Assembly: GCF_027587175.1 (NCBI RefSeq)
Contig: NZ_JAPCID010000009.1
Span: forward strand, 1-64,000
DNA: 64,000 nucleotides
Source of the DNA: Solirubrobacter deserti
GTDB lineage: Bacteria > Actinomycetota > Thermoleophilia > Solirubrobacterales > Solirubrobacteraceae
Direction: 5' to 3'
This document shows positions 1 to 64,000 of the stretch, one piece after another. A model generated the notes under the pieces. That model was not told the DNA's origin. It saw only the letters and a program-made list of their open reading frames with translations, and did not search any database. The position numbers and the translations under genes were made by a program. The stretch's first letter is position 1. Each line of letters starts with the position of its first letter.

Positions 1-162
1 CGCCCCGACCGTGAACTTACCGCCCTCAGGCCCCGTCGGGGTCCAGCGGGTGGTCGCGAGGTTCAGCGAGACCGGCGGGACGGTGGCCGTGGCGGCGGCG
101 GCTTCGGCGGCGGCGGCGGTGGCCGTGGCGGCTCGGGTCCGGACCGGAGCGGAGGCCGATAG
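1..162 (+). CDS. rpsC: 30S ribosomal protein S3, C-terminal end (partial)
   Basis: The window opens inside this gene. Frame 1 is open from base 1 to a TAG at 160-162 and encodes 53 residues: a short Arg-rich stretch, then a low-complexity Gly/Arg tail (runs such as GGGGFGGGGGGRGG). The S3 core lies outside the window. Assignment rests on position directly upstream of rplP and on Gly/Arg-rich tails being common on actinobacterial S3. The stop codon abuts the rplP ATG with no spacer. Confidence 0.8.
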   Translation, partial: RPDRELTALRPRRGPAGGREVQRDRRDGGRGGGGFGGGGGGRGGSGPDRSGGR

Positions 163-579
163 ATGCTCTCTCCCAAGCGCGTCAAGTTCCGCAAGGTCCA
201 TCGTGGGCGCCGGGCCGGCCTCTCGCGCGGTCAGCAGACGGTCAACTTCGGTGAGTACGGCCTCAAGGCCGTCGAAGCGGGCTGGCTGACGAACCGTCAG
301 ATCGAGGCCGCTCGTATCGCGATGACCCGCAAGATCAAGCGTGGCGGCAAGGTGTGGATCAATGTCTTCCCGGACAAGGCCTACACCAAGAAGCCGGCCG
401 AGACCCGCATGGGTTCCGGCAAGGGCAACCCGGAGGGCTGGGTCGCCGTCGTCAAGCCGGGTCGCGTGATGTTCGAGCTCTCCGGCGTGCCGGAGCCCCT
501 CGCTCGCGAGGCCATGCGGCTGGCCGGCCACAAGCTGCCGGTCAAGACGAAGTTCGTGCTGCGTGAGGACGGTCAGTGA
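163..579 (+). CDS. rplP: 50S ribosomal protein L16
   Basis: 138 residues, normal for L16, which binds 23S rRNA near the A-site and peptidyl transferase centre. The N terminus [15 protein letters not shown] and the block [19 protein letters not shown] are typical of the family. The ATG directly follows the rpsC stop, and the TGA overlaps the rpmC start (TGATG). Confidence 0.98.
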
Positions 580-785
580 TGAAGGCGTCCGAACTGCGCG
601 ATCTTGACGACAAGGGCCTGCGCGAGCACCTCGCAACGGCCCGGCGCGAGCTGTTCGGCCTGCGCCTGCAGCACGCCACGGGCGAGCTCGAGAACACGGC
701 GGGGCTGCGCTCCGCCAAGCGCGACGTCGCTCGCGCCCTCACCGTCGTGCGCCAGCGCGGCATCGATCCGAACCAGAAGAGCTGA
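579..785 (+). CDS. rpmC: 50S ribosomal protein L29
   Basis: 68 residues, [18 protein letters not shown]..., the two-helix hairpin of L29, which sits by the peptide exit tunnel. I chose ATG 579, which overlaps the rplP TGA by one base. A GTG at 576 would add one residue. The stop overlaps the rpsQ ATG at 785. Confidence 0.95.
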   Translation: MKASELRDLDDKGLREHLATARRELFGLRLQHATGELENTAGLRSAKRDVARALTVVRQRGIDPNQKS

Positions 786-1351
786 TGGCTGAATCCGAAG
801 AGACAACTGAGAACGTGGAGGAGGTGACCTCCACGGAGGCGACCGCTGAAGCGCCCGCCTCCGAGGAGAAGCCCGCCGAGCCCGCCGCGACGCGCCGTGA
901 GCGCAACGCGGCCAAGCGCGCCGCCAAGGCCAAGACGGCCGGCGGCCCGGTCACGCTCGAGGAGCGTCTGGCCGAGCGTCAGGCCCACAAGGAGCGCAAC
1001 GCCGCCCAGCGGCGTCGCTACCGCGCCAAGCAGAAGGTCAAGCGCGCCGAGGCGCGCGCGGCCGCCCCTGCCGTCGAGGAGCAGCACGCGCCCGAGCACG
1101 GGCCCGGCCGCCCCAAGGTGCGCCAGGGCATCGTCGTGTCCGACAAGCCGGACAAGACCGTGGTCGTGCGCGTGGACATCGCGCGCCGCCACAAGCGCTA
1201 CCACAAGATCCTCCGCAGCTCGATCACCCTGCACGTCCACGACGAGAGCAATGACGCCCACGCGGGCGACACGGTTCGCGTCCAGGAGTGCCGGCCGATG
1301 TCGCGCACCAAGCGCTGGCGGCTGCTCGAGGTCCTGGAGCGTGCGAAGTGA
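785..1351 (+). CDS. rpsQ: 30S ribosomal protein S17 with long N-terminal extension
   Basis: 188 residues, against roughly 80-90 in most bacteria. The S17 core (16S rRNA binding, OB fold) starts near residue 109 ([20 protein letters not shown]) and runs to the end. In front is an acidic Glu/Ala/Thr stretch (about 1-36) and a basic, probably helical Arg/Lys/Ala stretch (about 37-95). The ATG at 785 overlaps the rpmC stop. No in-frame ATG lies near the core, although internal GTG starts cannot be excluded. The extension's role is unknown; its charge pattern suggests a tail that contacts rRNA or a neighbouring protein. Confidence 0.95.
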
Positions 1352-1716
1352 TCCAGAACGAGACCCGGCTGCGCGTCGCCGACAACACGGGCGCGCGCGA
1401 GATCCTCACGATTCGCGTCATGGGCGGCTCGCGCCGTCGCTACGCGGGCGTGGGGGACATCATCGTGGCCACGGTCAAGCAGGCCAACCCGAACGGGACG
1501 GTCAAGAAGGGCGACGTCGTGAAGGCGGTCGTCGTCCGCACCCGCAAGGAGTTCGGGCGCGAGGACGGCACCTACATCGCGTTCGACGAGAACGCGGCCG
1601 TGATCATCGACGCCCAGAACAACCCGCGCGGCACGCGCATCTTCGGCCCGGTGGCGCGCGAGCTGCGCGACGGCGGGTTCATGAAGATCGTCTCGCTCGC
1701 CCCGGAGGTGCTCTAG
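1348..1716 (+). CDS. rplN: 50S ribosomal protein L14
   Basis: 122 residues from GTG 1348, exactly the usual L14 length. It starts [19 protein letters not shown], the family hallmark, and ends with the conserved [12 protein letters not shown]. The GTG overlaps the rpsQ TGA (GTGA). An in-frame upstream GTG at 1288 would add 20 unconserved residues inside rpsQ, so it was rejected. Confidence 0.97.
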
Positions 1717-1718
1717 CC

Positions 1719-2036
1719 ATGGCGAAGATCCGCACCGACGACAACGTGGTCGTCATCTCCGGCAAGGACAAGGGCAAGACCGGCAAGGTCCTGCGCGTCG
1801 AGCCGGCGAAGAACCGCGTCTACGTCGAGGGCCTGAACATCATCAAGCGCCACCAGCGCCCGGTGCCGGGCCGGCCCAACCTCGAGGTCGGCGTCATCGA
1901 GCGCGAGGCGCCGATCCACATCTCCAACGTGGCGTTGGTGGATCCGAAGGACCACAAGCCCACGCGCGTGGGCATCACCCGCGAGGGCGGCGTGCGCAAG
2001 CGCGTCACGCGCCGCTCTGGCACGGAGCTGGACTGA
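1719..2036 (+). CDS. rplX: 50S ribosomal protein L24
   Basis: 105 residues starting [20 protein letters not shown], with the KOW motif typical of L24, an assembly-initiating protein of the large subunit. ATG 1719 lies 2 nt after the rplN stop. The TGA overlaps the rplE start (TGATG). Confidence 0.97.
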
Positions 2037-2629
2037 TGTCACGACTCAAGGACCGTTACAACGACGAGATCCGCGACCAGCTCGTGGAGAAGTTCGGCTA
2101 CTCGACGCCCATGCAGGCGCCGAAGCTGGTCAAGGTGACGCTCAACATGGGCGTCGGCGAGGCCAAGCAGGACTCCAAGATGCTCGAGGCGGCCAAGGCG
2201 CAGCTCGCCGACATCGCGGGCCAGCAGCCGAACATCCGCCGCGCGCGCAAGTCCGTCGCCGCCTTCAAGCTCCGCGAGGGCATGCCCGTCGGCCTGACCG
2301 TCACGCTGCGTGACCAGAAGGCCTACGAGTTCCTCGACCGCCTGATCTCCGTGGCCATCCCCCGCCTGCGTGACTTCCGGGGCCTGAACCCGAAGTCCTT
2401 CGACGGCCGGGGCAACTACAACACTGGCATCAAGGAGCACGTGATCTTCCCGGAGATCGACTACGACACCGTTGATCAGGTCCGGGGCCTGGACATCGCG
2501 ATCACGACGACCGCCAAGACGGACGCTGAAGCCTTCACGCTTCTCGACGCGCTCGGCCTGCCCTTCGCACGCGACGGGCGCCCGAAGCAGTACGAGAGCC
2601 TCCGGGGCAGCGAAGCCGTCGCCGCATAG
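2036..2629 (+). CDS. rplE: 50S ribosomal protein L5
   Basis: 197 residues. L5 binds 5S rRNA in the central protuberance. Recognisable blocks include [25 protein letters not shown] and the C-terminal block around [14 protein letters not shown]. About 15 residues longer than the commonest bacterial forms. The ATG overlaps the rplX stop. Confidence 0.97.
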
Positions 2630-2648
2630 ACAAGAGAGAACTTCTCGA

Positions 2649-2834
2649 ATGGCTAAGACCTCAAAGATCGTCGCCTCGCAGCGCACGCCCAAGTACAAGA
2701 CGCGTCAGCAGTCCCGCTGCCGTCGGTGCGGGCGTCCGCGCGCGGTGTACCGCAAGTTCGGCATCTGCCGTCTGTGCCTGCGTCAGCTGGCCCACAACGG
2801 CTACATCCCCGGCATGACGAAGTCGAGCTGGTAG
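2649..2834 (+). CDS. rpsN: 30S ribosomal protein S14, zinc-binding type (type Z)
   Basis: 61 residues with two CxxC pairs (CRRCGR and CRLCLRQ), the short zinc-binding form of S14 in the 30S head. A purine-rich AAGAGAGAA ribosome-binding site precedes ATG 2649. Confidence 0.97.
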
Positions 2835-2841
2835 GCGCATC

Positions 2842-3249
2842 ATGTCGATGACCGACCCCATCGCCGACTTCCTGACCCGGATCCGCAACGGCATCATGGC
2901 CGCGCACGAGACGGTGGAGATCCCCTCCAGCCGGCTCAAGCGCGAGATGGCGCGGATCCTGACCGAGCAGGGCTACATCGAGGGCTTCGACGAGGCCCCC
3001 GGCGTGCCCGGCAGCGCGGCCGACAAGCTGCTCGTCCGCCTCAAGTACACTGAGAACCGGACGTCCGTGATCTCCGGCCTGCGCCGGGTGTCCCGTCCCG
3101 GCCAGCGTCGCTACGTGGATTCGAAGTCGATTCCCAAGGTGCTCGGCGGCATGGGCACCACGATCCTGTCCACCTCGCACGGCGTCATGACCGGCCACGA
3201 GGCTCGCGCTGCGGGCGTCGGTGGCGAGGTCGTCGCCGAGGTCTGGTAA
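2842..3249 (+). CDS. rpsH: 30S ribosomal protein S8
   Basis: 135 residues beginning [17 protein letters not shown] and ending with the S8 signature region around [13 protein letters not shown]8 is a central-domain 16S rRNA binder, in many bacteria also the translational regulator of the spc operon. I did not identify the regulatory mRNA structure here. Confidence 0.97.
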
Positions 3250-3256
3250 CCCGCAA

Positions 3257-3790
3257 ATGTCCCGCATCGGTAGAAAGCCCATCCCCGTGCCCTCGACCGT
3301 GACCGTCACGGTCGAGCCCGAGGTTGTGCGCGTCTCCGGCCCCCGCGGCAATCTCGAGGAGCGCAAGAACCGCGCCATCGAGGTCACCCAGGAGGACGGC
3401 CAGCTGATCGTGACCCGTCCGACCGATCGCGCCGAGCACCGGGCCCTGCACGGGCTCACCCGCTCGCTGGTCGCGAACATGGTCGAGGGCGTGACCGTCG
3501 GGTTCACCAAGACGCTCGAGATTCAGGGCGTCGGCTACCGCGCGCAGCTCAAGGGTCGCGACCTGGAGCTGGCGCTGGGTTACTCGCATCCCGTGCCGAT
3601 CAAGGCGCCGGAGGGCATCGAGTTCGAGGTGCCCCAGCCGACGCGCGTGATCATCAAGGGGAACAACAAGCAGGTCGTCGGCGAGATCGCGGCGATCATC
3701 CGCAAGCAGCGCCCGCCGGAGCCCTACAAGGGCAAGGGCATCCGCTATCAGGGCGAGTACGTGGCCCGGAAGGTCGGTAAGCGCGCATGA
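3257..3790 (+). CDS. rplF: 50S ribosomal protein L6
   Basis: 177 residues from ATG 3257, [17 protein letters not shown]. The two L6 repeats are visible, and the C-terminal signature [15 protein letters not shown] is intact. L6 lies near the factor-binding site. Its stop overlaps the rplR ATG (ATGA). Confidence 0.97.
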
Positions 3791-4140
3791 CGGTTCTGTC
3801 TCCCCCCAAGAAGCGCCTCAAGCGCCGTCGTCGCGTCCGTGCCAAGGTGCACGGCTCGGCCGTGCGCCCGCGCATCTCGGTGTTCCGCTCCAACCGCGGC
3901 ATCTTTGCCCAGCTCATCGACGACGACGCCGGCGTCACGCTCGCCTCGGTCCAGTGGACCGAGGAGGCGCTGCGCTCGCTCAAGCCGATGGAGCAGGCCA
4001 CGGAGGCGGGCAAGCTGCTCGCGTCCCGGGCCAAGGACGCCGGGATCGACACCGCCGTGTTCGATCGCGGTGGCTACCAGTATCACGGCCGTGTGAAGGC
4101 CCTGGCCGAGGGCGCCCGCGAGGGCGGCCTGAGCTTCTAA
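3787..4140 (+). CDS. rplR: 50S ribosomal protein L18
   Basis: 117 residues. L18 binds 5S rRNA with L5. Basic N terminus ([16 protein letters not shown]), conserved [16 protein letters not shown] and the C-terminal block [21 protein letters not shown]. Overlaps rplF by 4 nt. Confidence 0.97.
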
Positions 4141-4163
4141 GACCGCTACCCTCGAAGGACTCC

Positions 4164-4771
<608 letters not shown>

Positions 4772-4775
<4 letters not shown>

Positions 4776-4954
4776 GCACGCTCGTCATCACCCAGGTGAA
4801 GTCCGCCAACGGCACGAACGGGCGCCAGCGCGACACGCTGCGCTCGATCGGCCTGCGCGGCATTGGCAAGTCCGTTGAGAAGCCGGATTCCGAGGCGCTG
4901 CGCGGCATGGTTCACGCCGTGCGCCACCTCGTGACCGTCGAGGAGAAGTCGTAA
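4772..4954 (+). CDS. rpmD: 50S ribosomal protein L30
   Basis: 60 residues with the L30 pattern: beta strand [11 protein letters not shown], then [20 protein letters not shown]. Overlaps the rpsE stop (ATGA) and shares one base with the rplO ATG. Confidence 0.95.
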
Positions 4955-5472
4955 TGAGTGAGCAGGACGCCGTCAACGAGGAGCTCGCGGCGGAGGCCGT
5001 CGGGCTCCATTCGCTGAAGCCCGCGCCCGGCTCCAAGAAGGACCGCAAGCGCGTCGGGCGCGGCCATGGCTCCGGCCACGGCAAGACGTCCGGCCGCGGG
5101 CACAAGGGCTACAACTCGCGCGCCGGCGCGAAGGACCGCGCTCGCTTCGAGGGCGGCCAGAATCCGCTGCACATGCGGATGCGCAAGCTGCGCGGCCCGA
5201 ACAAGAAGATGTCGATGCCGTTCGAGATGTTCCGGACGCACACGCAGCACGTCAATCTCGACGATCTCGAGAAGCGTTTCGACGACGGCGCGACGATCGG
5301 GCTCGAGGAGCTCAAGGCCGCGGGCCTCGCCAAGCAGCGGGGTGTGCCGGTCAAGATCCTCGGCCGTGGCGAGCTCACCAAGAAGTTCACGGTGACCGTC
5401 CACAAGGTCTCGGCTTCCGCGCGCTCGGGCATCGAGGGCGCCGGCGGCACCGTTCAGCTCATCGAGGACTAA
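4954..5472 (+). CDS. rplO: 50S ribosomal protein L15
   Basis: 172 residues. The first ~18 are an acidic extension ([15 protein letters not shown]) before the usual L15 start LHSLKPAPGSKKDRKRVGRG. The Gly-rich RNA-binding block GHGSGHGKTSGRGHKG and the C-terminal KVSASARSGIEGAGG are present. Its ATG shares a base with the rpmD stop. Confidence 0.97.
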   Translation: MSEQDAVNEELAAEAVGLHSLKPAPGSKKDRKRVGRGHGSGHGKTSGRGHKGYNSRAGAKDRARFEGGQNPLHMRMRKLRGPNKKMSMPFEMFRTHTQHVNLDDLEKRFDDGATIGLEELKAAGLAKQRGVPVKILGRGELTKKFTVTVHKVSASARSGIEGAGGTVQLIED

Positions 5473-5478
5473 AGCACC

Positions 5479-6747
5479 GTGATCTCCACGATCATGCAGT
5501 CGTTCCGCGTCGCGGAGATCCGGAAGAAGCTGCTCTTCACGGCGGCGATCCTGGCGCTCTACCGGCTCGGGTCGTTCATCCCTGTGCCGAGCGTCAATGT
5601 CGACGCCGTCGAGCAGATCCAGAACAACTACTCCACGGGTGTCCTGAACCTCCTGGACACCTTCACGGGTGGTGGCCTGTCGCGCATCTCGTTGTTCGCG
5701 CTCGGGATCATGCCGTACATCACGGCGTCGATCATCCTGCAGCTGCTGGTCGTGGTCTCGCCGTCCCTGGAGAAGCTCCAGAAGGAAGGCGAGGTCGGGC
5801 AGGCGCGGATCACTCAGTACACGCGCTACCTGACCGTGGGCCTCGCGGCTGCGCAGGCGGTCGGCTACACGTTCCTGTTTCGCTCGCAGGGCTCCGCCGG
5901 CGGCACGCCGGTGTTCGAGTCCTTCAACGCGGGCACGGTCGTGCTGGTCGTGCTGTGCCTCACGGCGGGCTCGATCCTCGTCATGTGGATGGGTGAGCTG
6001 ATCACCCAGCGCGGTATCGGCAACGGCATCTCGCTGATGATCTTCGCGTCGATCGTCGCGGGCCTGCCGGGTGGCGTGACCACCTGGTGGACGAACCCGG
6101 ACCCGGTCTTCAAGATCATCCTGCCGTTCCTGGCGCTGGGCGTCGTCGCGGCGGTCGTGTTCATCCAGGAGGGCCAGCGCCGGATCCCGATCCAGTACGC
6201 CAAGCGCGTGATCGGCCGGCGCATGAGCTCGGGCGGACAGACCTACCTGCCGCTGCGCGTGAACATGGCCGGCGTCATCCCGGTCATCTTCGCCGCGTCG
6301 ATCATGGCCTTCCCGCCCACGATCGGCCAGCTCGTGCCGGGCTGGGAGGGGCTCGCGACCTTCTTCAACCCCGGTGGTTGGGCCTACGTGGCCGGCGAGA
6401 CGGTGATGATCATCCTCTTCACCTACTTCTACACGGCGGTCACGTTCAACCCGGTCGACCAGGCCGACAACCTGCGCAAGTACGGCGGCTTCATCCCGGG
6501 CGTGCGTCCGGGCCGCCCGACGGCCGAGTTCCTGGATCGCATCCTCGCGCGGCTGACGTTCCCGGGCGCGCTGTATCTGGCCGCGGTCGCCGCGCTGCCG
6601 ACCATCATCATCGCCACGACCAACGCGCCGTCCTCGTTCTACTTCGGCGGAACGTCGCTTCTGATCGTCGTGGGCGTGGCCCTCGACACCATGAAGCAGC
6701 TCGAAGCGCAGCTGATGATGCGCAATTACGAAGGCTTCCTCAAGTAA
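5479..6747 (+). CDS. secY: Sec translocase channel subunit SecY
   Basis: 422 residues with about ten hydrophobic membrane segments. SecY is the pore of the protein-export machinery in the cytoplasmic membrane. Conserved blocks are GIMPYITASIILQLLVV, ITQRGIGNGISLMIFASIVA and FNPVDQADNLRKYGGFIPG. The start is GTG 5479, 6 nt after rplO; ATG 5494 is an alternative. Confidence 0.97.
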   Translation: MISTIMQSFRVAEIRKKLLFTAAILALYRLGSFIPVPSVNVDAVEQIQNNYSTGVLNLLDTFTGGGLSRISLFALGIMPYITASIILQLLVVVSPSLEKLQKEGEVGQARITQYTRYLTVGLAAAQAVGYTFLFRSQGSAGGTPVFESFNAGTVVLVVLCLTAGSILVMWMGELITQRGIGNGISLMIFASIVAGLPGGVTTWWTNPDPVFKIILPFLALGVVAAVVFIQEGQRRIPIQYAKRVIGRRMSSGGQTYLPLRVNMAGVIPVIFAASIMAFPPTIGQLVPGWEGLATFFNPGGWAYVAGETVMIILFTYFYTAVTFNPVDQADNLRKYGGFIPGVRPGRPTAEFLDRILARLTFPGALYLAAVAALPTIIIATTNAPSSFYFGGTSLLIVVGVALDTMKQLEAQLMMRNYEGFLK

Positions 6748-6750
6748 CCG

Positions 6751-7419
6751 ATGTCGGAGCTCAACCTCATCCTCCTGGGGCCCCCGGGGGCCGGTAAGGG
6801 CACGCAGGCCGCGCGGCTGCGCGAGGACTTCGGGCTGCCCTACATCGGCACGGGCGACCTGCTGCGCGAGCACAAGGAGAACAAGACCGAGCTCGGTCTG
6901 CGCGCGCAGGAGTTCATGGACAACGGCGACCTCGTCCCCGACGAGCTCGTGATCTCGATGATCATCGAGAAGATCGAGGAAGAGGGCGAGGACGGGTTTC
7001 TGCTCGACGGCTTCCCGCGCACGGTCGGCCAGGCCGACGCGCTGAGCGAGGAACTCGAGAAGCTGGGCCGCCGGCTGACGGCCGCGCTGCTGGTCGACGC
7101 GCCGGACGAGGTCGTGATGTCGCGGCTGAGCGGGCGGCGTCAGTGCTCGAACGGGCACCTCTACCACGTGGAGTTCGACCCGCCCAAGCATCCGGACGTG
7201 TGCGACCAGGACGGCAAGCCGCTGTTCCGGCGTAAGGACGACGAGCCCGAGACGATCGCGAAGCGGCTCGCCACCTACCACAAGCAGACCGAACCACTCC
7301 GGGACTACTACGAAGAGCGCGGATATCTGCGACGCTTCGACGGCACGCGCGACAAGACCGAGGTCCACGACCACATTCGCGCGACCTTGGCGACCCTTCG
7401 CCTCGAGGAACGGCTGTGA
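6751..7419 (+). CDS. adk: Adenylate kinase
   Basis: 222 residues. Catalyses ATP + AMP = 2 ADP. P-loop GPPGAGKGTQAARL near the N terminus, AMP-binding LLDGFPRT (about 88-95), and a long LID. The LID has CSNG and CDQD where zinc-binding relatives carry CxxC and CxxC/D, so two Cys remain, with a nearby His and Asp. The stop overlaps the map GTG. Confidence 0.97.
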   Translation: MSELNLILLGPPGAGKGTQAARLREDFGLPYIGTGDLLREHKENKTELGLRAQEFMDNGDLVPDELVISMIIEKIEEEGEDGFLLDGFPRTVGQADALSEELEKLGRRLTAALLVDAPDEVVMSRLSGRRQCSNGHLYHVEFDPPKHPDVCDQDGKPLFRRKDDEPETIAKRLATYHKQTEPLRDYYEERGYLRRFDGTRDKTEVHDHIRATLATLRLEERL

Positions 7420-8201
7420 TCATCAAGAAATCCCCCGCCGAGATCGACCAGATGGCCGCGGCGGGGGAGATCCTGGTTCGAACGATGGACCTGCTGGCGG
7501 GCAAGATCCGCCCGGGCGTGACCACGGCGGAGCTGGACGCGGCGGCCGAGAAGTACATCCGGTCGCAGGGCGCGACGCCGGCGTTCAAGGGCTATCGCGG
7601 CTTCCCGGGCTCCACCTGCCTGTCCCCGAACGACATGGTCGTGCACGGCATCCCGGGCAAGTTCAAGCTCTCGCGCGGGGATATCCTGAGCGTGGACATC
7701 GGCGTCATCAAGGACGGCTGGGTCGCGGACGCGGCTCGCACCTTCCCGGTCGGCGAGGTCTCCGCGGTCGCGGCGAAGCTGCTGGACGTGACCGAGGGCT
7801 CGTTGTTCGCCGCGGTCGAGCAGTGCCGCCCCGGCAATCGCCTCGGCGACGTCTCGCACGCCGTCCAGGAGTTCGTCGAGGCCCAGGGCCTGTCGATCGT
7901 TCGCTCGCTGGTCGGCCACGGCATCGGCCGCGACATGCACGAGGAGCCGCAGATCCCGAACTACGGCCCCGCCGGCAAGGGCCCCGTGCTCGAGGAGGGC
8001 ATGGTGCTCGCCGTCGAGCCGATGGTCAACGCCGGTCGCCACATGGTCCGTATGGGCGACGACGGCTGGTCGATCTTCTCCCAAGACGGCTCGCTGGCCG
8101 CCCACTTCGAGTTCACGATCGCCGTGACCGCCGACGGGCCGCGCATCCTCACGCCGTGGCACCACCCGGAGGCCGCCGCCTCCGCGCCCGCCGCAGCGTA
8201 A
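7416..8201 (+). CDS. map: Methionine aminopeptidase, type I
   Basis: 261 residues from GTG 7416, overlapping the adk TGA. Removes initiator Met from nascent proteins. Metal ligands sit in the usual motifs: VDIGVIKDGWVADAART (two Asp), GHGIGRDMHEEPQI (His), AVEPM (Glu) and FEFTI (Glu). An Ala/Pro tail of about 12 residues follows the core. The last 53 bp overlap the opposing Vps62-like gene. Confidence 0.97.
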   Translation: MIIKKSPAEIDQMAAAGEILVRTMDLLAGKIRPGVTTAELDAAAEKYIRSQGATPAFKGYRGFPGSTCLSPNDMVVHGIPGKFKLSRGDILSVDIGVIKDGWVADAARTFPVGEVSAVAAKLLDVTEGSLFAAVEQCRPGNRLGDVSHAVQEFVEAQGLSIVRSLVGHGIGRDMHEEPQIPNYGPAGKGPVLEEGMVLAVEPMVNAGRHMVRMGDDGWSIFSQDGSLAAHFEFTIAVTADGPRILTPWHHPEAAASAPAAA

Positions 8202-8967
8202 GCAGCACCAGCGCCGCCAAGGCGAACAGTCCGCCGGCGGTCATCGCCTTCTCGGGCGCGTCGCAGCGCCCGACCGCGTTGCAGTCGACCTGGCACTCAC
8301 GGGCACCGGCGGCGAACGCGTTCGCGTCCCAGCGAGTGGGCTGGAACGCCGGTCCCAGCGGGGAGTCCTGCTCCGGCGGAACGAGCTTTGAGGCGCGCGA
8401 GCTGCCCCACGGGTGCGGGTCCCGCATCCACGGCGGGCTTGTACGCGTGATCTCGACCACGTCAGGCATCGCGATGTCGCCGAGGCCGTCGGCCTCATCG
8501 TTCGGGTCCGGCCACAGCCGGTCGCGCGTCCCGGGCTCGAAGTACGAAGCATGCGATCCGTGCGCGGCGTACACGATCGGGCGGCCGCCACCCCAGAAGC
8601 GCATGCCGCCTGTGTGGCAACGCTCGGCGCCGGAGTGCTGGCCGTAAACCGCCTCGACGAGCCGGTCGTTCTCGTCGACGCGGTACTGCGCGAGCTCCCA
8701 GTCGCCTTCGTGCCGGCCGGTCCGAACGATGCCCCGATCCTGGTCCTGGTAGTCGTAGTAGAGCCAGTACTGGAACCAGGTGCCGCCGTCGTCGGCCGGG
8801 CTCGCGCGGGCGTAGAGGACGGGTCGGCTGCCGTGGACGCCGGTGAGCGGGTGACGTTCCTGCGCGTCGTGGACGACGACGGGAGCGAACGCGGTCAGCG
8901 TGGCGGCGGTGGCTGTGGAGATCAGCACCTGCGGCACGGTACCCGCGAGCGGGTCGGGGGCGAGCAC
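8149..8967 (-). CDS. Vps62-related (DUF946-like) membrane or secreted protein
   Basis: 272 residues from GTG 8967; an in-frame GTG ten codons later is also possible. A weak hydrophobic N terminus (VLISTATAATLTAFAPVVV) is followed by a domain with TWFQYWLYYDYQ, RHEGDWELAQY and VYAAHGSHASYF, a pattern I associate with Vps62/DUF946-like proteins. A C-terminal hydrophobic helix (GLFALAALVLLTL) followed by RRARRRR looks like a tail anchor. Cys pairs near the C terminus (CQVDCNAVGRCD) could form disulfides. Function unknown. It converges on map and separates it from rpmJ, where infA usually lies. Confidence 0.75.
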   Translation of the reverse strand: MLAPDPLAGTVPQVLISTATAATLTAFAPVVVHDAQERHPLTGVHGSRPVLYARASPADDGGTWFQYWLYYDYQDQDRGIVRTGRHEGDWELAQYRVDENDRLVEAVYGQHSGAERCHTGGMRFWGGGRPIVYAAHGSHASYFEPGTRDRLWPDPNDEADGLGDIAMPDVVEITRTSPPWMRDPHPWGSSRASKLVPPEQDSPLGPAFQPTRWDANAFAAGARECQVDCNAVGRCDAPEKAMTAGGLFALAALVLLTLRRARRRRPPGGATA

Positions 8968-9091
8968 ACTGTGCGTCGCGTCAAGAAGCTCGCCGGGGCG
9001 CCGCTCGGGCTCGAGACCGCGTGCTCAGCGAGTTTCTTGACCCGCCACGGCCAACTCGCTTGGGCTCATGCGCGCGGGGTGTGCGACGTTT

Positions 9092-9108
9092 GTTTCGGTA
9101 TCCGAAAC
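9092..9108. promoter_or_regulatory. 17-bp inverted repeat, possible operator
   Basis: GTTTCGG-TAT-CCGAAAC is a perfect 7-bp dyad with a 3-bp centre, flanked by a second outer dyad (GACG ... CGTC, 9085-9112). It lies about 125 bp upstream of the Vps62-like gene and 320 bp upstream of rpmJ. There is no T-run, so an operator is likelier than a terminator. The binding protein is unknown. Confidence 0.4.
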
Positions 9109-9303
9109 TTTCGTCGCCCACCTCGGCTTTGCCGGGGGTGCCGCGAACAGCACTGGAGCCACGGTCCTCGCGGCCCGAACCGGCGTGGCGGGTGCGCTAA
9201 CGTGACATACGCGCGCGCGAGACGGAGTGCGCGTCCCCGACGGAACGGCGAAAATACGCCGTTTGCAGGGCCTTAGCAAGTGCGTCGGACGTCTCGGATG
9301 CTT

Positions 9304-9312
9304 TGCTATCCT
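9304..9312 (+). promoter_or_regulatory. Putative extended -10 promoter for rpmJ operon
   Basis: TGCTATCCT fits TGn-TATnnT. No convincing -35 lies 17 bp upstream, as expected for an extended -10. Would give a leader of about 110 nt before rpmJ. Confidence 0.3.
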
Positions 9313-9428
9313 GCTCTGTCGCGCTCGGAGCCGGGAGGCTTCTGCGTGTGACCGCTCCGGGGGCATGGTAGCGGTGGCCAGCCCGGCCACCAGAGCCACC
9401 CCGTCTGGATCATCAGCCGAAAGGGATC

Positions 9429-9542
9429 ATGAAGGTACGACCGTCGGTCAAGCCGATGTGTGAAAAGTGCAAGATCATCCGCCGCCACGGTCGGGTGCTC
9501 GTGATCTGCCAGAACCCCCGGCACAAGCAGCGTCAGGGGTAA
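9429..9542 (+). CDS. rpmJ: 50S ribosomal protein L36
   Basis: 37 residues: [20 protein letters not shown] and onward, ending [10 protein letters not shown]. The zinc-ribbon ligands (CEKC, later C and H) mark the C+ form of L36. The start is ATG 9429 after GAAAGGGATC. It lies 13 nt upstream of rpsM, its normal neighbour. Confidence 0.96.
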
Positions 9543-9555
9543 AGGGCTCAGAGAC

Positions 9556-9939
9556 ATGGCACGCATCGCAGGAATCAACATCCCGCTCAACAAGCGCGTG
9601 GAAATCGGACTGACCTACATCTACGGGATCGGTCGTCCGACCTCCAACGTCATCCTGGCCCAGCTGGGCATCGAGCCGGACCGCAAGGTCCGCGACCTCA
9701 CGGACGACGAGGTTTCGAAGCTGCGCGACATCATCGACCGCGACTTCGTGGTCGAGGGCGACCTTCGCCGTGAGCGCAGCCAGAACATCAAGCGCTTGAT
9801 GGAGATCGGCTGCTATCGCGGTCTGCGCCATCGCCGCGGGCTGCCGGTGCGCGGCCAGAACACCAAGACCAACGCTCGCACGCGCAAGGGCCCGAAGCGC
9901 ATGCAGGTGGCCGGCAAGAAGAAGGCAGGTAAGAAGTAA
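9556..9939 (+). CDS. rpsM: 30S ribosomal protein S13
   Basis: 127 residues, [21 protein letters not shown], with the C-terminal [20 protein letters not shown] and a Lys-rich tail. S13 forms subunit bridges from the 30S head. Its stop shares a base with the rpsK ATG. Confidence 0.97.
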
Positions 9940-10334
9940 TGCCCGCTCCCCGCCGCCCCCAGCGTGGTCGCCGCAAGGTCAAGAAGAACGTCCCGATCGG
10001 CCAGGCGCACATCAAGACGTCGTTCAACAACACGATCGTCGCGCTGACCGACCGCGAAGGCAACGTGATCGCGTGGGAGTCTGCCGGCGGTGCCGGCTTC
10101 AAGGGCTCGCGCAAGTCGACCCCCTTCGCCGCGCAGGTGACGGCTGACGCCGCCGCGCGCAAGGGCATCGAGCAGGGCATGCAGAAGGTCGAGGTCTTCG
10201 TGAAGGGCCCGGGCTCGGGCCGCGAGACCGCGATCCGCTCGCTCCAGGCGGCCGGCCTCGAGGTCACCGGCGTCAAGGACGTCACCCCGCAGGCTCACAA
10301 CGGCTGCCGGCCCCGGAAGCGGCGCCGCGTCTAA
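9939..10334 (+). CDS. rpsK: 30S ribosomal protein S11
   Basis: 131 residues. Conserved blocks [18 protein letters not shown] and the C-terminal [18 protein letters not shown] are intact. S11 lines the platform of the 30S subunit. It is followed after 12 nt by the rpsD relic. Confidence 0.97.
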
Positions 10335-10346
10335 CCCCGAGTTCCA

Positions 10347-10600
10347 ATGGCACGCCATACCTCCCTCCAGTGCGAGCAGGCCCGCCGCGAGCGGCAGAAG
10401 AGAACGACGTGATCACGTTCAAGGCGCAGTCCGACGCCGAGAACACCATCCGCGACGCGACCGAGCTCGTGGCGCAGGTGCCCGCCTGGTTGCAGGCCGA
10501 CCACGATCAGCTCACCGCGAAGGTGCTGCGCCATCCCGAGCGCGCGGAGATCGCCGCGCCGGTCCAGGAGCAGCTCATCGTGGAGCTCTACTCGAAGTAG
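10347..10600 (+). pseudogene. rpsD: Ribosomal protein S4 (rpsD) relic with large internal deletion and frameshift
   Basis: This is the normal rpsD position between rpsK and rpoA. A first short frame (10347-10412) encodes MARHTSLQCEQARRERQK, matching the S4 N terminus (MARYTGPxCRxxRRE in relatives). It then stops at a TGA overlapped by a GTG (10409) in another frame. That frame encodes 63 residues ending VQEQLIVELYSK, the S4 C terminus, preceded by VPAWLQADHDQLTAKVL. About 120 central codons, including the S4 RNA-binding domain, are missing. A functional S4 must be encoded elsewhere. The GTGA overlap would still allow both fragments to be translated. An assembly error is the main alternative. 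Confidence 0.8.
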
Positions 10601-10682
10601 TCCAAGACTCTCCACACCCCGAGGCGCGCAGACGGCGCTGCCTGGGCATGCTCCCCACACGAGAACGAAGTTAGGAACCTTG

Positions 10683-11669
10683 ATGCTCGACTTCCAGATC
10701 CCCCGGATCACGTCCGAATCGGTTGAGGAGAACCGCGGACAGTTCGTGGTTGAGCCGCTTGATCGCGGCTTCGGCTACACGTTCGGGAACTCCCTGCGTC
10801 GCGTGCTGCTGGCCAGCCTGGCCGGTGCTGCCGTGACGTCGGTCCGGATCGAGGGGGTGGCGCACGAGTTCTCGACCATCAAGGGCGTGACCGAGGACGT
10901 GACGGACATCGTCCTCAACCTCAAGGGCATCGTGTGCCGCATGCACTCGGACGCGACCGAAGTCGAGGCGCCGCTCGTCGTGACCGGTCCGGGCGAGATC
11001 ACCGCGCGTGACATCGACCTGCCCTCCGGCGTCGAGATCCTCAACCCGGACGCGCACATCGCGACGCTCGACAAGAAGACCAAGCTCGAGCTCTACCTCA
11101 CGATCGGGCGTGGCCGCGGCTACCGTCCGGCCGAGGAGAACAAGTCGCCCGATCAGCCGATCGGCGTGATCCCGATCGACTCGATCTTCTCGCCGGTCCG
11201 CCGCGTCGCCTACTCCGTCGAGCAGGCCCGCGTCGGCCAGCGCACGGACTTCGACAAGCTCACGCTGGACATCGAGACCGACGGCTCGATCGACCCGCAG
11301 GCCGCCCTGCGCGAGGCGGCCGAGATCCTGATCTCGAGCCTGTCGATCTTCACCGACGAGGACCGCATCGAGGACCTGCGTCAGGGCCACGCGAACCTGC
11401 CGCTCGAGAACGGCGGCGGCCCCGGCGGCAACGCGCTCGCCCCGGGCGGCCAGCGCGGCGGCGGCCCGATGGACGACATCCTCATCGAGGAGCTCGAGCT
11501 CGGCGTCCGCTCCTACAACTGCCTCAAGCGCGCCGGCATCCAGACCGTCGGCGACCTGGTTTCGAAGTCGGAGGGCGAGCTCGCCGCCATCCCGAACTTC
11601 GGCAAGAAGTCGATCGACGAGGTCATCGAGACCCTGTCGCAGCGCGGCCTGACCCTCCGGACGGACTAA
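10683..11669 (+). CDS. rpoA: RNA polymerase alpha subunit
   Basis: 328 residues. N-terminal dimerisation domain with FVVEPLDRGFGYTFGNSLRRVLL, a Gly-rich linker (about residues 238-262, ENGGGPGGNALAPGGQRGGG), and the C-terminal DNA/UP-element-binding domain with LELGVRSYNCLKRAGIQTVGDL. The start is ATG 10683 after a TTAGGAAC ribosome-binding site; a TTG lies one codon upstream. The 82 bp between the rpsD relic and rpoA contain no obvious second promoter. Confidence 0.98.
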   Translation: MLDFQIPRITSESVEENRGQFVVEPLDRGFGYTFGNSLRRVLLASLAGAAVTSVRIEGVAHEFSTIKGVTEDVTDIVLNLKGIVCRMHSDATEVEAPLVVTGPGEITARDIDLPSGVEILNPDAHIATLDKKTKLELYLTIGRGRGYRPAEENKSPDQPIGVIPIDSIFSPVRRVAYSVEQARVGQRTDFDKLTLDIETDGSIDPQAALREAAEILISSLSIFTDEDRIEDLRQGHANLPLENGGGPGGNALAPGGQRGGGPMDDILIEELELGVRSYNCLKRAGIQTVGDLVSKSEGELAAIPNFGKKSIDEVIETLSQRGLTLRTD

Positions 11670-11675
11670 AGACTC

Positions 11676-12032
11676 ATGCGCCATCAGAAGACCCGCCACA
11701 AGCTCTCGCGTGACAGCGCGCACCGCAAGGCGCTGCTGGCCAACCTCTGCATCGAGGTCATCGACCACGAGCGGATCAAGACCACCGAGGCCAAGGCCAA
11801 GGCGGTCAAGCCCGAGATCGAGAAGCTGATCACCCTTGCGCGCAAGGGCGACATCCACGCTCGCCGTCAGGCGACGTCGATCCTGCAGCACCCCGACAAG
11901 GGCGTCATCTACAAGCTCTTCGAGGAGATCGCTCCGCGTTACACGGAGCGTCCCGGCGGCTACACGCGCATCCTCAAGCTCGGCCCGCGTTCCAGCGACG
12001 CGACCGAGATGGTGTACCTCGAGCTCGTCTAG
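11676..12032 (+). CDS. rplQ: 50S ribosomal protein L17
   Basis: 118 residues, MRHQKTRHKLSRDSAHRKAL, the L17 signature. The C terminus ERPGGYTRILKLGPRSSDATEMVYLEL is also typical. Six nt after rpoA, in the usual order. The truA frame opens 2 nt downstream. Confidence 0.97.
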   Translation: MRHQKTRHKLSRDSAHRKALLANLCIEVIDHERIKTTEAKAKAVKPEIEKLITLARKGDIHARRQATSILQHPDKGVIYKLFEEIAPRYTERPGGYTRILKLGPRSSDATEMVYLELV

Positions 12033-12034
12033 AG

Positions 12035-12748
12035 CTGACCACCAAGCTCACTCTGAGTTACGACGGCGGCCCGTTCGCCGGTTGGGCACTGCAGCCCGGC
12101 CAGCGGACCGTGGCCGCCGAAGTCGTTAAGGCGCTCGAGACGGTCCTCAGGCAGCCGGTCACCCTCACGGTCGCCGGCCGGACGGACGCGGGCGTGCACG
12201 CGCTGGGCCAGGTCGTCTCCTACGACGGCCCGCTCCCGCGCCTGCGCGGCGTCAACGCGCTGCTCCCGGACGAGATCTCCGTCCACGCGGCCGAGGAGAT
12301 GCCCGACGGCTTCTCCGCCCGCCACGACGCCAAGGCGCGCGCCTACATCTACCGCATCCACACGCGCTCGCAGCCCGACCCGTTCGAGCGCGGTCGCGCG
12401 CTGTGGTGGCCGTACCCGCTCGACGAGCGGGCGCTGCACGAGTGCGCGGCCGCCCTCGTCGGCACGCACGACTTCACGGCCTTCACCCCCACCGAGACCT
12501 ACCACCAGCGCTTCACCCGCGAGGTCTTCGCCGCGCACTGGGAGCGCGACGGCGACATCCTGCGCTTCCACATCGAGGCCGACGCGTTCATGCGCAGCAT
12601 GAACCGCATCCTCGTGGGCACGATGCTGGAGATCGCGCAGGGCCGCCGCGACCACTTCGCCGCCCTGCTCGAGGGCGCGCCGCGCACCGCCGCGGGCCAG
12701 ACCGCCCCGCCGCACGGGCTCTACCTGGAGCGCGTCCGCTACGAGTAG
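12035..12748 (+). CDS. truA: tRNA pseudouridine(38-40) synthase TruA, apparent CTG start
   Basis: Modifies U38-U40 in the tRNA anticodon arm. The catalytic Asp lies in AGRTDAGVHALGQV. The conserved N terminus (TTKLTLSYDGGPFAGWA...) reads back to CTG 12035, two bases after the rplQ stop. No in-frame ATG, GTG or TTG exists between the rplQ reading and GTG 12110, and the GTG would remove the first 25 conserved residues. I therefore propose CTG initiation by coupling with rplQ (237 residues). The end overlaps the opposing GGDEF gene by 10 bp. Confidence 0.88.
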   Translation: MTTKLTLSYDGGPFAGWALQPGQRTVAAEVVKALETVLRQPVTLTVAGRTDAGVHALGQVVSYDGPLPRLRGVNALLPDEISVHAAEEMPDGFSARHDAKARAYIYRIHTRSQPDPFERGRALWWPYPLDERALHECAAALVGTHDFTAFTPTETYHQRFTREVFAAHWERDGDILRFHIEADAFMRSMNRILVGTMLEIAQGRRDHFAALLEGAPRTAAGQTAPPHGLYLERVRYE

Positions 12749-13731
12749 GCGAGTGCGCGGTTCTTGCCCTCGCGCTTGGCCGCCCGCAGCGCCTCGTCGG
12801 CCTCGAGCAGCAGCTGGTCCGGGTTCGCCGGCCCGATCACCCAGCCGGCGCTGATGCGCACGAGCTCGCCGAAGCGGATCTCCCGCATGAGCCGCTCTGC
12901 GAGCGCGGCCATGCCCGCCGCGTCGATGCCCGGTGCCAGCAGCGCGAACTCGTCGCCGCCCAGCCGCGCCGGCACGTCCACCGCACGTGAGGAGGCGCGC
13001 AGCGCCTCGGCCACGAACACGAGGGCCCGGTCGCCGCCGGGATGCCCGTAGAGCGTGTTGATGCGCTTGAAGTCATCGACGTCGAGCACGAGCAGCCCGA
13101 CGTCCCCGTGCTGGCTCTGGATGGCCTCGACCAGCGCACGCCGGTTCGCGATCCCGGTCAGCGGATCCTGGCGTGCCTGCGCGTCGGCCTGCGCCCGCAG
13201 CTCGATCATCCCGCGCTTGCCGCTGATCAGCAGGAACGTCAGCAGCCAGTAGCAGGGCACGAGGATCAGCAGCTCGCCCAGCAGCGAGTTGGCGAGCGCG
13301 TCCGGGTCATAGGCAAACGGCAACGCGTGGATGATCAGCGTCAGCGGGAAGTACGGCCACGCCTCGCGCGCCGGGAAGAAGTAGGCGCTGTAGACGATCG
13401 CCAGCAGCAGCAGGAAGCGGGCGGGCGAGCTCACGCCGCCCGTGTCGTGCACGGCCGCGGCGATGCACAGCACGCCGGCGATGGTCGCGGCGTGGAAGAC
13501 CCAGCCGGACGTCGCGCGCCAGTCCTTGCGCAGCGCCGCGTGCAGGCCCCAGATCAGCCCGATGATCACGAGCGGGAACGTGGGCGTCAGGACCTCGCCC
13601 TCCGCGCCGGGCAGCAACGGAAGCAGCGTGGACAGCACCGCGCCGGCCGCGAACATCCAGCCGACGAGCCTCCCGGCGAGCGGGCGTTCATCGGCAACGG
13701 CTGCGCCGGTGAGCCGGCGGATGGCCTCCAT
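12739..13731 (-). CDS. Membrane-anchored diguanylate cyclase (GGDEF)
   Basis: 330 residues. About six hydrophobic segments in the first ~175 residues (for example GWVFHAATIAGVLCIAAAV, LLILVPCYWLLTFLLI) form a membrane sensor region. A C-terminal GGDEF domain follows, starting near DPLTGIANRRAL, with the intact active-site loop RLGGDEF. An RxxD inhibitory site (RAVD) lies five residues before GGDEF, so product feedback by c-di-GMP is likely. The start is ATG 13731, read on the minus strand. Divergent from surE across 102 bp. Confidence 0.9.
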   Translation of the reverse strand: MEAIRRLTGAAVADERPLAGRLVGWMFAAGAVLSTLLPLLPGAEGEVLTPTFPLVIIGLIWGLHAALRKDWRATSGWVFHAATIAGVLCIAAAVHDTGGVSSPARFLLLLAIVYSAYFFPAREAWPYFPLTLIIHALPFAYDPDALANSLLGELLILVPCYWLLTFLLISGKRGMIELRAQADAQARQDPLTGIANRRALVEAIQSQHGDVGLLVLDVDDFKRINTLYGHPGGDRALVFVAEALRASSRAVDVPARLGGDEFALLAPGIDAAGMAALAERLMREIRFGELVRISAGWVIGPANPDQLLLEADEALRAAKREGKNRALAYS

Positions 13732-13819
13732 ATCCCGGGTAATCGCCCGCGACCCTGCAATGTTTACCGAGTGGCCCCGGCGCGGTCGCTCAATGGCCTG
13801 GACGCAGGCCGAGTCGTCG

Positions 13820-13825
13820 TATCCT
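13820..13825 (+). promoter_or_regulatory. Putative -10 element for leaderless surE
   Basis: TATCCT fits TANNNT and ends 8 nt before the surE GTG, placing the transcription start at or next to the start codon. No clear -35. Confidence 0.4.
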
Positions 13826-13833
13826 CCCGGCTC

Positions 13834-16615
<2,782 letters not shown>

Positions 16616-16624
16616 GCTGCGCGG

Positions 16625-18733
16625 ATGCCTCACCTGTTCCGCGTCACGACGCTCGGCGTTGTCGCACTAGCCCTCGTCGTGCCCGGCACGGCCACCGCTC
16701 AGGCCAAGAAGAAACCGAAGCACACGGTCACCGTCAACACCGTCGACGCGTTGCCCAAGGCGCTGAAGAAGATCAGCCGCAAGTGCGGCGCCAGCAAGTC
16801 GGCGACGAAGATTCGCAAGCGCGTCTCGACCCGCTCGAGCAGCCGCGTGCGCGTCGTCACGACGTACTGCTCCGGCGGCACGCGCACGGTCTTCTACATC
16901 AAGACGGTCACCAAGACCGTGACGGTGCCCGCCCCGGCGCCGACGCCCGCGCCGACGGCCGTCCCGCAGCCCGCCGCCCCGACCCCGGCGCCCGCGCCGC
17001 GCTCGTTCCGGCTCACGCTGCTGCACAACAACGACGGCGAGTCCAAGTACAACGTCGGCGACTCGGTCGCCAACTACGGCGGCGTCACCCGCTTCAAGAC
17101 CGTGCTCGACCGGCTGCGCGGCGAGGCCGACGCCTACCGCACCGCGGAGAACGAGGACAAGGGCACCGTCGTCGTCTCCTCGGGCGACAACATCCTTGCC
17201 GGCCTGAACCTGCGCGCGTCCTTCGAGCGCAAGGACGCCGGCCAGGGGTCCTTCTACGACGCGATCGCGCTCGGCCGCATCGGCTACGACGCCATCACGA
17301 TCGGCAACCACGAGTACGACTTCGGCCCGACGCGCCTGGCGCAGCTGATCGACTCGCCGGAGCTGACCGGCGTGCCGTTCCTGACGGCCAACACGGACTT
17401 CGCCGCGGCGCCGGACCTCCAGCGCCTGCGCACCGCCGGCCGCATCGCCGACTCGACCGTCGTCACCAAGGGCGGGCAGAAGATCGGCATCATCGGCGTG
17501 ACCACGCCGGACACGCCCGTCGTTTCCTCGCCCGGCCCGACGGTCAAGTTCCTCACCGACGTCGCGGGCATCGTCAACGCAGAGGCCGCGCGCCTGACCA
17601 ACGCGGGCGTGAACAAGATCATCCTGTCCTCGCACCTGCAGAACCTCAACTACGAGAAGACGCTGATCGCGTCGCTGCGCAACGTGGACATCGTCATCTC
17701 CGGCGGCGGCGACGAGCTGCTGGCGAACCCGTCCGACGTGCTGATCCCGGGCACGAACGGCGTGCGTCCGACGCCCGCCGACGTGTACCCGGCCACGGCC
17801 AAGGACGCCGACGGCGCCGCGGTCCCGGTCGTGACGACGCAGGGCGAGTACAAGTACGTCGGCCGCCTCACCGTCGACTTCGACGCGGCGGGCAAGATCA
17901 AGAGCACGGACACGACCCGCTCGGGCCCGATCCGTGTCTCCGCGCTCGCGAGCGATCCGGATTACGTGTCGCCGGAGGACGCGTTCCTGAAGACCGACGT
18001 CACCGACAAGCTGACGGCCTACAAGGCGGTGCTCAAGGCCAACGTGATCGGCACCACCGAGGTCGAGCTCCAGGGTGCGGCCCCGGATCCGATCCGCATC
18101 CGGGAGACCAACCTCGGCAACCTCGTCGCCGACGGCTTTCTGTTCGCCGCGAACCGCACGGCGGTCGCGGACGGTCGCAAGCTCGCCCAGGTCGCCTTCT
18201 CCAACGGCGGCGGGATCCGCGCGACGATCGCCGGCCCGGGCAAGCTCAACGAGCTCAACACGTACGAGGTGCTGCCGTTCGACAACGTGATCGCGACCGT
18301 GCCGGACGTGCCCCGCGCGACGTTCAAGGCGCTGATGGAGCACGGCGTCTCGCGCCTGCCCACCGCCGACGGCCGCTTCCCGCAGATCTCCGGCTTCCGG
18401 ATGACGGTCAGCACCGGCCAGGCCGCCGGTTCGCGCGTCCGGACGCTCACGCTCGACGACGGCACCGAGATCGTCAAGGACGGCGTGGTCGTTGACGGGC
18501 CGCCCGTGAGCATCGCCACGACGAACTTCACCGCCGCCGGCGGTGACGGTTACCCGTGGGGCGGCCTGAAGTTCGACTTCGCCGGCAACCCGGGCGCGGC
18601 GGGCTTCTACCCGTACCAGAAGTCGCTGCTGGACTTCATCACGACCCCGGTCGCCCAGGGCGGCCTGGGCGGGCTGGTCGACGACGCCGACTACCCGGTC
18701 GCCGGCGAAGGCCGCATCGTCATCGGGGCCTGA
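16625..18733 (+). CDS. Secreted 5'-nucleotidase/metallophosphatase family protein
   Basis: 702 residues. Signal peptide (VTTLGVVALALVVPGTATAQA), a basic segment with two Cys (about 30-90), a Pro/Ala/Thr linker (about 100-125), a calcineurin-like metallophosphatase domain (from RLTLLHNNDGES; GNHEYDFG near 226), and a 5'-nucleotidase C-terminal domain (NLGNLVADGFL, FSNGGGIR, EVLPFDNVI, NFTAAGGDGYPWGG). Probably hydrolyses extracellular nucleotides or phosphate esters. Two metal-binding motifs differ from the usual form: NDGE instead of NDxH, and GGGDE where GHxH is expected. The substrate is therefore uncertain. Confidence 0.88.
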   Translation: MPHLFRVTTLGVVALALVVPGTATAQAKKKPKHTVTVNTVDALPKALKKISRKCGASKSATKIRKRVSTRSSSRVRVVTTYCSGGTRTVFYIKTVTKTVTVPAPAPTPAPTAVPQPAAPTPAPAPRSFRLTLLHNNDGESKYNVGDSVANYGGVTRFKTVLDRLRGEADAYRTAENEDKGTVVVSSGDNILAGLNLRASFERKDAGQGSFYDAIALGRIGYDAITIGNHEYDFGPTRLAQLIDSPELTGVPFLTANTDFAAAPDLQRLRTAGRIADSTVVTKGGQKIGIIGVTTPDTPVVSSPGPTVKFLTDVAGIVNAEAARLTNAGVNKIILSSHLQNLNYEKTLIASLRNVDIVISGGGDELLANPSDVLIPGTNGVRPTPADVYPATAKDADGAAVPVVTTQGEYKYVGRLTVDFDAAGKIKSTDTTRSGPIRVSALASDPDYVSPEDAFLKTDVTDKLTAYKAVLKANVIGTTEVELQGAAPDPIRIRETNLGNLVADGFLFAANRTAVADGRKLAQVAFSNGGGIRATIAGPGKLNELNTYEVLPFDNVIATVPDVPRATFKALMEHGVSRLPTADGRFPQISGFRMTVSTGQAAGSRVRTLTLDDGTEIVKDGVVVDGPPVSIATTNFTAAGGDGYPWGGLKFDFAGNPGAAGFYPYQKSLLDFITTPVAQGGLGGLVDDADYPVAGEGRIVIGA

Positions 18734-18743
18734 CGCTCGGAGC

Positions 18744-18775
18744 GGGCACCGCGCGCTAGATTGCGCGCGGTGCCC
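18744..18775 (+). promoter_or_regulatory. 13-bp perfect hairpin enclosing the ppa promoter and start codon
   Basis: GGGCACCGCGCGC (18744-18756), loop TAGATT, then GCGCGCGGTGCCC (18763-18775). The loop is a TANNNT -10-like hexamer ending 7 nt before GTG 18770, which fits a leaderless ppa transcript. The hairpin also lies 11 nt after the nucleotidase stop and could terminate that transcript. In read-through RNA the ppa start would be buried in the 3' arm. Confidence 0.5.
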
Positions 18776-19273
18776 GACTCACCGCTCGTCGCCGTCGTCG
18801 AGATCCCCAAGGGGTCGTCCAACAAGTACGAATGGGACGAGGAGCTGGGGGCGATCAAGCTCGACCGGCTCCTGTTCTCGTCGCTCGGCTATCCGACCGA
18901 CTACGGCTTCTTCCGCGAGACGCTCGCGGGCGACGGCGACCCGCTGGACGCGATGATCGTCGTCTCGGAGCCGACGTTCCCGGGCTGCCTGATCGAGGTC
19001 AAGCCCGTGGCGCTGTTCCGCATGCGCGACGAGAACGCGGAGGACAACAAGATCCTCTGCGTCCCGCTGACGGACCCGAACTGGTCGCACATCGACCGGC
19101 TGGACGACCTGCCGATGACGCTGCGCGACGAGATCTCGCACTTCTTCTCGATCTACAAGACGCCCGAGTGGAAGGTCGTCCGCGTGGACGGCTGGTACCC
19201 GCGCGAGGAGGCGCTCGAGTCGATCGAGCGCGCTCGCAAGCGGTACGCCGAGCGTTCTAGCGCTTCGTCTTAG
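18770..19273 (+). CDS. ppa: Inorganic pyrophosphatase, family I
   Basis: 167 residues from GTG 18770. Hydrolyses PPi to two phosphates, pulling biosynthetic reactions forward. VVEIPKGSSNKYEWD, the YPTDYGFF block and the metal-binding signature DGDPLDAMIV are all present. A TTG at 18761 would add three residues but falls inside the hairpin loop. Overlaps the opposing hydrolase gene by 17 bp. Confidence 0.97.
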   Translation: MPDSPLVAVVEIPKGSSNKYEWDEELGAIKLDRLLFSSLGYPTDYGFFRETLAGDGDPLDAMIVVSEPTFPGCLIEVKPVALFRMRDENAEDNKILCVPLTDPNWSHIDRLDDLPMTLRDEISHFFSIYKTPEWKVVRVDGWYPREEALESIERARKRYAERSSASS

Positions 19274-20972
19274 GCGCGCAAGTCTTGTAGGTCCGCGTCT
19301 CGCGCACGGTCTTGCCCTTGCGCTTGACGGTGACCTTGACCTTCACCGTGCCGCGTGGCTTGCCGCGCAGGTCGATGGTGGCGCGGCCCTTGCGGACCTT
19401 CACGCGCTTGCCGTCCACGGTCACCCTGGGGTTCGCGCCGCGCACGCGCAGGCTGAACTTGCGCTTGGACAGGCAGGTGCGCGTGGGGGCAAGGACGTTC
19501 GCGCCGCCCGAGATCGCGGCCGCGCCGACGGTCGGCAGGCTCAGGTCGATCCGCGAGAAGGTGATGTTCGCCGCGCCCCGGACCGGGCCGTAGAGCTGCG
19601 TGCCGCCGATCAGCTGCAGTGTGTACTTCGCGCCGGCGGGCGCCGAGGCGGCGATCGCCTCGAGCGGGCGGCTGATCGTGTGCGGCTGCCCGTCGAGCGT
19701 GACGGGAATCGGGGTGGCCTGATTTCCGACGACGACCTGGCGCTTCTCGTCGACCAGCTGGGCGAAGACGTGCGTGCCGATGCCCGTGCCGGAGTAGGTG
19801 AGGGTGAGGGTCGGCTCGCCGACGATCTGCGCGGCCCTCTCGGCCGTGACCGGCACGTTGACGGCGTTGACCGCGCGGCCCGCGCTGGCGATCGTGCCGG
19901 AGACGGCGTCGAGCGGGTTGAGGACGAGCGTGCCCTTGCCGGAGGCGGTGACGGGCGCGCCGGGCGGGACGGGATAGTCCGGGGTGGAGCGCCACTGCGC
20001 GTCGTCGGCCAGCCACTCGAAGCCCGGACCCGTGTCCACGGAGGTGTCGCCCGCGACGTAGCGCTTGAGCCACGCCACCACCGCGGCCTCGACGTGGCCC
20101 TTCGGCCCCGAGCCCGTCAGGCAGACGCCGTGGCCGCCGCAGAACCACATCATCTTCGCGGGCACGCCGCTGATCCGGGCGATCTCGAAGTTGGTGATCG
20201 CCTCCTTGAGCGTGAACAGCGTGTCCGCGGTGCCCTGAACGACGAACGTCGGGACCTTGATCTGCCAGACGAGGTCGCCCGGGCCGCGGGAGGCGAACCA
20301 CGCGCGGTCCTCCTCCGAGAGCTTGCCGGTGGCCGCGCCGGACGTGAACGCGGACAGGATGTGCGGGTCCAGCCGGCCCTTGGAGCCGGGGATGCCGACC
20401 GTGGTCAGGCCGGTCGCCCAGCCGCCCTTGACCGTCTCCTCCTTGTAGAGCGAGCTCGTCAGGCTGTGCCAGGCGATGATCGGCGCGATCGCGTCGATGC
20501 GCTTGTCCAGCGCGGCGGTCGTGAGCTCGATGCCGCCCGCGTACGACACGCCCGTCATCCCCACCCGCGGGTCGCCCGCCTTGTCGAGCTGCGCCTCGGG
20601 CTGCTGGGCGAGCCAGTCGATCAGCGCCATCACGTCCCGCGCCTCCTTGTCGGGCGCGTCGACCGTGACCGTGCCGCCGGAGCTGCCGAACCCGCGGCTG
20701 TCCCACGTGAGCACGTTGAACCCCGCCTTGCGCAGCGCGCCGACACCCACGTTGCCGAGCGCCTCGTCGCTGGCCGCTTCCGGGTTCGTCTCCCGCGAGC
20801 CGGCCCAGCCGTGACCCTCGAGGATCGTCGGCGCCTTGCCGCCGCCCGGGGACGGGTGGAAGGACAGGACGATCTGGGTGCCGTCGAAGGACGTGATCGT
20901 TGCGTCGCGGGCGTGGGCCGCGGCCGGGAGGGCGAACAGCAGCGCGAGGGCGAGGGCGAAGGAGCGGCGCAT
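19257..20972 (-). CDS. Secreted CocE/NonD-type alpha/beta hydrolase (S15-like)
   Basis: 571 residues with a signal peptide (FALALALLFALPAAAHA). The alpha/beta hydrolase domain shows GHGWAGSRE, the nucleophile elbow GVSYAGG (Ser143), an acid in GTADTLF and a catalytic His in CGGHGVC. A beta-rich C-terminal half follows, ending in a Lys/Arg-rich Ig-like segment (about 500-571) with two Cys. Related to X-Pro dipeptidyl-peptidase/cocaine-esterase-like enzymes. The substrate (acyl ester or peptide) is not predictable. Confidence 0.88.
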   Translation of the reverse strand: MRRSFALALALLFALPAAAHARDATITSFDGTQIVLSFHPSPGGGKAPTILEGHGWAGSRETNPEAASDEALGNVGVGALRKAGFNVLTWDSRGFGSSGGTVTVDAPDKEARDVMALIDWLAQQPEAQLDKAGDPRVGMTGVSYAGGIELTTAALDKRIDAIAPIIAWHSLTSSLYKEETVKGGWATGLTTVGIPGSKGRLDPHILSAFTSGAATGKLSEEDRAWFASRGPGDLVWQIKVPTFVVQGTADTLFTLKEAITNFEIARISGVPAKMMWFCGGHGVCLTGSGPKGHVEAAVVAWLKRYVAGDTSVDTGPGFEWLADDAQWRSTPDYPVPPGAPVTASGKGTLVLNPLDAVSGTIASAGRAVNAVNVPVTAERAAQIVGEPTLTLTYSGTGIGTHVFAQLVDEKRQVVVGNQATPIPVTLDGQPHTISRPLEAIAASAPAGAKYTLQLIGGTQLYGPVRGAANITFSRIDLSLPTVGAAAISGGANVLAPTRTCLSKRKFSLRVRGANPRVTVDGKRVKVRKGRATIDLRGKPRGTVKVKVTVKRKGKTVRETRTYKTCAPKTKR

Positions 20973-21015
20973 GGCTCCGCCCTATTACCCCGAAACCAGG
21001 TCGGACGATCGAGGC

Positions 21016-22224
21016 TCAGCCGTCGTAGCGAGCCAGGGCCGTGGTCATGCGGTCCTGCAGCGTGCGGGCGCCGGGCGGGTACACGCCGTTCATCAGGAAC
21101 GCGAACGCGACGCGGCTGCCGCCCGTCGTGGTGCAGTAGCCCGCGAGCGCCGACACGTCGCGCAGCGTGCCGGTCTTGGCGTGACAGTTGTCCTGGGCGG
21201 CCGTGCCGCGCAGGCGGCTCGAGACGGTGCCGTTGCGGCCGATGACCGCCAGCGACGCGTCGAACTCCTCCGCGTGCTCGGTCTCGGCGATGCCCGTGAG
21301 CAGGCGGACGACCTCGCGCGGCGTGGTGCGGTTCGCGCGCGAGAGCCCGGAGCCGTCGGCGATCGTCGGCGCGATCTCGAACTGGCGCAGCGTGTCCCGC
21401 ATGACGGCGGCGCCGCCGGTGGTCGAGCCCTCGCCGCCGAACTGGGCGCCGAGGCTCTTGATCAGCATCTCGGCGATGTAGTTGTCCGACGGGACGTTCA
21501 TCTGACGCGCGATCGTCGCAACGGGCGGCGACGTCCACTCGCTGAAGGGCGTCATGCCGGTCGGCGCGAGGCCGGATCGCGCGGCGCCGGCGATCTTCAC
21601 GCCGCGGCGCTCGAGCGCCTTCTCGAACGCGCTCGCGGCAAACTTGGCCGGGCTGGACTGCCAGTACGGTCGGGCCTGACCGGTGCGGCCGTGGTTGTAG
21701 GACAGCGCGCTGAGCGGACCGACGTAGCTCGTGAGCTGGAAGTTCGACGACGGCGGGCCGCGGAACGCGTCGAACACCGACTCGTCGCCGATCACGCGGC
21801 CCGTGACGCGCTTGAGCCCGCCGTCCGCGAGCCGCTTGGCCAGCGCCGCCGTGGCGGTGGCGTTGAACGTCGGGTCGCCGCCGCCGCGCAGGACGACGTC
21901 GCCGGTGACCGTTCCCGTCTCGTCCGGCAGCGCCGACGCCAGCACCGAGGTCGTCAGCGTGCCCTCGGGCCCGTAGAGCAGCATGGCCGTCGCCGCCGTG
22001 TAGAGCTTCTCCACGGACGCGGGCATGCGCGCGGTGTCGGCCTTGTGGGCGTAGATCTCCTGCCCTGTGCTCATGTCGACGACGTAGGCCCCGCTGGACC
22101 CGCCGGCCCGGGCCATCTCGCGCGCGAGCGCGGTCTTGGTGGCGGGGAGGCCCGCCGCGTGGGCGGAGGAGGCGAGCAGCGCCGCGAGCGCGACGGTGAG
22201 AACAATCAGGCGTGCCATGCGCAT
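21016..22224 (-). CDS. dacB: D-alanyl-D-alanine carboxypeptidase/endopeptidase (PBP4 type, S13)
   Basis: 402 residues, exported (LIVLTVALAALLASSAHAAG). Trims peptidoglycan cross-bridges and stem peptides. The three penicillin-binding motifs are SVEK (Ser70, Lys73), SDN (in VPSDNYIAEM) and KTG (in HAKTGTLRD). The large insertion between SxxK and SxN fits the S13 family. The start is ATG 22224; ATG 22218 is equally possible. Confidence 0.93.
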   Translation of the reverse strand: MRMARLIVLTVALAALLASSAHAAGLPATKTALAREMARAGGSSGAYVVDMSTGQEIYAHKADTARMPASVEKLYTAATAMLLYGPEGTLTTSVLASALPDETGTVTGDVVLRGGGDPTFNATATAALAKRLADGGLKRVTGRVIGDESVFDAFRGPPSSNFQLTSYVGPLSALSYNHGRTGQARPYWQSSPAKFAASAFEKALERRGVKIAGAARSGLAPTGMTPFSEWTSPPVATIARQMNVPSDNYIAEMLIKSLGAQFGGEGSTTGGAAVMRDTLRQFEIAPTIADGSGLSRANRTTPREVVRLLTGIAETEHAEEFDASLAVIGRNGTVSSRLRGTAAQDNCHAKTGTLRDVSALAGYCTTTGGSRVAFAFLMNGVYPPGARTLQDRMTTALARYDG

Positions 22225-22333
22225 GTCGAGCCTACGAAACCCGCGGGAAGGACGAAAGTTTTCCTGGTGACCGGGAGTCCGAGCCGCACGGCGAGGACTT
22301 CCAGCGACGCGAGCCGCCAGGCGAGCCTCGCCG

Positions 22334-22339
22334 TAGACT
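22334..22339 (+). promoter_or_regulatory. Putative -10 element for leaderless patatin gene
   Basis: TAGACT fits TANNNT and ends 7 nt before GTG 22347, which helps choose that start over upstream in-frame codons. Confidence 0.45.
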
Positions 22340-22346
22340 GCACGTG

Positions 22347-23582
22347 GTGGGCAAAGTCGTCGAGATGAACGCTCCCGCCCGGCGCAAGCGCCGCTCCTCG
22401 CGGACCGCGCTGGTCCTCGGCGGCGGCGGCTTCACCGGCGGCGTCTACCAGATCGGCGCGTTGCGGGCGCTGGACCTGCTCTCCTCGAACCGCTCGGTCA
22501 ACCAGTTCGACATCTACGTCGGCACCAGCGCGGGCGCGCTGATCGCGTCCCTGGTGGCCAACGGCGTCACGCCCGAGCAGATGATGCGCACGGTCAACGA
22601 CCAGGTGCCGTACTCGCTTCCGCCGCTGGACCGCGAGATGTTCCTGCGCCTGAACAAGGCCGAGTTCGCGCGCACGGCGCTCAAGTTCCCGCTGCACGCG
22701 ATCAGCGTCGCCCGCAGCGTCGCGTCCTCGATCACGTCGCTGAGCGCGGTCGATCTCATCCTGGCACTGGGCGATGCCCTGCCGTCGGGCATCTACACGG
22801 GCGAGGGCGTGGAGGAGTACCTGCGCGAGACGCTCAACGTCGAGGGCCGCACGGACGACTTCCGCCTGCTCGAGCGCGAGCTCTACCTCGCCGCGACGGA
22901 CCTGGACACGTGCGAGCGGATCGTGCTCGGGGCCGAGGGCTGGGACGACATCCCGATCTCCGCCGCCGTGCGCGCGAGCACCGCCCTGCCGATGGTCTAC
23001 GCGCCCTACCGCGTGCGCGACCGCGAGCTCGTCGACGGCGGCATCGTCTCCACCACGAACCTCGACATCGCGGTCGAGGCCGGCGCGAAGTTCATCGTCG
23101 TCGTCAACCCGCTCGTCCCGTTCATCAACGACTTCTCGAAGTCGATCCCGACCCTGTTCGGCACCCGCGTGCGCCGGGTCAGCGACATGGGCTTCCCGAA
23201 GATCGGCTACCAGACGTTCAAGCTGCTCGCTTACCAGCGCCTGCACGAGATGGCCTCGCACTGGAAGGCTCGCTATCCGGGCGTCGACATCGTCCTGATC
23301 GAGCCCGACCCCGACGATGAGCTGATGTTCCAGACGAACATCCTCAACTTCGCCTCGCGCGTGGACGTCGCCCGCCACGGCTTCGAGTCGGTCACGCTCA
23401 AGCTGGCCAAGGACTACGAGGACATCCGCGAGGTCTGCCGTCGGCACGGCATCGACATCTCGGCCACGCGCGTGCGCAAGGTGGTCCGCCACTTCTCCGC
23501 CGAGCGCGAGAAGACCCGCGCCTGGCGGAGAATCCTGGAGCAGACGACCGGCGCCCTGTTGCGCCAGTCAGCCAACGACTAA
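22347..23582 (+). CDS. Patatin-like phospholipase
   Basis: 411 residues from GTG 22347. Oxyanion loop LVLGGGGFTGG, nucleophile in VGTSAGAL (Ser61) and the dyad Asp in LVDGGIVSTT (about 230). Probably cytoplasmic lipid acyl hydrolase; no signal peptide, and a basic N terminus (RRKRRSSR). The open frame extends 45 codons upstream but without conserved sequence. Overlaps the opposing metallophosphatase gene by 15 bp. Confidence 0.92.
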   Translation: MGKVVEMNAPARRKRRSSRTALVLGGGGFTGGVYQIGALRALDLLSSNRSVNQFDIYVGTSAGALIASLVANGVTPEQMMRTVNDQVPYSLPPLDREMFLRLNKAEFARTALKFPLHAISVARSVASSITSLSAVDLILALGDALPSGIYTGEGVEEYLRETLNVEGRTDDFRLLERELYLAATDLDTCERIVLGAEGWDDIPISAAVRASTALPMVYAPYRVRDRELVDGGIVSTTNLDIAVEAGAKFIVVVNPLVPFINDFSKSIPTLFGTRVRRVSDMGFPKIGYQTFKLLAYQRLHEMASHWKARYPGVDIVLIEPDPDDELMFQTNILNFASRVDVARHGFESVTLKLAKDYEDIREVCRRHGIDISATRVRKVVRHFSAEREKTRAWRRILEQTTGALLRQSAND

Positions 23583-24866
23583 GGCGTCGCGGGCGGAGAC
23601 GGGCGAGGGCTCGGAGGTCAGCTCGCGGTCCAGCCAGTCGCTGACCAGCGTGACGTTGCCCGCGACCATCGCGACCGAGGCGGGGCGCGGCGAGGTGGTG
23701 CTCGTGCCCGCCGGCATCCGGCACCAGTTCCACCACTCGCCGTCGGTGGCGGTGTTCGCGGGGTCGGCCGCGGCCGCGTGGTGGGCCAGGATGCGTTCCC
23801 ACTCGCCCGCCTGGAGCTCGACGACCAGCGGACCGTAGTCGTCCGCCGGAAACAGGCGGACGCGGTCGAGCTCGGTGACCGGGCCGGCGGGAAGCTCGGC
23901 GATCACGCCGTCGAGCGGCACCTGGGCGCCGTGGTGCGCCAGCGGGACGAATGCGGCATCCGCGCCGCTGGTCACGCGGAACGCATGCGCGATCCGGTCG
24001 GGCAGGTAGCGCTCCGCGCCCGTCCGCGAGATCCACCGCTCGGCGGATTCGCCGACGACGTTCGCGGCGGCGGCGTCGAAGGCCGCAACGGCCGGTGTGA
24101 CCCGCGCGGGCCGGACGGCCGGAGTCGGCACGACGCCGCGGACGACGACCTCCGGACCGAGGTCGGCCACGAGCACGGAGGCGGCGTAGACGTGGGCCTC
24201 GCCGGCGGGCGTGCCCGCGAGGGTTCCGGTCCAGGCGCCGAAGTTGTGGCCGCCGATGATCAGGTCCACGGCGGCGGCCCAGGGACGGACAAGTGCTTCC
24301 AGCCGGTCGGCGCGGGTGGCGATCGAGTCGGCGCTCGGCCACCACGTGACGCCGTCGTGGAGCAGCGCCACGACCCAGCGCGCGCCGTAGGCCCGCAGCG
24401 CGCGGGCGAGCTCGTCGACGCGCCAGTCCGCGCGCGCGGGCGGCGCGTGCGTGAACGCGTCGCCCGACGGGTGCGCGAGCCCGATCACGCCGACGCCGCC
24501 CGCGGGCGTGTCGATCAGGGCCGTGGCCGGCAGGCCGACGTCCACGTTCGCGCACAGCATCGGGTAGCGCAGTCGGGCGGCGCCCGCGCGCAGCGCGTCG
24601 AGCCCGTCGTCGAAGTCGTGGTTGCCGACTGCGCAGCACGCGATCGGCAGGCCGGCCAGCTCGTCCCAGGGCCGCTCGTCGAGCAGCACCATCGCCGGGC
24701 CGACCGTCAGGTCGCCCACGTCGAGCCACAGCGCCGGCCCGCGCTCGAGCTCGCGTTCGAGCAGCCGGGCGACGCCGCTCACGGTTCCCGTCTGTCCGTA
24801 GGTCGCGCGCATCGGCACGACGGCGGTGCCGAGGTCGGTCGTGGCGAGGATGCGCAGTGTGGTCAT
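23568..24866 (-). CDS. Cytoplasmic 5'-nucleotidase/metallophosphatase family protein
   Basis: 432 residues without a signal peptide. Calcineurin-like motifs: LDVGDLT, VGNHDFDDG, LLHDG and IIGGHNFG. As in the secreted paralogue, the first motif lacks the usual His (ATTDLG), and GHxH reads GHNF. The C-terminal half resembles the 5'-nucleotidase C domain. Downstream of the EEP gene with a 4-bp overlap, so probably one operon for phosphate-ester cleavage. Confidence 0.85.
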   Translation of the reverse strand: MTTLRILATTDLGTAVVPMRATYGQTGTVSGVARLLERELERGPALWLDVGDLTVGPAMVLLDERPWDELAGLPIACCAVGNHDFDDGLDALRAGAARLRYPMLCANVDVGLPATALIDTPAGGVGVIGLAHPSGDAFTHAPPARADWRVDELARALRAYGARWVVALLHDGVTWWPSADSIATRADRLEALVRPWAAAVDLIIGGHNFGAWTGTLAGTPAGEAHVYAASVLVADLGPEVVVRGVVPTPAVRPARVTPAVAAFDAAAANVVGESAERWISRTGAERYLPDRIAHAFRVTSGADAAFVPLAHHGAQVPLDGVIAELPAGPVTELDRVRLFPADDYGPLVVELQAGEWERILAHHAAAADPANTATDGEWWNWCRMPAGTSTTSPRPASVAMVAGNVTLVSDWLDRELTSEPSPVSARDALVVG

Positions 24867-25663
24867 CGCGTCACCAGGTCGGCCATGACGCCGTAGTGGT
24901 CACTTGCCCACACGCCGTCGCGCGGCGCATCGAACAGGCGCTGCGCGGCGGCGACGTCGAGCGTCGGACCGCGGTTGTCGCAGCGGACGAAGACGTAGTC
25001 GATCCGGCGCGGGATGTCCCACGCCGTCTCGCCCGAGCGGACGAGCGGGTTCTCGGGCGTGAACGTGTGCCCAGGCTCGCCGGGATGCGCGCTCGCCCAG
25101 GCGTCGCGGTAGCAGACGCTCTCGCCCTCCAGCGACTGGCGGCCCGTGAGGAAGCGGATGCTGGCCGCGTCCGGCGTGGCGTCGAAGTCACCGGCGATGA
25201 TCACGTGAGCACCCTCCTCGTGCGCGTGGCGCTCGGCGAAGCGGGCCGCCGCGAGGGCCTGCAGCTCGCGCTCGCGCTCGTATCCCATCTCCCACTTGGG
25301 GTTCGCGGCCACAAGCAGCAAGGGCCCGAACGGGGCGCGGATCTCGGCGGCGAGCGTGGCGTCGTCCAGGTGCGCCGTCCGCTCGGTCACGCGCAGGTCG
25401 ATCTCGGTCACGCGCTGGATCGGCCACCGGCTGGCGAGCGCGATCCCGACCCCCTCGCGGTCGCGCCTGGACTCGTAGACGATCTCGTAGCCGGCGCCGA
25501 GCAGATCCTCGGCCAGGTCGTAGTCGTCGGTCTTGGCGGCTTCGACGAAGACCACGAGGTCGGGGTCGGCCGCGCGCAGGCCGTCGCGGAGCGCGGTCCG
25601 GCGCGCCTCCCAGTCGCCGTGGCGGGCCCAGACGTTCTGGGCGATCACACGGATAGTATGCAT
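24863..25663 (-). CDS. Endonuclease/exonuclease/phosphatase family protein
   Basis: 266 residues from ATG 25663 (MHTIRVIAQNVWARHGDW). Motifs of the DNase I-like fold: N in IAQNVW, VVFVEAA with the metal-binding Glu, VIIAGDFDATP, and the C-terminal ASDHYGVMADL with the catalytic His. Substrate unknown: nucleic acid, phospholipid or phosphoester. Its start codon lies in one arm of a dyad shared with the divergent MarR gene, so repression by MarR is likely. Confidence 0.88.
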   Translation of the reverse strand: MHTIRVIAQNVWARHGDWEARRTALRDGLRAADPDLVVFVEAAKTDDYDLAEDLLGAGYEIVYESRRDREGVGIALASRWPIQRVTEIDLRVTERTAHLDDATLAAEIRAPFGPLLLVAANPKWEMGYERERELQALAAARFAERHAHEEGAHVIIAGDFDATPDAASIRFLTGRQSLEGESVCYRDAWASAHPGEPGHTFTPENPLVRSGETAWDIPRRIDYVFVRCDNRGPTLDVAAAQRLFDAPRDGVWASDHYGVMADLVTR

Positions 25664-25677
25664 GAGTAATGCATGCT
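25655..25677. promoter_or_regulatory. Dyad overlapping both start codons of the EEP and marR genes
   Basis: AGTATGCAT-GAGTA-ATGCATGCT: 8 of 9 positions are symmetric. The left arm ends on the EEP start (25661-25663, minus) and the right arm begins on the marR ATG (25669). A TAGTAT -10-like element (25654-25659) for marR overlaps the left arm. Likely MarR operator controlling both genes. Confidence 0.55.
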
Positions 25678-26193
25678 CAGGAGGACCGGACGGCAAACCT
25701 GCTCGGAGCGCTCGCGCTCGAGGTCGCCCATGCGCAGCAGGAGGCGGTGAACGCCGTCGTCGGCCAGTCGGGCGCGGCCGCCGCGGCGATCGTGGTGATC
25801 GCCGCCCGGCCCGGGTTGACGTTGGAGTACCTGCGCGGGCCGCTCGGCCTCAGCCAGCCCGGAGCGACCCGGCTCGTTGAGCGCCTCGTGGCGGCCGGCT
25901 GGGTCGAGCGCTCCGGCCCGGGCGGTCGGCGTGGGCTCGAGCTGCGCCTCGCACCCGCGGGCGAGGCGATCTTCGACGAGCTCCTGCTTGCGCGCCGCGC
26001 CGCGGTCAACTCGGTGCTCGCACCGCTCGACGCCGAGCAGCAGGACCAGCTCAGCGCGCTGCTGGAGACGCTGCTCGCCGCTCGGGTCGGCGGCCGTGCC
26101 GACCTCGAGCGGGTGTGCCGGCTGTGCGAGCGCCGGGTCTGCGGCCGCTGCCCGGTGGGGGGCGCGATGGACCGCCTGCTTCAGTCCGAGTAG
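25669..26193 (+). CDS. MarR-family regulator with Cys-rich C terminus
   Basis: 174 residues. Winged helix around LEYLRGPLGLSQPGATRLVERLVAAGWVER with the wing GGRRGLELRL. The C terminus carries CRLCERRVCGRCP, five Cys within 20 residues in CxxC arrangements, suggesting a metal site or redox switch absent from ordinary MarR proteins. Divergent from the EEP/metallophosphatase operon. Confidence 0.88.
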   Translation: MHAQEDRTANLLGALALEVAHAQQEAVNAVVGQSGAAAAAIVVIAARPGLTLEYLRGPLGLSQPGATRLVERLVAAGWVERSGPGGRRGLELRLAPAGEAIFDELLLARRAAVNSVLAPLDAEQQDQLSALLETLLAARVGGRADLERVCRLCERRVCGRCPVGGAMDRLLQSE

Positions 26194-27974
26194 AGCGCGT
26201 CGAACTCGCTCGCGTACTTGTCGTTGATGACGTTGCGCTTGACCTTCAGGGTCGGCGTCAGCTCGCCGGTCTCCTGGGACAGGTCGTGGTCGAGCAGGAA
26301 GAAGCGCTTGATCTGCTCGACCTGGGCGTACTTCGCGTTCACGCGGTCCACCTCGCCCTGGATGAGCTCGAACACCTTGGGTTCGCGCGAGAGCGCCGCG
26401 AGGTCCTCGGGCAGCTCGTGCTCGCGGGCGAAGTGCACGATCTCCTCGGGGTCGAGCGTGATCAGCGCGACCGGGTACGGACGGCGGTCGGCGTGCATGA
26501 CCGCCTGCGAGATCCAGCGCGAGCGCTTGAGGTCGTTCTCGAGGTTCGCGGGCGTGAGGTTCTTGCCGCCCGCGGTGATCATGATGTCCTTCTTGCGGCC
26601 GGTGATCGTGAGGTAGCCCTCGTCGTCGAGCGCGCCGAGGTCGCCGGTGTGCAGCCAGCCTTCGGCGTCGACCTCGCCGAACGCGGTCGTGTCGCCCTCG
26701 CCGTAGTAGCCGCGGAAGATGTGCGGGCCGCGGACCAGCACCTCGCCGTCCTCGGCGATCTTGAGCTCGGAGCCCGGGATCGCGCGGCCGACGGTGCCGA
26801 GCTTGAAGTCCGCGACCGTGGACGTGGTCGTGACCGTGGAGGTCTCGGTCATGCCGTAGCCCTCCAGCACGGGCGCGCCGCAGGCGTAGAAGAACTCGAG
26901 GATCTCCTTGCCGATCGGGGCGGCGCCGGACGTGGCCTGCTTGAGGCGCCCGCCGAAGATGTTGCGGACGTTGGCGTAGAGCTCGGCGTCGGCCTGGTCG
27001 AACGCGGCCTGCAGCTGCTCGGGCACCGGCTGCCCGGCGGCCATCATCGCGCGCACCTGCAAGCCGAGTTGCGTCGCGGCCGCGATCTTGGCCGGGTCGT
27101 TGTTGCTCGTGACGAGCGTGTAGATCTTCTCGAAGATGCGCGGGACGCTGGGCAGGTAGACGGGCTTGGTCGCCATCAGGTCCGGCACGATCTGCTCACG
27201 GCTGCCGCTCCAAAAGATGATCGGCGCGCCGAGGTCGACGCCCAGCAGCTGGATCAGCAGCGCGTAGGAGTGCGCGAGCGGCAGGTACAGGTAGACGGGC
27301 TCGCCCGGCTCGATGACGTCGATCTCCTCGCACATGCGGGTGACCGAGCGATAGTTGCCGTGGGTGAGCACGCAACCCTTCGGCGGTCCGGTGGTGCCCG
27401 ACGTGTACATGATCGTGTACGGGTCCTCGGGCTTGACGGCGGCGATGCGCTCGGCCACCTCGGCGGCGTCGCGCGCGCGGCCGCGCTCGCGGACCTCGTC
27501 AAGGGAGATCGCGCCCTCGGCCGGCTCGATCGAGACGATCGCCTCCAGGCCGGGCAGCTGGTCGCGCACGGCGATGAGCTTGGCGACCTGCGACGCGTCC
27601 TCAGCGATCGCGAAGCGCGACTCCGAGTTGCCCGCCACCCACGCGCACTCCTCGGGCGAGTTGGTCGGATAGATCGGGACGACGACGCCGCCGGCGGACG
27701 TGATGCCGAAGTCGGCGAACGTCCACTCGATACGGGTGGTGCACAGCAGCGCGACGCGCTCCCCGGGATGCAGGCCGAGGTCGATGAGCCCACGGGCGAT
27801 CTCCGAGACGATCTCGGACAGCTCCGTGTAGCTGAGGTCGGTCCACTCGCCGTCGCGCTTGAAGCGGGCCGCCGGCTGCTCTTGGTAGCGCTCGGCGGCC
27901 AGGCTCACGATGTCGGCGATCGTCCGCGAGCCGGTGCCAGACTCGGCTCGCGGGGACGGCGTGGTGTGCTGCAT
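26181..27974 (-). CDS. Long-chain acyl-CoA synthetase (AMP-forming)
   Basis: 597 residues. Activates fatty acids to acyl-CoA. The AMP-binding motif MYTSGTTGPPKG (about 188-199), GYGMTET, the hinge region TGDLGALDDEGYL and the catalytic Lys region KNLTPANLE are intact. The end DYDLSQETGELTPTLKVKR-like block is typical of long-chain ligases. ATG 27974 follows a GAGGAGG ribosome-binding site. A TAGGAT -10-like hexamer lies at 28006-28011. Overlaps marR by 13 bp. Confidence 0.93.
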   Translation of the reverse strand: MQHTTPSPRAESGTGSRTIADIVSLAAERYQEQPAARFKRDGEWTDLSYTELSEIVSEIARGLIDLGLHPGERVALLCTTRIEWTFADFGITSAGGVVVPIYPTNSPEECAWVAGNSESRFAIAEDASQVAKLIAVRDQLPGLEAIVSIEPAEGAISLDEVRERGRARDAAEVAERIAAVKPEDPYTIMYTSGTTGPPKGCVLTHGNYRSVTRMCEEIDVIEPGEPVYLYLPLAHSYALLIQLLGVDLGAPIIFWSGSREQIVPDLMATKPVYLPSVPRIFEKIYTLVTSNNDPAKIAAATQLGLQVRAMMAAGQPVPEQLQAAFDQADAELYANVRNIFGGRLKQATSGAAPIGKEILEFFYACGAPVLEGYGMTETSTVTTTSTVADFKLGTVGRAIPGSELKIAEDGEVLVRGPHIFRGYYGEGDTTAFGEVDAEGWLHTGDLGALDDEGYLTITGRKKDIMITAGGKNLTPANLENDLKRSRWISQAVMHADRRPYPVALITLDPEEIVHFAREHELPEDLAALSREPKVFELIQGEVDRVNAKYAQVEQIKRFFLLDHDLSQETGELTPTLKVKRNVINDKYASEFDALYSD

Positions 27975-28038
27975 CTCGCTCCTCCTCGACGACGCGGAGG
28001 GAGCGATCCTACGCTGCGGGCGCGCTAGGCGCCGCAGC

Positions 28039-28212
28039 TCACGCTGTCGCTACCTGCCTGGATCCCGATTCTTCCAACGTGGCCATGAACAAGGTCTTGT
28101 CGATCCTTCCCTGGAAGATCGGCACGCCCAGTTCCATGCACTTCTCGATCACGTCGCGCCGTTCCATTCCGGCTTCGCGAGCGAGCTCCGTGGGCGTGAG
28201 ATGGATTGCCAT
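28039..28212 (-). CDS. Small HTH-like protein, 57 residues
   Basis: From ATG 28212, with AGGAGGA about 9 nt upstream. Sequence MAIHLTPTELAREAGMERRD then VIEKCMELGVPIFQGRIDKT: helix-turn-helix-like, reminiscent of excisionase/MerR N-terminal helices or the IF2 N-terminal fold. No wing or effector domain. Probably a small DNA- or RNA-binding protein. A longer frame upstream (to 28296) lacks a ribosome-binding site. Confidence 0.7.
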   Translation of the reverse strand: MAIHLTPTELAREAGMERRDVIEKCMELGVPIFQGRIDKTLFMATLEESGSRQVATA

Positions 28213-28314
28213 CAGTACGAGTCCTCCTGGTGAGGTTTGCCACGTGGAAGGGACGGTAGCGCCTTCACCGGATGTCCACAACCTGCACCTGCTCAACGTC
28301 AGCTAAACCTGCGG

Positions 28315-29073
28315 TCAGACCGGATTGGAAAGCTCCACGAACACGTGATCGACGCCAAACCGGTCCGCCAGCAGCTCCCCGAGGGCGCGCACGCCGAACG
28401 TCTCGGTGGCGTAGTGACCCGCCGCTACGAACGTCATTGCGAGCTCTTCGGCGTCGGCGGTGATGTGCTCGCGCGGCTCCCCGGTGAGGAACGCGTCGAG
28501 GCCGAGCGCGGCCGCTTCGTGCAGGGTGTCAGCGGCCGAACCGGACACGATCCCAATACTCCGGATCCCTGTAGCGCTTTTTCCGAGAAGCAGCGGCTCG
28601 CGTCCGGTGGCGGCGTGCACACGCGCGCCCAGCTCGTCCCGGGTGAGCGGCTCAGGGAACCGTCCACGGCACCCGATCGCCCGTCCCTTGTAGTCGCCGA
28701 ACGGCGCCCGCTCCACGCACCCGAGCGCCCGCGCGAGCAACGCGTTGTTGCCCACCTCGGGGTGGGCGTCGAGCGGCAGGTGGTAGGCGACGAGGTTGAT
28801 GTCGTGCACCAGCAGCGGACGCAGGCGCTCGGCGACCAGCGGCGTCAGGCCGGTGGGGTGGAACTTCCAGAACAGGCCGTGGTGGACGAGCACCAGCTGG
28901 GCTCCGAGCTCGACCGCGCGCTCGTGCAGCTCGCGCCGCGCGCTCACGCCGGTCACCACGCGCGTGACCTCTTCTGCGCCCGGCACCTGCAGCCCGTTCG
29001 GCCCGAGGTCGTCGAACTCGGAAGGCTTGAGCAACTCGTCGAGAGTCGAAAGGATGTCCGTAATCTGCGCCAT
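28315..29073 (-). CDS. Nif3-like dinuclear metal centre protein (DUF34)
   Basis: 252 residues. Metal-binding motifs VLVHHGLFW (His pair) and AGHYATETFGV, with GLQVPG near the N terminus, mark the Nif3/YbgI/YqfO family, sometimes annotated GTP cyclohydrolase I type 2. Biochemical role unsettled. The ATG at 29073 follows an A-rich leader. The frame continues upstream without conservation. Divergent from the sigma-factor gene. Confidence 0.92.
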   Translation of the reverse strand: MAQITDILSTLDELLKPSEFDDLGPNGLQVPGAEEVTRVVTGVSARRELHERAVELGAQLVLVHHGLFWKFHPTGLTPLVAERLRPLLVHDINLVAYHLPLDAHPEVGNNALLARALGCVERAPFGDYKGRAIGCRGRFPEPLTRDELGARVHAATGREPLLLGKSATGIRSIGIVSGSAADTLHEAAALGLDAFLTGEPREHITADAEELAMTFVAAGHYATETFGVRALGELLADRFGVDHVFVELSNPV

Positions 29074-29186
29074 TTGGTTTGCGGGTCTGGACTTCGGGCG
29101 ATCTGCATTCGTGTCGTCCGGCACCCCGGTGACAGGGGCCAGGGTGCGTCTTTTGAGTAGATCAGAGTCCGCGCAGGAGGACCTCG

Positions 29187-30992
29187 GTGGGTAGGGGAAC
29201 GAGCGGCGCCGGTGTGGCGTCGCAGATCGACGGTGCACGAAGCCCGGATGACGGCGACGCCAAGCTCGTCGCGCGCGTGCGGCGAGGGGACGACCGGGCG
29301 TTCGAGGTCCTCTACGAGCGCTACCACCGCCGGATCCACGCGTACGTGCTCGGGATGGTCAAGGACCACGGGCGCGCCGAGGACGTCACCCAGGAGGTGT
29401 TCCTCTCCGCGCTGCGCCGGATGCGGGAGACCGAGCAGCCGCTCGCGTTCAAGCCCTGGCTCTACCAGATCGCCAAGAACGGCTGCATCGACGCCTTCCG
29501 CCGCTCCAAGCGCGCCGAGGAGGTCTCCTACGACGCCGACGACGGCCTCGCCCCGGCCGACCACTCCAAGCTCGTCGCGTCCGGCGCCTCGCCCGACGCC
29601 GCGGTCGCGGCCAAGCAGGACCTCGACAGCCTCTGCGGCGCGTTCGGCGGCCTGAGCGAGACCCACCACGAGATCCTCGTCCTGCGTGAGCTGGAAGGGC
29701 TCAGCTACGCCGAGATCGGCCGCCGCATGGGCATGAGCCGGCCCGCGGTGGAGTCCACCCTGTTCCGCGCGCGTCGCCGGCTGACCGAGGAGTACGACGA
29801 CATCGTCTCCGGCGCCCGCTGCCAGCGCATCCAGGGCATCATCGTCTCCGCCGCGCAGTCGCGGTTGGGCACGCGTGACACGCGCCGGCTCGCCCGCCAT
29901 CTCTCGCACTGCCAGCCGTGCCGGCGCGAGGCGCTGGCCGCCGGCGTGGACCGCGAGCTGTTCGCGCGCCCGTCCGTGCGCGAGCGCGTAGCGAACAGGG
30001 TCGCGGGCCTGCTGCCGTTCCCGATCTTCGCGAAGTTCCGCAAGGGCGCCGAGGCCGCCGCTCCGCCACCGAGCGGGCGCACGGCCTCGCTGATGCAGCA
30101 CATGCCGATGCTCTCCGACCACCTGCACAGCGGCTGGGGGAAGGCCGCCGCGGGCGCCGCGGTGATCGTCGCGGGCGTCGGTGCCGGTGTCGGCGTCAAG
30201 GAGGCGACCACGAGCGCGCCCCCACCGGCGGTCGCCGAGTCCTCGACGCAGCGCGCCGGAGGCTCTTCGAGCAAGAGCTCGAGCCCGTCACCGACCCCGG
30301 CGGGCCGGGACGAGCGGGCGGCGCGGTCGGCCGCGAGGAGCTCCAGCGGCGGCGCCGCCACGGGCAAGAGCGGCAAGTCCGGCAGCGGCGTCGAGAAAGC
30401 CGCCGCGCGCGGCGCCGGTGCCACGGGCGCGGCGCCCAAGACGAACGGCGCGGGTCCGACCGGCACCCCCGGCGGCGGCGAGCAGCCTCCCGCCACCGGC
30501 GCTCCGGTCACGCCGGTCGCGGCCGCCGAGGAGCGGCGCGAGGAGAAGCCGAGCAAGCCGAAGCCGACGCCGACCTCGACGGCCACCCCGAGCAAGCCGG
30601 TGACGTCCCCGGTGACGGAGGAGACCAAGAAGGCGGCCGCGCCCGTCAAGGACGCGGTCAAGCAGACCACGGACGCGGTCAACGAGACGGTCGACCAGAC
30701 GACCGACGCGGTCGAGCAGACCACCTCCCAGGTCACCGAAGGGCTCAACCAGACCACCCAGCAGACGACCGAGACCGTCGACAAGGTCGTCGAGGGCGTC
30801 ACGGGCGGCGGTCCGGTGTCCGAGACGGTGGACAAGACCACGGACGCCGTGGACGGCCTCGTCGACGGCACGGGCAAGGTCGTGCAGAAGGTCGTGGGCG
30901 GCGTTCTCTACAAGATCGACGCGCTGACCGGCCAGGTCATCGCCACCGTCCAGCTTGTCACGGGGAACAAGAATCCATCCGGCGGCGGTTGA
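29187..30992 (+). CDS. Membrane-anchored ECF-like sigma factor with zinc finger and repetitive tail
   Basis: 601 residues from GTG 29187 behind a strong AGGAGG. Region 2 (AFEVLYERYHRRIHAYVLGM ... EDVTQEVFLSALRRM, about 35-90) and region 4 (LSETHHEILVLRELEGLSYA, with GRRMGMSRPAVESTLFRARR, about 155-200) form a sigma factor. Next comes an anti-sigma-type zinc finger HLSHCQPC (about 239-246), one hydrophobic segment (AAAGAAVIVAGVGAGVGV, about 318-335), then about 265 residues rich in Ser, Ala, Pro, Thr, with helical QTTDAV repeats. One chain thus combines sigma, zinc finger, anchor and a probably external tail. Confidence 0.85.
   Translation: MGRGTSGAGVASQIDGARSPDDGDAKLVARVRRGDDRAFEVLYERYHRRIHAYVLGMVKDHGRAEDVTQEVFLSALRRMRETEQPLAFKPWLYQIAKNGCIDAFRRSKRAEEVSYDADDGLAPADHSKLVASGASPDAAVAAKQDLDSLCGAFGGLSETHHEILVLRELEGLSYAEIGRRMGMSRPAVESTLFRARRRLTEEYDDIVSGARCQRIQGIIVSAAQSRLGTRDTRRLARHLSHCQPCRREALAAGVDRELFARPSVRERVANRVAGLLPFPIFAKFRKGAEAAAPPPSGRTASLMQHMPMLSDHLHSGWGKAAAGAAVIVAGVGAGVGVKEATTSAPPPAVAESSTQRAGGSSSKSSSPSPTPAGRDERAARSAARSSSGGAATGKSGKSGSGVEKAAARGAGATGAAPKTNGAGPTGTPGGGEQPPATGAPVTPVAAAEERREEKPSKPKPTPTSTATPSKPVTSPVTEETKKAAAPVKDAVKQTTDAVNETVDQTTDAVEQTTSQVTEGLNQTTQQTTETVDKVVEGVTGGGPVSETVDKTTDAVDGLVDGTGKVVQKVVGGVLYKIDALTGQVIATVQLVTGNKNPSGGG
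30640..30870 (+). repeat. Degenerate in-gene repeat encoding QTTDAV units
   Basis: The DNA encodes KQTTDAV, DQTTDAV, EQTTSQV, QQTTETV and DKTTDAV at spacings of 7 or 11 residues, consistent with a long amphipathic helix. It lies in the predicted external part of the sigma-factor fusion. Confidence 0.7.
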
Positions 30993-30996
30993 CGGC

Positions 30997-31002
30997 TAGA
31001 CT
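30997..31002 (+). promoter_or_regulatory. Putative -10 element for tRNA-Pro
   Basis: TAGACT ends 10 nt before the mature tRNA 5' end. The TTGACG at 30989 is too close to be its -35. Confidence 0.4.
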
Positions 31003-31012
31003 GCTTCCCGTT

Positions 31013-31086
31013 CGGGGCGTGGCGCAGCCTGGTAGCGCGCACCGTTCGGGTCGGTGAGGTCCCCGGTTCAAATCCGGGCGCCCCGA
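31013..31086 (+). tRNA. tRNA-Pro, anticodon CGG
   Basis: The cloverleaf folds fully: acceptor CGGGGCG/CGCCCCG, D stem GCGC/GCGC around AGCCTGGTA, anticodon stem CACCG/CGGTG with loop TTCGGGT (anticodon CGG, reads CCG codons), T stem CCCGG/CCGGG with loop TTCAAAT, discriminator A. The 3' CCA is not encoded (TAC follows). No other tRNA lies adjacent. Confidence 0.95.
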
Positions 31087-31116
31087 TACAAGACGGTCCT
31101 TTGACCCGAGAAGGAC

Positions 31117-31500
31117 TCACACGAAGGCCCCGCCCCGGCGGGGCCTTCGTCGTTGGTGGACGAGGATGAGGGCGGCGGCGATGCCGACGCCGGCAGCGTC
31201 GATCAGCCAGTCCACCGGTGTGCCGCTGCGGCCTTCGATGAACGTCTGGTGGTACTCGTCGGTCGCCGCGTAGGCGAGCGTGACGAGCACGGCCGCGACG
31301 AGCCGCCGGGGCTCGAGCGCCCGGTACCAGAGCAGGCACAGAAGCGCGTACGCCGTGACGTGCGCGCCCTTGCGCAGAACCAGGTCCCAGACACCCAGCC
31401 CGGTGCCCAGGCTGGGTTGGTGCGAGAGCGCGAACAGCAGCGCCATCAGCGCCAGCGGCGGCAACAGCCGCGGCCACCGGCGCCGGCTCGGCCGCTTCAT
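31117..31500 (-). CDS. VanZ-like family membrane protein
   Basis: 127 residues. Three to four hydrophobic segments and the family motifs RKGAHVTAYALLCLLWYRAL and DEYHQTFIEGRSGTPVDWL. In glycopeptide clusters VanZ gives teicoplanin resistance, but most VanZ-like proteins have no known role. The start ATG 31500 overlaps the upstream membrane gene by 4 bp. The last ten codons lie within the hairpin of the tRNA terminator. Confidence 0.88.
   Translation of the reverse strand: MKRPSRRRWPRLLPPLALMALLFALSHQPSLGTGLGVWDLVLRKGAHVTAYALLCLLWYRALEPRRLVAAVLVTLAYAATDEYHQTFIEGRSGTPVDWLIDAAGVGIAAALILVHQRRRPRRGGAFV
31121..31150. terminator. Bidirectional hairpin terminator between tRNA-Pro and vanZ-like gene
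   Basis: ACGAAGGCCCCGCC-CC-GGCGGGGCCTTCGT: perfect 14-bp arms, 35 nt after the tRNA. No clean U-run follows (CGTTGG). The hairpin is also coding sequence for the C terminus of the opposing VanZ-like protein. Confidence 0.75.
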
Positions 31501-31889
31501 CCGCGGGCACGCAGCCACGCGACGGCCGCCACGTACGTGACGCCGCCGATCGCGCCGAGCAGCGCGTACGGGCTGCCGTCCTCGCCGCGCGCGACCTCGA
31601 CGATGAAGCCGGCGATCACGGCGATCATCACCGTCGTGCCGGCAACGGCGGTCGCGCGCAGGTCGATCATCGCCCAGCGCTCGTCGCGGCCCGGGCCGCC
31701 GAGGCCACGCAGCGTCTCGCTGCGGCGCCCGAGCAGGAAGACGGCACCGAGCGCGGCCATGATGGCGAGGGAGATCGCGCCCTGGCCGACGTTGTCGCCG
31801 ATGGCGAAGGCCGCGAACATCAGGGCACCCAGGAACAGGCAGAACAACGGCATGAACCAACGGCTGCGGACGAACTCATTCGTCGACAT
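31497..31889 (-). CDS. Four-helix membrane protein next to XRE regulator
   Basis: 130 residues with about four hydrophobic segments (FMPLFCLFLGALMFAAFAI, ISLAIMAALGAVFLL, TAVAGTTVMIAVIAGFIVE, YALLGAIGGVTYVAAVAWL). Resembles small DUF2178-type membrane proteins that often accompany YozG-like regulators. Start overlaps the XRE gene by 14 bp. Function unknown; it may signal to the regulator. Confidence 0.8.
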   Translation of the reverse strand: MSTNEFVRSRWFMPLFCLFLGALMFAAFAIGDNVGQGAISLAIMAALGAVFLLGRRSETLRGLGGPGRDERWAMIDLRATAVAGTTVMIAVIAGFIVEVARGEDGSPYALLGAIGGVTYVAAVAWLRARG

Positions 31890-32070
31890 GGAACACCTCT
31901 TCCACGGTGGTGTCGAAGTAGCGGGCGAGCGCGATCGCCAGCGGCAACGACGGCGTGTAGCGCTCCTTCTCGATCGAGTTGATGGTCTGGCGCGACACGT
32001 CCATGGCCTCGGCGAGCTGCTGCTGGGAGAGCCCGCGCGCGGTCCGCAGCGTTCGCACCTCGTTCCTCAT
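31876..32070 (-). CDS. XRE-family regulator, 64 residues
   Basis: A single Cro/C1-type helix-turn-helix: LRTARGLSQQQLAEAMDVSR, QTINSIEKERYTPSL, ending FDTTVEEVFHVDE. Typical of the short YozG-like regulators. Starts 1 nt after the serine hydrolase stop, so it is co-transcribed and probably autoregulates via the palindromes at 32994-33040. Confidence 0.92.
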   Translation of the reverse strand: MRNEVRTLRTARGLSQQQLAEAMDVSRQTINSIEKERYTPSLPLAIALARYFDTTVEEVFHVDE

Positions 32071-32071
32071 C

Positions 32072-32968
32072 TCAGGCGCACAGCGCCCGGGTGAGTCTGC
32101 GCACGGCGGGTCGCTCGTCGGTGGGCTGCTCGTCGACCAGCACCACGACCGTGCGGTCGCCGCGGGTGAAGGCGTGGGTGAGATAGCCGGGAACGGCGCC
32201 ATTGTGCCCCCAGGCGCGGCCGCACGGCGTCTGGACGCTGAACAGCCCGAGGCCGTACTCGCCGGTGCCGCGCATGGCCTTGAGCTGCTTGCGGGTGAGC
32301 AGCCGGTCGAGCGAGCCGTAGAAGCGCGCGAGGTCGCGGCCGGTCGACACGAGCGAGCCGGCGGCGCCGGCCCAGCTGGTGTCCTGCACGGTCACGTCCT
32401 CGCCGGCGGCGGTCCCGCGCACGACGCCGCGCACGCGCGGGCCCTCGTCGTAGCTCGTGTATCGCAGCTTCAGCGGCTTGATGATGCGGCGCTCGAGCTC
32501 GCGCTCCAGCGGGCGCCGCGTCACCGCCTCGACCACCAGGCCGAGGATCACGTAGTTGGTGTTCGAGTAGGCGAAGCCGGCCTTGCGCGGCATCGCGAGT
32601 CCGATGTCCACGAGCTGGCGCGGCTCCCACCGCCGCAGCGGCCACCCCTCGAACACCTGGGGGTCCTCCGAGTGGTTGTTGAGCCCGCTGGTGTGGTTGA
32701 GCAGCGCGCGCAGCGGGATCGCGCCGACGCCGGGCACGTAGCGCTCGGCCGGGTCGTCGAGCGAGAGCCGGCCTTCGGCTTCGAGCTGCAGGATGGTGGT
32801 CGAGACGAACGTCTTGGTGACGCTGCCCACGCGGAAGCGATCGTCCGGGCGGATCTCGCCACGGGCGGTGATACGGCCGTCGTCGGAGACGACGACGCCG
32901 GTCTGCGACGCCTGCGCGGGGGCGGCGAGAAGGGCCAGCACGAGAGCGCTGAGCACGAGGAGCTTCAT
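32072..32968 (-). CDS. Secreted serine hydrolase, beta-lactamase class C family
   Basis: 298 residues with a signal peptide (LLVLSALVLALLAAPAQA). Active-site motifs: SVTK (Ser near 49), YSN (in FAYSNTNY) and HNG near the C terminus (GHNGAVPGY). May be a DD-peptidase or esterase rather than a true beta-lactamase. Ribosome-binding site GGAGG. First gene of a four-gene unit with XRE, the four-helix protein and VanZ-like. Confidence 0.9.
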   Translation of the reverse strand: MKLLVLSALVLALLAAPAQASQTGVVVSDDGRITARGEIRPDDRFRVGSVTKTFVSTTILQLEAEGRLSLDDPAERYVPGVGAIPLRALLNHTSGLNNHSEDPQVFEGWPLRRWEPRQLVDIGLAMPRKAGFAYSNTNYVILGLVVEAVTRRPLERELERRIIKPLKLRYTSYDEGPRVRGVVRGTAAGEDVTVQDTSWAGAAGSLVSTGRDLARFYGSLDRLLTRKQLKAMRGTGEYGLGLFSVQTPCGRAWGHNGAVPGYLTHAFTRGDRTVVVLVDEQPTDERPAVRRLTRALCA

Positions 32969-32993
32969 CGCGGAGCCTCCGGTATGTCGGGTG

Positions 32994-33040
32994 ATGTAAA
33001 GCTAGCTTGTCATCGGCGAGATGTCAAGCGAGCTTTCCAT
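32994..33040 (-). promoter_or_regulatory. Consensus promoter overlaid by two tandem palindromes
   Basis: On the minus strand, TTGACA (33022-33027) and TAGCTT (32999-33004) are separated by exactly 17 bp. Palindrome A (32994-33013, ATGTAAAGCTAGCTTGTCAT) covers the -10. Palindrome B (33021-33040, ATGTCAAGCGAGCTTTCCAT) covers the -35. Repression of the serine hydrolase-XRE-membrane protein unit by the XRE protein is the simplest reading. Partly inside the end of the universal stress gene. Confidence 0.65.
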
Positions 33041-33505
33041 CGTGGGCGCCGGCGCGGTCGCCGGCTCCTCGACGGGGGCGCGCGTGAGCAGCACCGGGAT
33101 CGGGCTCGCGTGCAGGACCTTTTGCGACACGCAGCCGAGCAGGGACTGGTGCAGCCGCCCGTGCCCGTGCGAGCCCATCACGATCAGGTCGAACGCGCCG
33201 GACTTCGCGCGCTCGATCAGCGCCTTGGCCGCGGGGCCGTCGACGAGCAGCGTCGTGACGCTGATGTCGCCGGGCAGCGAGTCGGTCGCGTGGCGCAGCA
33301 GCTCGGAGTAGTGCTTGACCACCTCGGCGCGCGGCGGCGCGGCGCCCGTGGCCAGCAGGGCGGTCGCCGGGATCGGCGGGATCGCCGTCAGCAGCGTCAG
33401 CCGGGCGTGTTGATCGCGCGCCAGCGCCGCCGCGTGCGCAAGGGCCGCGTCCGCGTCCGGCGAGCCATCGACCGCCACCAGGATGTTGCGGTAGACACTG
33501 CTCAT
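33002..33505 (-). CDS. Universal stress protein (UspA family)
   Basis: 167 residues from ATG 33505, with AGGAG upstream. NILVAVDGSPDADAALAHA at the N terminus and the ATP-binding GSHGHGRLHQSLLGCVSQKV at the C-terminal part. This variant of G-2x-G-9x-G(S/T) suggests nucleotide binding. The C-terminal ~20 residues are a Pro/Ala/Thr tail that overlaps the downstream promoter. Divergent from the Lrp gene. Confidence 0.92.
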   Translation of the reverse strand: MSSVYRNILVAVDGSPDADAALAHAAALARDQHARLTLLTAIPPIPATALLATGAAPPRAEVVKHYSELLRHATDSLPGDISVTTLLVDGPAAKALIERAKSGAFDLIVMGSHGHGRLHQSLLGCVSQKVLHASPIPVLLTRAPVEEPATAPAPTMESSLDISPMTS

Positions 33506-33553
33506 CTCGCTCTCCTGTTGCGGACTATAGGAGCAAACCCGACGGATCGCGCC

Positions 33554-33559
33554 TACTCT
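33554..33559 (+). promoter_or_regulatory. Putative -10 element for leaderless Lrp gene
   Basis: TACTCT fits TANNNT and ends 8 nt before GTG 33568. Confidence 0.35.
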
Positions 33560-33567
33560 CAAGTCAA

Positions 33568-34038
33568 GTGATCGACGGGCTCGACTCTCGACTGCTGCTG
33601 ACGCTGCGCGCGCACCCGCGGATCGGGCTGGTGGAGGTGGCGCGGCGGCTGGGCGTCGCGCGCGGCACCGTGCAGGCGCGGCTGGAGAAGCTCAGCGCGC
33701 GCGGCGTGATCACGGGCTTCGGTCCGGACGTCGAGCCGGCCGAGATGGGCTACCCGGTGCTCGCCTTCGTCGCCCTGGAGATCGTCCAGGGCCGGCTCGA
33801 CGAGGCGATCGAGGGCCTGCGCGCGGTCCCCGAGGTGCTCGAGGCGCACGGCGTGACGGGCAACAGCGACATCCTGTGCCGCGTCGTGGCGCGCGACAAC
33901 ACGCACCTGCAGGAGGTCATCAACGCGATGCTGCACACGGGCGCGATCCAGCGCTCGACGAGCTCGATCTCGATGACGCGGCAGATCCCCTACCGGATCG
34001 ACCCGCTGATCAGGGCCGCAGGCGCAGACGGGCCGTGA
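33568..34038 (+). CDS. Lrp/AsnC-family transcriptional regulator
   Basis: 156 residues from GTG 33568. N-terminal HTH (DSRLLLTLRAHPRIGLVEVA, RRLGVARGTVQARLEKL) and a C-terminal RAM/AsnC ligand domain (VLAFVALEIVQGRLDEA, HGVTGNSDILCRVVARD). Likely responds to an amino acid. Overlaps the opposing histidine kinase gene by 29 bp. Confidence 0.93.
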   Translation: MIDGLDSRLLLTLRAHPRIGLVEVARRLGVARGTVQARLEKLSARGVITGFGPDVEPAEMGYPVLAFVALEIVQGRLDEAIEGLRAVPEVLEAHGVTGNSDILCRVVARDNTHLQEVINAMLHTGAIQRSTSSISMTRQIPYRIDPLIRAAGADGP

Positions 34039-35107
34039 GCGTCGTGCCCGCGCCTCGCGGGCTGTCGACGCGCAACGTCCCGCCCAGCGACTCCACGCGG
34101 GCTCGCAGGCCCTGCAGCCCGGTGCCGGCCGAGGGACACGCGCCGCCGCGGCCGTCGTCGGCGATGCGCACCTCCCACGCGTCGCGTTCGCCGCGCACGG
34201 TCACGCGCAGCGAAGTCGCCGCCGCGTGCTTGATCGCGTTCGTGAGCGCCTCGGACACGAGAAACCAGACGGTGGCTTCGACCACCGCTCCCGGCCGCTC
34301 CTCGGGCAGCGCCTCGATCACGAGCGGGAGCGGCGACTGGACGGCCAGCGCCGTCAGCGCGGGACGCAGGCCGCGCTCGAGCCCGACCGGGTGCAGGCCC
34401 TTGACGAGCTCGCGCAGCTCGCGTCCGGCGATCGACGCCTGCTCGCGCGCCGTCGCCAGGCGCTCGACGGCCTTCGCGGGATCCGCCTCCAGCTCGCGCA
34501 GCGCGAGGTCCAGCGCCTGCCCGAGCACCACCAGCCGCTGCTGGGCGCCGTCGTGCAGATCGCGCCCGATCCGCCGGCGCTCCTCGTCCGCGGCGCGCAG
34601 CAGCGCCGCCTCCTGGCGGCGGCGCTCGAGCTCGGCGGCCGCGCGGGCGGCGAAGATCCGCAGCGCCTGCAGCTCGCTCGGTGCCGGCTGGAACGGCGTC
34701 GCGCGCACCACCACGCCGATGTGGCCGATCGGCCAGCCGCGCGCGTCGCGCAACGCGATCGCCAGGTACCCGTCCAGCTGATAGGTGCGCAGGAAGCGGT
34801 CCTCCGGGTAGCGCAGCCGGGCGCCGCGGGGCACGAGGAAAATGTCGTGCCGGTAGGCGTGCTCGCACGGCGTGCCCGCGAGCTTGAACACGCACCCCTC
34901 GCGCAGCTCGATCCCGGGCTTGCCGGCGCTCGCGAGCGTGCACGCGTCACCGTCGCCGCACAGCTCGGCGACGAACGCCAGCTCGGCGTCCAGCGCGCCC
35001 GCGAGCTCGGTCACCAGCCGGCGCAGGAACGCCTTGCCGACGACGCCGGCGGTCCCGGCGGCCAGGCGCGTGAGCAGCGAGCTCTCTTCGAGGTTGGGGG
35101 CGGCCAT
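34010..35107 (-). CDS. GAF-domain histidine kinase (NarL-partner type)
   Basis: 365 residues, no membrane segments. GAF domain (about 20-165), then the HisKA_3 dimerisation helix with ERRRIGRDLHDGAQQRL (phospho-His near 180), and an HATPase_c domain with SEALTNAIKHAAAT (N box), IADDGRGG and GTGLQGLRARVESLGG. No response regulator gene is adjacent, so its partner lies elsewhere. A TAGGAT -10-like hexamer lies at 35123-35128. Confidence 0.92.
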   Translation of the reverse strand: MAAPNLEESSLLTRLAAGTAGVVGKAFLRRLVTELAGALDAELAFVAELCGDGDACTLASAGKPGIELREGCVFKLAGTPCEHAYRHDIFLVPRGARLRYPEDRFLRTYQLDGYLAIALRDARGWPIGHIGVVVRATPFQPAPSELQALRIFAARAAAELERRRQEAALLRAADEERRRIGRDLHDGAQQRLVVLGQALDLALRELEADPAKAVERLATAREQASIAGRELRELVKGLHPVGLERGLRPALTALAVQSPLPLVIEALPEERPGAVVEATVWFLVSEALTNAIKHAAATSLRVTVRGERDAWEVRIADDGRGGACPSAGTGLQGLRARVESLGGTLRVDSPRGAGTTLTARLRLRP

Positions 35108-35188
35108 ACGGGGCGACTCGCGATCCTACGGCCGCTGCTGACCCCGGTCAGTGGGGCTGCCACTCCGGCGGGTACGGTTACCCCCCGC

Positions 35189-35698
35189 ATGCTGAAGCCC
35201 CCGTTCGTCCGCAGCTACGACCACCACGTCGGCGAGGCGGGCCCCGTGCTCGTCCTGTTCGGCGACTACGAGGATCCCGAGACCGCCGCCGCCCACCGGG
35301 CGGTCACGGCGCTGCGCGAGCGCTGGGACGGCTTCACCTACGCCTGGCGTCACCTGCCGATGGCCGAGGATCACCCGAACGCCAACGGCGCCGCGCTGGC
35401 CGCCGAGTGCGCCGGCGCCCAGGACGCGTTCTGGGCGTTCCATCACGTCCTGCTCGCGCGTCAGGATGCCCTGTCCGTGCCTGACCTCATCAACTACGCC
35501 GGCCACATCGGGCTGGACGTCACGACCCTGATGCAGGACATGATGGACGAGCGCCACGCCGACCGGATCGTGGACAACATCCGCAGCGCGGTGGACTCGG
35601 GCGCGCGGCGGGCGCCCGCGATCTTCATCGCGGGCGATCGCTACGAGGGCGAGCTGGACGCGCTGGAGGACGCGCTGCGTGCAGCCCTGGCCGGGTGA
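35189..35698 (+). CDS. DsbA-like thioredoxin-fold protein lacking the CxxC motif
   Basis: 169 residues. PVLVLFGDYEDPETAAAHRA corresponds to the DsbA/thioredoxin active-site loop, but the expected CxxC reads EDPE, so classical disulfide exchange is excluded. Helical insert (ALAAECAGAQDAFWAFHHVL) and the cis-Pro region RRAPAIFIAGDRYEG are kept. No signal peptide. The start is ATG 35189; the longer upstream frame is antisense to the kinase. Overlaps the next gene by 20 bp. Confidence 0.85.
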   Translation: MLKPPFVRSYDHHVGEAGPVLVLFGDYEDPETAAAHRAVTALRERWDGFTYAWRHLPMAEDHPNANGAALAAECAGAQDAFWAFHHVLLARQDALSVPDLINYAGHIGLDVTTLMQDMMDERHADRIVDNIRSAVDSGARRAPAIFIAGDRYEGELDALEDALRAALAG

Positions 35699-36890
35699 GG
35701 TCCTCGAGGAACGCGCGGGGGAGATCGCGGTCGCCTTCGCGGCGCTGCTGACGCGGCAGGCGGGCTGGCGGCACCGCCGCGTGGAGACCATCGCCGTGCT
35801 CTCGCACGAGGAGGTCCGGCGCTCGGTGTCGGTGGACTTCACCGTGCCGTTCGAGCACCGCGACGAGCTGCGGCTCTCCGACGGCGAGTGGGTCGTGCCG
35901 CTCGCGGTGCTCGACAAGCGCAAGCTCGTCCACTTCGACCTGTTCGGCGAGGACGGCTACGCGCTGCCGCTCGTGCGCTCGGACGAGGTGCGCCTGATCG
36001 CGCGCGAGCTGCTGTACCTGATGCTGGACATCGAGCTCGAGGACGCCGAGCCGGGCTTCGACGCGAGCGACCTGATCGAGCGCGTGCTCGCGGCCGGCCC
36101 GGAAGACGTCGAGGCCGTGACCGCGCGCGTGGACGCGGTGGCCGGGCAGGCGCCGGAGTTCGCCGCGCTGGCCCGGGTGCTCACGAGCAAGTTCCTGCTG
36201 TGCGCGGTGCTGGACACCGTCGCCAAGCGGCGCATCGTCAAGTTCGCCTACGACGAGCCGCTCGGGCGGCCGGACCGCCGCTCGCACTTCTACGGCACGC
36301 AGGGCTGCACCGAGGCGGCGAGCTACCACGTGGAGCTGAGCGTGCCGGAGGGGATGCGCGCGCGCAGCGCGGACATCGTCGACAACCGCACGGGCGAGCT
36401 GCTGCTGGAAGGGCCGCGGGACTCCGACCGGCCGGGGCTGCACTACATGGCGAGCACCGGGGCCGAGATCGAGCCCGGGCTGCGCGTCAAGTACGCCCCC
36501 GAGCGCAGCGGGTTCCTCGTGCCGGCGATGCTCGTGGCGTGGGTGCTCACGCTGGAGCTCGGCTTGGCGTGGGCGTTCGCCGACCTGCACGGGATCGCGC
36601 GCTCCGGCGGTCCGGCGGTGGCGGTGCTGCTGTCGGTCTCGGCGGTGTTCTCGAGCCTCGTGCTCCGCGCGGGCGAGCATCCGCTGGTGCAGCTCGTGCT
36701 GGCGCGCTACCGCATGCTGCTGGGCACGGCGACGCTCGCCGCGGTGGCCGCGGGCGGCACGCTCGCGTTCCGTGGCTCGGAGACCCTGCTCAGCTGGACG
36801 TGGGGCGTCGGCGCGCTGGTGGCGCTTGCCACGGCCGGTATCCTGTCCATTGAGGTCGTCCGTGCACCGGCGACCGCCAAACGCCCATGA
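35679..36890 (+). CDS. Membrane protein of unknown function
   Basis: 403 residues from GTG 35679. A soluble N-terminal part of about 285 residues with no recognised family precedes about four hydrophobic helices (FLVPAMLVAWVLTLELGLAWA, VAVLLSVSAVFSSLVL, LLGTATLAAVAAGGTLAF, WGVGALVALATAGIL). Coupled by overlaps to the DsbA-like gene and to the 59-residue ORF, so the three probably work together. Confidence 0.75.
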   Translation: MQPWPGEVLEERAGEIAVAFAALLTRQAGWRHRRVETIAVLSHEEVRRSVSVDFTVPFEHRDELRLSDGEWVVPLAVLDKRKLVHFDLFGEDGYALPLVRSDEVRLIARELLYLMLDIELEDAEPGFDASDLIERVLAAGPEDVEAVTARVDAVAGQAPEFAALARVLTSKFLLCAVLDTVAKRRIVKFAYDEPLGRPDRRSHFYGTQGCTEAASYHVELSVPEGMRARSADIVDNRTGELLLEGPRDSDRPGLHYMASTGAEIEPGLRVKYAPERSGFLVPAMLVAWVLTLELGLAWAFADLHGIARSGGPAVAVLLSVSAVFSSLVLRAGEHPLVQLVLARYRMLLGTATLAAVAAGGTLAFRGSETLLSWTWGVGALVALATAGILSIEVVRAPATAKRP

Positions 36891-37066
36891 GCCTGGCCGA
36901 TTTCTTCCGCCGCGAACCCAAGTCCCTGAAAGGGATCAAGGACCGTTCGGGTGGTACTCCGGGCGCGGAGGGCGCGCTGCCCCCGCTCAAGCCGATCACC
37001 GGCGAGCAGGCGCGGGCGGCGCTGAAGCGCTCACGCGCGCGCCGGGAAGCCAACGGCACCGCGTAA
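36887..37066 (+). CDS. Small basic protein, 59 residues
   Basis: MSLADFFRREPKSLKGIKDR, a Gly/Pro-rich middle, and a Lys/Arg-rich helix near the end (ARAALKRSRARRE). The ATG overlaps the preceding stop (ATGA). Unrecognised. The last 36 bp overlap the opposing membrane gene. Confidence 0.6.
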   Translation: MSLADFFRREPKSLKGIKDRSGGTPGAEGALPPLKPITGEQARAALKRSRARREANGTA

Positions 37067-37843
37067 GACGCCGTAGATCCCCAGCGCGAGCAGCGCGATC
37101 ATGCCCGCGTACCAGCCGGCGCCGCCGCTCACGTCATCCGGGTGCAGCACCGGCAGCAGGAGCAGCAGCACGCACCAGCACGTCATCGTCGCGTAGCCGA
37201 TGAACGCCTCGTGCGGCCGCCGCAGGCCGACCGCGCTGCTCACCAGCAGCGTGCCGAAGAGCGCGTACCAGGCGGCGACGGCGCGGGCGAGCAGCGGCGT
37301 GAGCGTCCACGGCCAGTGCTCGAGCAGGTCCTCGGGGAACAGGTACAGCGCGGCCGCGCCGATCAGCATCACCGTCCCGACCACGGCCGAGATCGCGCGC
37401 AGCCGCTTCAGCCGCGGGTCGGCCGGCGGCGCGGGCTCGGCGGCGCGGCGCTGGCGCCAGACCAGGAACGGCACCGCGAACGGCACGCCCACGTACACGC
37501 CCGTCCACACCCACGTCAGCGGGTAGTCCCAGAAGAAGCGGTCCTCGTGGATGAACGTCGCCAGCGCGAGCGACGTCGCCAGCACCCACAGCGCGACCGG
37601 CAGCGTGGAGAACGTGCGCCACTCCCGCGCGCGCCAGAGCACGAGCCCGGTCGCGAGCGTGCCGGCGAGAAAGCCCGCGCCGATGAAGGCGGCGTTCACG
37701 GGCGGCTTGATCGACCACGCGTAGTCCGTGTCCGCCAGGCCGGGGAGGAAGTAGAGCCAGACGCCGTTCGCGGCGGCGAGCACGAACAGGATCCAGATGC
37801 CGGATCTCGTGAGCGGTTGCACCATCGCGGCGGACCGTCCCAC
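37031..37843 (-). CDS. Multi-pass membrane protein of unknown function
   Basis: 270 residues, about seven to eight hydrophobic segments (WILFVLAAANGVWLYFLPGL, AAFIGAGFLAGTLATGLVLW, TLPVALWVLATSLALATFI and others), with the conserved-looking loop HEDRFFWDYPLTWVWTGVY. No enzymatic motif seen. The start may be 37843 or the ATG at 37825. Lies 9 bp downstream of the acetoacetyl-CoA synthetase gene start region on the same strand. Confidence 0.75.
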   Translation of the reverse strand: MGRSAAMVQPLTRSGIWILFVLAAANGVWLYFLPGLADTDYAWSIKPPVNAAFIGAGFLAGTLATGLVLWRAREWRTFSTLPVALWVLATSLALATFIHEDRFFWDYPLTWVWTGVYVGVPFAVPFLVWRQRRAAEPAPPADPRLKRLRAISAVVGTVMLIGAAALYLFPEDLLEHWPWTLTPLLARAVAAWYALFGTLLVSSAVGLRRPHEAFIGYATMTCWCVLLLLLPVLHPDDVSGGAGWYAGMIALLALGIYGVLRGAVGFPARA

Positions 37844-37852
37844 ACGCGGGCG

Positions 37853-39739
37853 TCACTGGGAAGTACGGCTAGCCGCCAGCTCCACGAAGGGATCGAGCGC
37901 CGCCGGGTTCGCGAGCGAGTCGCGGGAGGCGGCCTGGTCGGGCGGCGTGCCCATGAGGATGCGCTTGACGGGCAGCTCGAGCACCTTGCCCGAGAGCGTG
38001 CGCGGGACTTCAGAGACCTCGATCACGTCGCTCGGCACGTGGCGCGGCGAGCAGTCCTCGCGCACGCGCTTGCGGATCTCCGCGACGATCTCGTCCGTCA
38101 GCGGCTCACGCAGCACCACGAACAGCGGCATCCAGGCGTCCTCGCCCTCCACCGGCACGTCGACCACGAGCGCATCGGTCACCGCGTCCACGGCGAGCAC
38201 GGCGCGGTAGATCTCGGCCGTGCCCATGCGGATGCCGCCGCGGTTTATGGTCGCGTCGGAGCGGCCGGAGATGATCGCGGTGCCGCGCTCGGTGATCTCG
38301 ATCCAATCCCCGTGGCGCCAGACGCCGGGATAGGTGTCGAAGTACGCGTCGCGGTACTTGGAGCCGTCCTCGTCGCCCCAGAAGTAGATCGGCATCGAGG
38401 GCATCGGCTTGGTCAGCACGAGCTCGCCCACCTGCCCGATGTGCGGCTTGCCCTCGGGGTCCCAGGACTCCACGGCGGCGCCGAGCGAACGCGCCTGCAG
38501 CTCGCCCTCGTACACGGGCAGCTCGGGCACGCCGCCGACGAACGCCGTGCACAGGTCGGTGCCGCCGCTCGTGCTGAACAGCCAGGTGTCGGAGCCGACG
38601 TGCTCGTAGACCCAGCGGAAGCCGTCGGGGGACAGCGGGGAGCCGGTGGAGCCGACCGCGCGCAGGTCGGACAGGTCGCGGCCTTGAGCGGGCTCGACGC
38701 CGCCCTTCATGCACGCGCCGATGTAGCTCGCGCTCGTCCCGAACGTCGTCATCCGCGTGCGGGCGGCGAAGTCCCACAGCGCGTCCAGCGACGGGTAGCC
38801 GGGCGAGCCGTCGTAGAGCAGGATCGTGGCCTCCGTGAGCAGCCCGCTCACGATGAAGTTCCACATCATCCAGCCGGTGGTGGTGAACCAGAAGAGCCGG
38901 TCGCCGGGCTGTGCGTCCACGTGCAGGTGCAGGACCTTCAGGTGCTCGAGCAGGATGCCGCCCTGGGACTGCACGATCGCCTTCGGCAGGCCGGTGGTGC
39001 CGGACGAGTACAGCACCCACAGCGGGTGGTCGAACGCGACGCGGTCGAACGTGAGCGGCTCTTCGGTGGCTGGGAAGTCGTCCTCGTCGAGGATCACCGT
39101 GCGCGCGCCCGGCATCGCGGCCGTGATCTGCTCGAGCGCCTCCGTGCGGTCGAACTCGCGGCCGTTGTAGCGGTAGCGGCGCACGGCGAGCAGGACCGTG
39201 GGCTCGATCTGCGCGAAGCGGTCGATGACGCTGCGCGGTCCGAAGTCCGGGGAGCAGCTCGACCACACCGCGCCGAGCGAAGCGGCGGCCAGGAACGCGG
39301 CGACGGTCTCCGGGATGTTCGGCAGGTAGGCCGCGACGCGATCGCCGCGCCCGACGCCGAGCGCCTTCAGCCCGGCCGCGAAGCGCGCCGTCTGCGCTCG
39401 CAGCTCGCCCCACGTGATGTGCGCGTCCTCGCGGTCCTCGCCGCCGGCGATGATCGCGAGCTGGTCGGGCTCACGGTCCGCGAACGCCTGCTCGGCGTAG
39501 TTGACGAGCGTGCCCGGGAACCACTGCGCGCCCGGCATGTCCGCCGACGCCAGCACCGTGTCGCCGCGCTGGAAGCGGCTGTAGCGATCCCAGATCGAGG
39601 CCCAGAACGCCTCGGTCTCGGTGACCGACCAGCGCCACAGCGCGTCATAGGACTCGAACCCGCGTTCGCGGCGGTAGGCGCCGAGCGCGCAGCGCTGCAG
39701 GAGAGCGTCAGGCGGGGTCCACAGCACCGGGGGCGTCAT
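37853..39739 (-). CDS. Acetoacetate--CoA ligase
   Basis: 628 residues. An ANL-family enzyme that activates acetoacetate in ketone-body/PHB metabolism. The N-terminal WTPPDALLQRCAL ... YDALWRWSVTETEAFWASIWD arrangement is specific to acetoacetyl-CoA synthetases. The AMP motif VLYSSGTTGLPKAIVQS (about 243-259), FSTSGGTD, and the C-terminal PRTLSGKVLELPVK with the catalytic Lys are intact. The Lys-X-Gly context and length match the family. Confidence 0.92.
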   Translation of the reverse strand: MTPPVLWTPPDALLQRCALGAYRRERGFESYDALWRWSVTETEAFWASIWDRYSRFQRGDTVLASADMPGAQWFPGTLVNYAEQAFADREPDQLAIIAGGEDREDAHITWGELRAQTARFAAGLKALGVGRGDRVAAYLPNIPETVAAFLAAASLGAVWSSCSPDFGPRSVIDRFAQIEPTVLLAVRRYRYNGREFDRTEALEQITAAMPGARTVILDEDDFPATEEPLTFDRVAFDHPLWVLYSSGTTGLPKAIVQSQGGILLEHLKVLHLHVDAQPGDRLFWFTTTGWMMWNFIVSGLLTEATILLYDGSPGYPSLDALWDFAARTRMTTFGTSASYIGACMKGGVEPAQGRDLSDLRAVGSTGSPLSPDGFRWVYEHVGSDTWLFSTSGGTDLCTAFVGGVPELPVYEGELQARSLGAAVESWDPEGKPHIGQVGELVLTKPMPSMPIYFWGDEDGSKYRDAYFDTYPGVWRHGDWIEITERGTAIISGRSDATINRGGIRMGTAEIYRAVLAVDAVTDALVVDVPVEGEDAWMPLFVVLREPLTDEIVAEIRKRVREDCSPRHVPSDVIEVSEVPRTLSGKVLELPVKRILMGTPPDQAASRDSLANPAALDPFVELAASRTSQ

Positions 39740-39760
39740 GAGTTCGCCATCATCTCACGC

Positions 39761-40465
39761 GTGCTGCGTACGGTGACCGCCACGCGCTACGTCACCCCGC
39801 TGCGCGAGGGAGGGTCGCTGCCGGGCCTGGTCGAGGCCGACGACGACGGCCTCTACGTGCTCAAGTTCCGCGGCGCGGGGCAGGGGCCGAAGGCGCTGGC
39901 GGCCGAGATCGTGGCCGGCGAGCTCGCGCGCGATCTGGGGCTGCCGGTGCCCGAGCTCGTGCTGCTCGAGCTCGATCCCGCGCTCGGGGCCGCGGAGCCG
40001 GACCCGGAGATCCAGGAGCTCATCCAGGCCTCAGCCGGCATCAACCTCGGCGTCGACTTCCTGCCCGGCTCGCTGCCGTATGACCCGACCGACCCACCGG
40101 ACGCCGACCTCGCCGCCGATGTCGTCTGGCTGGACGCGCTGATCACCAACGTGGACCGCACGCCGCGCAACCCGAACCTGCTGCGCTGGCACGGGAACCT
40201 GTGGCTGATCGACCACGGCGCCTCGCTGTACGCGTTCCACGGGCCCGATCCACTGAGCCGCGCGCGCGGCGCGTTCCCGCCGATCCGCGACCACGTGCTG
40301 CTGCCGGCGGCGTCGAGCGTCGCGGCCGCGGACGAGCGGCTCGCGGGCAGGGCCGACCCGGCGCGGGCGGCCTCGCTCGTCCCCGAGGAGTGGGCTGACG
40401 GCAGCGCCTACGGCGAGTTCCTGACCCAGCGCCTGGATGCGCCGCGGGTGTGGGCCGATGTCTGA
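39761..40465 (+). CDS. HipA-like kinase-fold protein
   Basis: 234 residues from GTG 39761; GTG 39773 is an alternative. YVLKFRGAGQGPKALAAEIV (nucleotide-binding Lys), VWLDALITNVDRTPRNPNLL (catalytic Asp and Asn) and LWLIDHGASLYAFH (metal-binding Asp) place it with the shortened HipA-like kinases. Overlaps a DUF3037 gene by 8 bp, a pairing seen in many bacteria. Not a classical HipAB toxin-antitoxin pair: no HipB-like HTH gene is present. Confidence 0.85.
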   Translation: MLRTVTATRYVTPLREGGSLPGLVEADDDGLYVLKFRGAGQGPKALAAEIVAGELARDLGLPVPELVLLELDPALGAAEPDPEIQELIQASAGINLGVDFLPGSLPYDPTDPPDADLAADVVWLDALITNVDRTPRNPNLLRWHGNLWLIDHGASLYAFHGPDPLSRARGAFPPIRDHVLLPAASSVAAADERLAGRADPARAASLVPEEWADGSAYGEFLTQRLDAPRVWADV

Positions 40466-40844
40466 GCGCAAGCCGTTCCAGTACGCGGCGTTGCGGATCG
40501 TCCCGCGTGTGGAGCGCGGCGAGGCGGTCAACGCCGGCGTGGTGCTGTTCTGCCGCCCGCTGCGGTTCCTGGGTGCCAAGACGCAGCTCGACGAGGCGCT
40601 GCTGCGGGCGCTGGCCCCCGACTGCGAGCCGGTGGCCGTGGCCAAGACGCTGACGATGATGGAGCGGATCGCCGCGGGGGACCCGGACGGCGGGCCGATC
40701 GCGCAGCTGCCGCCCTCCGAGCGCTTCCACTGGCTCGTCGCGCCCGCGAGCACGATCGTCCAGCCCGGGCCGGTGCACACGGGCCTCACGAGCGATCCGG
40801 TCGCAGAGCTCGACCGGCTGTTCGTGCGGCTTGTGGAACGGTAA
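40458..40844 (+). CDS. DUF3037 family protein
   Basis: 128 residues. The N terminus KPFQYAALRIVPRVERGEAV then NAGVVLFCRPLRFLG matches the DUF3037 pattern. Function unknown. Translationally coupled to the HipA-like kinase, so it may be its substrate, inhibitor or partner. Confidence 0.85.
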   Translation: MSERKPFQYAALRIVPRVERGEAVNAGVVLFCRPLRFLGAKTQLDEALLRALAPDCEPVAVAKTLTMMERIAAGDPDGGPIAQLPPSERFHWLVAPASTIVQPGPVHTGLTSDPVAELDRLFVRLVER

Positions 40845-40894
40845 GGGGTTCACGTCCGTATAGCGGGTGTGACGCGTAGACTCGTGGAAGCCGG

Positions 40895-41406
40895 ATGCCC
40901 TACCTGACGTGTTCCAGCTGTGGCTCGCGGACGTATGTCGTGAGCGAAGGGTCGTGCCCCTCGTGTGGGACCGCGCTCCGGCGGTCCTCGCCCGCGGGCC
41001 CGCGCAGCGCGGCCGACGACCAGATCCGGGCGAAGCTCGCGATGGCGATGCGCGAGCTGCGCGCCGACACCGCGCTGTTGACCGAGGTCCGCGACGGGCA
41101 CGAGCACATCCGCTGGCAGGCGGGCTCGGGGCCGTATGTCGGCCGCTCGGTCCCGCTTCAGGACACGGTGTGCGAGCGCCTGCTGAGCGGGCAGATCGAC
41201 CATGTGGTGGCCGACACCGCGGACGAGCCGGCGCTCGCGGGCGTGCAGGTGGGCGAGATCCGTGCCTATATCGGCGTGCCGTTCACCACCGCCGACGCGC
41301 GCGCCTACGTGCTGTGCTGTCTCGCGCACGAGGTCCGGCCGGACCTCGGCGAGGCGGACGTGCGCTTCCTGCAGGGGATCGTCGAGAGCGTGCGGCAGGC
41401 GCTCGC

Positions 41407-41410
<4 letters not shown>
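40895..41410 (+). CDS. GAF-domain protein with N-terminal zinc ribbon
   Basis: 171 residues. CSSCGS ... CPSCGT (residues 6-24) form a zinc ribbon. Residues ~45-171 form a GAF domain (LTEVRDGHEHIRWQ, SVPLQDTVCERLLSG, AYIGVPFTTADARAYVLCC). The likely sensor of the downstream unit. A TAGACT -10-like hexamer lies at 40877-40882, 12 nt before the ATG. Stop overlaps the next GTG. Confidence 0.85.
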
Positions 41411-42446
<1,036 letters not shown>

Positions 42447-42450
<4 letters not shown>

Positions 42451-43589
42451 AGCGGTTCGTCCTGCTCGCGCTGCTCGTCTTCGCCGCGTGCGGCGAGGCG
42501 GAAGTCGACCGCCGGCGGCCTCCGGAGCCGGCGCCGTCCGGCATCCAGCTGCAGGAGGTCGCCGCGTTCGACTCGCCCGTGTATGTGACCGCGCCGCCTG
42601 GCGATGACCGGCTGTTCGTGGTCGAGCAGGGCGGCGCGATCCGCATCCACGACGGCGAGCGGACGCTCGAATCGCCGTTCCTGGACATCTCCGACCGGAT
42701 CGAGGCGGGCGGCGAGCAGGGCTTGCTCGGGCTCGCGTTCCCGCCCGACTACGACCGGACGGGCCTGTTCTACGTCTATTACACGGCGCAGGACGGGGCG
42801 AACACGCTCGCCGAGTTCCGGCGCGAGGACGGCGACAGCGCCGATCCGCGCTCCGGGCGCGTCCTGTTCGCCGTCGAGGACGACGAGGTCAACCACAACG
42901 GCGGGATGATCACGTTCGGGCCCGACGACCGGCTCTACGTCGGCATGGGCGACGGCGGCGGCAGCGGCGACCAGCACGGCGAGATCGGCAACGGGCAGGC
43001 GCTGGACACGCTGCTGGGCAAGATCCTGCGCATCGACCCGCGGCCCCACGGCGAACGGCCGTACACGATCCCCGAAGACAATCCGTTCGTGGATCGCGAG
43101 GGCGCGCGCGGGGAGATCTTCGCGTACGGCCTGCGCAACCCGTGGCGCTTCTCGTTCGACCGCGCGACGGGCGACCTGACGATCGGGGACGTGGGGCAGA
43201 ACGCGGTCGAGGAGATCTCGTACGTGCCGTTCGAAGAGGCGTCCGGCGCGAACTTCGGTTGGCGCGTCTTCGAGGGCTCCGCCCGGTTCACCGACGGCGA
43301 GCAGGCCGAGGGCGCGATCCCGCCCGCGGTCGACGAGGGCCACGACATCGGCAACTGCTCGATCACCGGCGGCTACGTCGTCCGCGACACGGGCCTGCCG
43401 CGCTGGGTGGGGCGCTACGTCTACGGCGACTTCTGTCGCGGCGTGCTCCGGACGGTCCAGCTTCCCGACGGCGAGCCGCAGGACACCGGGCTCGAGGTCG
43501 AGCAGCTGTCGTCGTTCGGCGAGGACGCGGGCGGACGCCTCTACGCGGTGTCGCTGAACGGGCCGGTCTACCGGATCCTCCTGGGATGA
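42447..43589 (+). CDS. PQQ-dependent sugar dehydrogenase family lipoprotein (copy 2)
   Basis: 380 residues. Same propeller motifs as copy 1 (GGEQGLLGLAFPPDY, NHNGGMITFGPDDRLYVGMG, YGLRNPWRFSFDRATGDLTI, NCSITGGYVVRD) plus an insert near RPHGERPYTIPEDNPF that is typical of the full family. The signal ends in a lipobox (LLVFAAC), so it is probably membrane-tethered while copy 1 is free. ATGA overlap with copy 1. Confidence 0.9.
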
Positions 43590-44278
43590 TCACGCGCGTT
43601 CGCGCCGACAACCCGTCGCCGCTCACGCTCTCGGGCACGAACACCTACGTGGTCGAAGAGGCATGGGTCATCGACCCCGGGCCGCTCTTCGAACCGCATC
43701 TGGACGCGGTGGTGGCGGCCGTGGCGGCCCCGGCGGGCGTGCTCGTCACCCATTCGCACGCAGACCACTCCGAGGCCGCGGGCGAGCTGGCGGACCGGCT
43801 CGGCGTGCCGGTGGTCGACGGGCTGGCGGACGGGGACCGGATCGGGCCGTTCGACGTGCTGCACATCCCGGGCCATGCCGACGACCACCTCGTCTTCGTC
43901 GCGGGCCGGCACGCGTTCACGGGCGACGTCGTGCTCGGCGAGGGCAGCGTGTTCGTCAGCGGGCGCCTGCGCGAGTACCTGGACGGGTTGCGGCGGCTGC
44001 GGGCGCTCGGGCTGGAGCGCATCCATCCGGGGCACGGGGACGAGATCGACGACCCGCAAGCCAAGCTGGACGAGTACCTCGCGCACCGGGCCGAGCGAGA
44101 GCGCAAGCTGGTGGCGGCGCTGGAGGCCGGTGTGGCGCCGGACGACGCGGAAGCGCTGCTCGACGCCGCGTGGCCCGACGCGCCCGTGGAGGTGCGCCCG
44201 TTCGCCGCGATCACGCTGCGGGCGCATCTGGGCAAGCTGCGAGAAGAAGGGCGTCTCGGGGTACCCCCGAGCGCATGA
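43586..44278 (+). CDS. Metallo-beta-lactamase fold hydrolase (LACTB2/glyoxalase II-like)
   Basis: 230 residues. Metal motifs THSHADHSEAAG (about 54-65), HIPGHADDHL, FTGDVVLG and IHPGHGDEIDD, followed by a C-terminal helical/winged-helix part typical of LACTB2-like enzymes. Substrate unknown; thioester or RNA are both possible for this group. ATGA overlaps on both sides place it in the same operon as the dehydrogenases. Confidence 0.9.
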   Translation: MITRVRADNPSPLTLSGTNTYVVEEAWVIDPGPLFEPHLDAVVAAVAAPAGVLVTHSHADHSEAAGELADRLGVPVVDGLADGDRIGPFDVLHIPGHADDHLVFVAGRHAFTGDVVLGEGSVFVSGRLREYLDGLRRLRALGLERIHPGHGDEIDDPQAKLDEYLAHRAERERKLVAALEAGVAPDDAEALLDAAWPDAPVEVRPFAAITLRAHLGKLREEGRLGVPPSA

Positions 44279-44367
44279 AGAACCGAGACTACGCCCTGGT
44301 CGGTGGCGTGTTCGCCGTCGCGATCCTGATGACGATCGTCGTGTCGGTCATGCTCCTGCTGCTGTGA
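44275..44367 (+). CDS. 30-residue single-pass membrane peptide
   Basis: MKNRDYALVGGVFAVAILMT plus ten more hydrophobic residues. Starts in an ATGA overlap with the metallo-hydrolase gene: short charged head, one membrane helix. The stop lies inside the opposing dehydrogenase gene. Coding status rests on coupling and hydrophobic pattern only. Confidence 0.55.
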   Translation: MKNRDYALVGGVFAVAILMTIVVSVMLLLL

Positions 44368-45394
44368 GCCGCTCGCGGCCCAGCTGCAGCGCGGCCTGCA
44401 GTGGCGTCGTGTTGCTCGCGGTCGCGGAGTCGAAGATCTGGCGCAGGGTGTCGCCGACGGCGCGGACGTTGGTGTCCGCCGAGGCGGTGTCGTAGCCGCC
44501 CGGCTCGAGCTCGACCGCGATGTTGATCAGGCCGCCCGCGTTGCAGACGAAGTCGGGCGCCCACAGGATGCCGCGCTCGGCGAGCGCCTGATCGAGCTCG
44601 TCGGAAGCGAGCTGGTTGTTGGCCGCGCCGGCGATCGCCTTGCACCGCAGGGCGGGGACCGTGTCGTCGTTGAGCACGCCGCCGAGCGCGCACGGGGCGA
44701 CCACGTCGACCTCGGCGGTCAAGGCGCTGTGCGGATCGGTCCAGGTCGCGCCCAGGCGCTCGGCGAGCTCGCGCTTGCCCTGGTCGACGTCCGCGACGAT
44801 CAGCTGCGCGCCGCCCTCGTGCAGGAGCTCGGCCAGACGCCCGCCGACGCTGCCGAGCCCGATCACGGCGACGGTGCGGCCGCTCAGGTCGCTGGTGCCG
44901 AACGCGTACTCGCACGTCGTGCGCAGGGAGACCTCGCAGCCGAGCGCCGTCCACGGGCTCGGGTCGCCCGAGCCGGACGCGAGCCCGGTGACGTGCTGGG
45001 TCCGCGTGGCGATGACGTCCATCGCCTCCTCGGACGTCCCCACGTCCTCGGCGGTCAGGTAGTCACCGCCGAGCGCCTCGACCGTGTCGCCGAAGTCCAG
45101 CAGCGCCGCCTCGTGCCGCTCAGGCGAGAGCACGGGTTCGTCCGGCCGCAGCATGATCACGCCCTTGCCGCCCCCGAGCGGGAGTCCCGCCACGGCGGCC
45201 TTGAACGTCATCGCGCGGCTGAGCCGCAGCACGTCCCGCATCGCGGCGCGGGAGTCGTCGTAGGTCCACATCCGGCACCCGCCGAGCGCGGGCCCGCGCG
45301 CCGTGCTGTGCACGGCGACCATCGTGAACAGCCCGGACCGCCGTCCGCGCCGGACCAGCAACGTCTCGTGTGCGAGGGGCTCCGGATAGTCGAT
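44348..45394 (-). CDS. Leu/Glu/Phe/Val dehydrogenase (leucine dehydrogenase-like)
   Basis: 348 residues if initiated at ATC 45394 (IDYPEPLAHE...). NAD-dependent oxidative deamination. GPALGGCRMWTYDDS, the catalytic Lys region AAVAGLPLGGGKGVI, the Asp in AEDVGTS and the Rossmann motif VAVIGLGSVGGRLAE are intact. No ATG/GTG/TTG precedes the conserved N terminus in frame. A TAGGGT -10-like hexamer ends 7 nt before the ATC. TTG 45361 is the alternative and would drop 11 residues. Confidence 0.9.
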   Translation of the reverse strand: MDYPEPLAHETLLVRRGRRSGLFTMVAVHSTARGPALGGCRMWTYDDSRAAMRDVLRLSRAMTFKAAVAGLPLGGGKGVIMLRPDEPVLSPERHEAALLDFGDTVEALGGDYLTAEDVGTSEEAMDVIATRTQHVTGLASGSGDPSPWTALGCEVSLRTTCEYAFGTSDLSGRTVAVIGLGSVGGRLAELLHEGGAQLIVADVDQGKRELAERLGATWTDPHSALTAEVDVVAPCALGGVLNDDTVPALRCKAIAGAANNQLASDELDQALAERGILWAPDFVCNAGGLINIAVELEPGGYDTASADTNVRAVGDTLRQIFDSATASNTTPLQAALQLGRERLTAAGA

Positions 45395-45401
45395 GGCGCG
45401 G

Positions 45402-45407
45402 ACCCTA
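45402..45407 (-). promoter_or_regulatory. Putative -10 element for the dehydrogenase gene
   Basis: TAGGGT on the minus strand, 7 nt before ATC 45394, the same geometry as other leaderless starts in this window. Confidence 0.4.
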
Positions 45408-45488
45408 GCGAGCCGCGCCCCGCGGAGCCGACGGCGGCGTGGCTGAGTCGGACGAATGGGGGGGTGCGCGTGGGGCCGCGCGACGAGC

Positions 45489-46928
45489 TCAGCCGGCCGG
45501 CGGCGGGGCGGGGGCGCCGCCCGTGCCGGGCGGGGCGGGCGGTGCCGACTCGACCGCGGGGGTCTCCGCGGCCGGGGTCGCCGGCGCGGTCGTCGGCGCG
45601 GGGGTGACGGTCTCGCTGACCGGCGCGGGCGTCTCGACCGGCGGGGCGGGCGTCGCCACCGGCGGCGCGTCCGGAGCGCGGGTGCCGCCCGCCTCGGCCT
45701 GCGGGTCGACGGCGATGGCGGGCGTGATGTCGTCCTCGACCGCGGGGGCCTTGGTCTCTGCCGGCGGCGCGGGGACGCCCTTCTCGGACGCCTTGAGCTC
45801 GGCGACGTGCTCCTGCTTGCGGTTGCGCTGGCCCTCTGCGGCCGCGGCGGCGGCAACGGGGGCGGCGGCGGACGTGATCGGCTGCGGGCGACCGCGCGGC
45901 TCGGCCACGACGGGCGCGACGACCTCCGGCTTGGCGGCGGCCTTCGCCTTCACGGGCTCTTGCTCGGTTTGCGCGGCGGGCGGCGCCGACTTCTCCACGA
46001 TCTTGTGCTGGACCTCGACCGCGCCGCCCGTGGCGATCGCGGCGGTGCACACGACCGCGGCGACCTTGCACGCGGCGGCCCCGCCACCGGCGGCGCCGGC
46101 TGCGGCGCCACCGGCACCGCCGCCGACCCCGATCAGCTTGGCGGCCAGCGCGAACGGCGCGAAGCCGACCGGCGTCAGCGCCGCGAAGGAACGCTTCATG
46201 CCGCGCAGCGCGCCGCGGTACTCGCTGCACGCTTCGCAGGTCTTCATGTGCTTGCGGGCACGGCCGGACGCCTTCACGCCGCGGTCGTAGGAGCGCATCA
46301 GGTCCGCGCGGATCTCGGTGCAGTCGGCGTCGCGTGCCTCCTGCGCCTCCACCAGCCCGACGCGGGCGCGGACGAGCAGGGACTTGACGGCGGGGACGGT
46401 GACGTCCAGTGCGACCGCCAGGTCGGCGTAGGTCATGCCGTCTATCTCGCGCATGAGCAGGGCGGAGCGCTGCTGCTCGGGCAGGGCGGCGACGTCCAGC
46501 ACGAGCTGGCGGAGGTCGTCGCGGCGCTGGGCCTCCTCGACCGGATCGTGCAGCGGCTTGCGCGAGACCTCGAAGAGCTCGGCGGCGGGCGGGATCGGAC
46601 GGCGGAGATGGTCGATGCAGCGGTTGTGGGCGACGCGGTACAGCCACGCGCGCACGTTCATCTCGCGGTTGTCGTTGCGCAGCGCGCCGTACGCGCGCAC
46701 GAACACGTCCTGCAACACGTCCTCGGCGTCCTGGCGCGAACCGGCCGAGAGCATCTGGCGTACGTAGGCGAACAGCCGCTGGCGGTAGCGATCATGCAGC
46801 ACGCGGAACGCTTCGTCGTTGCCGCCACGGAACGCCGCGAGCAGCTGCTCGTCCGAGCGCAACCGCAGCAGCGACCCGCCGAGGGCGCGGCGGGGTAAGG
46901 CTGGGGCGTGGACTGCTGAGGCTTCCAT
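45489..46928 (-). CDS. Second membrane-anchored ECF-like sigma factor with zinc finger
   Basis: 479 residues from ATG 46928, behind AGGAG with about 6-nt spacing. Region 2 (AFRVLHDRYRQRLFAYVRQM ... AEDVLQDVFVRAYGALR), region 4 (LPEQQRSALLMREIDGMTYA, DLAVALDVTVPAVKSLLVRA), an HMKTCEACSEY zinc finger (His/Cys, about 220-232), a Gly/Ala-rich hydrophobic region (about 255-305) and a ~170-residue Ala/Pro/Glu-rich tail. Same architecture as the fusion at 29187-30992 but without the QTTDAV repeats. Confidence 0.85.
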   Translation of the reverse strand: MEASAVHAPALPRRALGGSLLRLRSDEQLLAAFRGGNDEAFRVLHDRYRQRLFAYVRQMLSAGSRQDAEDVLQDVFVRAYGALRNDNREMNVRAWLYRVAHNRCIDHLRRPIPPAAELFEVSRKPLHDPVEEAQRRDDLRQLVLDVAALPEQQRSALLMREIDGMTYADLAVALDVTVPAVKSLLVRARVGLVEAQEARDADCTEIRADLMRSYDRGVKASGRARKHMKTCEACSEYRGALRGMKRSFAALTPVGFAPFALAAKLIGVGGGAGGAAAGAAGGGAAACKVAAVVCTAAIATGGAVEVQHKIVEKSAPPAAQTEQEPVKAKAAAKPEVVAPVVAEPRGRPQPITSAAAPVAAAAAAEGQRNRKQEHVAELKASEKGVPAPPAETKAPAVEDDITPAIAVDPQAEAGGTRAPDAPPVATPAPPVETPAPVSETVTPAPTTAPATPAAETPAVESAPPAPPGTGGAPAPPPAG

Positions 46929-46971
46929 TAGGGCTCCTGACGCTGCCGTCCCGGCGACTGTAACTCTTGGG

Positions 46972-46981
46972 AAAAAAAAAA
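46972..46981. repeat. A10/T10 homopolymer in divergent promoter region
   Basis: Ten consecutive A on the plus strand between the sigma-factor gene and arfB, next to a TATAGG box (46991-46996). It would be a U-run near the 5' end of a minus-strand transcript. Very unusual in DNA of this composition. Confidence 0.6.
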
Positions 46982-47015
46982 GTTCCACCCTATAGGTGCA
47001 CTTTCCCCTCCCCCT

Positions 47016-47426
47016 GTGACCGATTTCCTACGCATTCGTGACGGACTTTCCTTGCCGATGTCCGAAATCGAGGTACGAGCGTCGCGCTCTTCCGGTCCCG
47101 GAGGTCAGCACGCGAACGTCACCGAGTCCAAGATCGAAGCGATCTTCGACGTTCACGCGTCGGGCAGTCTCGACCCTGTTCTCAAAGCGCGGATAAGTGC
47201 CAAGCTCGGCCCGCGCGTGACGGCGGTCGCCCAGGACGCGCGCTCGCAGGCCCGCAACCGCGAGCTGGCGCTCGAGCGGCTGGCGCGGAGAATCGAGCAG
47301 GCGCTGCACGTGCAGCGCCCGCGGACCAAGACCAAGCCGAGCGCGGGCGCCAAGCGTCGCCGGCTGGAGGACAAGCGCCGCCGCTCCGACATCAAGAAGT
47401 CGCGGCGGCGCAAGGATTTCGACTAG
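47016..47426 (+). CDS. arfB: Alternative ribosome-rescue factor ArfB (peptidyl-tRNA hydrolase, YaeJ type)
   Basis: 136 residues from GTG 47016. The GGQ motif [16 protein letters not shown] releases peptides from stalled ribosomes. The basic C-terminal tail ([20 protein letters not shown]) fits the mRNA channel in known ArfB. A CCTATAGG sequence about 20 nt upstream is the likely -10. Overlaps the opposing aldehyde dehydrogenase by 4 bp. Confidence 0.93.
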
Positions 47427-48865
47427 CGGGTGATGTTCGCCATCACGTGCTTGACGACCGTGTAGTCCTCGAGCGAGTACGCGGACAGGTCCTTGCCGTA
47501 GCCGGACTGCTTGAAGCCGCCGTGCGGCATCTCGCTCGCCAGCGGGATGTGGTCGTTGATCCAGACGCAGCCGAAGCGCAGCGCCTTCGACACACGCAGC
47601 GCGCGGCCGATGTCCCGCGTCCACACCGAGGAGGCGAGGCCGTACGGCGTGCCGTTGGCCCACGCGAGCGCCTCCTCCTCGTTCGTGAACGGCTGCACCG
47701 TGATGACCGGGCCGAAGATCTCCTTCTGGATCATCTCGTCGTCCTGGCGCAGGCCGCCGACCACGGTCGGCTCCAGGAAGAAGCCCGGCAGGTCGGGTTC
47801 CTTGCCGCCGGTCACGATCTCGGCGTGATCGGGCTTGCGCTGCAAGAACCCTTCCACGCGCTCGCGCTGGCGGGCCGAGTTGAGCGGGCCGAGCGTCGTG
47901 TCGGGGCTCAGCGTATCCCCGGTGACGTACTCGCCCGCCTGGCCGGCGAGCCCGGACAGCACGTCGTCGTAGACCTTCGAAGACGCGAGCACGCGCGTGG
48001 CGGCGGTGCAGTCCTGGCCGGCGTTGTACCAGCCGGTGCCGGCGATCGTCTCGGCCACGGCCTCCATGTCGGCGTCGTCGAAGACCACGACCGGTGCCTT
48101 GCCGCCGAGCTCCAGATGCACCCGCTTGAGCGAGTCCGCCGCGGCGCGCGCGATCCACTTGCCCGTCTCCACGCTGCCCGTCAGGGACACCATGTCGACC
48201 TCGTCGTGCGTGACGAGCGCCTGGCCGGTCTCATTGCCGCCCGCCACGATGTTGAGCACGCCCTTGGGCAGGAACTCGGCTGCGATCTCGCCCAGCAGGA
48301 GCGTCGTGAGCGGCGTGGTCGGCGCCGGCTTGAGCACGATCGTGTTGCCGGTCGCGAGCGCCGGGCCGATCTTCCAGCCGGCCATCATCAGCGGGTAGTT
48401 CCAGGGCGCGATCTGCCCGACGACGCCGACCGCCTCGCGCCGCACCCAGGACGTGTAGCCCTCCAGGTACTCGCCCGCCGCCTTGCCCTCCAGGTTGCGC
48501 GCGGCGCCCGCGAAGAAGCGCAGGTTGTCGGCGATCACGGGGATCTCGTCGTCCTTGACCGCCTGCAGCGGCTTGCCCGCGTTGCGGGCCTCCAGCTCGG
48601 CGATCTCGTCCCCGCGCGCCTCGATCGCGTCCGCGATCTTCAGCAACGCGGTCGCCCGGTCGGCGGGCGTGGCGTTCGCCCACTCGTCGAACGCGGCGCG
48701 CGCGGCCGTCACCGCGCGCTGAATGTCCTCGGCGCCCGAGTCGGGCGCCTGCGCCATCACCTCACCCGTGGCGGGGTTGATGACGTCACTCGTTCCTCCA
48801 CTCGCGGCGGCGACCGACTCGCCGTCGATGAAGTTGTTGAAGGTCCGGGTATCCGTCGCGGCCAC
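47423..48865 (-). CDS. Aldehyde dehydrogenase (gamma-aminobutyraldehyde dehydrogenase-like)
   Basis: 480 residues from GTG 48865, after GAGGAGGA. NAD(P)-dependent. [18 protein letters not shown], catalytic Glu in LELGGKAP (about 252) and Cys in [12 protein letters not shown] (about 285), end region [20 protein letters not shown] and [10 protein letters not shown]. The [20 protein letters not shown] block is characteristic of aminobutyraldehyde/betaine aldehyde enzymes in polyamine breakdown. Confidence 0.92.
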
Positions 48866-48930
48866 TGAAGTCCTCCTCGAAGGGTCGGCGGCGGACGCTA
48901 CCACCGGCGTGAATGGGTAGTGCCGAGGGC

Positions 48931-49896
48931 ATGGCTCGCTATTTCCTCGGGGTCTCTCAAGAGGAGTTCCCGCCTGAAGCGCTGATCGAGCAGGCCGTCG
49001 CCGCCGAGAAGGCCGGGTTCGACGGCATCTCCTCCTCCGACCATCTGCAGCCCTGGTGGGAGCCCGGCCAGTCCGGGCACGCGTGGCCGTGGCTGGGCGC
49101 CGCGGGCGCTTCGACGTCGAAGCTGCCGCTCGGCACGGGCGTGACCCCGACGGGCGTGCGCTATCACCCGGCGCTGATCGCCCAGGCGTGGGCGACGCTG
49201 GAGCGGCTGTTTCCCGGCCGGATGTTCCTCGGGATCGGCTCGGGTGAGGCCTTGAACGAGGTCCCGGTGGGTGACGACTGGCCGTCCCCGGGCGAGCAGG
49301 TCGCACGCATGGACGAGGCGCTCTCGATCATCGACCGCCTCTGGAAGGGCGAGACGATCACCGAGGACGGGCAGTTCTACCGCTGCCAGGACCTCAAGCT
49401 CCACACCCTCAGCGAGCGGCGGGTGCCGATCTGGATCAGCGCGTTCGGGCCCAAGGCCGCTGAGGTGGCGGCGAAGTGGGGTGACGGCATCTGGACGCTG
49501 CCGGACCCGGAGACGACGCCGGACCTGCTCGACGGCTGGCGCGAGGCCGGTGGATCGGGCGAGATCGTCTTCCAGGCGCTGTTCTCCTGGGCGCCCGATG
49601 ACGACACCGCGCTCGAGACCGTGCGCAAGTGGAAGGGCGCCCAGCCGCAGGAGCACTTCAAGGAGGACTGGCACAAGCCGCGCGAGATGTACGAGCACGG
49701 CGAGGAGCAGATGTCCGACGAGGAGTTCAAGCGCAGCGCGATCATCGCGTCGGACCCGAAGGAGCACGTGGAGCGCATCAAGGAGCTCGAGGAGCTCGGC
49801 GCGACCGTGATCGTGCTGCAGAACAACTCGGGCGCGAACGCGCTGGAGGCGATCGAGCTCTACGGGCGCGAGGTCCTGCCCGCGCTGCGGGGTTAG
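48931..49896 (+). CDS. LLM-class, F420-dependent G6PDH-like oxidoreductase
   Basis: 321 residues from ATG 48931; ATG 48913 would add six. TIM-barrel of the luciferase-like superfamily with [55 protein letters not shown] and [19 protein letters not shown], a pattern of F420-dependent glucose-6-phosphate dehydrogenase-like enzymes. The actual substrate is unknown. Overlaps the opposing cupin gene by 4 bp. Confidence 0.9.
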
Positions 49897-50210
49897 CGCG
49901 GCCAGTCGTCCCGGGGCGGCGCGAAGACCTCGACGACGGTTGCGCCGTCCGGGCCGCTGCGACCGCCGTGCTCCTCGTGGGCGGGGATCACCCACAGCCC
50001 GCCGACGCCGACCTCGGTGCCGTTGAGCGTGAGCGAGCCGCGAATCACCGTGCCGACCTGCTCGTTGTGGTGGCTGTGGCGCGGCAGCTCGGTGTCCGGG
50101 TCGAGCTCGAAGACCGCGAACGTGACCTGGTCGCTGTGCACGGCGCGGTGGCGGATGCCGCGGAACGCCTCGGTGACCGGGAGGTCGTCGAGCTGATGGA
50201 AGTCGGTCAT
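49893..50210 (-). CDS. Cupin-domain protein
   Basis: 105 residues. A single small beta barrel with the cupin metal motif LPRHSHHNEQVGTVIRG and the second motif WVIPAHEEHGG. Possibly a sensor or small-molecule binder. Eight nt downstream of the GNAT gene, same strand. Confidence 0.85.
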   Translation of the reverse strand: MTDFHQLDDLPVTEAFRGIRHRAVHSDQVTFAVFELDPDTELPRHSHHNEQVGTVIRGSLTLNGTEVGVGGLWVIPAHEEHGGRSGPDGATVVEVFAPPRDDWPR

Positions 50211-50218
50211 GCCCGGGA

Positions 50219-50722
50219 TTAGAACATCGGCCCGAGCAGCGTGACGGGGCCGGGCGGCCACTGCGCGCCCGGCCTGAGCGCGAGCCACATCGTGTCCAGC
50301 GGGATCACGATCCCGGTCGACGTGACCGGGTGGGGCAGCGTCGCGAACCCGAGCTTCTCGTACAGGAACGCGTTCTTGCGCAGGCAGAACAGCAGCGCGA
50401 AGTCCGGGCCTTCCCGGCGCGCCGCCGCCAGCGCGGGCTCCATCACCCGCCGGAACAGGCCCTGCCCGCGGCGTGAGCGGGTGACGATCACGCCGCCGAT
50501 CCCGACCACCGGAAACGCGCGTTGTTCCACGGCGACGCGTGCGGTGAGGATGCCGGCCGAGGCGACGAGCCGGCCGTCGTCGTCGCGCAGCGCGAACCGC
50601 CGGTCCTTCGAGCGGCCGGGCGGCAGCACGAGGTCCGCGAGCTCGTAGACGTCCTCCTCGCCGTCGGCGAGCTGCGCGCGCTCGGCCTCGGAGTGGTCGC
50701 CCGGGAGCTCGACGAGCTGCAT
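50219..50722 (-). CDS. GNAT-family N-acetyltransferase
   Basis: 167 residues. The acetyl-CoA-binding segment VGIGGVIVTRSRRGQGLFRR and the C-terminal LRKNAFLYEKLGFATLP are typical of GNAT. Substrate unknown. Its start codon lies against the upstream region of the divergent MFS gene. Confidence 0.88.
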   Translation of the reverse strand: MQLVELPGDHSEAERAQLADGEEDVYELADLVLPPGRSKDRRFALRDDDGRLVASAGILTARVAVEQRAFPVVGIGGVIVTRSRRGQGLFRRVMEPALAAARREGPDFALLFCLRKNAFLYEKLGFATLPHPVTSTGIVIPLDTMWLALRPGAQWPPGPVTLLGPMF

Positions 50723-50762
50723 GAAAGGAATATGCCGCGTGGCGCGCGCGTCTGGCCTGGGG

Positions 50763-51938
50763 ATGACCCGAGACCTCCGCCTGTTGAGCGCCGCGATCGC
50801 CGTGTCGGCGGCCGGCGACATGCTCCTGATGGTCGTGCTCGCCCTGCGCGTGCACGAGCTCACGGGCAGCGGCTTCGCGGTCGCGGGGCTGTTCGCGGCG
50901 CTGATGGTGCCGGTCGTCGTGCTCGCGGGCTGGGCCGGGCGGCTGGTGGACCGCGTCGAGACCCGCCGCGTGCTGCTGCTCGTCTCGTCGGCGCAGGTGG
51001 CGGTCGCGGGTGGGCTCGTGTTCGCGGACGGCGTCGCGTCCATTCTCGTGCTCACCGCCCTGCTCGGCGCGACCGCCGCGGTGGCGGGGCCCGCCGAGGC
51101 CGCGCTGGTGCCGGCCGTCGCGGCGGGTGGCGACCTCACCCGCGCGAACGGGTGGGTCGAGACGGCGCGCTACGTCGGCTTCACCGCGGGCCCGCTGCTG
51201 GCGAGCGTGTTGATCGCGGCCGGCGGGACAGGGCTCGGGCTGATCGTGAACGCGGCGAGCTTCGGCGTCGTCGCGGCAGCGGCCGCGCTGCTGCGGGCGC
51301 GGCGGGTGCCGAGCGCGGCGGCGCGGCGCGACGCCGGCGGCGGGCTCCCGCTGCTGCTCGGCGACGCCGTGCTGCGCGCCCCGCTCGTGCCCGCGGGCGC
51401 GGCGCTGCTGTTCATCGCCGCTTCGCTGGCCGTCGAGGGGGTCTACGTGCGCGACGTCGTCGGTGCCGGCCCCGCCGGCTACTCGCTCGTGATCGCGGGC
51501 TGGACGGCCGGGATGGTGCTCGGCGCGGTCGCGTTCGCGCCGCGCGTGACGGCCCCGCTGGCCGTCGCGGCGCTGGCGGCGCTCGCGCTGCAGGGCGGCG
51601 GCATGGCGGCCTCGGCGCTGTGGGCCATCCTGCCCTGGGCGTTCGCGGGCTACTTCGTGGGCGGCGTCGGGCACGGCATCAAGAACGTGCTGCTGCGCAC
51701 CCTCATCCAGCGCCGCGTGCCCGCCGACGCCCACGGCCGCGCGTTCGCGGCCTACAACGCCGCGCGCAACACCGCCGAGCTCGGCGCGCTGGGCGCGGGC
51801 GGCGTGCTCGTCGGCGTGCTCGGCGCGCAGCCCGCGCTCATCCTGGCCGGGCTCGGCCCGGTGATCGCGGCCGCGATCGGTCTCGCGCTCCTGCGTCCGC
51901 GCCGCCGCGCGCTCGAGCCGGCCTTCGCCGCGCGCTGA
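50763..51938 (+). CDS. MFS transporter
   Basis: 391 residues, about 12 hydrophobic helices. Loop 2-3 motif GWAGRLVDRVETRRVLL corresponds to the MFS motif A. Probably an efflux carrier; no substrate clue. I chose ATG 50763 because hydrophobic sequence starts soon after it. An in-frame ATG at 50721 overlaps the divergent GNAT start. Confidence 0.88.
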   Translation: MTRDLRLLSAAIAVSAAGDMLLMVVLALRVHELTGSGFAVAGLFAALMVPVVVLAGWAGRLVDRVETRRVLLLVSSAQVAVAGGLVFADGVASILVLTALLGATAAVAGPAEAALVPAVAAGGDLTRANGWVETARYVGFTAGPLLASVLIAAGGTGLGLIVNAASFGVVAAAAALLRARRVPSAAARRDAGGGLPLLLGDAVLRAPLVPAGAALLFIAASLAVEGVYVRDVVGAGPAGYSLVIAGWTAGMVLGAVAFAPRVTAPLAVAALAALALQGGGMAASALWAILPWAFAGYFVGGVGHGIKNVLLRTLIQRRVPADAHGRAFAAYNAARNTAELGALGAGGVLVGVLGAQPALILAGLGPVIAAAIGLALLRPRRRALEPAFAAR

Positions 51939-51948
51939 AACGACAGGG

Positions 51949-52296
51949 TCACGCGGCCCAGGGCAGCGGGCGCGTCCCGTCGGAGGTTGTGACGGTGCCC
52001 CCGCCGCGGCTCGCGACGAGCGCGCGGAGCGGCTCCGGCGCGGTGATGCGGCGCTCCTCATCCGCGGCGATGACGACGGTCTCGCCCGCGACGTGGTCAG
52101 TGTCGTTGACGGTGAGGCGGCCCTCGAGGACGACCCAGACCTGGTCGTGCTCGGCGCGATGGAGCGGGCCGGCCTGGCCCGCGCGCATCTCGACGGTCCA
52201 GACGGCGAGGTCGGTCGTCCCGAGCGACGGCGCGGCGAGCGTGCGCATGACCGCGTTGGGCGTCTCGAAAGTATGGTCAAGTGACTTGTCGATCAT
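51949..52296 (-). CDS. Cupin-domain protein under MarR control
   Basis: 115 residues from ATG 52296. Cupin motifs GPLHRAEHDQVWVVLEGRLT and AGETVVIAADEERRI. A promoter TTGACG-17-TACCTT ends 6 nt before the ATG, so the mRNA appears leaderless. An operator-like repeat lies in the spacer. Divergent from the MarR gene. Confidence 0.87.
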   Translation of the reverse strand: MIDKSLDHTFETPNAVMRTLAAPSLGTTDLAVWTVEMRAGQAGPLHRAEHDQVWVVLEGRLTVNDTDHVAGETVVIAADEERRITAPEPLRALVASRGGGTVTTSDGTRPLPWAA

Positions 52297-52331
52297 AGGC
52301 AAAAGGTAAAGCGGCTTGTCTAATTCGTCAA
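52278..52331 (-). promoter_or_regulatory. Cupin promoter with two repeated operator-like sites
   Basis: Minus strand: -35 TTGACG (52326-52331), 17-bp spacer, -10 TACCTT (52303-52308), then 6 nt to ATG 52296. Plus strand: CAAGTGACTTGTC (52278-52290) and AAAGCGGCTTGTC (52308-52320) match [CA]AAGYGRCTTGTC, exactly 30 bp apart, about three helical turns. Likely MarR binding sites. Confidence 0.6.
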
Positions 52332-52333
52332 GC

Positions 52334-52771
52334 GTGCCGGGGTGGGTGGCGATCGAGGCGATCCTGCGGGCCGGAAGCGCGGCGATCGACGAGCTGCACC
52401 GCCGGCTCGCCGAGCGCGGGCACCCGGACGCGCGGCCCGCGCACGGGTACGCGTTCCAGGCGATCGGCGCCGACGGGACGACGGCGAGCGAGCTCGGGCA
52501 GCGGCTCGGCGTGACCAAGCAGGCCGCGGGCCAGATGGTCGACGAGCTGGCGCGGCTCGGCTACGTGACGCGCGGGCCGGACCCGAGCGACGGACGGCGG
52601 CGGCTCATCACGCTCACGCCCCGCGGGATCGACTGCCTGCGCGCGTCGGCGGACATCTTCGACGAGCTGCTCGCCGAGTGGCGCGCGCGGGCAGGTGACG
52701 TGGACGCGGCGATCGCGGCGCTCGACGCCCTCGCCGCGCTCTACGGCGGCCGGCTACGACCGATCTGGTAG
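52334..52771 (+). CDS. MarR-family transcriptional regulator
   Basis: 145 residues from GTG 52334; TTG 52316 would add six residues and GTG 52343 is also possible. A TCTAAT -10-like hexamer (52319-52324) favours 52334. Winged helix: TTASELGQRLGVTKQAAGQM and VDELARLGYVTRGPDPSDGR with the wing RRRLITLTPRG. RPAHGYAFQAIGADG is common in this MarR subgroup. Overlaps the opposing amidohydrolase by 18 bp. Confidence 0.88.
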   Translation: MPGWVAIEAILRAGSAAIDELHRRLAERGHPDARPAHGYAFQAIGADGTTASELGQRLGVTKQAAGQMVDELARLGYVTRGPDPSDGRRRLITLTPRGIDCLRASADIFDELLAEWRARAGDVDAAIAALDALAALYGGRLRPIW

Positions 52772-53590
52772 GCCGAGCAGCTCGGCGGCGTTGTCGTGCA
52801 GCACGGCCTGCGCGACGTCCTCGGGAAGCTCGAGCCGGTCGAGCTCGGCGAGGCACACCTCCGGGTCGAACATCGGATAGTCGGTGCCGAACAGGAACTG
52901 GCGGCGCAGGCGGCGCGGCATCTCGCGCTTGACCTCGTCGGGCAGGTAGCGGTACTTCCAGCCGCTGATGTCGAGGTAGACGTTGGACTTGTGCAGCGCC
53001 ATGGCGACCGCTTCCAGGTGCCAGGGCCAACCGACGTGCGCGAGCACGATCTTCGTGCCCGGGTGCCGGGCGGCGATGCGGTCGAGCAGGATCGGCCGCG
53101 CGAGGTCGATGCGCAGGCCCTGGCCGCCGGGCTCGCCGGCACCGAGGCCGCTCGTCCCCGCGTGCGTGAGCAGGATCAGGCCGAGTTCCGCCGCGGCGTC
53201 GAAGAACGGCAGGAAGCGGTCGTCGCCCGGGTCGAAGGCCTGCAGCGTCGGGTGCAGCTTGAGTCCGCGCAGCCCCAGCTCCGGGAAGCGCGACAGCCGC
53301 TCGATCGCGTCCTCGCGGTTCGGGTCGACCGAGCCGAAGCCCACGAAGCGCCCGGCCGACCGCGCGCAGATCTCCGCGATCTGCGCGTTGTCGAGCGTCC
53401 GGCCCTGCGCGTCCCACCCGAGCAGCACGCCGCCGAGGTCCAGTCGCTCATACACGGCGATGAACTCGTCGAGCGTGGTCGCCTGTGGCCGCGACCCGAA
53501 GTAGCGCTCGATCGAGTCCGCGTAGTGCCCGACGCAGCCGCACACCCAGTCGCCCGTCGGCAGGTGCACGTGCATGTCCACTCCTCGCAT
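52754..53590 (-). CDS. Amidohydrolase family protein (ACMSD/resorcylate decarboxylase-like)
   Basis: 278 residues from ATG 53590. Metal-dependent TIM barrel: DMHVHLPTG (HxH), RGLKLHPTLQAF, LTHAGTSG, IVLAHVGWPW and GTDYPMF. Such enzymes hydrolyse or decarboxylate cyclic or aromatic acids. The mRNA appears leaderless (TAGGAT, 6 nt, ATG). Divergent from the GntR gene across a shared dyad, so probably part of the same catabolic unit as the PLP and TPP enzymes. Confidence 0.9.
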   Translation of the reverse strand: MRGVDMHVHLPTGDWVCGCVGHYADSIERYFGSRPQATTLDEFIAVYERLDLGGVLLGWDAQGRTLDNAQIAEICARSAGRFVGFGSVDPNREDAIERLSRFPELGLRGLKLHPTLQAFDPGDDRFLPFFDAAAELGLILLTHAGTSGLGAGEPGGQGLRIDLARPILLDRIAARHPGTKIVLAHVGWPWHLEAVAMALHKSNVYLDISGWKYRYLPDEVKREMPRRLRRQFLFGTDYPMFDPEVCLAELDRLELPEDVAQAVLHDNAAELLGLPDRS

Positions 53591-53596
53591 CGGCGC

Positions 53597-53602
53597 ATCC
53601 TA
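53597..53602 (-). promoter_or_regulatory. Putative -10 element for leaderless amidohydrolase gene
   Basis: TAGGAT on the minus strand, 6 nt before ATG 53590 and one base from the GntR dyad. Confidence 0.45.
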
Positions 53603-53603
53603 T

Positions 53604-53630
53604 CTGGCATACTGATATTTCAGATGCCAG
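53604..53630. promoter_or_regulatory. Nested dyad, probable GntR operator
   Basis: CTGGCAT-A-CTGA-TATT-TCAG-ATGCCAG: 7-bp outer and 4-bp inner arms, with one extra base on the left. The right outer arm starts on the gntR ATG (53624). The left end adjoins the amidohydrolase -10. Suits control of both directions by the adjacent GntR protein. Confidence 0.6.
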
Positions 53631-54274
53631 TACCAGCAGGACAGGGCCCGGTCGAGCGCGACCTCCTCAAGGACCAGGCGTACGCCGCGATCCGCGACGC
53701 GATCGTCGCCGGCACCCTGACGCCCGGCGAACGGCTGCGCGACCCCGAGCTGTGCGCGTGGCTCGGATTGAGCCGCACGCCCGTCCGCGAGGCGCTCAAC
53801 CGGCTCGAGCAGGACGGCCTGGTGGAAACCGCGCCGCAGCGCTTCACGCGCGTGACGCCACTGGACCGCCGCGCGACGCGGGACGCGTTCCCGGTCGTGG
53901 CCGCGCTGCACGCGCTCGCGGCCGAGCTCGCGCAGCCCCGGACGACCGCCGCCGACACGGAGGAGATGCACGCGGCCAACGAGCGGTTCGCGCAAGCACT
54001 GCGCGACGGCGACGTGGACGCCGCGCTGCAGGCCGACGACGACTTCCACGCCGTCTTCGTCACCGCCTCCGCCAACGCCGAGATCCCGCGCGCGCTGGAC
54101 CGGCTGATGCCGCGCATCCGCCGGCTCGAGCGGCTGCGCTTCGGCTCCCTGCAGGGCCGCGCCTCCGCCAGGGAGCACGCACAGATCCTCACGGCCACGC
54201 CGCAGGACGTCCCCGACCTCGTCAAGCAGAACTGGCTCTCGCTGGGAGCCCTCATCGACCGGAGCTTCGAATGA
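53624..54274 (+). CDS. GntR-family regulator (FCD/FadR-type)
   Basis: 216 residues. N-terminal winged helix: LKDQAYAAIRDAIVAGTLTP, GERLRDPELCAWLGLSRTPV, REALNRLEQDGLVE. The C-terminal all-helical FCD-like ligand domain contains ADDDFHAVFVTASANAEIPR, in which Asp and His would bind metal. First gene of an operon with the PLP and TPP enzymes; overlaps the next gene by ATGA. Confidence 0.92.
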   Translation: MPVPAGQGPVERDLLKDQAYAAIRDAIVAGTLTPGERLRDPELCAWLGLSRTPVREALNRLEQDGLVETAPQRFTRVTPLDRRATRDAFPVVAALHALAAELAQPRTTAADTEEMHAANERFAQALRDGDVDAALQADDDFHAVFVTASANAEIPRALDRLMPRIRRLERLRFGSLQGRASAREHAQILTATPQDVPDLVKQNWLSLGALIDRSFE

Positions 54275-55623
54275 CCGCCATCGCCCCGCCCGACATCCAC
54301 GACGCGGAGACGCTCGGCGCCGCCCGTGCGCTGCTGGACGCGGCCGCCGATCCGGAGGCGATGCAGCAGGAGGTCCTCAAGGCGGTCCAGCGCAACGAGA
54401 CCTGGCGCGGCAACGAGTGCGTGAACCTGCTCGCCCCCGAGGCGCTCGTCAGCCCGACCGTGCGCCGGCTGCTCTCCGCCGAGATCGGCCAGCGCGCGGC
54501 CGAGGGCCACATCGGGCCGGTCAACCGCTGGTTCGCGGGCACCAAGCACATCGACGAGGTCGAGGCGCTGTGCGTCGAGCTGCTCAAGCGCCTGTTCAAG
54601 AGCAACTACGCCGAGCACCGCCTGGTCGCGAGCATGATCGGCAACATGGCCGTGTACGCCGCGCTCACGCAGCCCGGCGACACGGTGATGACGATCCCGC
54701 AGCCCGTCGGCGGCCACAGCTCCAACCGCTACGACGGCCCGGCCGGCATCCGCGGCCTGAACATCGTCGACGTCCCGTTCGACGCGCACGAGCTCGAGGT
54801 CGACCTCGACGCGTTCGCGAAGCGCGCCCGCGAGGCCCGCCCGAAGCTCGTCGCGCTCGGCGCGTCCATGACGCTGTTCCCGCTCCCGGTGCGCGAGATC
54901 AAGGACATCGTCAGCGAATGGGACGGCATCGTCTTCTTCGACGGCGCGCACCAGCTCGGCCTGATCGCCGGCGGCCAGTTCCAGGACCCGTTGCGCGAGG
55001 GCGCGGACATCATCACCGGCTCCGCGGGCAAGACGTTCAGCGGCCCGCAGTCGGGCGTCGCCGTCTGGAACGACCCGCAGCTCACCAGGCCGCTGCTGGA
55101 CGCCGTCTTCCCCGCGCTCGCCGCGACCCACCAGGTCAACCGCGTCGCCGCGCTCGCCGCGGCCGCGGCCGAGCTGCTCGCGTTCGGGCCCGCGTACATG
55201 GCGAACATCGTCAAGAACGCGCAGGCGCTCGCGCATGCGCTGCACACCCGCGGCGTGCCCGTCCTCGGCGCCCACAAGGGCTACACGCGCACGCACCAGG
55301 TGATCGGCGACGTGCGCGAGTTCGGCGGTGGCCTCGAGGTCGCCCACCGGCTGGCCAAGGCGAACATCATCACCAACAAGAACCTGCTGCCCGACGACAC
55401 GCCGCAGGACTGGGACCGCCCTTCCGGCCTGCGGATCGGCACCACCGAGGTCACCCGCCTCGGCATGGGCGAGCTGGAGATGCAGGCGATCGCGGACATG
55501 ATCGCCGGCGTGTTGGTCGAGGGTCGCGACCCCGAGCACGTGAAGGCCGAGGCGCTCGAGCTGCGCACCGGGTTCCAGACCGTGAAGTACTGCTTCAGCA
55601 GTAACACAAGGTCCTCCCTGTAA
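54271..55623 (+). CDS. SHMT-like PLP-dependent enzyme of unknown substrate
   Basis: 450 residues. Serine hydroxymethyltransferase fold: NLLAPEALVSPTVRRLLSAE, VASMIGNMAVYAALTQPGDT, GGHSSNRY, the PLP-binding FFDGAHQLGLIAGG and the Schiff-base Lys (about 254) in TGSAGKTFSGPQSG. Normal GlyA has TTTTHKTLRGPRGG there, so the His before Lys is replaced by Gly. Clustering with a TPP enzyme suggests a catabolic aldolase/lyase rather than one-carbon SHMT. Confidence 0.85.
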   Translation: MTAIAPPDIHDAETLGAARALLDAAADPEAMQQEVLKAVQRNETWRGNECVNLLAPEALVSPTVRRLLSAEIGQRAAEGHIGPVNRWFAGTKHIDEVEALCVELLKRLFKSNYAEHRLVASMIGNMAVYAALTQPGDTVMTIPQPVGGHSSNRYDGPAGIRGLNIVDVPFDAHELEVDLDAFAKRAREARPKLVALGASMTLFPLPVREIKDIVSEWDGIVFFDGAHQLGLIAGGQFQDPLREGADIITGSAGKTFSGPQSGVAVWNDPQLTRPLLDAVFPALAATHQVNRVAALAAAAAELLAFGPAYMANIVKNAQALAHALHTRGVPVLGAHKGYTRTHQVIGDVREFGGGLEVAHRLAKANIITNKNLLPDDTPQDWDRPSGLRIGTTEVTRLGMGELEMQAIADMIAGVLVEGRDPEHVKAEALELRTGFQTVKYCFSSNTRSSL

Positions 55624-55634
55624 CTTCCCGGGCA

Positions 55635-57824
55635 GTGGAGCCGGACCTGGAGACGCTCAAGCGGGTCGAGCAGCGGGTGCTGTGGCTGGCGACGAGCATC
55701 GTCCACCACGCCAACCGCGTGCGCCCGAACCCGTCGGGCGTGAAGGTCGGCGGCCATCAGGCCTCCAGCGCGAGCATGGTGAGCCTGATGACCGCGCTCT
55801 ACTTCGCGGTCCTCGAGGCGCCCGACCGGGTCAGTGTGAAGCCCCACGCCAGCCCGGTCCTGCACGCGATCAACCACCTGCTCGGCCGGCTGGATTCCCG
55901 GTACCTCACCACCCTGCGCCAGTTCGGCGGCCTGCAGTCGTACCCGAGCCGCACCAAGGACCCGGACCCGGTCGACTACTCGACCGGGTCCGTCGGCCTG
56001 GGCGCGACCGCCCCGATCTGGGGCGCGCTCGCGCACCGCTACGTCGCCGGTCACTTCGACGTCCCGCGCGGCGGCCGCCAGATCGCGCTGATCGGGGACG
56101 CCGAGCTCGACGAGGGCGCGTGCTGGGAGGCGATCGCCGACCCGATGGTCGCGCGGCTGGGCGAGGTGATGTGGGTGGTCGACCTCAACCGCCAGTCGCT
56201 GGACCGCGTGGTGCCCGACATCGCCGCCGGCCGGCTCGCCGCGATGTTCGAGGCCGCCGGCTGGCACACGGTGATGGTCAAGTACGGGCCCAAGCTGGCC
56301 GAGCACCACGCGCTCCGCGCCCGCATCGACGCGATGCCCAACGAGGAGTACCAGCGCCTGCTGCGCGCCTACGCGCCCGAGCTGCGGCGCCGCCTCGAGG
56401 TCGACACGGACGGCCTCAGCGACGAGGACCTGCTCGCCACCTTCCGCGACCTCGGCGGCCACGACCTGCAGAGCCTGATCGACGGCTACCGCCAGGCCGA
56501 CGCCGTCCAGGACCGCCCGAGCGTCGTCTTCGCCTACACGATCAAGGGCTGGTCGCTGCCCACCGAGGGCCACCCGGCCAACCACTCCGCGCTGCTCAGC
56601 CACGAGCAGTACCGTGAGCTGGCGGCCAAGCTCGGGGAGGACGCCGACGACCCGTTCAAGCCGCTCGACGGCGCCGCCGCCGAGCTGTGCCGCACCGTCG
56701 GCGTGAAACTGCGCCGCACCGACACCCCCACCGCGCCCGCGCCCGAGGTCCCGCGCGACGTCGGCCGCAAGCACACCGGCAAGGCCTCGACGCAGCAGGC
56801 GTTCGGGCGCTTCTTCGTCGACCTCACGCGCGAGGCGCCCGCGGTCGCCGAGCGGGTCGTGACCGTGAGCCCCGACGTCGGCACCTCCACCAACCTCGGC
56901 GGTTGGATCAACAAGGCCGGCATCTGGAACGTCGGCGACCGCATCGACTGGTTCGCCGACGACACCGACACCCTCGTGCGCTGGCGCGAGTCCGACCACG
57001 GCCGTCACATCGAGCTCGGCATCGCCGAGGTCAACCTCGTCGGCCTGCTCGGCGAGCTCGGCGCCACGTGGTCGCGCGACGGCCAGCCGCTGCTGCCGGT
57101 CGGCACGATCTACGACCCGTTCGTGTCCCGCGCGCTGGAGCCGTGGTCGTTCGGGATCTACTCCGGCGGCCAGTCGATCCTCGTCGGCACGCCGTCCGGC
57201 GTCACGCTCGGGCCGGAGGGCGGCGCGCACCAGTCAGTGATCACACCGAGCATCGGCATCGAGCAGCCCGGCTGCGTCGCCTACGAGCCGGCGTTCGGCC
57301 AGGACTTCGAGTGGTGCTTCCTGCACGCGCTCGCGCAGCTCGGCAAGCCCGGCGGTTCATCGGCCTACTTCCGCCTCTCCACCCGTCCGATCGACCAAGC
57401 GCTCCACACCGGCACGCGGGAGGGTGCGATCGCGGGCGGCTACAAGCTGCGCGCCAACCCGGACGCCAAGGTGAGCATCGCCGTCATGGGCGCGCTCGTC
57501 CCCGAGGCGCTGCAGGCCGCCGAGGAGCTCGGGAACGCGGAGGTCGTTTGCATCACGAGCGCCGACCTGCTGTTCCGCTCCCACCAGGCGCGCTCCGGCT
57601 TCGGCGACGGCGAGCCGCGCACGCTCGCCGGCCTGTTCCGGCCCGGCGTCCCGATCGTCAGCCTGCTCGACGGGCACCCGCACACGCTCAGCTTCCTCGG
57701 CTCCCCGATCACCTGCCTGGGCGTGCAGCGCTTCGGCCAGGCCGGCGACATCCTCGAGCTCTACGAGCACCACGAGATCGACGCCGAGTCAGTGGTGGGC
57801 GCTGCCCTCGACCTGATGAGCTAG
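55635..57824 (+). CDS. AceE/transketolase-like TPP-dependent enzyme
   Basis: 729 residues from GTG 55635, 11 nt after the SHMT-like gene. The TPP/Mg motif is LIGDAELDEGACWEAI with DLNRQSLDRVV (about 153-195), as in homodimeric pyruvate-dehydrogenase E1. HHANRVRPNPSGVKVGGHQAS opens the domain. The pyrimidine domain (TVSPDVGTSTNLGG, ELGIAEVNLVGLLGELG) and the transketolase C domain follow. Shorter than AceE (~900). Perhaps decarboxylates or ligates the product of the PLP enzyme. Confidence 0.85.
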   Translation: MEPDLETLKRVEQRVLWLATSIVHHANRVRPNPSGVKVGGHQASSASMVSLMTALYFAVLEAPDRVSVKPHASPVLHAINHLLGRLDSRYLTTLRQFGGLQSYPSRTKDPDPVDYSTGSVGLGATAPIWGALAHRYVAGHFDVPRGGRQIALIGDAELDEGACWEAIADPMVARLGEVMWVVDLNRQSLDRVVPDIAAGRLAAMFEAAGWHTVMVKYGPKLAEHHALRARIDAMPNEEYQRLLRAYAPELRRRLEVDTDGLSDEDLLATFRDLGGHDLQSLIDGYRQADAVQDRPSVVFAYTIKGWSLPTEGHPANHSALLSHEQYRELAAKLGEDADDPFKPLDGAAAELCRTVGVKLRRTDTPTAPAPEVPRDVGRKHTGKASTQQAFGRFFVDLTREAPAVAERVVTVSPDVGTSTNLGGWINKAGIWNVGDRIDWFADDTDTLVRWRESDHGRHIELGIAEVNLVGLLGELGATWSRDGQPLLPVGTIYDPFVSRALEPWSFGIYSGGQSILVGTPSGVTLGPEGGAHQSVITPSIGIEQPGCVAYEPAFGQDFEWCFLHALAQLGKPGGSSAYFRLSTRPIDQALHTGTREGAIAGGYKLRANPDAKVSIAVMGALVPEALQAAEELGNAEVVCITSADLLFRSHQARSGFGDGEPRTLAGLFRPGVPIVSLLDGHPHTLSFLGSPITCLGVQRFGQAGDILELYEHHEIDAESVVGAALDLMS

Positions 57825-59093
57825 CCGCTTCTCGTCGTACATGCGGCGGTCGGCGAGGTCGACCAGGTCCTCGACGTCCTCGTGGCCGTCGAGCGTCGCC
57901 ATGCCGATGCTCGCGCCGAGCCGGTTGCGGCGCCCCTCGGCGGTCATCTCGCGCCCGACCTGCGCCACCGCGTCGCGCATCTCGTCCGCGACGTGCAGTG
58001 CCTGGCCGGGGTTGACGTGGAGGATCAGCGCGGCGAACTCATCGCCGCCGATCCGGCCCAGGACGTCGCTCGAGCGCAGCCGCGTCCGCAGCGCCCGGTG
58101 CACGCGCACCAGCGCCTCGTCGCCGGCCTGGTGGCCCCAGCGGTCGTTGATCTCCTTGAAGCGGTCCAGGTCGACGACCGCGATCGCCGCCGACTCGCCG
58201 TACCGCCGCGCCCGCGACGCGGCGCGTTCGGCCTCGGCGAGGAAGTGGCGCCGGTTGTAGGCGCCGGTCAGCGGATCGCGGATCGCCAGCTGGGTGAGCC
58301 GGCGGTCGTCCTCGGCCAGTCGCTCGACCGCCTTGCTGACCACGAACGCCAGCCCGGCGACCGCGGCGAGCGTCATCACCCACGCCGCGACGCTCGGTGC
58401 CCACCATCCCGCCCGGGCCGCGGCCGTCGCGAGCGCACCCGAGAGCACCGGGATGCCGAGCACGGGCGGCACCATCCGGCGCGCGAAGCGCCCGCTGAGC
58501 GTGCGGTCGAAGAGCGTGCCGACCGGGTGCGCCAGGACCACGCCGAACGCGATCAGCATCGCGCACAACGCCGCGGACCAGGACATCTGGACGGACCGCG
58601 ACACGCCGTAGAAGAGCGGCACGCCGAGCAGGAAGCCGATCGTCGCGGCGCCGCCCAGCGCGCCGGCGGCGATCGCGAGGCGGCGCGTGATCGGCCAGCC
58701 GTGTCCGTCGAGCGCGATCGCCACGCCGAGCAGGACGAGCGCCGCCGCCGTGAGCGCCGATATGCGGACGTCGGCGCCGAGCAGCGTGCGGTTGACCCAC
58801 GTGCCATCGGCGAGCAGCGCGTCGAGCAGCCCGACGGTTCCGGCCACGCACGCGAAGGCTCCGGCGGCGACCTTCAGGCGGGCCCGGTCGGGCATCGCCC
58901 AGGTGCCGAGCGCGGCGCCGAGGAAGCCGACGCAGGAGAGGGGCGACATCGGCGCGAGCGTGTCGGTGCGTGTGGCAACCTGCAGGCCCGCGCTCCACGC
59001 CAGGAGCATGGTCCCGGCGATCAGCGCAACGCTGCACGAGACAATTTGACGCGCTCTGGGCGCGTCAATCCAATGATTCTCCTCCAACGTCAT
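57789..59093 (-). CDS. Membrane-anchored diguanylate cyclase (GGDEF), second copy
   Basis: 434 residues. About eight hydrophobic segments in the first ~270 residues, then a GGDEF domain from DPLTGAYNRRHFLAEAERAA. Active-site loop RIGGDEF intact; the RxxD inhibitory site is RSSD, five residues ahead. GGAAGG-like ribosome-binding site before ATG 59093. Overlaps the TPP-enzyme gene by 36 bp tail to tail. Not closely similar to the GGDEF protein at 12739 in its membrane part. Confidence 0.9.
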   Translation of the reverse strand: MTLEENHWIDAPRARQIVSCSVALIAGTMLLAWSAGLQVATRTDTLAPMSPLSCVGFLGAALGTWAMPDRARLKVAAGAFACVAGTVGLLDALLADGTWVNRTLLGADVRISALTAAALVLLGVAIALDGHGWPITRRLAIAAGALGGAATIGFLLGVPLFYGVSRSVQMSWSAALCAMLIAFGVVLAHPVGTLFDRTLSGRFARRMVPPVLGIPVLSGALATAAARAGWWAPSVAAWVMTLAAVAGLAFVVSKAVERLAEDDRRLTQLAIRDPLTGAYNRRHFLAEAERAASRARRYGESAAIAVVDLDRFKEINDRWGHQAGDEALVRVHRALRTRLRSSDVLGRIGGDEFAALILHVNPGQALHVADEMRDAVAQVGREMTAEGRRNRLGASIGMATLDGHEDVEDLVDLADRRMYDEKRLAHQVEGSAHH

Positions 59094-59136
59094 AGACCTT
59101 CCACAAATGGGAATACCCCAGTGAGAGACGTTTGAC

Positions 59137-59298
59137 GTGCTGCCCACGCTCCTCACCGTCATAACCGCGGCGCTGCTGGGTGGCGCGATCGCAGCCGAGA
59201 TCACGGCCGTGGTGGTGCTCGCGGCGGCCGCGCTCGTGCTGATCGGGCTCGCCAACGGCGTGCGCGAGCTCGCGCACTTCTGCGACCGCGAGCGTTAG
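59137..59298 (+). CDS. Small hydrophobic membrane protein, 53 residues
   Basis: From GTG 59137: MLPTLLTVITAALLGGAIAA, EITAVVVLAAAALVLIGLAN, ending [13 protein letters not shown]. Two hydrophobic stretches and a charged C terminus. Sits alone between the GGDEF gene and the opposing Nudix gene, which it overlaps by 4 bp. No recognised family; no strong ribosome-binding site. Confidence 0.5.
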   Translation: MLPTLLTVITAALLGGAIAAEITAVVVLAAAALVLIGLANGVRELAHFCDRER

Positions 59299-59900
59299 CG
59301 CTCGTCGTCGAGCACGATCCGGGCAGCCTCGCCCTGACCCTCGACGCGCGGCTTGACCGGCCGCACCTCGTGCGTCGACGCCCATTCGATCAGCGCGTCG
59401 GCGGACCCGAAGCGCGCCACCTGCTCGAGCGTCTTGATGGTCGGGAACACCATCAGCAGCTCGCCGGCCTCCGCGCCCGCGAGCGCGCGGTCCGGCTGAA
59501 ACCAGCGCGCGTCGACGATCTCTGACCCGTCGATCTCGACCTCGGCCCCGTCCGGGGCGACCGCGACGAAGAACCAGGTGTCAAACCGGATCGACACCTC
59601 CTCGGGCGTGATCCAGCGCGCGAAGGGGACGAGCGCGGCGGGATCGGGCAGCGTGATCCCGACCTCCTCGCGCACCTCGCGCAGAGCCGCGGCGCGGTGG
59701 TCCTCGGACGCGTCGACAGCGCCGCCGGGGAACACCCAGGCGCCGCCCATGAAGCGCGCCTTGGGCGTGCGCTGGGCCAGCAGCACCTCCAGCCGCTGGG
59801 CGCCGCCGCGCACCACGAGCACCGTCGCGGCCTGCCGCGGCGTGGTGGGGACGCCGGTCTCGTTGAGGATCGTTCCGGGCTCGGGACCGTCTTGCGCCAT
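59295..59900 (-). CDS. Nudix hydrolase
   Basis: 201 residues. Nudix box [24 protein letters not shown] fits GX5EX7REUXEEXGU (first Glu at SED). Also WVFPGG ahead of it and a C-terminal helical extension, as in the NUDT7/19-like group that can act on CoA derivatives. Substrate not fixed. Confidence 0.92.
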
Positions 59901-59910
59901 CAGGCCAGCC

Positions 59911-59916
59911 TAATAT
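59911..59916 (+). promoter_or_regulatory. Putative -10 element for leaderless rubredoxin gene
   Basis: TAATAT, close to the TATAAT consensus, ends 8 nt before ATG 59925. Confidence 0.45.
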
Positions 59917-59924
59917 GCGCCCGC

Positions 59925-60104
59925 ATGAGCACGGACACGGACCGGCAGTGGATCTGCGAATCCTGCGGCTTCATCTATGACCCGGAGGAAGGCGATCCCG
60001 ACGGCGGGATCGACGAGGGCACCGCCTTCGAGGACATCCCGACGGACTGGTATTGCCCGGTCTGCGGCGCCAGGAAAGCGGATTTCTCGCCCTTCGAGGG
60101 CTAG
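59925..60104 (+). CDS. Rubredoxin
   Basis: 59 residues. Iron-sulfur-free Fe(Cys)4 electron carrier: [20 protein letters not shown] and [17 protein letters not shown] supply the two CxxCG knuckles. Short acidic N-terminal extension. No oxygenase or reductase gene is adjacent. The TAG stop is part of the next gene's -10 hexamer. Confidence 0.96.
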
Positions 60105-60107
60105 CCT
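60102..60107 (+). promoter_or_regulatory. Putative -10 element for leaderless spermidine synthase gene
   Basis: TAGCCT ends 7 nt before GTG 60115. Its TAG is the rubredoxin stop codon. Confidence 0.45.
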
Positions 60108-60114
60108 CAACTCC

Positions 60115-61647
60115 GTGGCAGCCCTCGAGTCCCGAGGCGCTGAGCGGCGCCTGCGGCTGCCGCTCGAGGCGCTGGTCTTCTCCGTCGGTTTCAGCACCCT
60201 GGGTGCCGAGATCGCCGCGACGCGCCTGCTCGCGCCGTTCTTCGGGACCTCGACGGTCATCTGGGCGAACACGATCGCGGTCGTGCTGCTGGCGCTCGCG
60301 GCGGGCTACAAGCTCGGCGGGACGCTGGCCGACCGCCGGCCGTCCCCGCGGGCGCTGTGCCTGTGCGTGCTGGCGGGCTCGGCGCTGCTCGCGGTGGTGC
60401 CGTTCATCGCCCATCCGTTCCTGTCGCTGAGCGTGGACGCGTTCGACGAGGTGTCGGTGGGCGCGTTCGCCGCCTCGCTGTTCGGGACGCTGGTGCTGGT
60501 GGCCGTGCCCCTGCTGCTGCTCGGCACGGTCTCGCCGTGGGCGACGCGTCTCAAGCTCGCGTCGGTCGAGGAGGCGGGCGCGGTGTCCGGGCGCCTGTAC
60601 GCGCTCTCCACCGTCGGCTCGCTGCTGGGCGTGTTCTTCGTCGCGCTGTGGGCGATCGAGGCGATCGGGTCCCAGCGCACGTTCCTGGTGCTGGCGCTGG
60701 TGCCCGCGCTGGTCGCGGCGGTCTCGCTCTTCGATCTCGAGCTGCTGCTCGTGCCCGCCGCGCTGGCCGCGGCGCTGCTCATCCCGCCCGGCACGACCAA
60801 GCCCGCCGCGGACGCGCGCGTGCTCTACGAGGTGGAGACGCCGTACCAGTACGCGCGGGTGGTCGAGCGCGACAGCGACCGCGCGCGGATGCTCGAGCTC
60901 AATGAGGGCCAGGCGATCCACTCGCTGGCGCGGCCCGGCACCGTGCTGACCGGCGGCTACTGGGACGGCTTTCTGACGATGCCGTTCGCGACCGGCTCGG
61001 GGCGCCCGCCGGCGCGGATCGCGGCGCTCGGCACGGCGGCCGGCACCGTCCCGCGCGCGTACGCCCGGTACTACCCGGAGACGGTGATCGACGCCGTCGA
61101 CATCGACCCCGAGCTGTTCAAGATCGGCCACCGCTACTTCGGTTTGGAGGCGAGGCCGCAGCTGCGCGAGCACACGCAGGACGCGCGCCCGTTCCTGCGC
61201 CAGACCGAAGAGCGCTACGACGCGATCTTCGTCGACGCCTACCGCCAGCCCTACATCCCCTTCTACCTGACCACGAAGGAGTTCTTCGAGCTCGTGCAGG
61301 ACCGCTTGAACCCGGGCGGGTCGGTGATCGTCAACATCGGCCATCCAAATGACTCGCCCGCGCTGGAGGAGGCGATGAGCACGACGATGGGCGCCGTGTT
61401 CGAGCACGTTGTGCGCGACCCGATCCGGTCGCAGAACTCGCTCGTGATGGCGTCGGACGTGCCGCTCAGCGCGGGCGCGATCGCGCGCGCGCCGGTGTCC
61501 TCTGACTTGACGCAGCTCGCGCAGGACAGCGCGGCGCGGATCGAAGGGCCGCTGCGCGGCGGGTCCGTCTTCACCGACGACCGCGCGCCGGTCGAGTGGC
61601 TGATCGACGCCTCGATCGTCTCGTACGCGGCGGAGGAGAACGGATGA
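60115..61647 (+). CDS. Membrane-fused spermidine synthase-like protein
   Basis: 510 residues from GTG 60115. N-terminal ~230 residues are about seven membrane helices (LVFSVGFSTLGAEIAATRLL, FGTSTVIWANTIAVVLLALA, LLLGTVSPWATRL, LYALSTVGSLLGVFFVALWA). The C-terminal domain is spermidine-synthase-like: GYWDGFLTMPF, IDAVDIDPELFKIGHRYF, DARPFLRQTEERYDAIFVDA. The classical GxGxG SAM loop reads ALGTAAGTVPR, so polyamine synthesis is not assured. Four-bp overlap with its paralogue. Confidence 0.9.
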   Translation: MAALESRGAERRLRLPLEALVFSVGFSTLGAEIAATRLLAPFFGTSTVIWANTIAVVLLALAAGYKLGGTLADRRPSPRALCLCVLAGSALLAVVPFIAHPFLSLSVDAFDEVSVGAFAASLFGTLVLVAVPLLLLGTVSPWATRLKLASVEEAGAVSGRLYALSTVGSLLGVFFVALWAIEAIGSQRTFLVLALVPALVAAVSLFDLELLLVPAALAAALLIPPGTTKPAADARVLYEVETPYQYARVVERDSDRARMLELNEGQAIHSLARPGTVLTGGYWDGFLTMPFATGSGRPPARIAALGTAAGTVPRAYARYYPETVIDAVDIDPELFKIGHRYFGLEARPQLREHTQDARPFLRQTEERYDAIFVDAYRQPYIPFYLTTKEFFELVQDRLNPGGSVIVNIGHPNDSPALEEAMSTTMGAVFEHVVRDPIRSQNSLVMASDVPLSAGAIARAPVSSDLTQLAQDSAARIEGPLRGGSVFTDDRAPVEWLIDASIVSYAAEENG

Positions 61648-62261
61648 GCGCGGCCGCTGTCCGGAGGGCGCCGGCGCCGTGGGGGTTCGTCGAGCTCGTC
61701 AAGTTCGTCTCCGGCATCACGACGCTGGCGGCCGAGCTCGCCGCGGCGCGGCTGATCGCGCCCGCGTTCGGGGCGTCGACGATCGTCTGGGCGAATACCA
61801 TCGCCATCGCCTTGGCAGCGTTGGCGATCGGCTACTGGCTCGGCGGCCGCCTGGCGGACCGCCATCCCACCGCGCGCGCGATGGCGCGCGGCGGGCTCGC
61901 GGGCGCGGTCATGGTGGCGCTGATCCCGCTCGTCGCGATCCCGCTGCTCGGGGTGACCGAGGACTCGCTCGGTGAGTTCGGCGGCTCGTTCCTCGTCCAG
62001 TTGCTCCTGGTCGCACCGCCGCTGGTGATGCTCGGCGCGTTGACGCCATGGTCGATCCGGCTGCGCGTGGACTCGCTGGACGGCGCCGGCGACGCGACCG
62101 GCCGCCTGTACGCGCTGTCGACCGCGGGCGGGCTCGTCGGCAACTTCGCCGCCGCGCTGGCGCTGATCCCGCTGGTCGGCACCACCTGGACGTTCATCAT
62201 CGCGGCGGGCCTGCTCGCCCTCACCTGCGCGCCGAAGGCATGGTCCTCCAAGCCTGCCTGA
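61644..62261 (+). CDS. Membrane paralogue of fused spermidine synthase, without synthase domain
   Basis: 205 residues from ATG 61644. Repeats the membrane half of its neighbour: FVSGITTLAAELAAARLIAP, FGASTIVWANTIAIALAALA, MLGALTPWSIRLRVDSLDGA, LYALSTAGGLVGNFAAALAL. It ends where the catalytic domain would begin. Probably a partner subunit of the upstream protein. Confidence 0.85.
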   Translation: MSAAAVRRAPAPWGFVELVKFVSGITTLAAELAAARLIAPAFGASTIVWANTIAIALAALAIGYWLGGRLADRHPTARAMARGGLAGAVMVALIPLVAIPLLGVTEDSLGEFGGSFLVQLLLVAPPLVMLGALTPWSIRLRVDSLDGAGDATGRLYALSTAGGLVGNFAAALALIPLVGTTWTFIIAAGLLALTCAPKAWSSKPA

Positions 62262-62935
62262 ACGGGGACCGGACGTCCGGCGTCCCGCGCTCGCCCCAGG
62301 AGCTGGGCGCGGAAGCGCGGGCGTGCGTCGCGGCGGGCGCGCAGTCGATCCACGCGCACCCGCGCGACGGCGACGGACACGAGACGCTGGATGGCGCGCA
62401 CATCGCCGCCGCCGTGCGCGAGCTGCGCACCTGCGGCGTGGAGATCTCGCTCTCGACCGGCCTGTGGATCACCGCCGGCGACGTCGACGCCCGCCTGCGC
62501 GCCGTGCGCGGCTGGACCGACGTCCCGGACCTCGTCTCGCTGAACCTGAGCGAGGAGGGCTGGCACGAGCTGGCCGGCGTGCTCACCGGGCACGGCATCG
62601 GGATCGAGGCCGGCGTCTGGACCGCGGCCGACGCCGAGCGCCTGCTCGCCAGCGGGCTGGACGTGCGCCGCATCCTGGTCGAGCCGCGCACCGAGAGCTC
62701 CGCCGAGGCGGTCGCGATCGCCGACGAGATCGACCTCGCGCTCGACGAGGGCGGCAGCACCGTGCGGCGCCTGCACCACGGCGTCGGCCCGGCGACCTGG
62801 GCGGTCCTCGACGCGGCCGTCCCGCGCGGGCACGACATCCGCGTCGGGTTGGAGGACGTCACCACCCTCCCGGACGGGCGCCGCGCTCCCGACAACGCGG
62901 CGCTCGTGGTCGAAGCCGTGCTGCGCTACCGCTGA
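62240..62935 (+). CDS. BKACE-family (DUF849) beta-keto acid cleavage enzyme-like
   Basis: 231 residues from ATG 62240, overlapping the membrane gene by 22 bp. TIM-barrel with AGAQSIHAHPRDGDG (Zn-binding HxH), VSLNLSEEGW and a C-terminal RVGLEDVTTLPDGRRAPDNA containing the second metal site. Shorter than typical 270-310-residue members. Family enzymes cleave beta-keto acids with acetyl-CoA; substrate unknown. Confidence 0.85.
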   Translation: MVLQACLNGDRTSGVPRSPQELGAEARACVAAGAQSIHAHPRDGDGHETLDGAHIAAAVRELRTCGVEISLSTGLWITAGDVDARLRAVRGWTDVPDLVSLNLSEEGWHELAGVLTGHGIGIEAGVWTAADAERLLASGLDVRRILVEPRTESSAEAVAIADEIDLALDEGGSTVRRLHHGVGPATWAVLDAAVPRGHDIRVGLEDVTTLPDGRRAPDNAALVVEAVLRYR

Positions 62936-63108
62936 ACCAGCGCGCGCACCCGGTGGTAGCGGTCGTGCAGGAAGATCGCCGCCTGCTCGGCCTTGGCCTG
63001 GCGGCGGGCGGCCTGTTCGGCCTCGGAGAGGGTGGCGAACCACGCGCGACCGACGGTCCACCCGCCCGTGGTGGTGTGCGGGACGACATGGAGCTCAGCT
63101 ACGGCCAT
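62926..63108 (-). CDS. Small DUF2188-like protein, 60 residues
   Basis: MAVAELHVVPHTTTGGWTVG then RAWFATLSEAEQAARRQAKA and a C-terminal strand IFLHDRYHRVRALVQR. The W-x-V, spaced A/E-rich helix and final H-x-G/R-like strand resemble DUF2188 proteins. Upstream open frame lacks conservation. Overlaps the BKACE gene by 10 bp. Function unknown. Confidence 0.65.
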   Translation of the reverse strand: MAVAELHVVPHTTTGGWTVGRAWFATLSEAEQAARRQAKAEQAAIFLHDRYHRVRALVQR

Positions 63109-63193
63109 GAGGACATTGAAGGCGTCCGCAGGCGGCCGCCATGTGGACCGTCGGCCAAAATCTCGCCGGAACCGCTGGACACGCGGGCCGGGG

Positions 63194-63217
63194 CGCCACA
63201 CCCATAGGGGTGTGGCG
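63194..63217. promoter_or_regulatory. Perfect 10-bp inverted repeat upstream of secreted-protein gene
   Basis: CGCCACACCC-ATAG-GGGTGTGGCG, between the DUF2188-like and secreted-protein genes, 72 bp before ATG 63289. No U-run follows. Operator or 5'-UTR hairpin. Confidence 0.4.
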
Positions 63218-63288
63218 GACCGCACAGGGCCAAAGATCGGGGAAGTTCCCCGACGCAGGCGGGCCTGGGCGGGGCCGAAGATGCGGCC

Positions 63289-63804
63289 ATGAAGATCCTC
63301 CCCCGAATCGCTGCCCTGATGCTGGCGTCCGCGGCCATCGCGTTCACGATGGCCGGCACCGCCTCCGCCAACACGCCGATGATGATCGTCGCCGACGGTG
63401 GCTCGACGATGAAGATCCACGACGACGAGAACGTGGCCTGGGAGGCCACGATGTGGGAGTACAAGACGTTCAGCCTGAGCGGGCTCGTGTTCGGCACGCT
63501 CGGCGCCGGCAACGCCGTCTTCAACCACAAGCACGCACGCTGCTGGGGCAACGAGGTCCGCGGCGAGCTGATCGTCGACGCGCACCGCTGGAGCAATACG
63601 AACGCCGCCACGATCACCGCGCACATCGACCTCTACGAAGGCGCGAGCTGCTCGACCACCGACCACGACGGCCAGTCCCCGTTCGTCACGTTCACGCTCA
63701 AGCCGGGTGAGGCACGGACGGTGCAGCTCCGGGCGGACAACAACGACGAGGGCGACGCCGACCACGCCGCCGCCAAGGTCACCTTCCGGGCCGTCCCCCT
63801 CTAA
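63289..63804 (+). CDS. Secreted protein of unknown function
   Basis: 171 residues with a clear signal peptide (ALMLASAAIAFTMAGTASA). The mature part of about 143 residues is beta-rich, with two Cys (ARCWGNEV, GASCSTTD) that could form a disulfide. No known domain recognised. Confidence 0.75.
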   Translation: MKILPRIAALMLASAAIAFTMAGTASANTPMMIVADGGSTMKIHDDENVAWEATMWEYKTFSLSGLVFGTLGAGNAVFNHKHARCWGNEVRGELIVDAHRWSNTNAATITAHIDLYEGASCSTTDHDGQSPFVTFTLKPGEARTVQLRADNNDEGDADHAAAKVTFRAVPL

Positions 63805-63851
63805 GCGGCCCCTGTGGAACACCGGCACATCGCCCGTTCTTCAGCGACCTT

Positions 63852-64000
63852 CTAGGCGGCCAGCTGAACCGCCGCCACGGGCACCCCGGCTCCCGGCCGG
63901 AACCCTGCGCGCAGCGCGGCGCGGCCGAGCACGGTGGCCGCGTCGCGCAGCTCGTCCCGCTGGTGCGAGGCCATCACGGACACCCGGACCCGCGCCGTAC
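63852..64000 (-). CDS. Alpha-oxoamine synthase (BioF/Kbl-type), C-terminal end (partial)
   Basis: The gene runs off the window edge. The visible ~49 residues, read to the TAG at 63854-63852, are ARVRVSVMASHQRDELRDAA, TVLGRAALRAGFRPG and an Ala/Val tail. The RVSVMASHQRDEL block is the usual C-terminal signature of PLP-dependent 8-amino-7-oxononanoate synthase/2-amino-3-ketobutyrate CoA ligase enzymes. Which member it is cannot be told. Confidence 0.65.
   Translation of the reverse strand, partial: TARVRVSVMASHQRDELRDAATVLGRAALRAGFRPGAGVPVAAVQLAA

What the first reader, a model, noticed from the sequence alone, without database searches (positions are those of the whole stretch)
10347..10600. 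rpsD survives only as a deletion relic between rpsK and rpoA
Directly visible: an S4-like N terminus (21-codon ORF) and an S4-like C terminus (63 codons) in different frames, joined at a GTGA overlap, with about 120 central codons missing. The rest of the alpha operon is intact. This implies S4 moved or was duplicated elsewhere and the ancestral copy decayed. The two coupled mini-ORFs could still be expressed, and S4 is the classic autoregulator of this operon, so a relic with a leftover regulatory role is conceivable.
Basis: partly seen in the sequence, partly recalled or inferred. Interest (0 to 1): 0.8.

Follow-up and report, generated by a model that had tools for sequence, protein, structure and literature searches.

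The report
Fossil of an iron-type ribosomal gene
A bacterium has lost its original metal-binding ribosomal protein S4 gene, leaving two broken scraps, because a metal-free spare S4 took over; in relatives that still keep both genes, the spare usually carries an iron-control switch, hinting that the swap is about saving iron rather than zinc.

Summary
In detail: between rpsK and rpoA lie the two ends of an S4 gene, a 367-nt deletion relic, identical in a second assembly of the species. The genome's only intact S4, on another contig, is a different, cysteine-less (C-) S4. The relic derives from the four-cysteine (C+) S4 that two congeners still encode there (C-terminal part 92% identical to it, 54% to the C- copy). 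Three sister species have other deletions, down to 135 nt, and in two of them the last 33 codons evolve without constraint, so a conserved leftover regulatory role is not supported.

The new part is how the replacement is controlled. In relatives with both genes, an IdeR/DtxR iron box (TTAGGNNNNCCTAA) lies upstream of the C- gene in 12 of 14 genomes; in C- only genomes whose operon was located, in 0 of 19. Other boxes flank siderophore, haem and iron-permease genes. C+ uS4 binds Fe4S4 in Thermus ribosomes (published). I propose that C- S4 began as an iron-sparing spare and became constitutive, after which the Fe-S gene decayed. Displacement is secure; iron control is inferred from sequence. 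In Streptomyces the box is mostly confounded by a divergent neighbour gene.

The parts
10347..10412 (+). N-terminal relic of C+ rpsD (codons 1-18 of S4, then three out-of-frame codons and a stop)
10400..10401 (+). deletion junction: 367 nt missing relative to the intact gene of congeners G081 and G072 (placement ambiguous by about one base)
10401..10600 (+). C-terminal relic of C+ rpsD, from within S4 codon 141; codons 144-206 read in frame from the GTG at 10409, stop 10598-10600
   Evidence: NCBIfam rpsD E 3.6e-15; 58 of 63 residues identical to the intact S4 of G081
9939..10334 (+). rpsK (S11), intact, upstream neighbour
10683..11669 (+). rpoA, intact, downstream neighbour
9429..9939 (+). 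rpmJ (9429-9542, cysteine-bearing L36) and rpsM (9556-9939), intact
   Evidence: named by reading the sequence
11676..12032 (+). rplQ (L17), intact
   Evidence: named by reading the sequence

Best explanation
SHOWN: the scraps at 10347-10600 are what is left of the ancestral four-cysteine (C+) rpsD of the alpha operon after a 367-nt deletion. The only complete S4 found in this genome is a cysteine-less (C-) S4 on another contig. C+ and C- coexist in two congeners and in other genera, and C+ has been lost repeatedly. INFERRED: in the ancestor C- S4 was a conditional spare, repressed by an IdeR/DtxR-type regulator through a TTAGGNNNNCCTAA box at its promoter and induced when iron is scarce, so that 30S subunits could be built without the Fe4S4-bearing C+ S4. 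When the box was lost the spare became constitutive, C+ S4 became dispensable, and it decayed in stages (351 nt between rpsK and rpoA in the own species; 240, 232 and 135 nt in sisters). The relic itself most likely does nothing.
For: Relic and displacement. Interval rpsK-rpoA: 695-782 nt in 5 of 5 genomes with C+ read, 123-351 nt in 16 of 16 C- only genomes read. Iron box: at least 9 of 10 positions within 80 nt of the C- S4 start in 12 of 14 genomes with both genes, and in 0 of 19 C- only genomes in which rpsK was found (best 8 of 10; Fisher p 2.6e-7, not corrected for kinship). By genus state, the order's second family included: 8 of 9 against 0 of 5 (p 0.003). In that second family G481 (both genes) has a perfect box and G424 (C- only) none. 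Random 150-nt windows in the same loci reach 9 of 10 in 1.3% (boxes not masked). In 30 genomes the pattern occurs 0 to 25 times, its reversed control 0 or 1 time. Seven of the own genome's 10 sites flank iron-type genes by Pfam. DtxR C-terminal domains occur in 12 of 12 genomes tested. The C- S4 locus is syntenic in 5 of 5 congener genomes compared, and in G033 and G012 the -10-like TAGGGT survives while the other arm of the palindrome is gone. The 14-bp pattern is the IdeR consensus proposed in PMC8464063 (passages). Fe4S4 in uS4: PMC6555806 (passages) and PMC10450194 (passages); the four cysteines align with those of the best structural match, recognised from recall as Thermus S4. In one Streptomyces genome with both S4 kinds (L246) the box stands before C- S4 with no divergent DUF2470 gene.
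Against: No expression or binding data. Two genomes with both genes have no box at all in the S4 locus (G072 of this genus, G034). That C+ S4 of these bacteria binds Fe4S4 is transferred from Thermus; zinc is possible. In Streptomyces 39 of 62 genomes with only C- S4 keep the box, so a box does not by itself mean a dispensable copy; in 56 of 57 boxed loci a divergent DUF2470 gene, absent in 23 of 23 unboxed ones, may be its target. G162 has both kinds and no box. The C-terminal relic of the own species has dN/dS 0.18-0.23 against congeners, within the range of intact pairs, so its decay is shown by the deletion, the N terminus and the sister species rather than by that frame. That the box was lost before C+ rests on two genomes.
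Confidence: 0.68

Rival explanations
1. Plain displacement without a metal switch: C- S4 arrived by transfer, was redundant with C+ S4, and one of the two drifted away; the iron boxes are incidental.
For: Repeated loss of C+; C- S4 sequences of one genus (g9) fall in two places of the tree, which suggests transfer; Chen et al. 2009 (PMC3087516; abstract, passages and Discussion part 1) describe this path without regulation.
Against: Box in 12 of 14 genomes with both genes and 0 of 19 C- only, in different gene neighbourhoods, is hard to call incidental.
Confidence: 0.2
2. Zinc-sparing switch: C- S4 is a Zur-type spare as known for other zinc-ribbon ribosomal proteins.
For: Zur control is the known pattern for L31, L33, S14, S18 and L28 paralogues (PMC3087516, passages).
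Against: The box is the proposed IdeR consensus and the other sites tested flank mostly iron, haem and siderophore genes; Chen et al. found no Zur site near the C- S4 paralogues they searched; a crude scan for AT-rich palindromes (15-19 nt, at least half AT) upstream of 20 C- S4 genes listed none (its AT filter also passed over the iron box).
Confidence: 0.1
3. The two coupled mini-ORFs are still made and regulate the alpha operon.
For: Both frames are open and coupled by GTGA; the C-terminal frame of the own species has dN/dS 0.18-0.23; G033 and G061 keep 45-48-codon frames from a GTG. This last fact, missed at first, raised the odds from 0.04 to 0.05.
Against: Most of the RNA-binding domains are deleted; the N terminus has 6 non-synonymous differences in 18 codons against 0 in two intact pairs; the frames of G061 and G033 evolve at dN/dS 1.0 and 2.4, and G012 has 135 nt left; no operator reached Rfam's threshold.
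Confidence: 0.05
4. Assembly artefact hiding a full rpsD.
For: None found.
Against: Same 351-nt interval in a second assembly of the species; a single S4 hit, the C- one, in a 97% complete genome.
Confidence: 0.01

Closest known systems
Path B of Chen, Roberts and Luthey-Schulten 2009 (PMC3087516): C- S4 gained outside the alpha operon, then loss of C+ S4 (F. magna, M. flagellatus)
   Same: C+ in the operon, C- outside, later loss of C+
   Different: That paper reports no relic of the lost gene in the passages seen and found no control site for the C- gene; here the decay is caught in stages, and an iron box marks the C- gene while C+ is present
Zur-controlled zinc-free ribosomal protein paralogues (L31, L33, S14, S18, L28) of Bacillus, Streptomyces and Mycobacterium
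   Same: A metal-free spare of a cysteine-bearing ribosomal protein, expected under metal shortage
   Different: A box of the IdeR/DtxR kind instead of a Zur box; the C+ partner binds Fe4S4 in Thermus
IdeR/DtxR/DmdR1 iron regulon of Actinobacteria
   Same: Same 14-bp operator; the other targets tested here are mostly iron, haem and siderophore genes
   Different: A stand-alone C- S4 gene as target was not found in the papers searched; a 2004 prediction for C. diphtheriae lists a whole operon from secY to truA, rpsD included, as DtxR-regulated (PMC524172, table passage)

Membership tests
bacterial rpsD (uS4) | match to the rpsD profile | tested here: met
   C-terminal scrap E 3.6e-15, positions 134-202 of 202; below the whole-protein cut-off because partial
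bacterial rpsD (uS4) | full-length open reading frame | tested here: not met
   367 nt deleted, frame changed; the locus is a relic, not a gene
C+ S4 (origin of the relic) | four cysteines C-x2-C-x13-C-x4-C near the N terminus | tested here: inconclusive
   The relic keeps Cys9; Cys12 is now Ala and the other two are deleted; the intact genes of G081 and G072 have all four
C- S4 (the intact copy) | complete S4 without the cysteines | tested here: met
   207 aa, over both NCBIfam rpsD cut-offs, no Cys in the first 40 residues
Chen et al. Path B | C- outside the operon, C+ lost from it | tested here: met
Chen et al. Path B | C- gained by horizontal transfer | tested here: inconclusive
   C- and C+ form separate clades; the donor was not sought
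IdeR/DtxR regulon (C- S4 of relatives with both genes) | 14-bp TTAGGNNNNCCTAA near the start | tested here: met
   12 of 14; exceptions G072, G034
IdeR/DtxR regulon (C- S4 of the own genome) | 14-bp TTAGGNNNNCCTAA near the start | tested here: not met
   best 7 of 10, reached by 29% of shuffles; none at 9 or more in 11 kb around the gene
IdeR/DtxR regulon | regulator binding and iron response | not testable with these tools
   needs EMSA and expression data
Zur-controlled C- paralogue | AT-rich Zur palindrome upstream | tested here: inconclusive
   none listed among 20 upstream regions, but the scan is crude and used no Zur profile
S4-autoregulated alpha operon | Alpha_RBS pseudoknot before rpsM | tested here: not met
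   16.7 bits against 38 needed, E 1.7; a diverged operator is not excluded

The most novel reading that the evidence does not exclude
C+/C- S4 switching in this phylum is an iron-sparing ribosome switch: an IdeR/DtxR repressor holds down a cluster-free S4, which replaces the Fe4S4-bearing S4 in new 30S subunits when iron is short. Two unrelated C- S4 lineages (that of the window's order and the Streptomyces kind) acquired iron boxes independently. Loss of the box freezes the switch and lets the Fe-S S4 decay, leaving relics such as the one in this window.
Probability: 0.5. Interest if true: 0.88.

Novelty: new variant of a known kind. Interest (0 to 1): 0.72.

Why it matters
Why rpsD leaves the alpha operon in many lineages is called an open question in a 2024 review (PMC10931766, passages), and Chen et al. 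looked for Zur control of C- S4 and found none (PMC3087516, passages). An iron-controlled, cluster-free S4 would answer the second and suggest a cause for the first. It would make S4, as far as the papers searched here show, the first case of a core ribosomal protein swapped for iron rather than zinc, and it predicts that C+ S4 carries an Fe-S cluster outside Thermus as well. The relic series in one genus shows the last step of such a swap in stages.

Tried and rejected
Rejected: assembly collapse (same interval in a second assembly). Rejected: conserved regulatory relic. Rejected: Zur control, my first guess; the palindrome turned out to be the IdeR pattern. Weakened: Streptomyces as an independent proof. 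In 80 loci of the Streptomyces kind (the best 80 of a capped list of 595 pattern matches; 77 of 80 are titled Streptomyces) the 19-bp box score is bimodal (57 of 80 at 14-17 of 19, 23 of 80 at 8-10). A second S4 of C+ score is present in 18 of the 80 genomes, all 18 boxed (C+ judged by score; Fisher p 0.001). But 56 of 57 boxed loci, and 0 of 23 unboxed ones, have a divergent DUF2470 gene across the box (tblastn; a cruder motif search had given 49 of 57). Only L246 separates the two: box and C+ present, no DUF2470 gene. Of the six other two-copy genomes of the phylum sample outside the order, G472, G317, G286 and G454 have boxes at 10, 9, 9 and 8 of 10 (a divergent gene of the same kind lies there too, Pfam for one of them), G162 has none, and G223 has two cysteine-bearing copies and was left out. 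Led nowhere: Rfam; paper searches for an iron-controlled S4 (open-licence PubMed Central only).

Selection to know: proteins for Pfam came from 19 of 38 non-S4 box loci fetched, chosen by eye as likely targets; loci returned themselves were not opened. 18 of the 20 proteins were of iron, haem, siderophore or ferritin families. For the own genome 8 of 10 sites were tested, 7 iron-type. G066, G080, G094 and G099 have one C- hit but no rpsK was found, so C+ could lie in a gap; they were kept out of the 0 of 19 (G080 and G094 have perfect boxes, G066 and G099 none; my note 4 still counts 21). For 3 of the 19 (G037, G076, G093) rpsK was found but the interval was not read; C+ absence rests on the single hit. 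My note 7 says the sister relics have no ORF; that is wrong.

Full report
NAMES. No call names the window's organism. The phylum is that of Streptomyces, since a genome of the same-phylum sample (G286) carries a C- S4 that is 98% identical to named Streptomyces loci. 'Thermus' for the best structural match is recalled; the call gives only molecule names.

WHAT IS THERE. Between rpsK (ends 10334) and rpoA (starts 10683) the window holds a 21-codon ORF (10347-10412) and an S4-like 63-codon stretch (10409-10600) in another frame, overlapping as GTGA. The second matches the rpsD profile at E 3.6e-15 over its last 69 positions. Alignment with the intact genes of two congeners (G081, G072) shows one 367-nt deletion from codon 19 into codon 141, with about one base of ambiguity. 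The same interval occurs without change in a second assembly of the species, G048.

WHERE THE INTACT S4 IS. The genome (7.09 Mb, 129 contigs, 97.3% complete) has one hit to PF00163, on contig 48: a 207-aa S4 without cysteines near its N terminus. The relic does not come from it. Its C-terminal piece is 58 of 63 identical to the four-cysteine S4 of G081 and 33 of 61 to the own intact S4; its N-terminal piece is 13 of 18 identical to the former. So the operon gene was a C+ S4 and the survivor is a C- S4, in the terms of Chen et al. 2009 (PMC3087516; abstract, passages and part 1 of the Discussion seen).

THE RELATIVES. Among 121 genomes of the family, 110 have an S4 hit. Scores split into two kinds, C+ (106-125 bits, apart from one broken gene in G068) and C- (76-99 bits). 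By score, 14 genomes have both, 23 only C-, 73 only C+; sequences were read for part of them. Of the 16 rpsK-rpoA intervals read from C- only genomes, all are 123-351 nt (four include up to 27 nt of rpsK); the five read from genomes with C+ are 695-782 nt. In the window's genus the series runs: G081 and G072 intact C+; own species and G048 351 nt; G033 240 and G061 232 nt, with other deletion ends; G012 135 nt. In the own species the N-terminal scrap has 6 non-synonymous differences in 18 codons against G081, where two intact pairs have none, while the C-terminal scrap has dN/dS 0.19-0.23 over 63 codons, inside the range of intact pairs (0.09-0.25). Over the last 33 codons the own scrap has 0.18, but G061 1.0 and G033 2.4, in frames of 45 and 48 codons open from a GTG. 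So the loss looks recent in this species and the remains in its sisters drift freely. The C- S4 locus is syntenic in five of five congener genomes compared.

THE SWITCH. Upstream of C- S4 in genomes with both genes I saw a repeated palindrome. Scored as TTAGGNNNNCCTAA in the 150 nt before the start, 9 or 10 of 10 positions match in 12 of 14 genomes with both genes; the exceptions, G072 and G034, have none at 9 or more in 10 kb around the gene. In the 19 C- only genomes in which rpsK was found the count is 0 (best 8 of 10 in G061; own genome 7). Four genomes with one C- hit and no rpsK found are undecided: G080 and G094 have perfect boxes, G066 and G099 none. A genome pair in a second family of the order agrees: G481 (both) 10 of 10, G424 (C- only) 6 of 10. 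The tree of S4 proteins places the unboxed C- only groups (this genus, g22, g21, g19, and G424) apart, with boxed genomes between them, so box and C+ were lost together about five times; this is by inspection, on the C- S4 tree, whose deeper forks are partly weak.

WHAT THE BOX IS. The pattern is the 14-bp IdeR/DtxR consensus proposed by a structural study (PMC8464063, passages). In 30 genomes it is found 0 to 25 times each, its reversed control 0 or 1 time. In the own genome 7 of its 10 sites stand beside genes that Pfam names periplasmic binding protein, FecCD permease, siderophore-interacting protein, HtaA or ferritin; one stands beside a transglutaminase-like gene and two were not tested. 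In genomes with both S4 genes the neighbours tested are FTR1 permeases, siderophore-interacting and periplasmic binding proteins, HtaA and one decarboxylase. These proteins were picked by eye from 19 of 38 loci. DtxR-type regulators are encoded in 12 of 12 genomes searched. In six genomes (G010, G031, G046, G067, G094, G008) the nearest likely upstream gene runs the same way and ends before the box, which leaves S4 as its target; elsewhere the divergent neighbour differs from genus to genus (gene calls there are mechanical and unnamed). In G033 and G012 of the own genus the -10-like TAGGGT remains while the second arm of the palindrome is gone.

WHY IRON. The cysteines of uS4 hold a Fe4S4 cluster in Thermus thermophilus ribosomes (PMC6555806, passages; PMC10450194, passages). 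All four align with those of the C+ S4 of this order. A cluster-free S4 under an iron repressor would then be an iron-sparing spare. This is inference: neither the cluster in this order nor any iron response has been measured.

BEYOND THE ORDER. In a sample of 396 genomes of the phylum (G000 and 11 family members among them), seven genomes outside the family had two S4 hits. Besides G481, four with C+ and C- have boxes at 8 to 10 of 10 (G472, G317, G286, G454), G162 has none, and G223 has two cysteine-bearing copies. Their C- S4 is a separate deep lineage. A named scan gave 80 loci of the Streptomyces kind, the best of a capped list: 57 have a 19-bp box score of 14 to 17, 23 of 8 to 10, while the best elsewhere in each locus is 10 to 13. 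A C+ copy, judged by score, is present in 18 of the 80 genomes, all boxed; of 62 without, 39 are boxed. But 56 of the 57 boxed loci, and none of the 23 unboxed, have a divergent DUF2470 gene across the box. The one exception, L246, has box and C+ and no such gene, with a gene of S4's own direction ending upstream. The Streptomyces result is therefore compatible with the idea, with one locus in its favour, and does not prove it.

VERDICT. The relic is real and is an instance of a known evolutionary path, caught in mid-decay. The link between C- S4, an iron box and loss of the Fe-S-type S4 was not found in the papers searched (open-licence PubMed Central only; mostly listings seen) and is what makes the locus worth following.

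Noticed in passing
window 8149-8967 (-): A minus-strand ORF sits between map (7416-8201) and rpmJ (9429-9542), where infA is usual (recalled order); infA was not seen there in the ORF lists.
   Followed up: no
L139, L138, L146, L150 (own genome and G081): A transglutaminase-like protein (PF13369 in L139; the others judged by eye) lies beside an iron box in own genome and congener; possible unknown member of the iron regulon.
   Followed up: partly
L193:645-1445 (-) and 55 other loci of L192-L271: A DUF2470 gene divergent from C- S4 shares the IdeR-like box; in 23 of 80 loci both gene and box are missing, and in L246 only the gene is.
   Followed up: partly
L183 and L185 (G223): Two cysteine-bearing S4 genes with an unusual N terminus in one genome.
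   Followed up: no
L068, L069, L070 (genus g9): C- S4 of one genus falls in two parts of the tree, which suggests transfer between genera.
   Followed up: no
L059 (G072) and L072 (G034): Genomes with both S4 genes but no iron box: possible intermediates before loss of C+ S4.
   Followed up: partly
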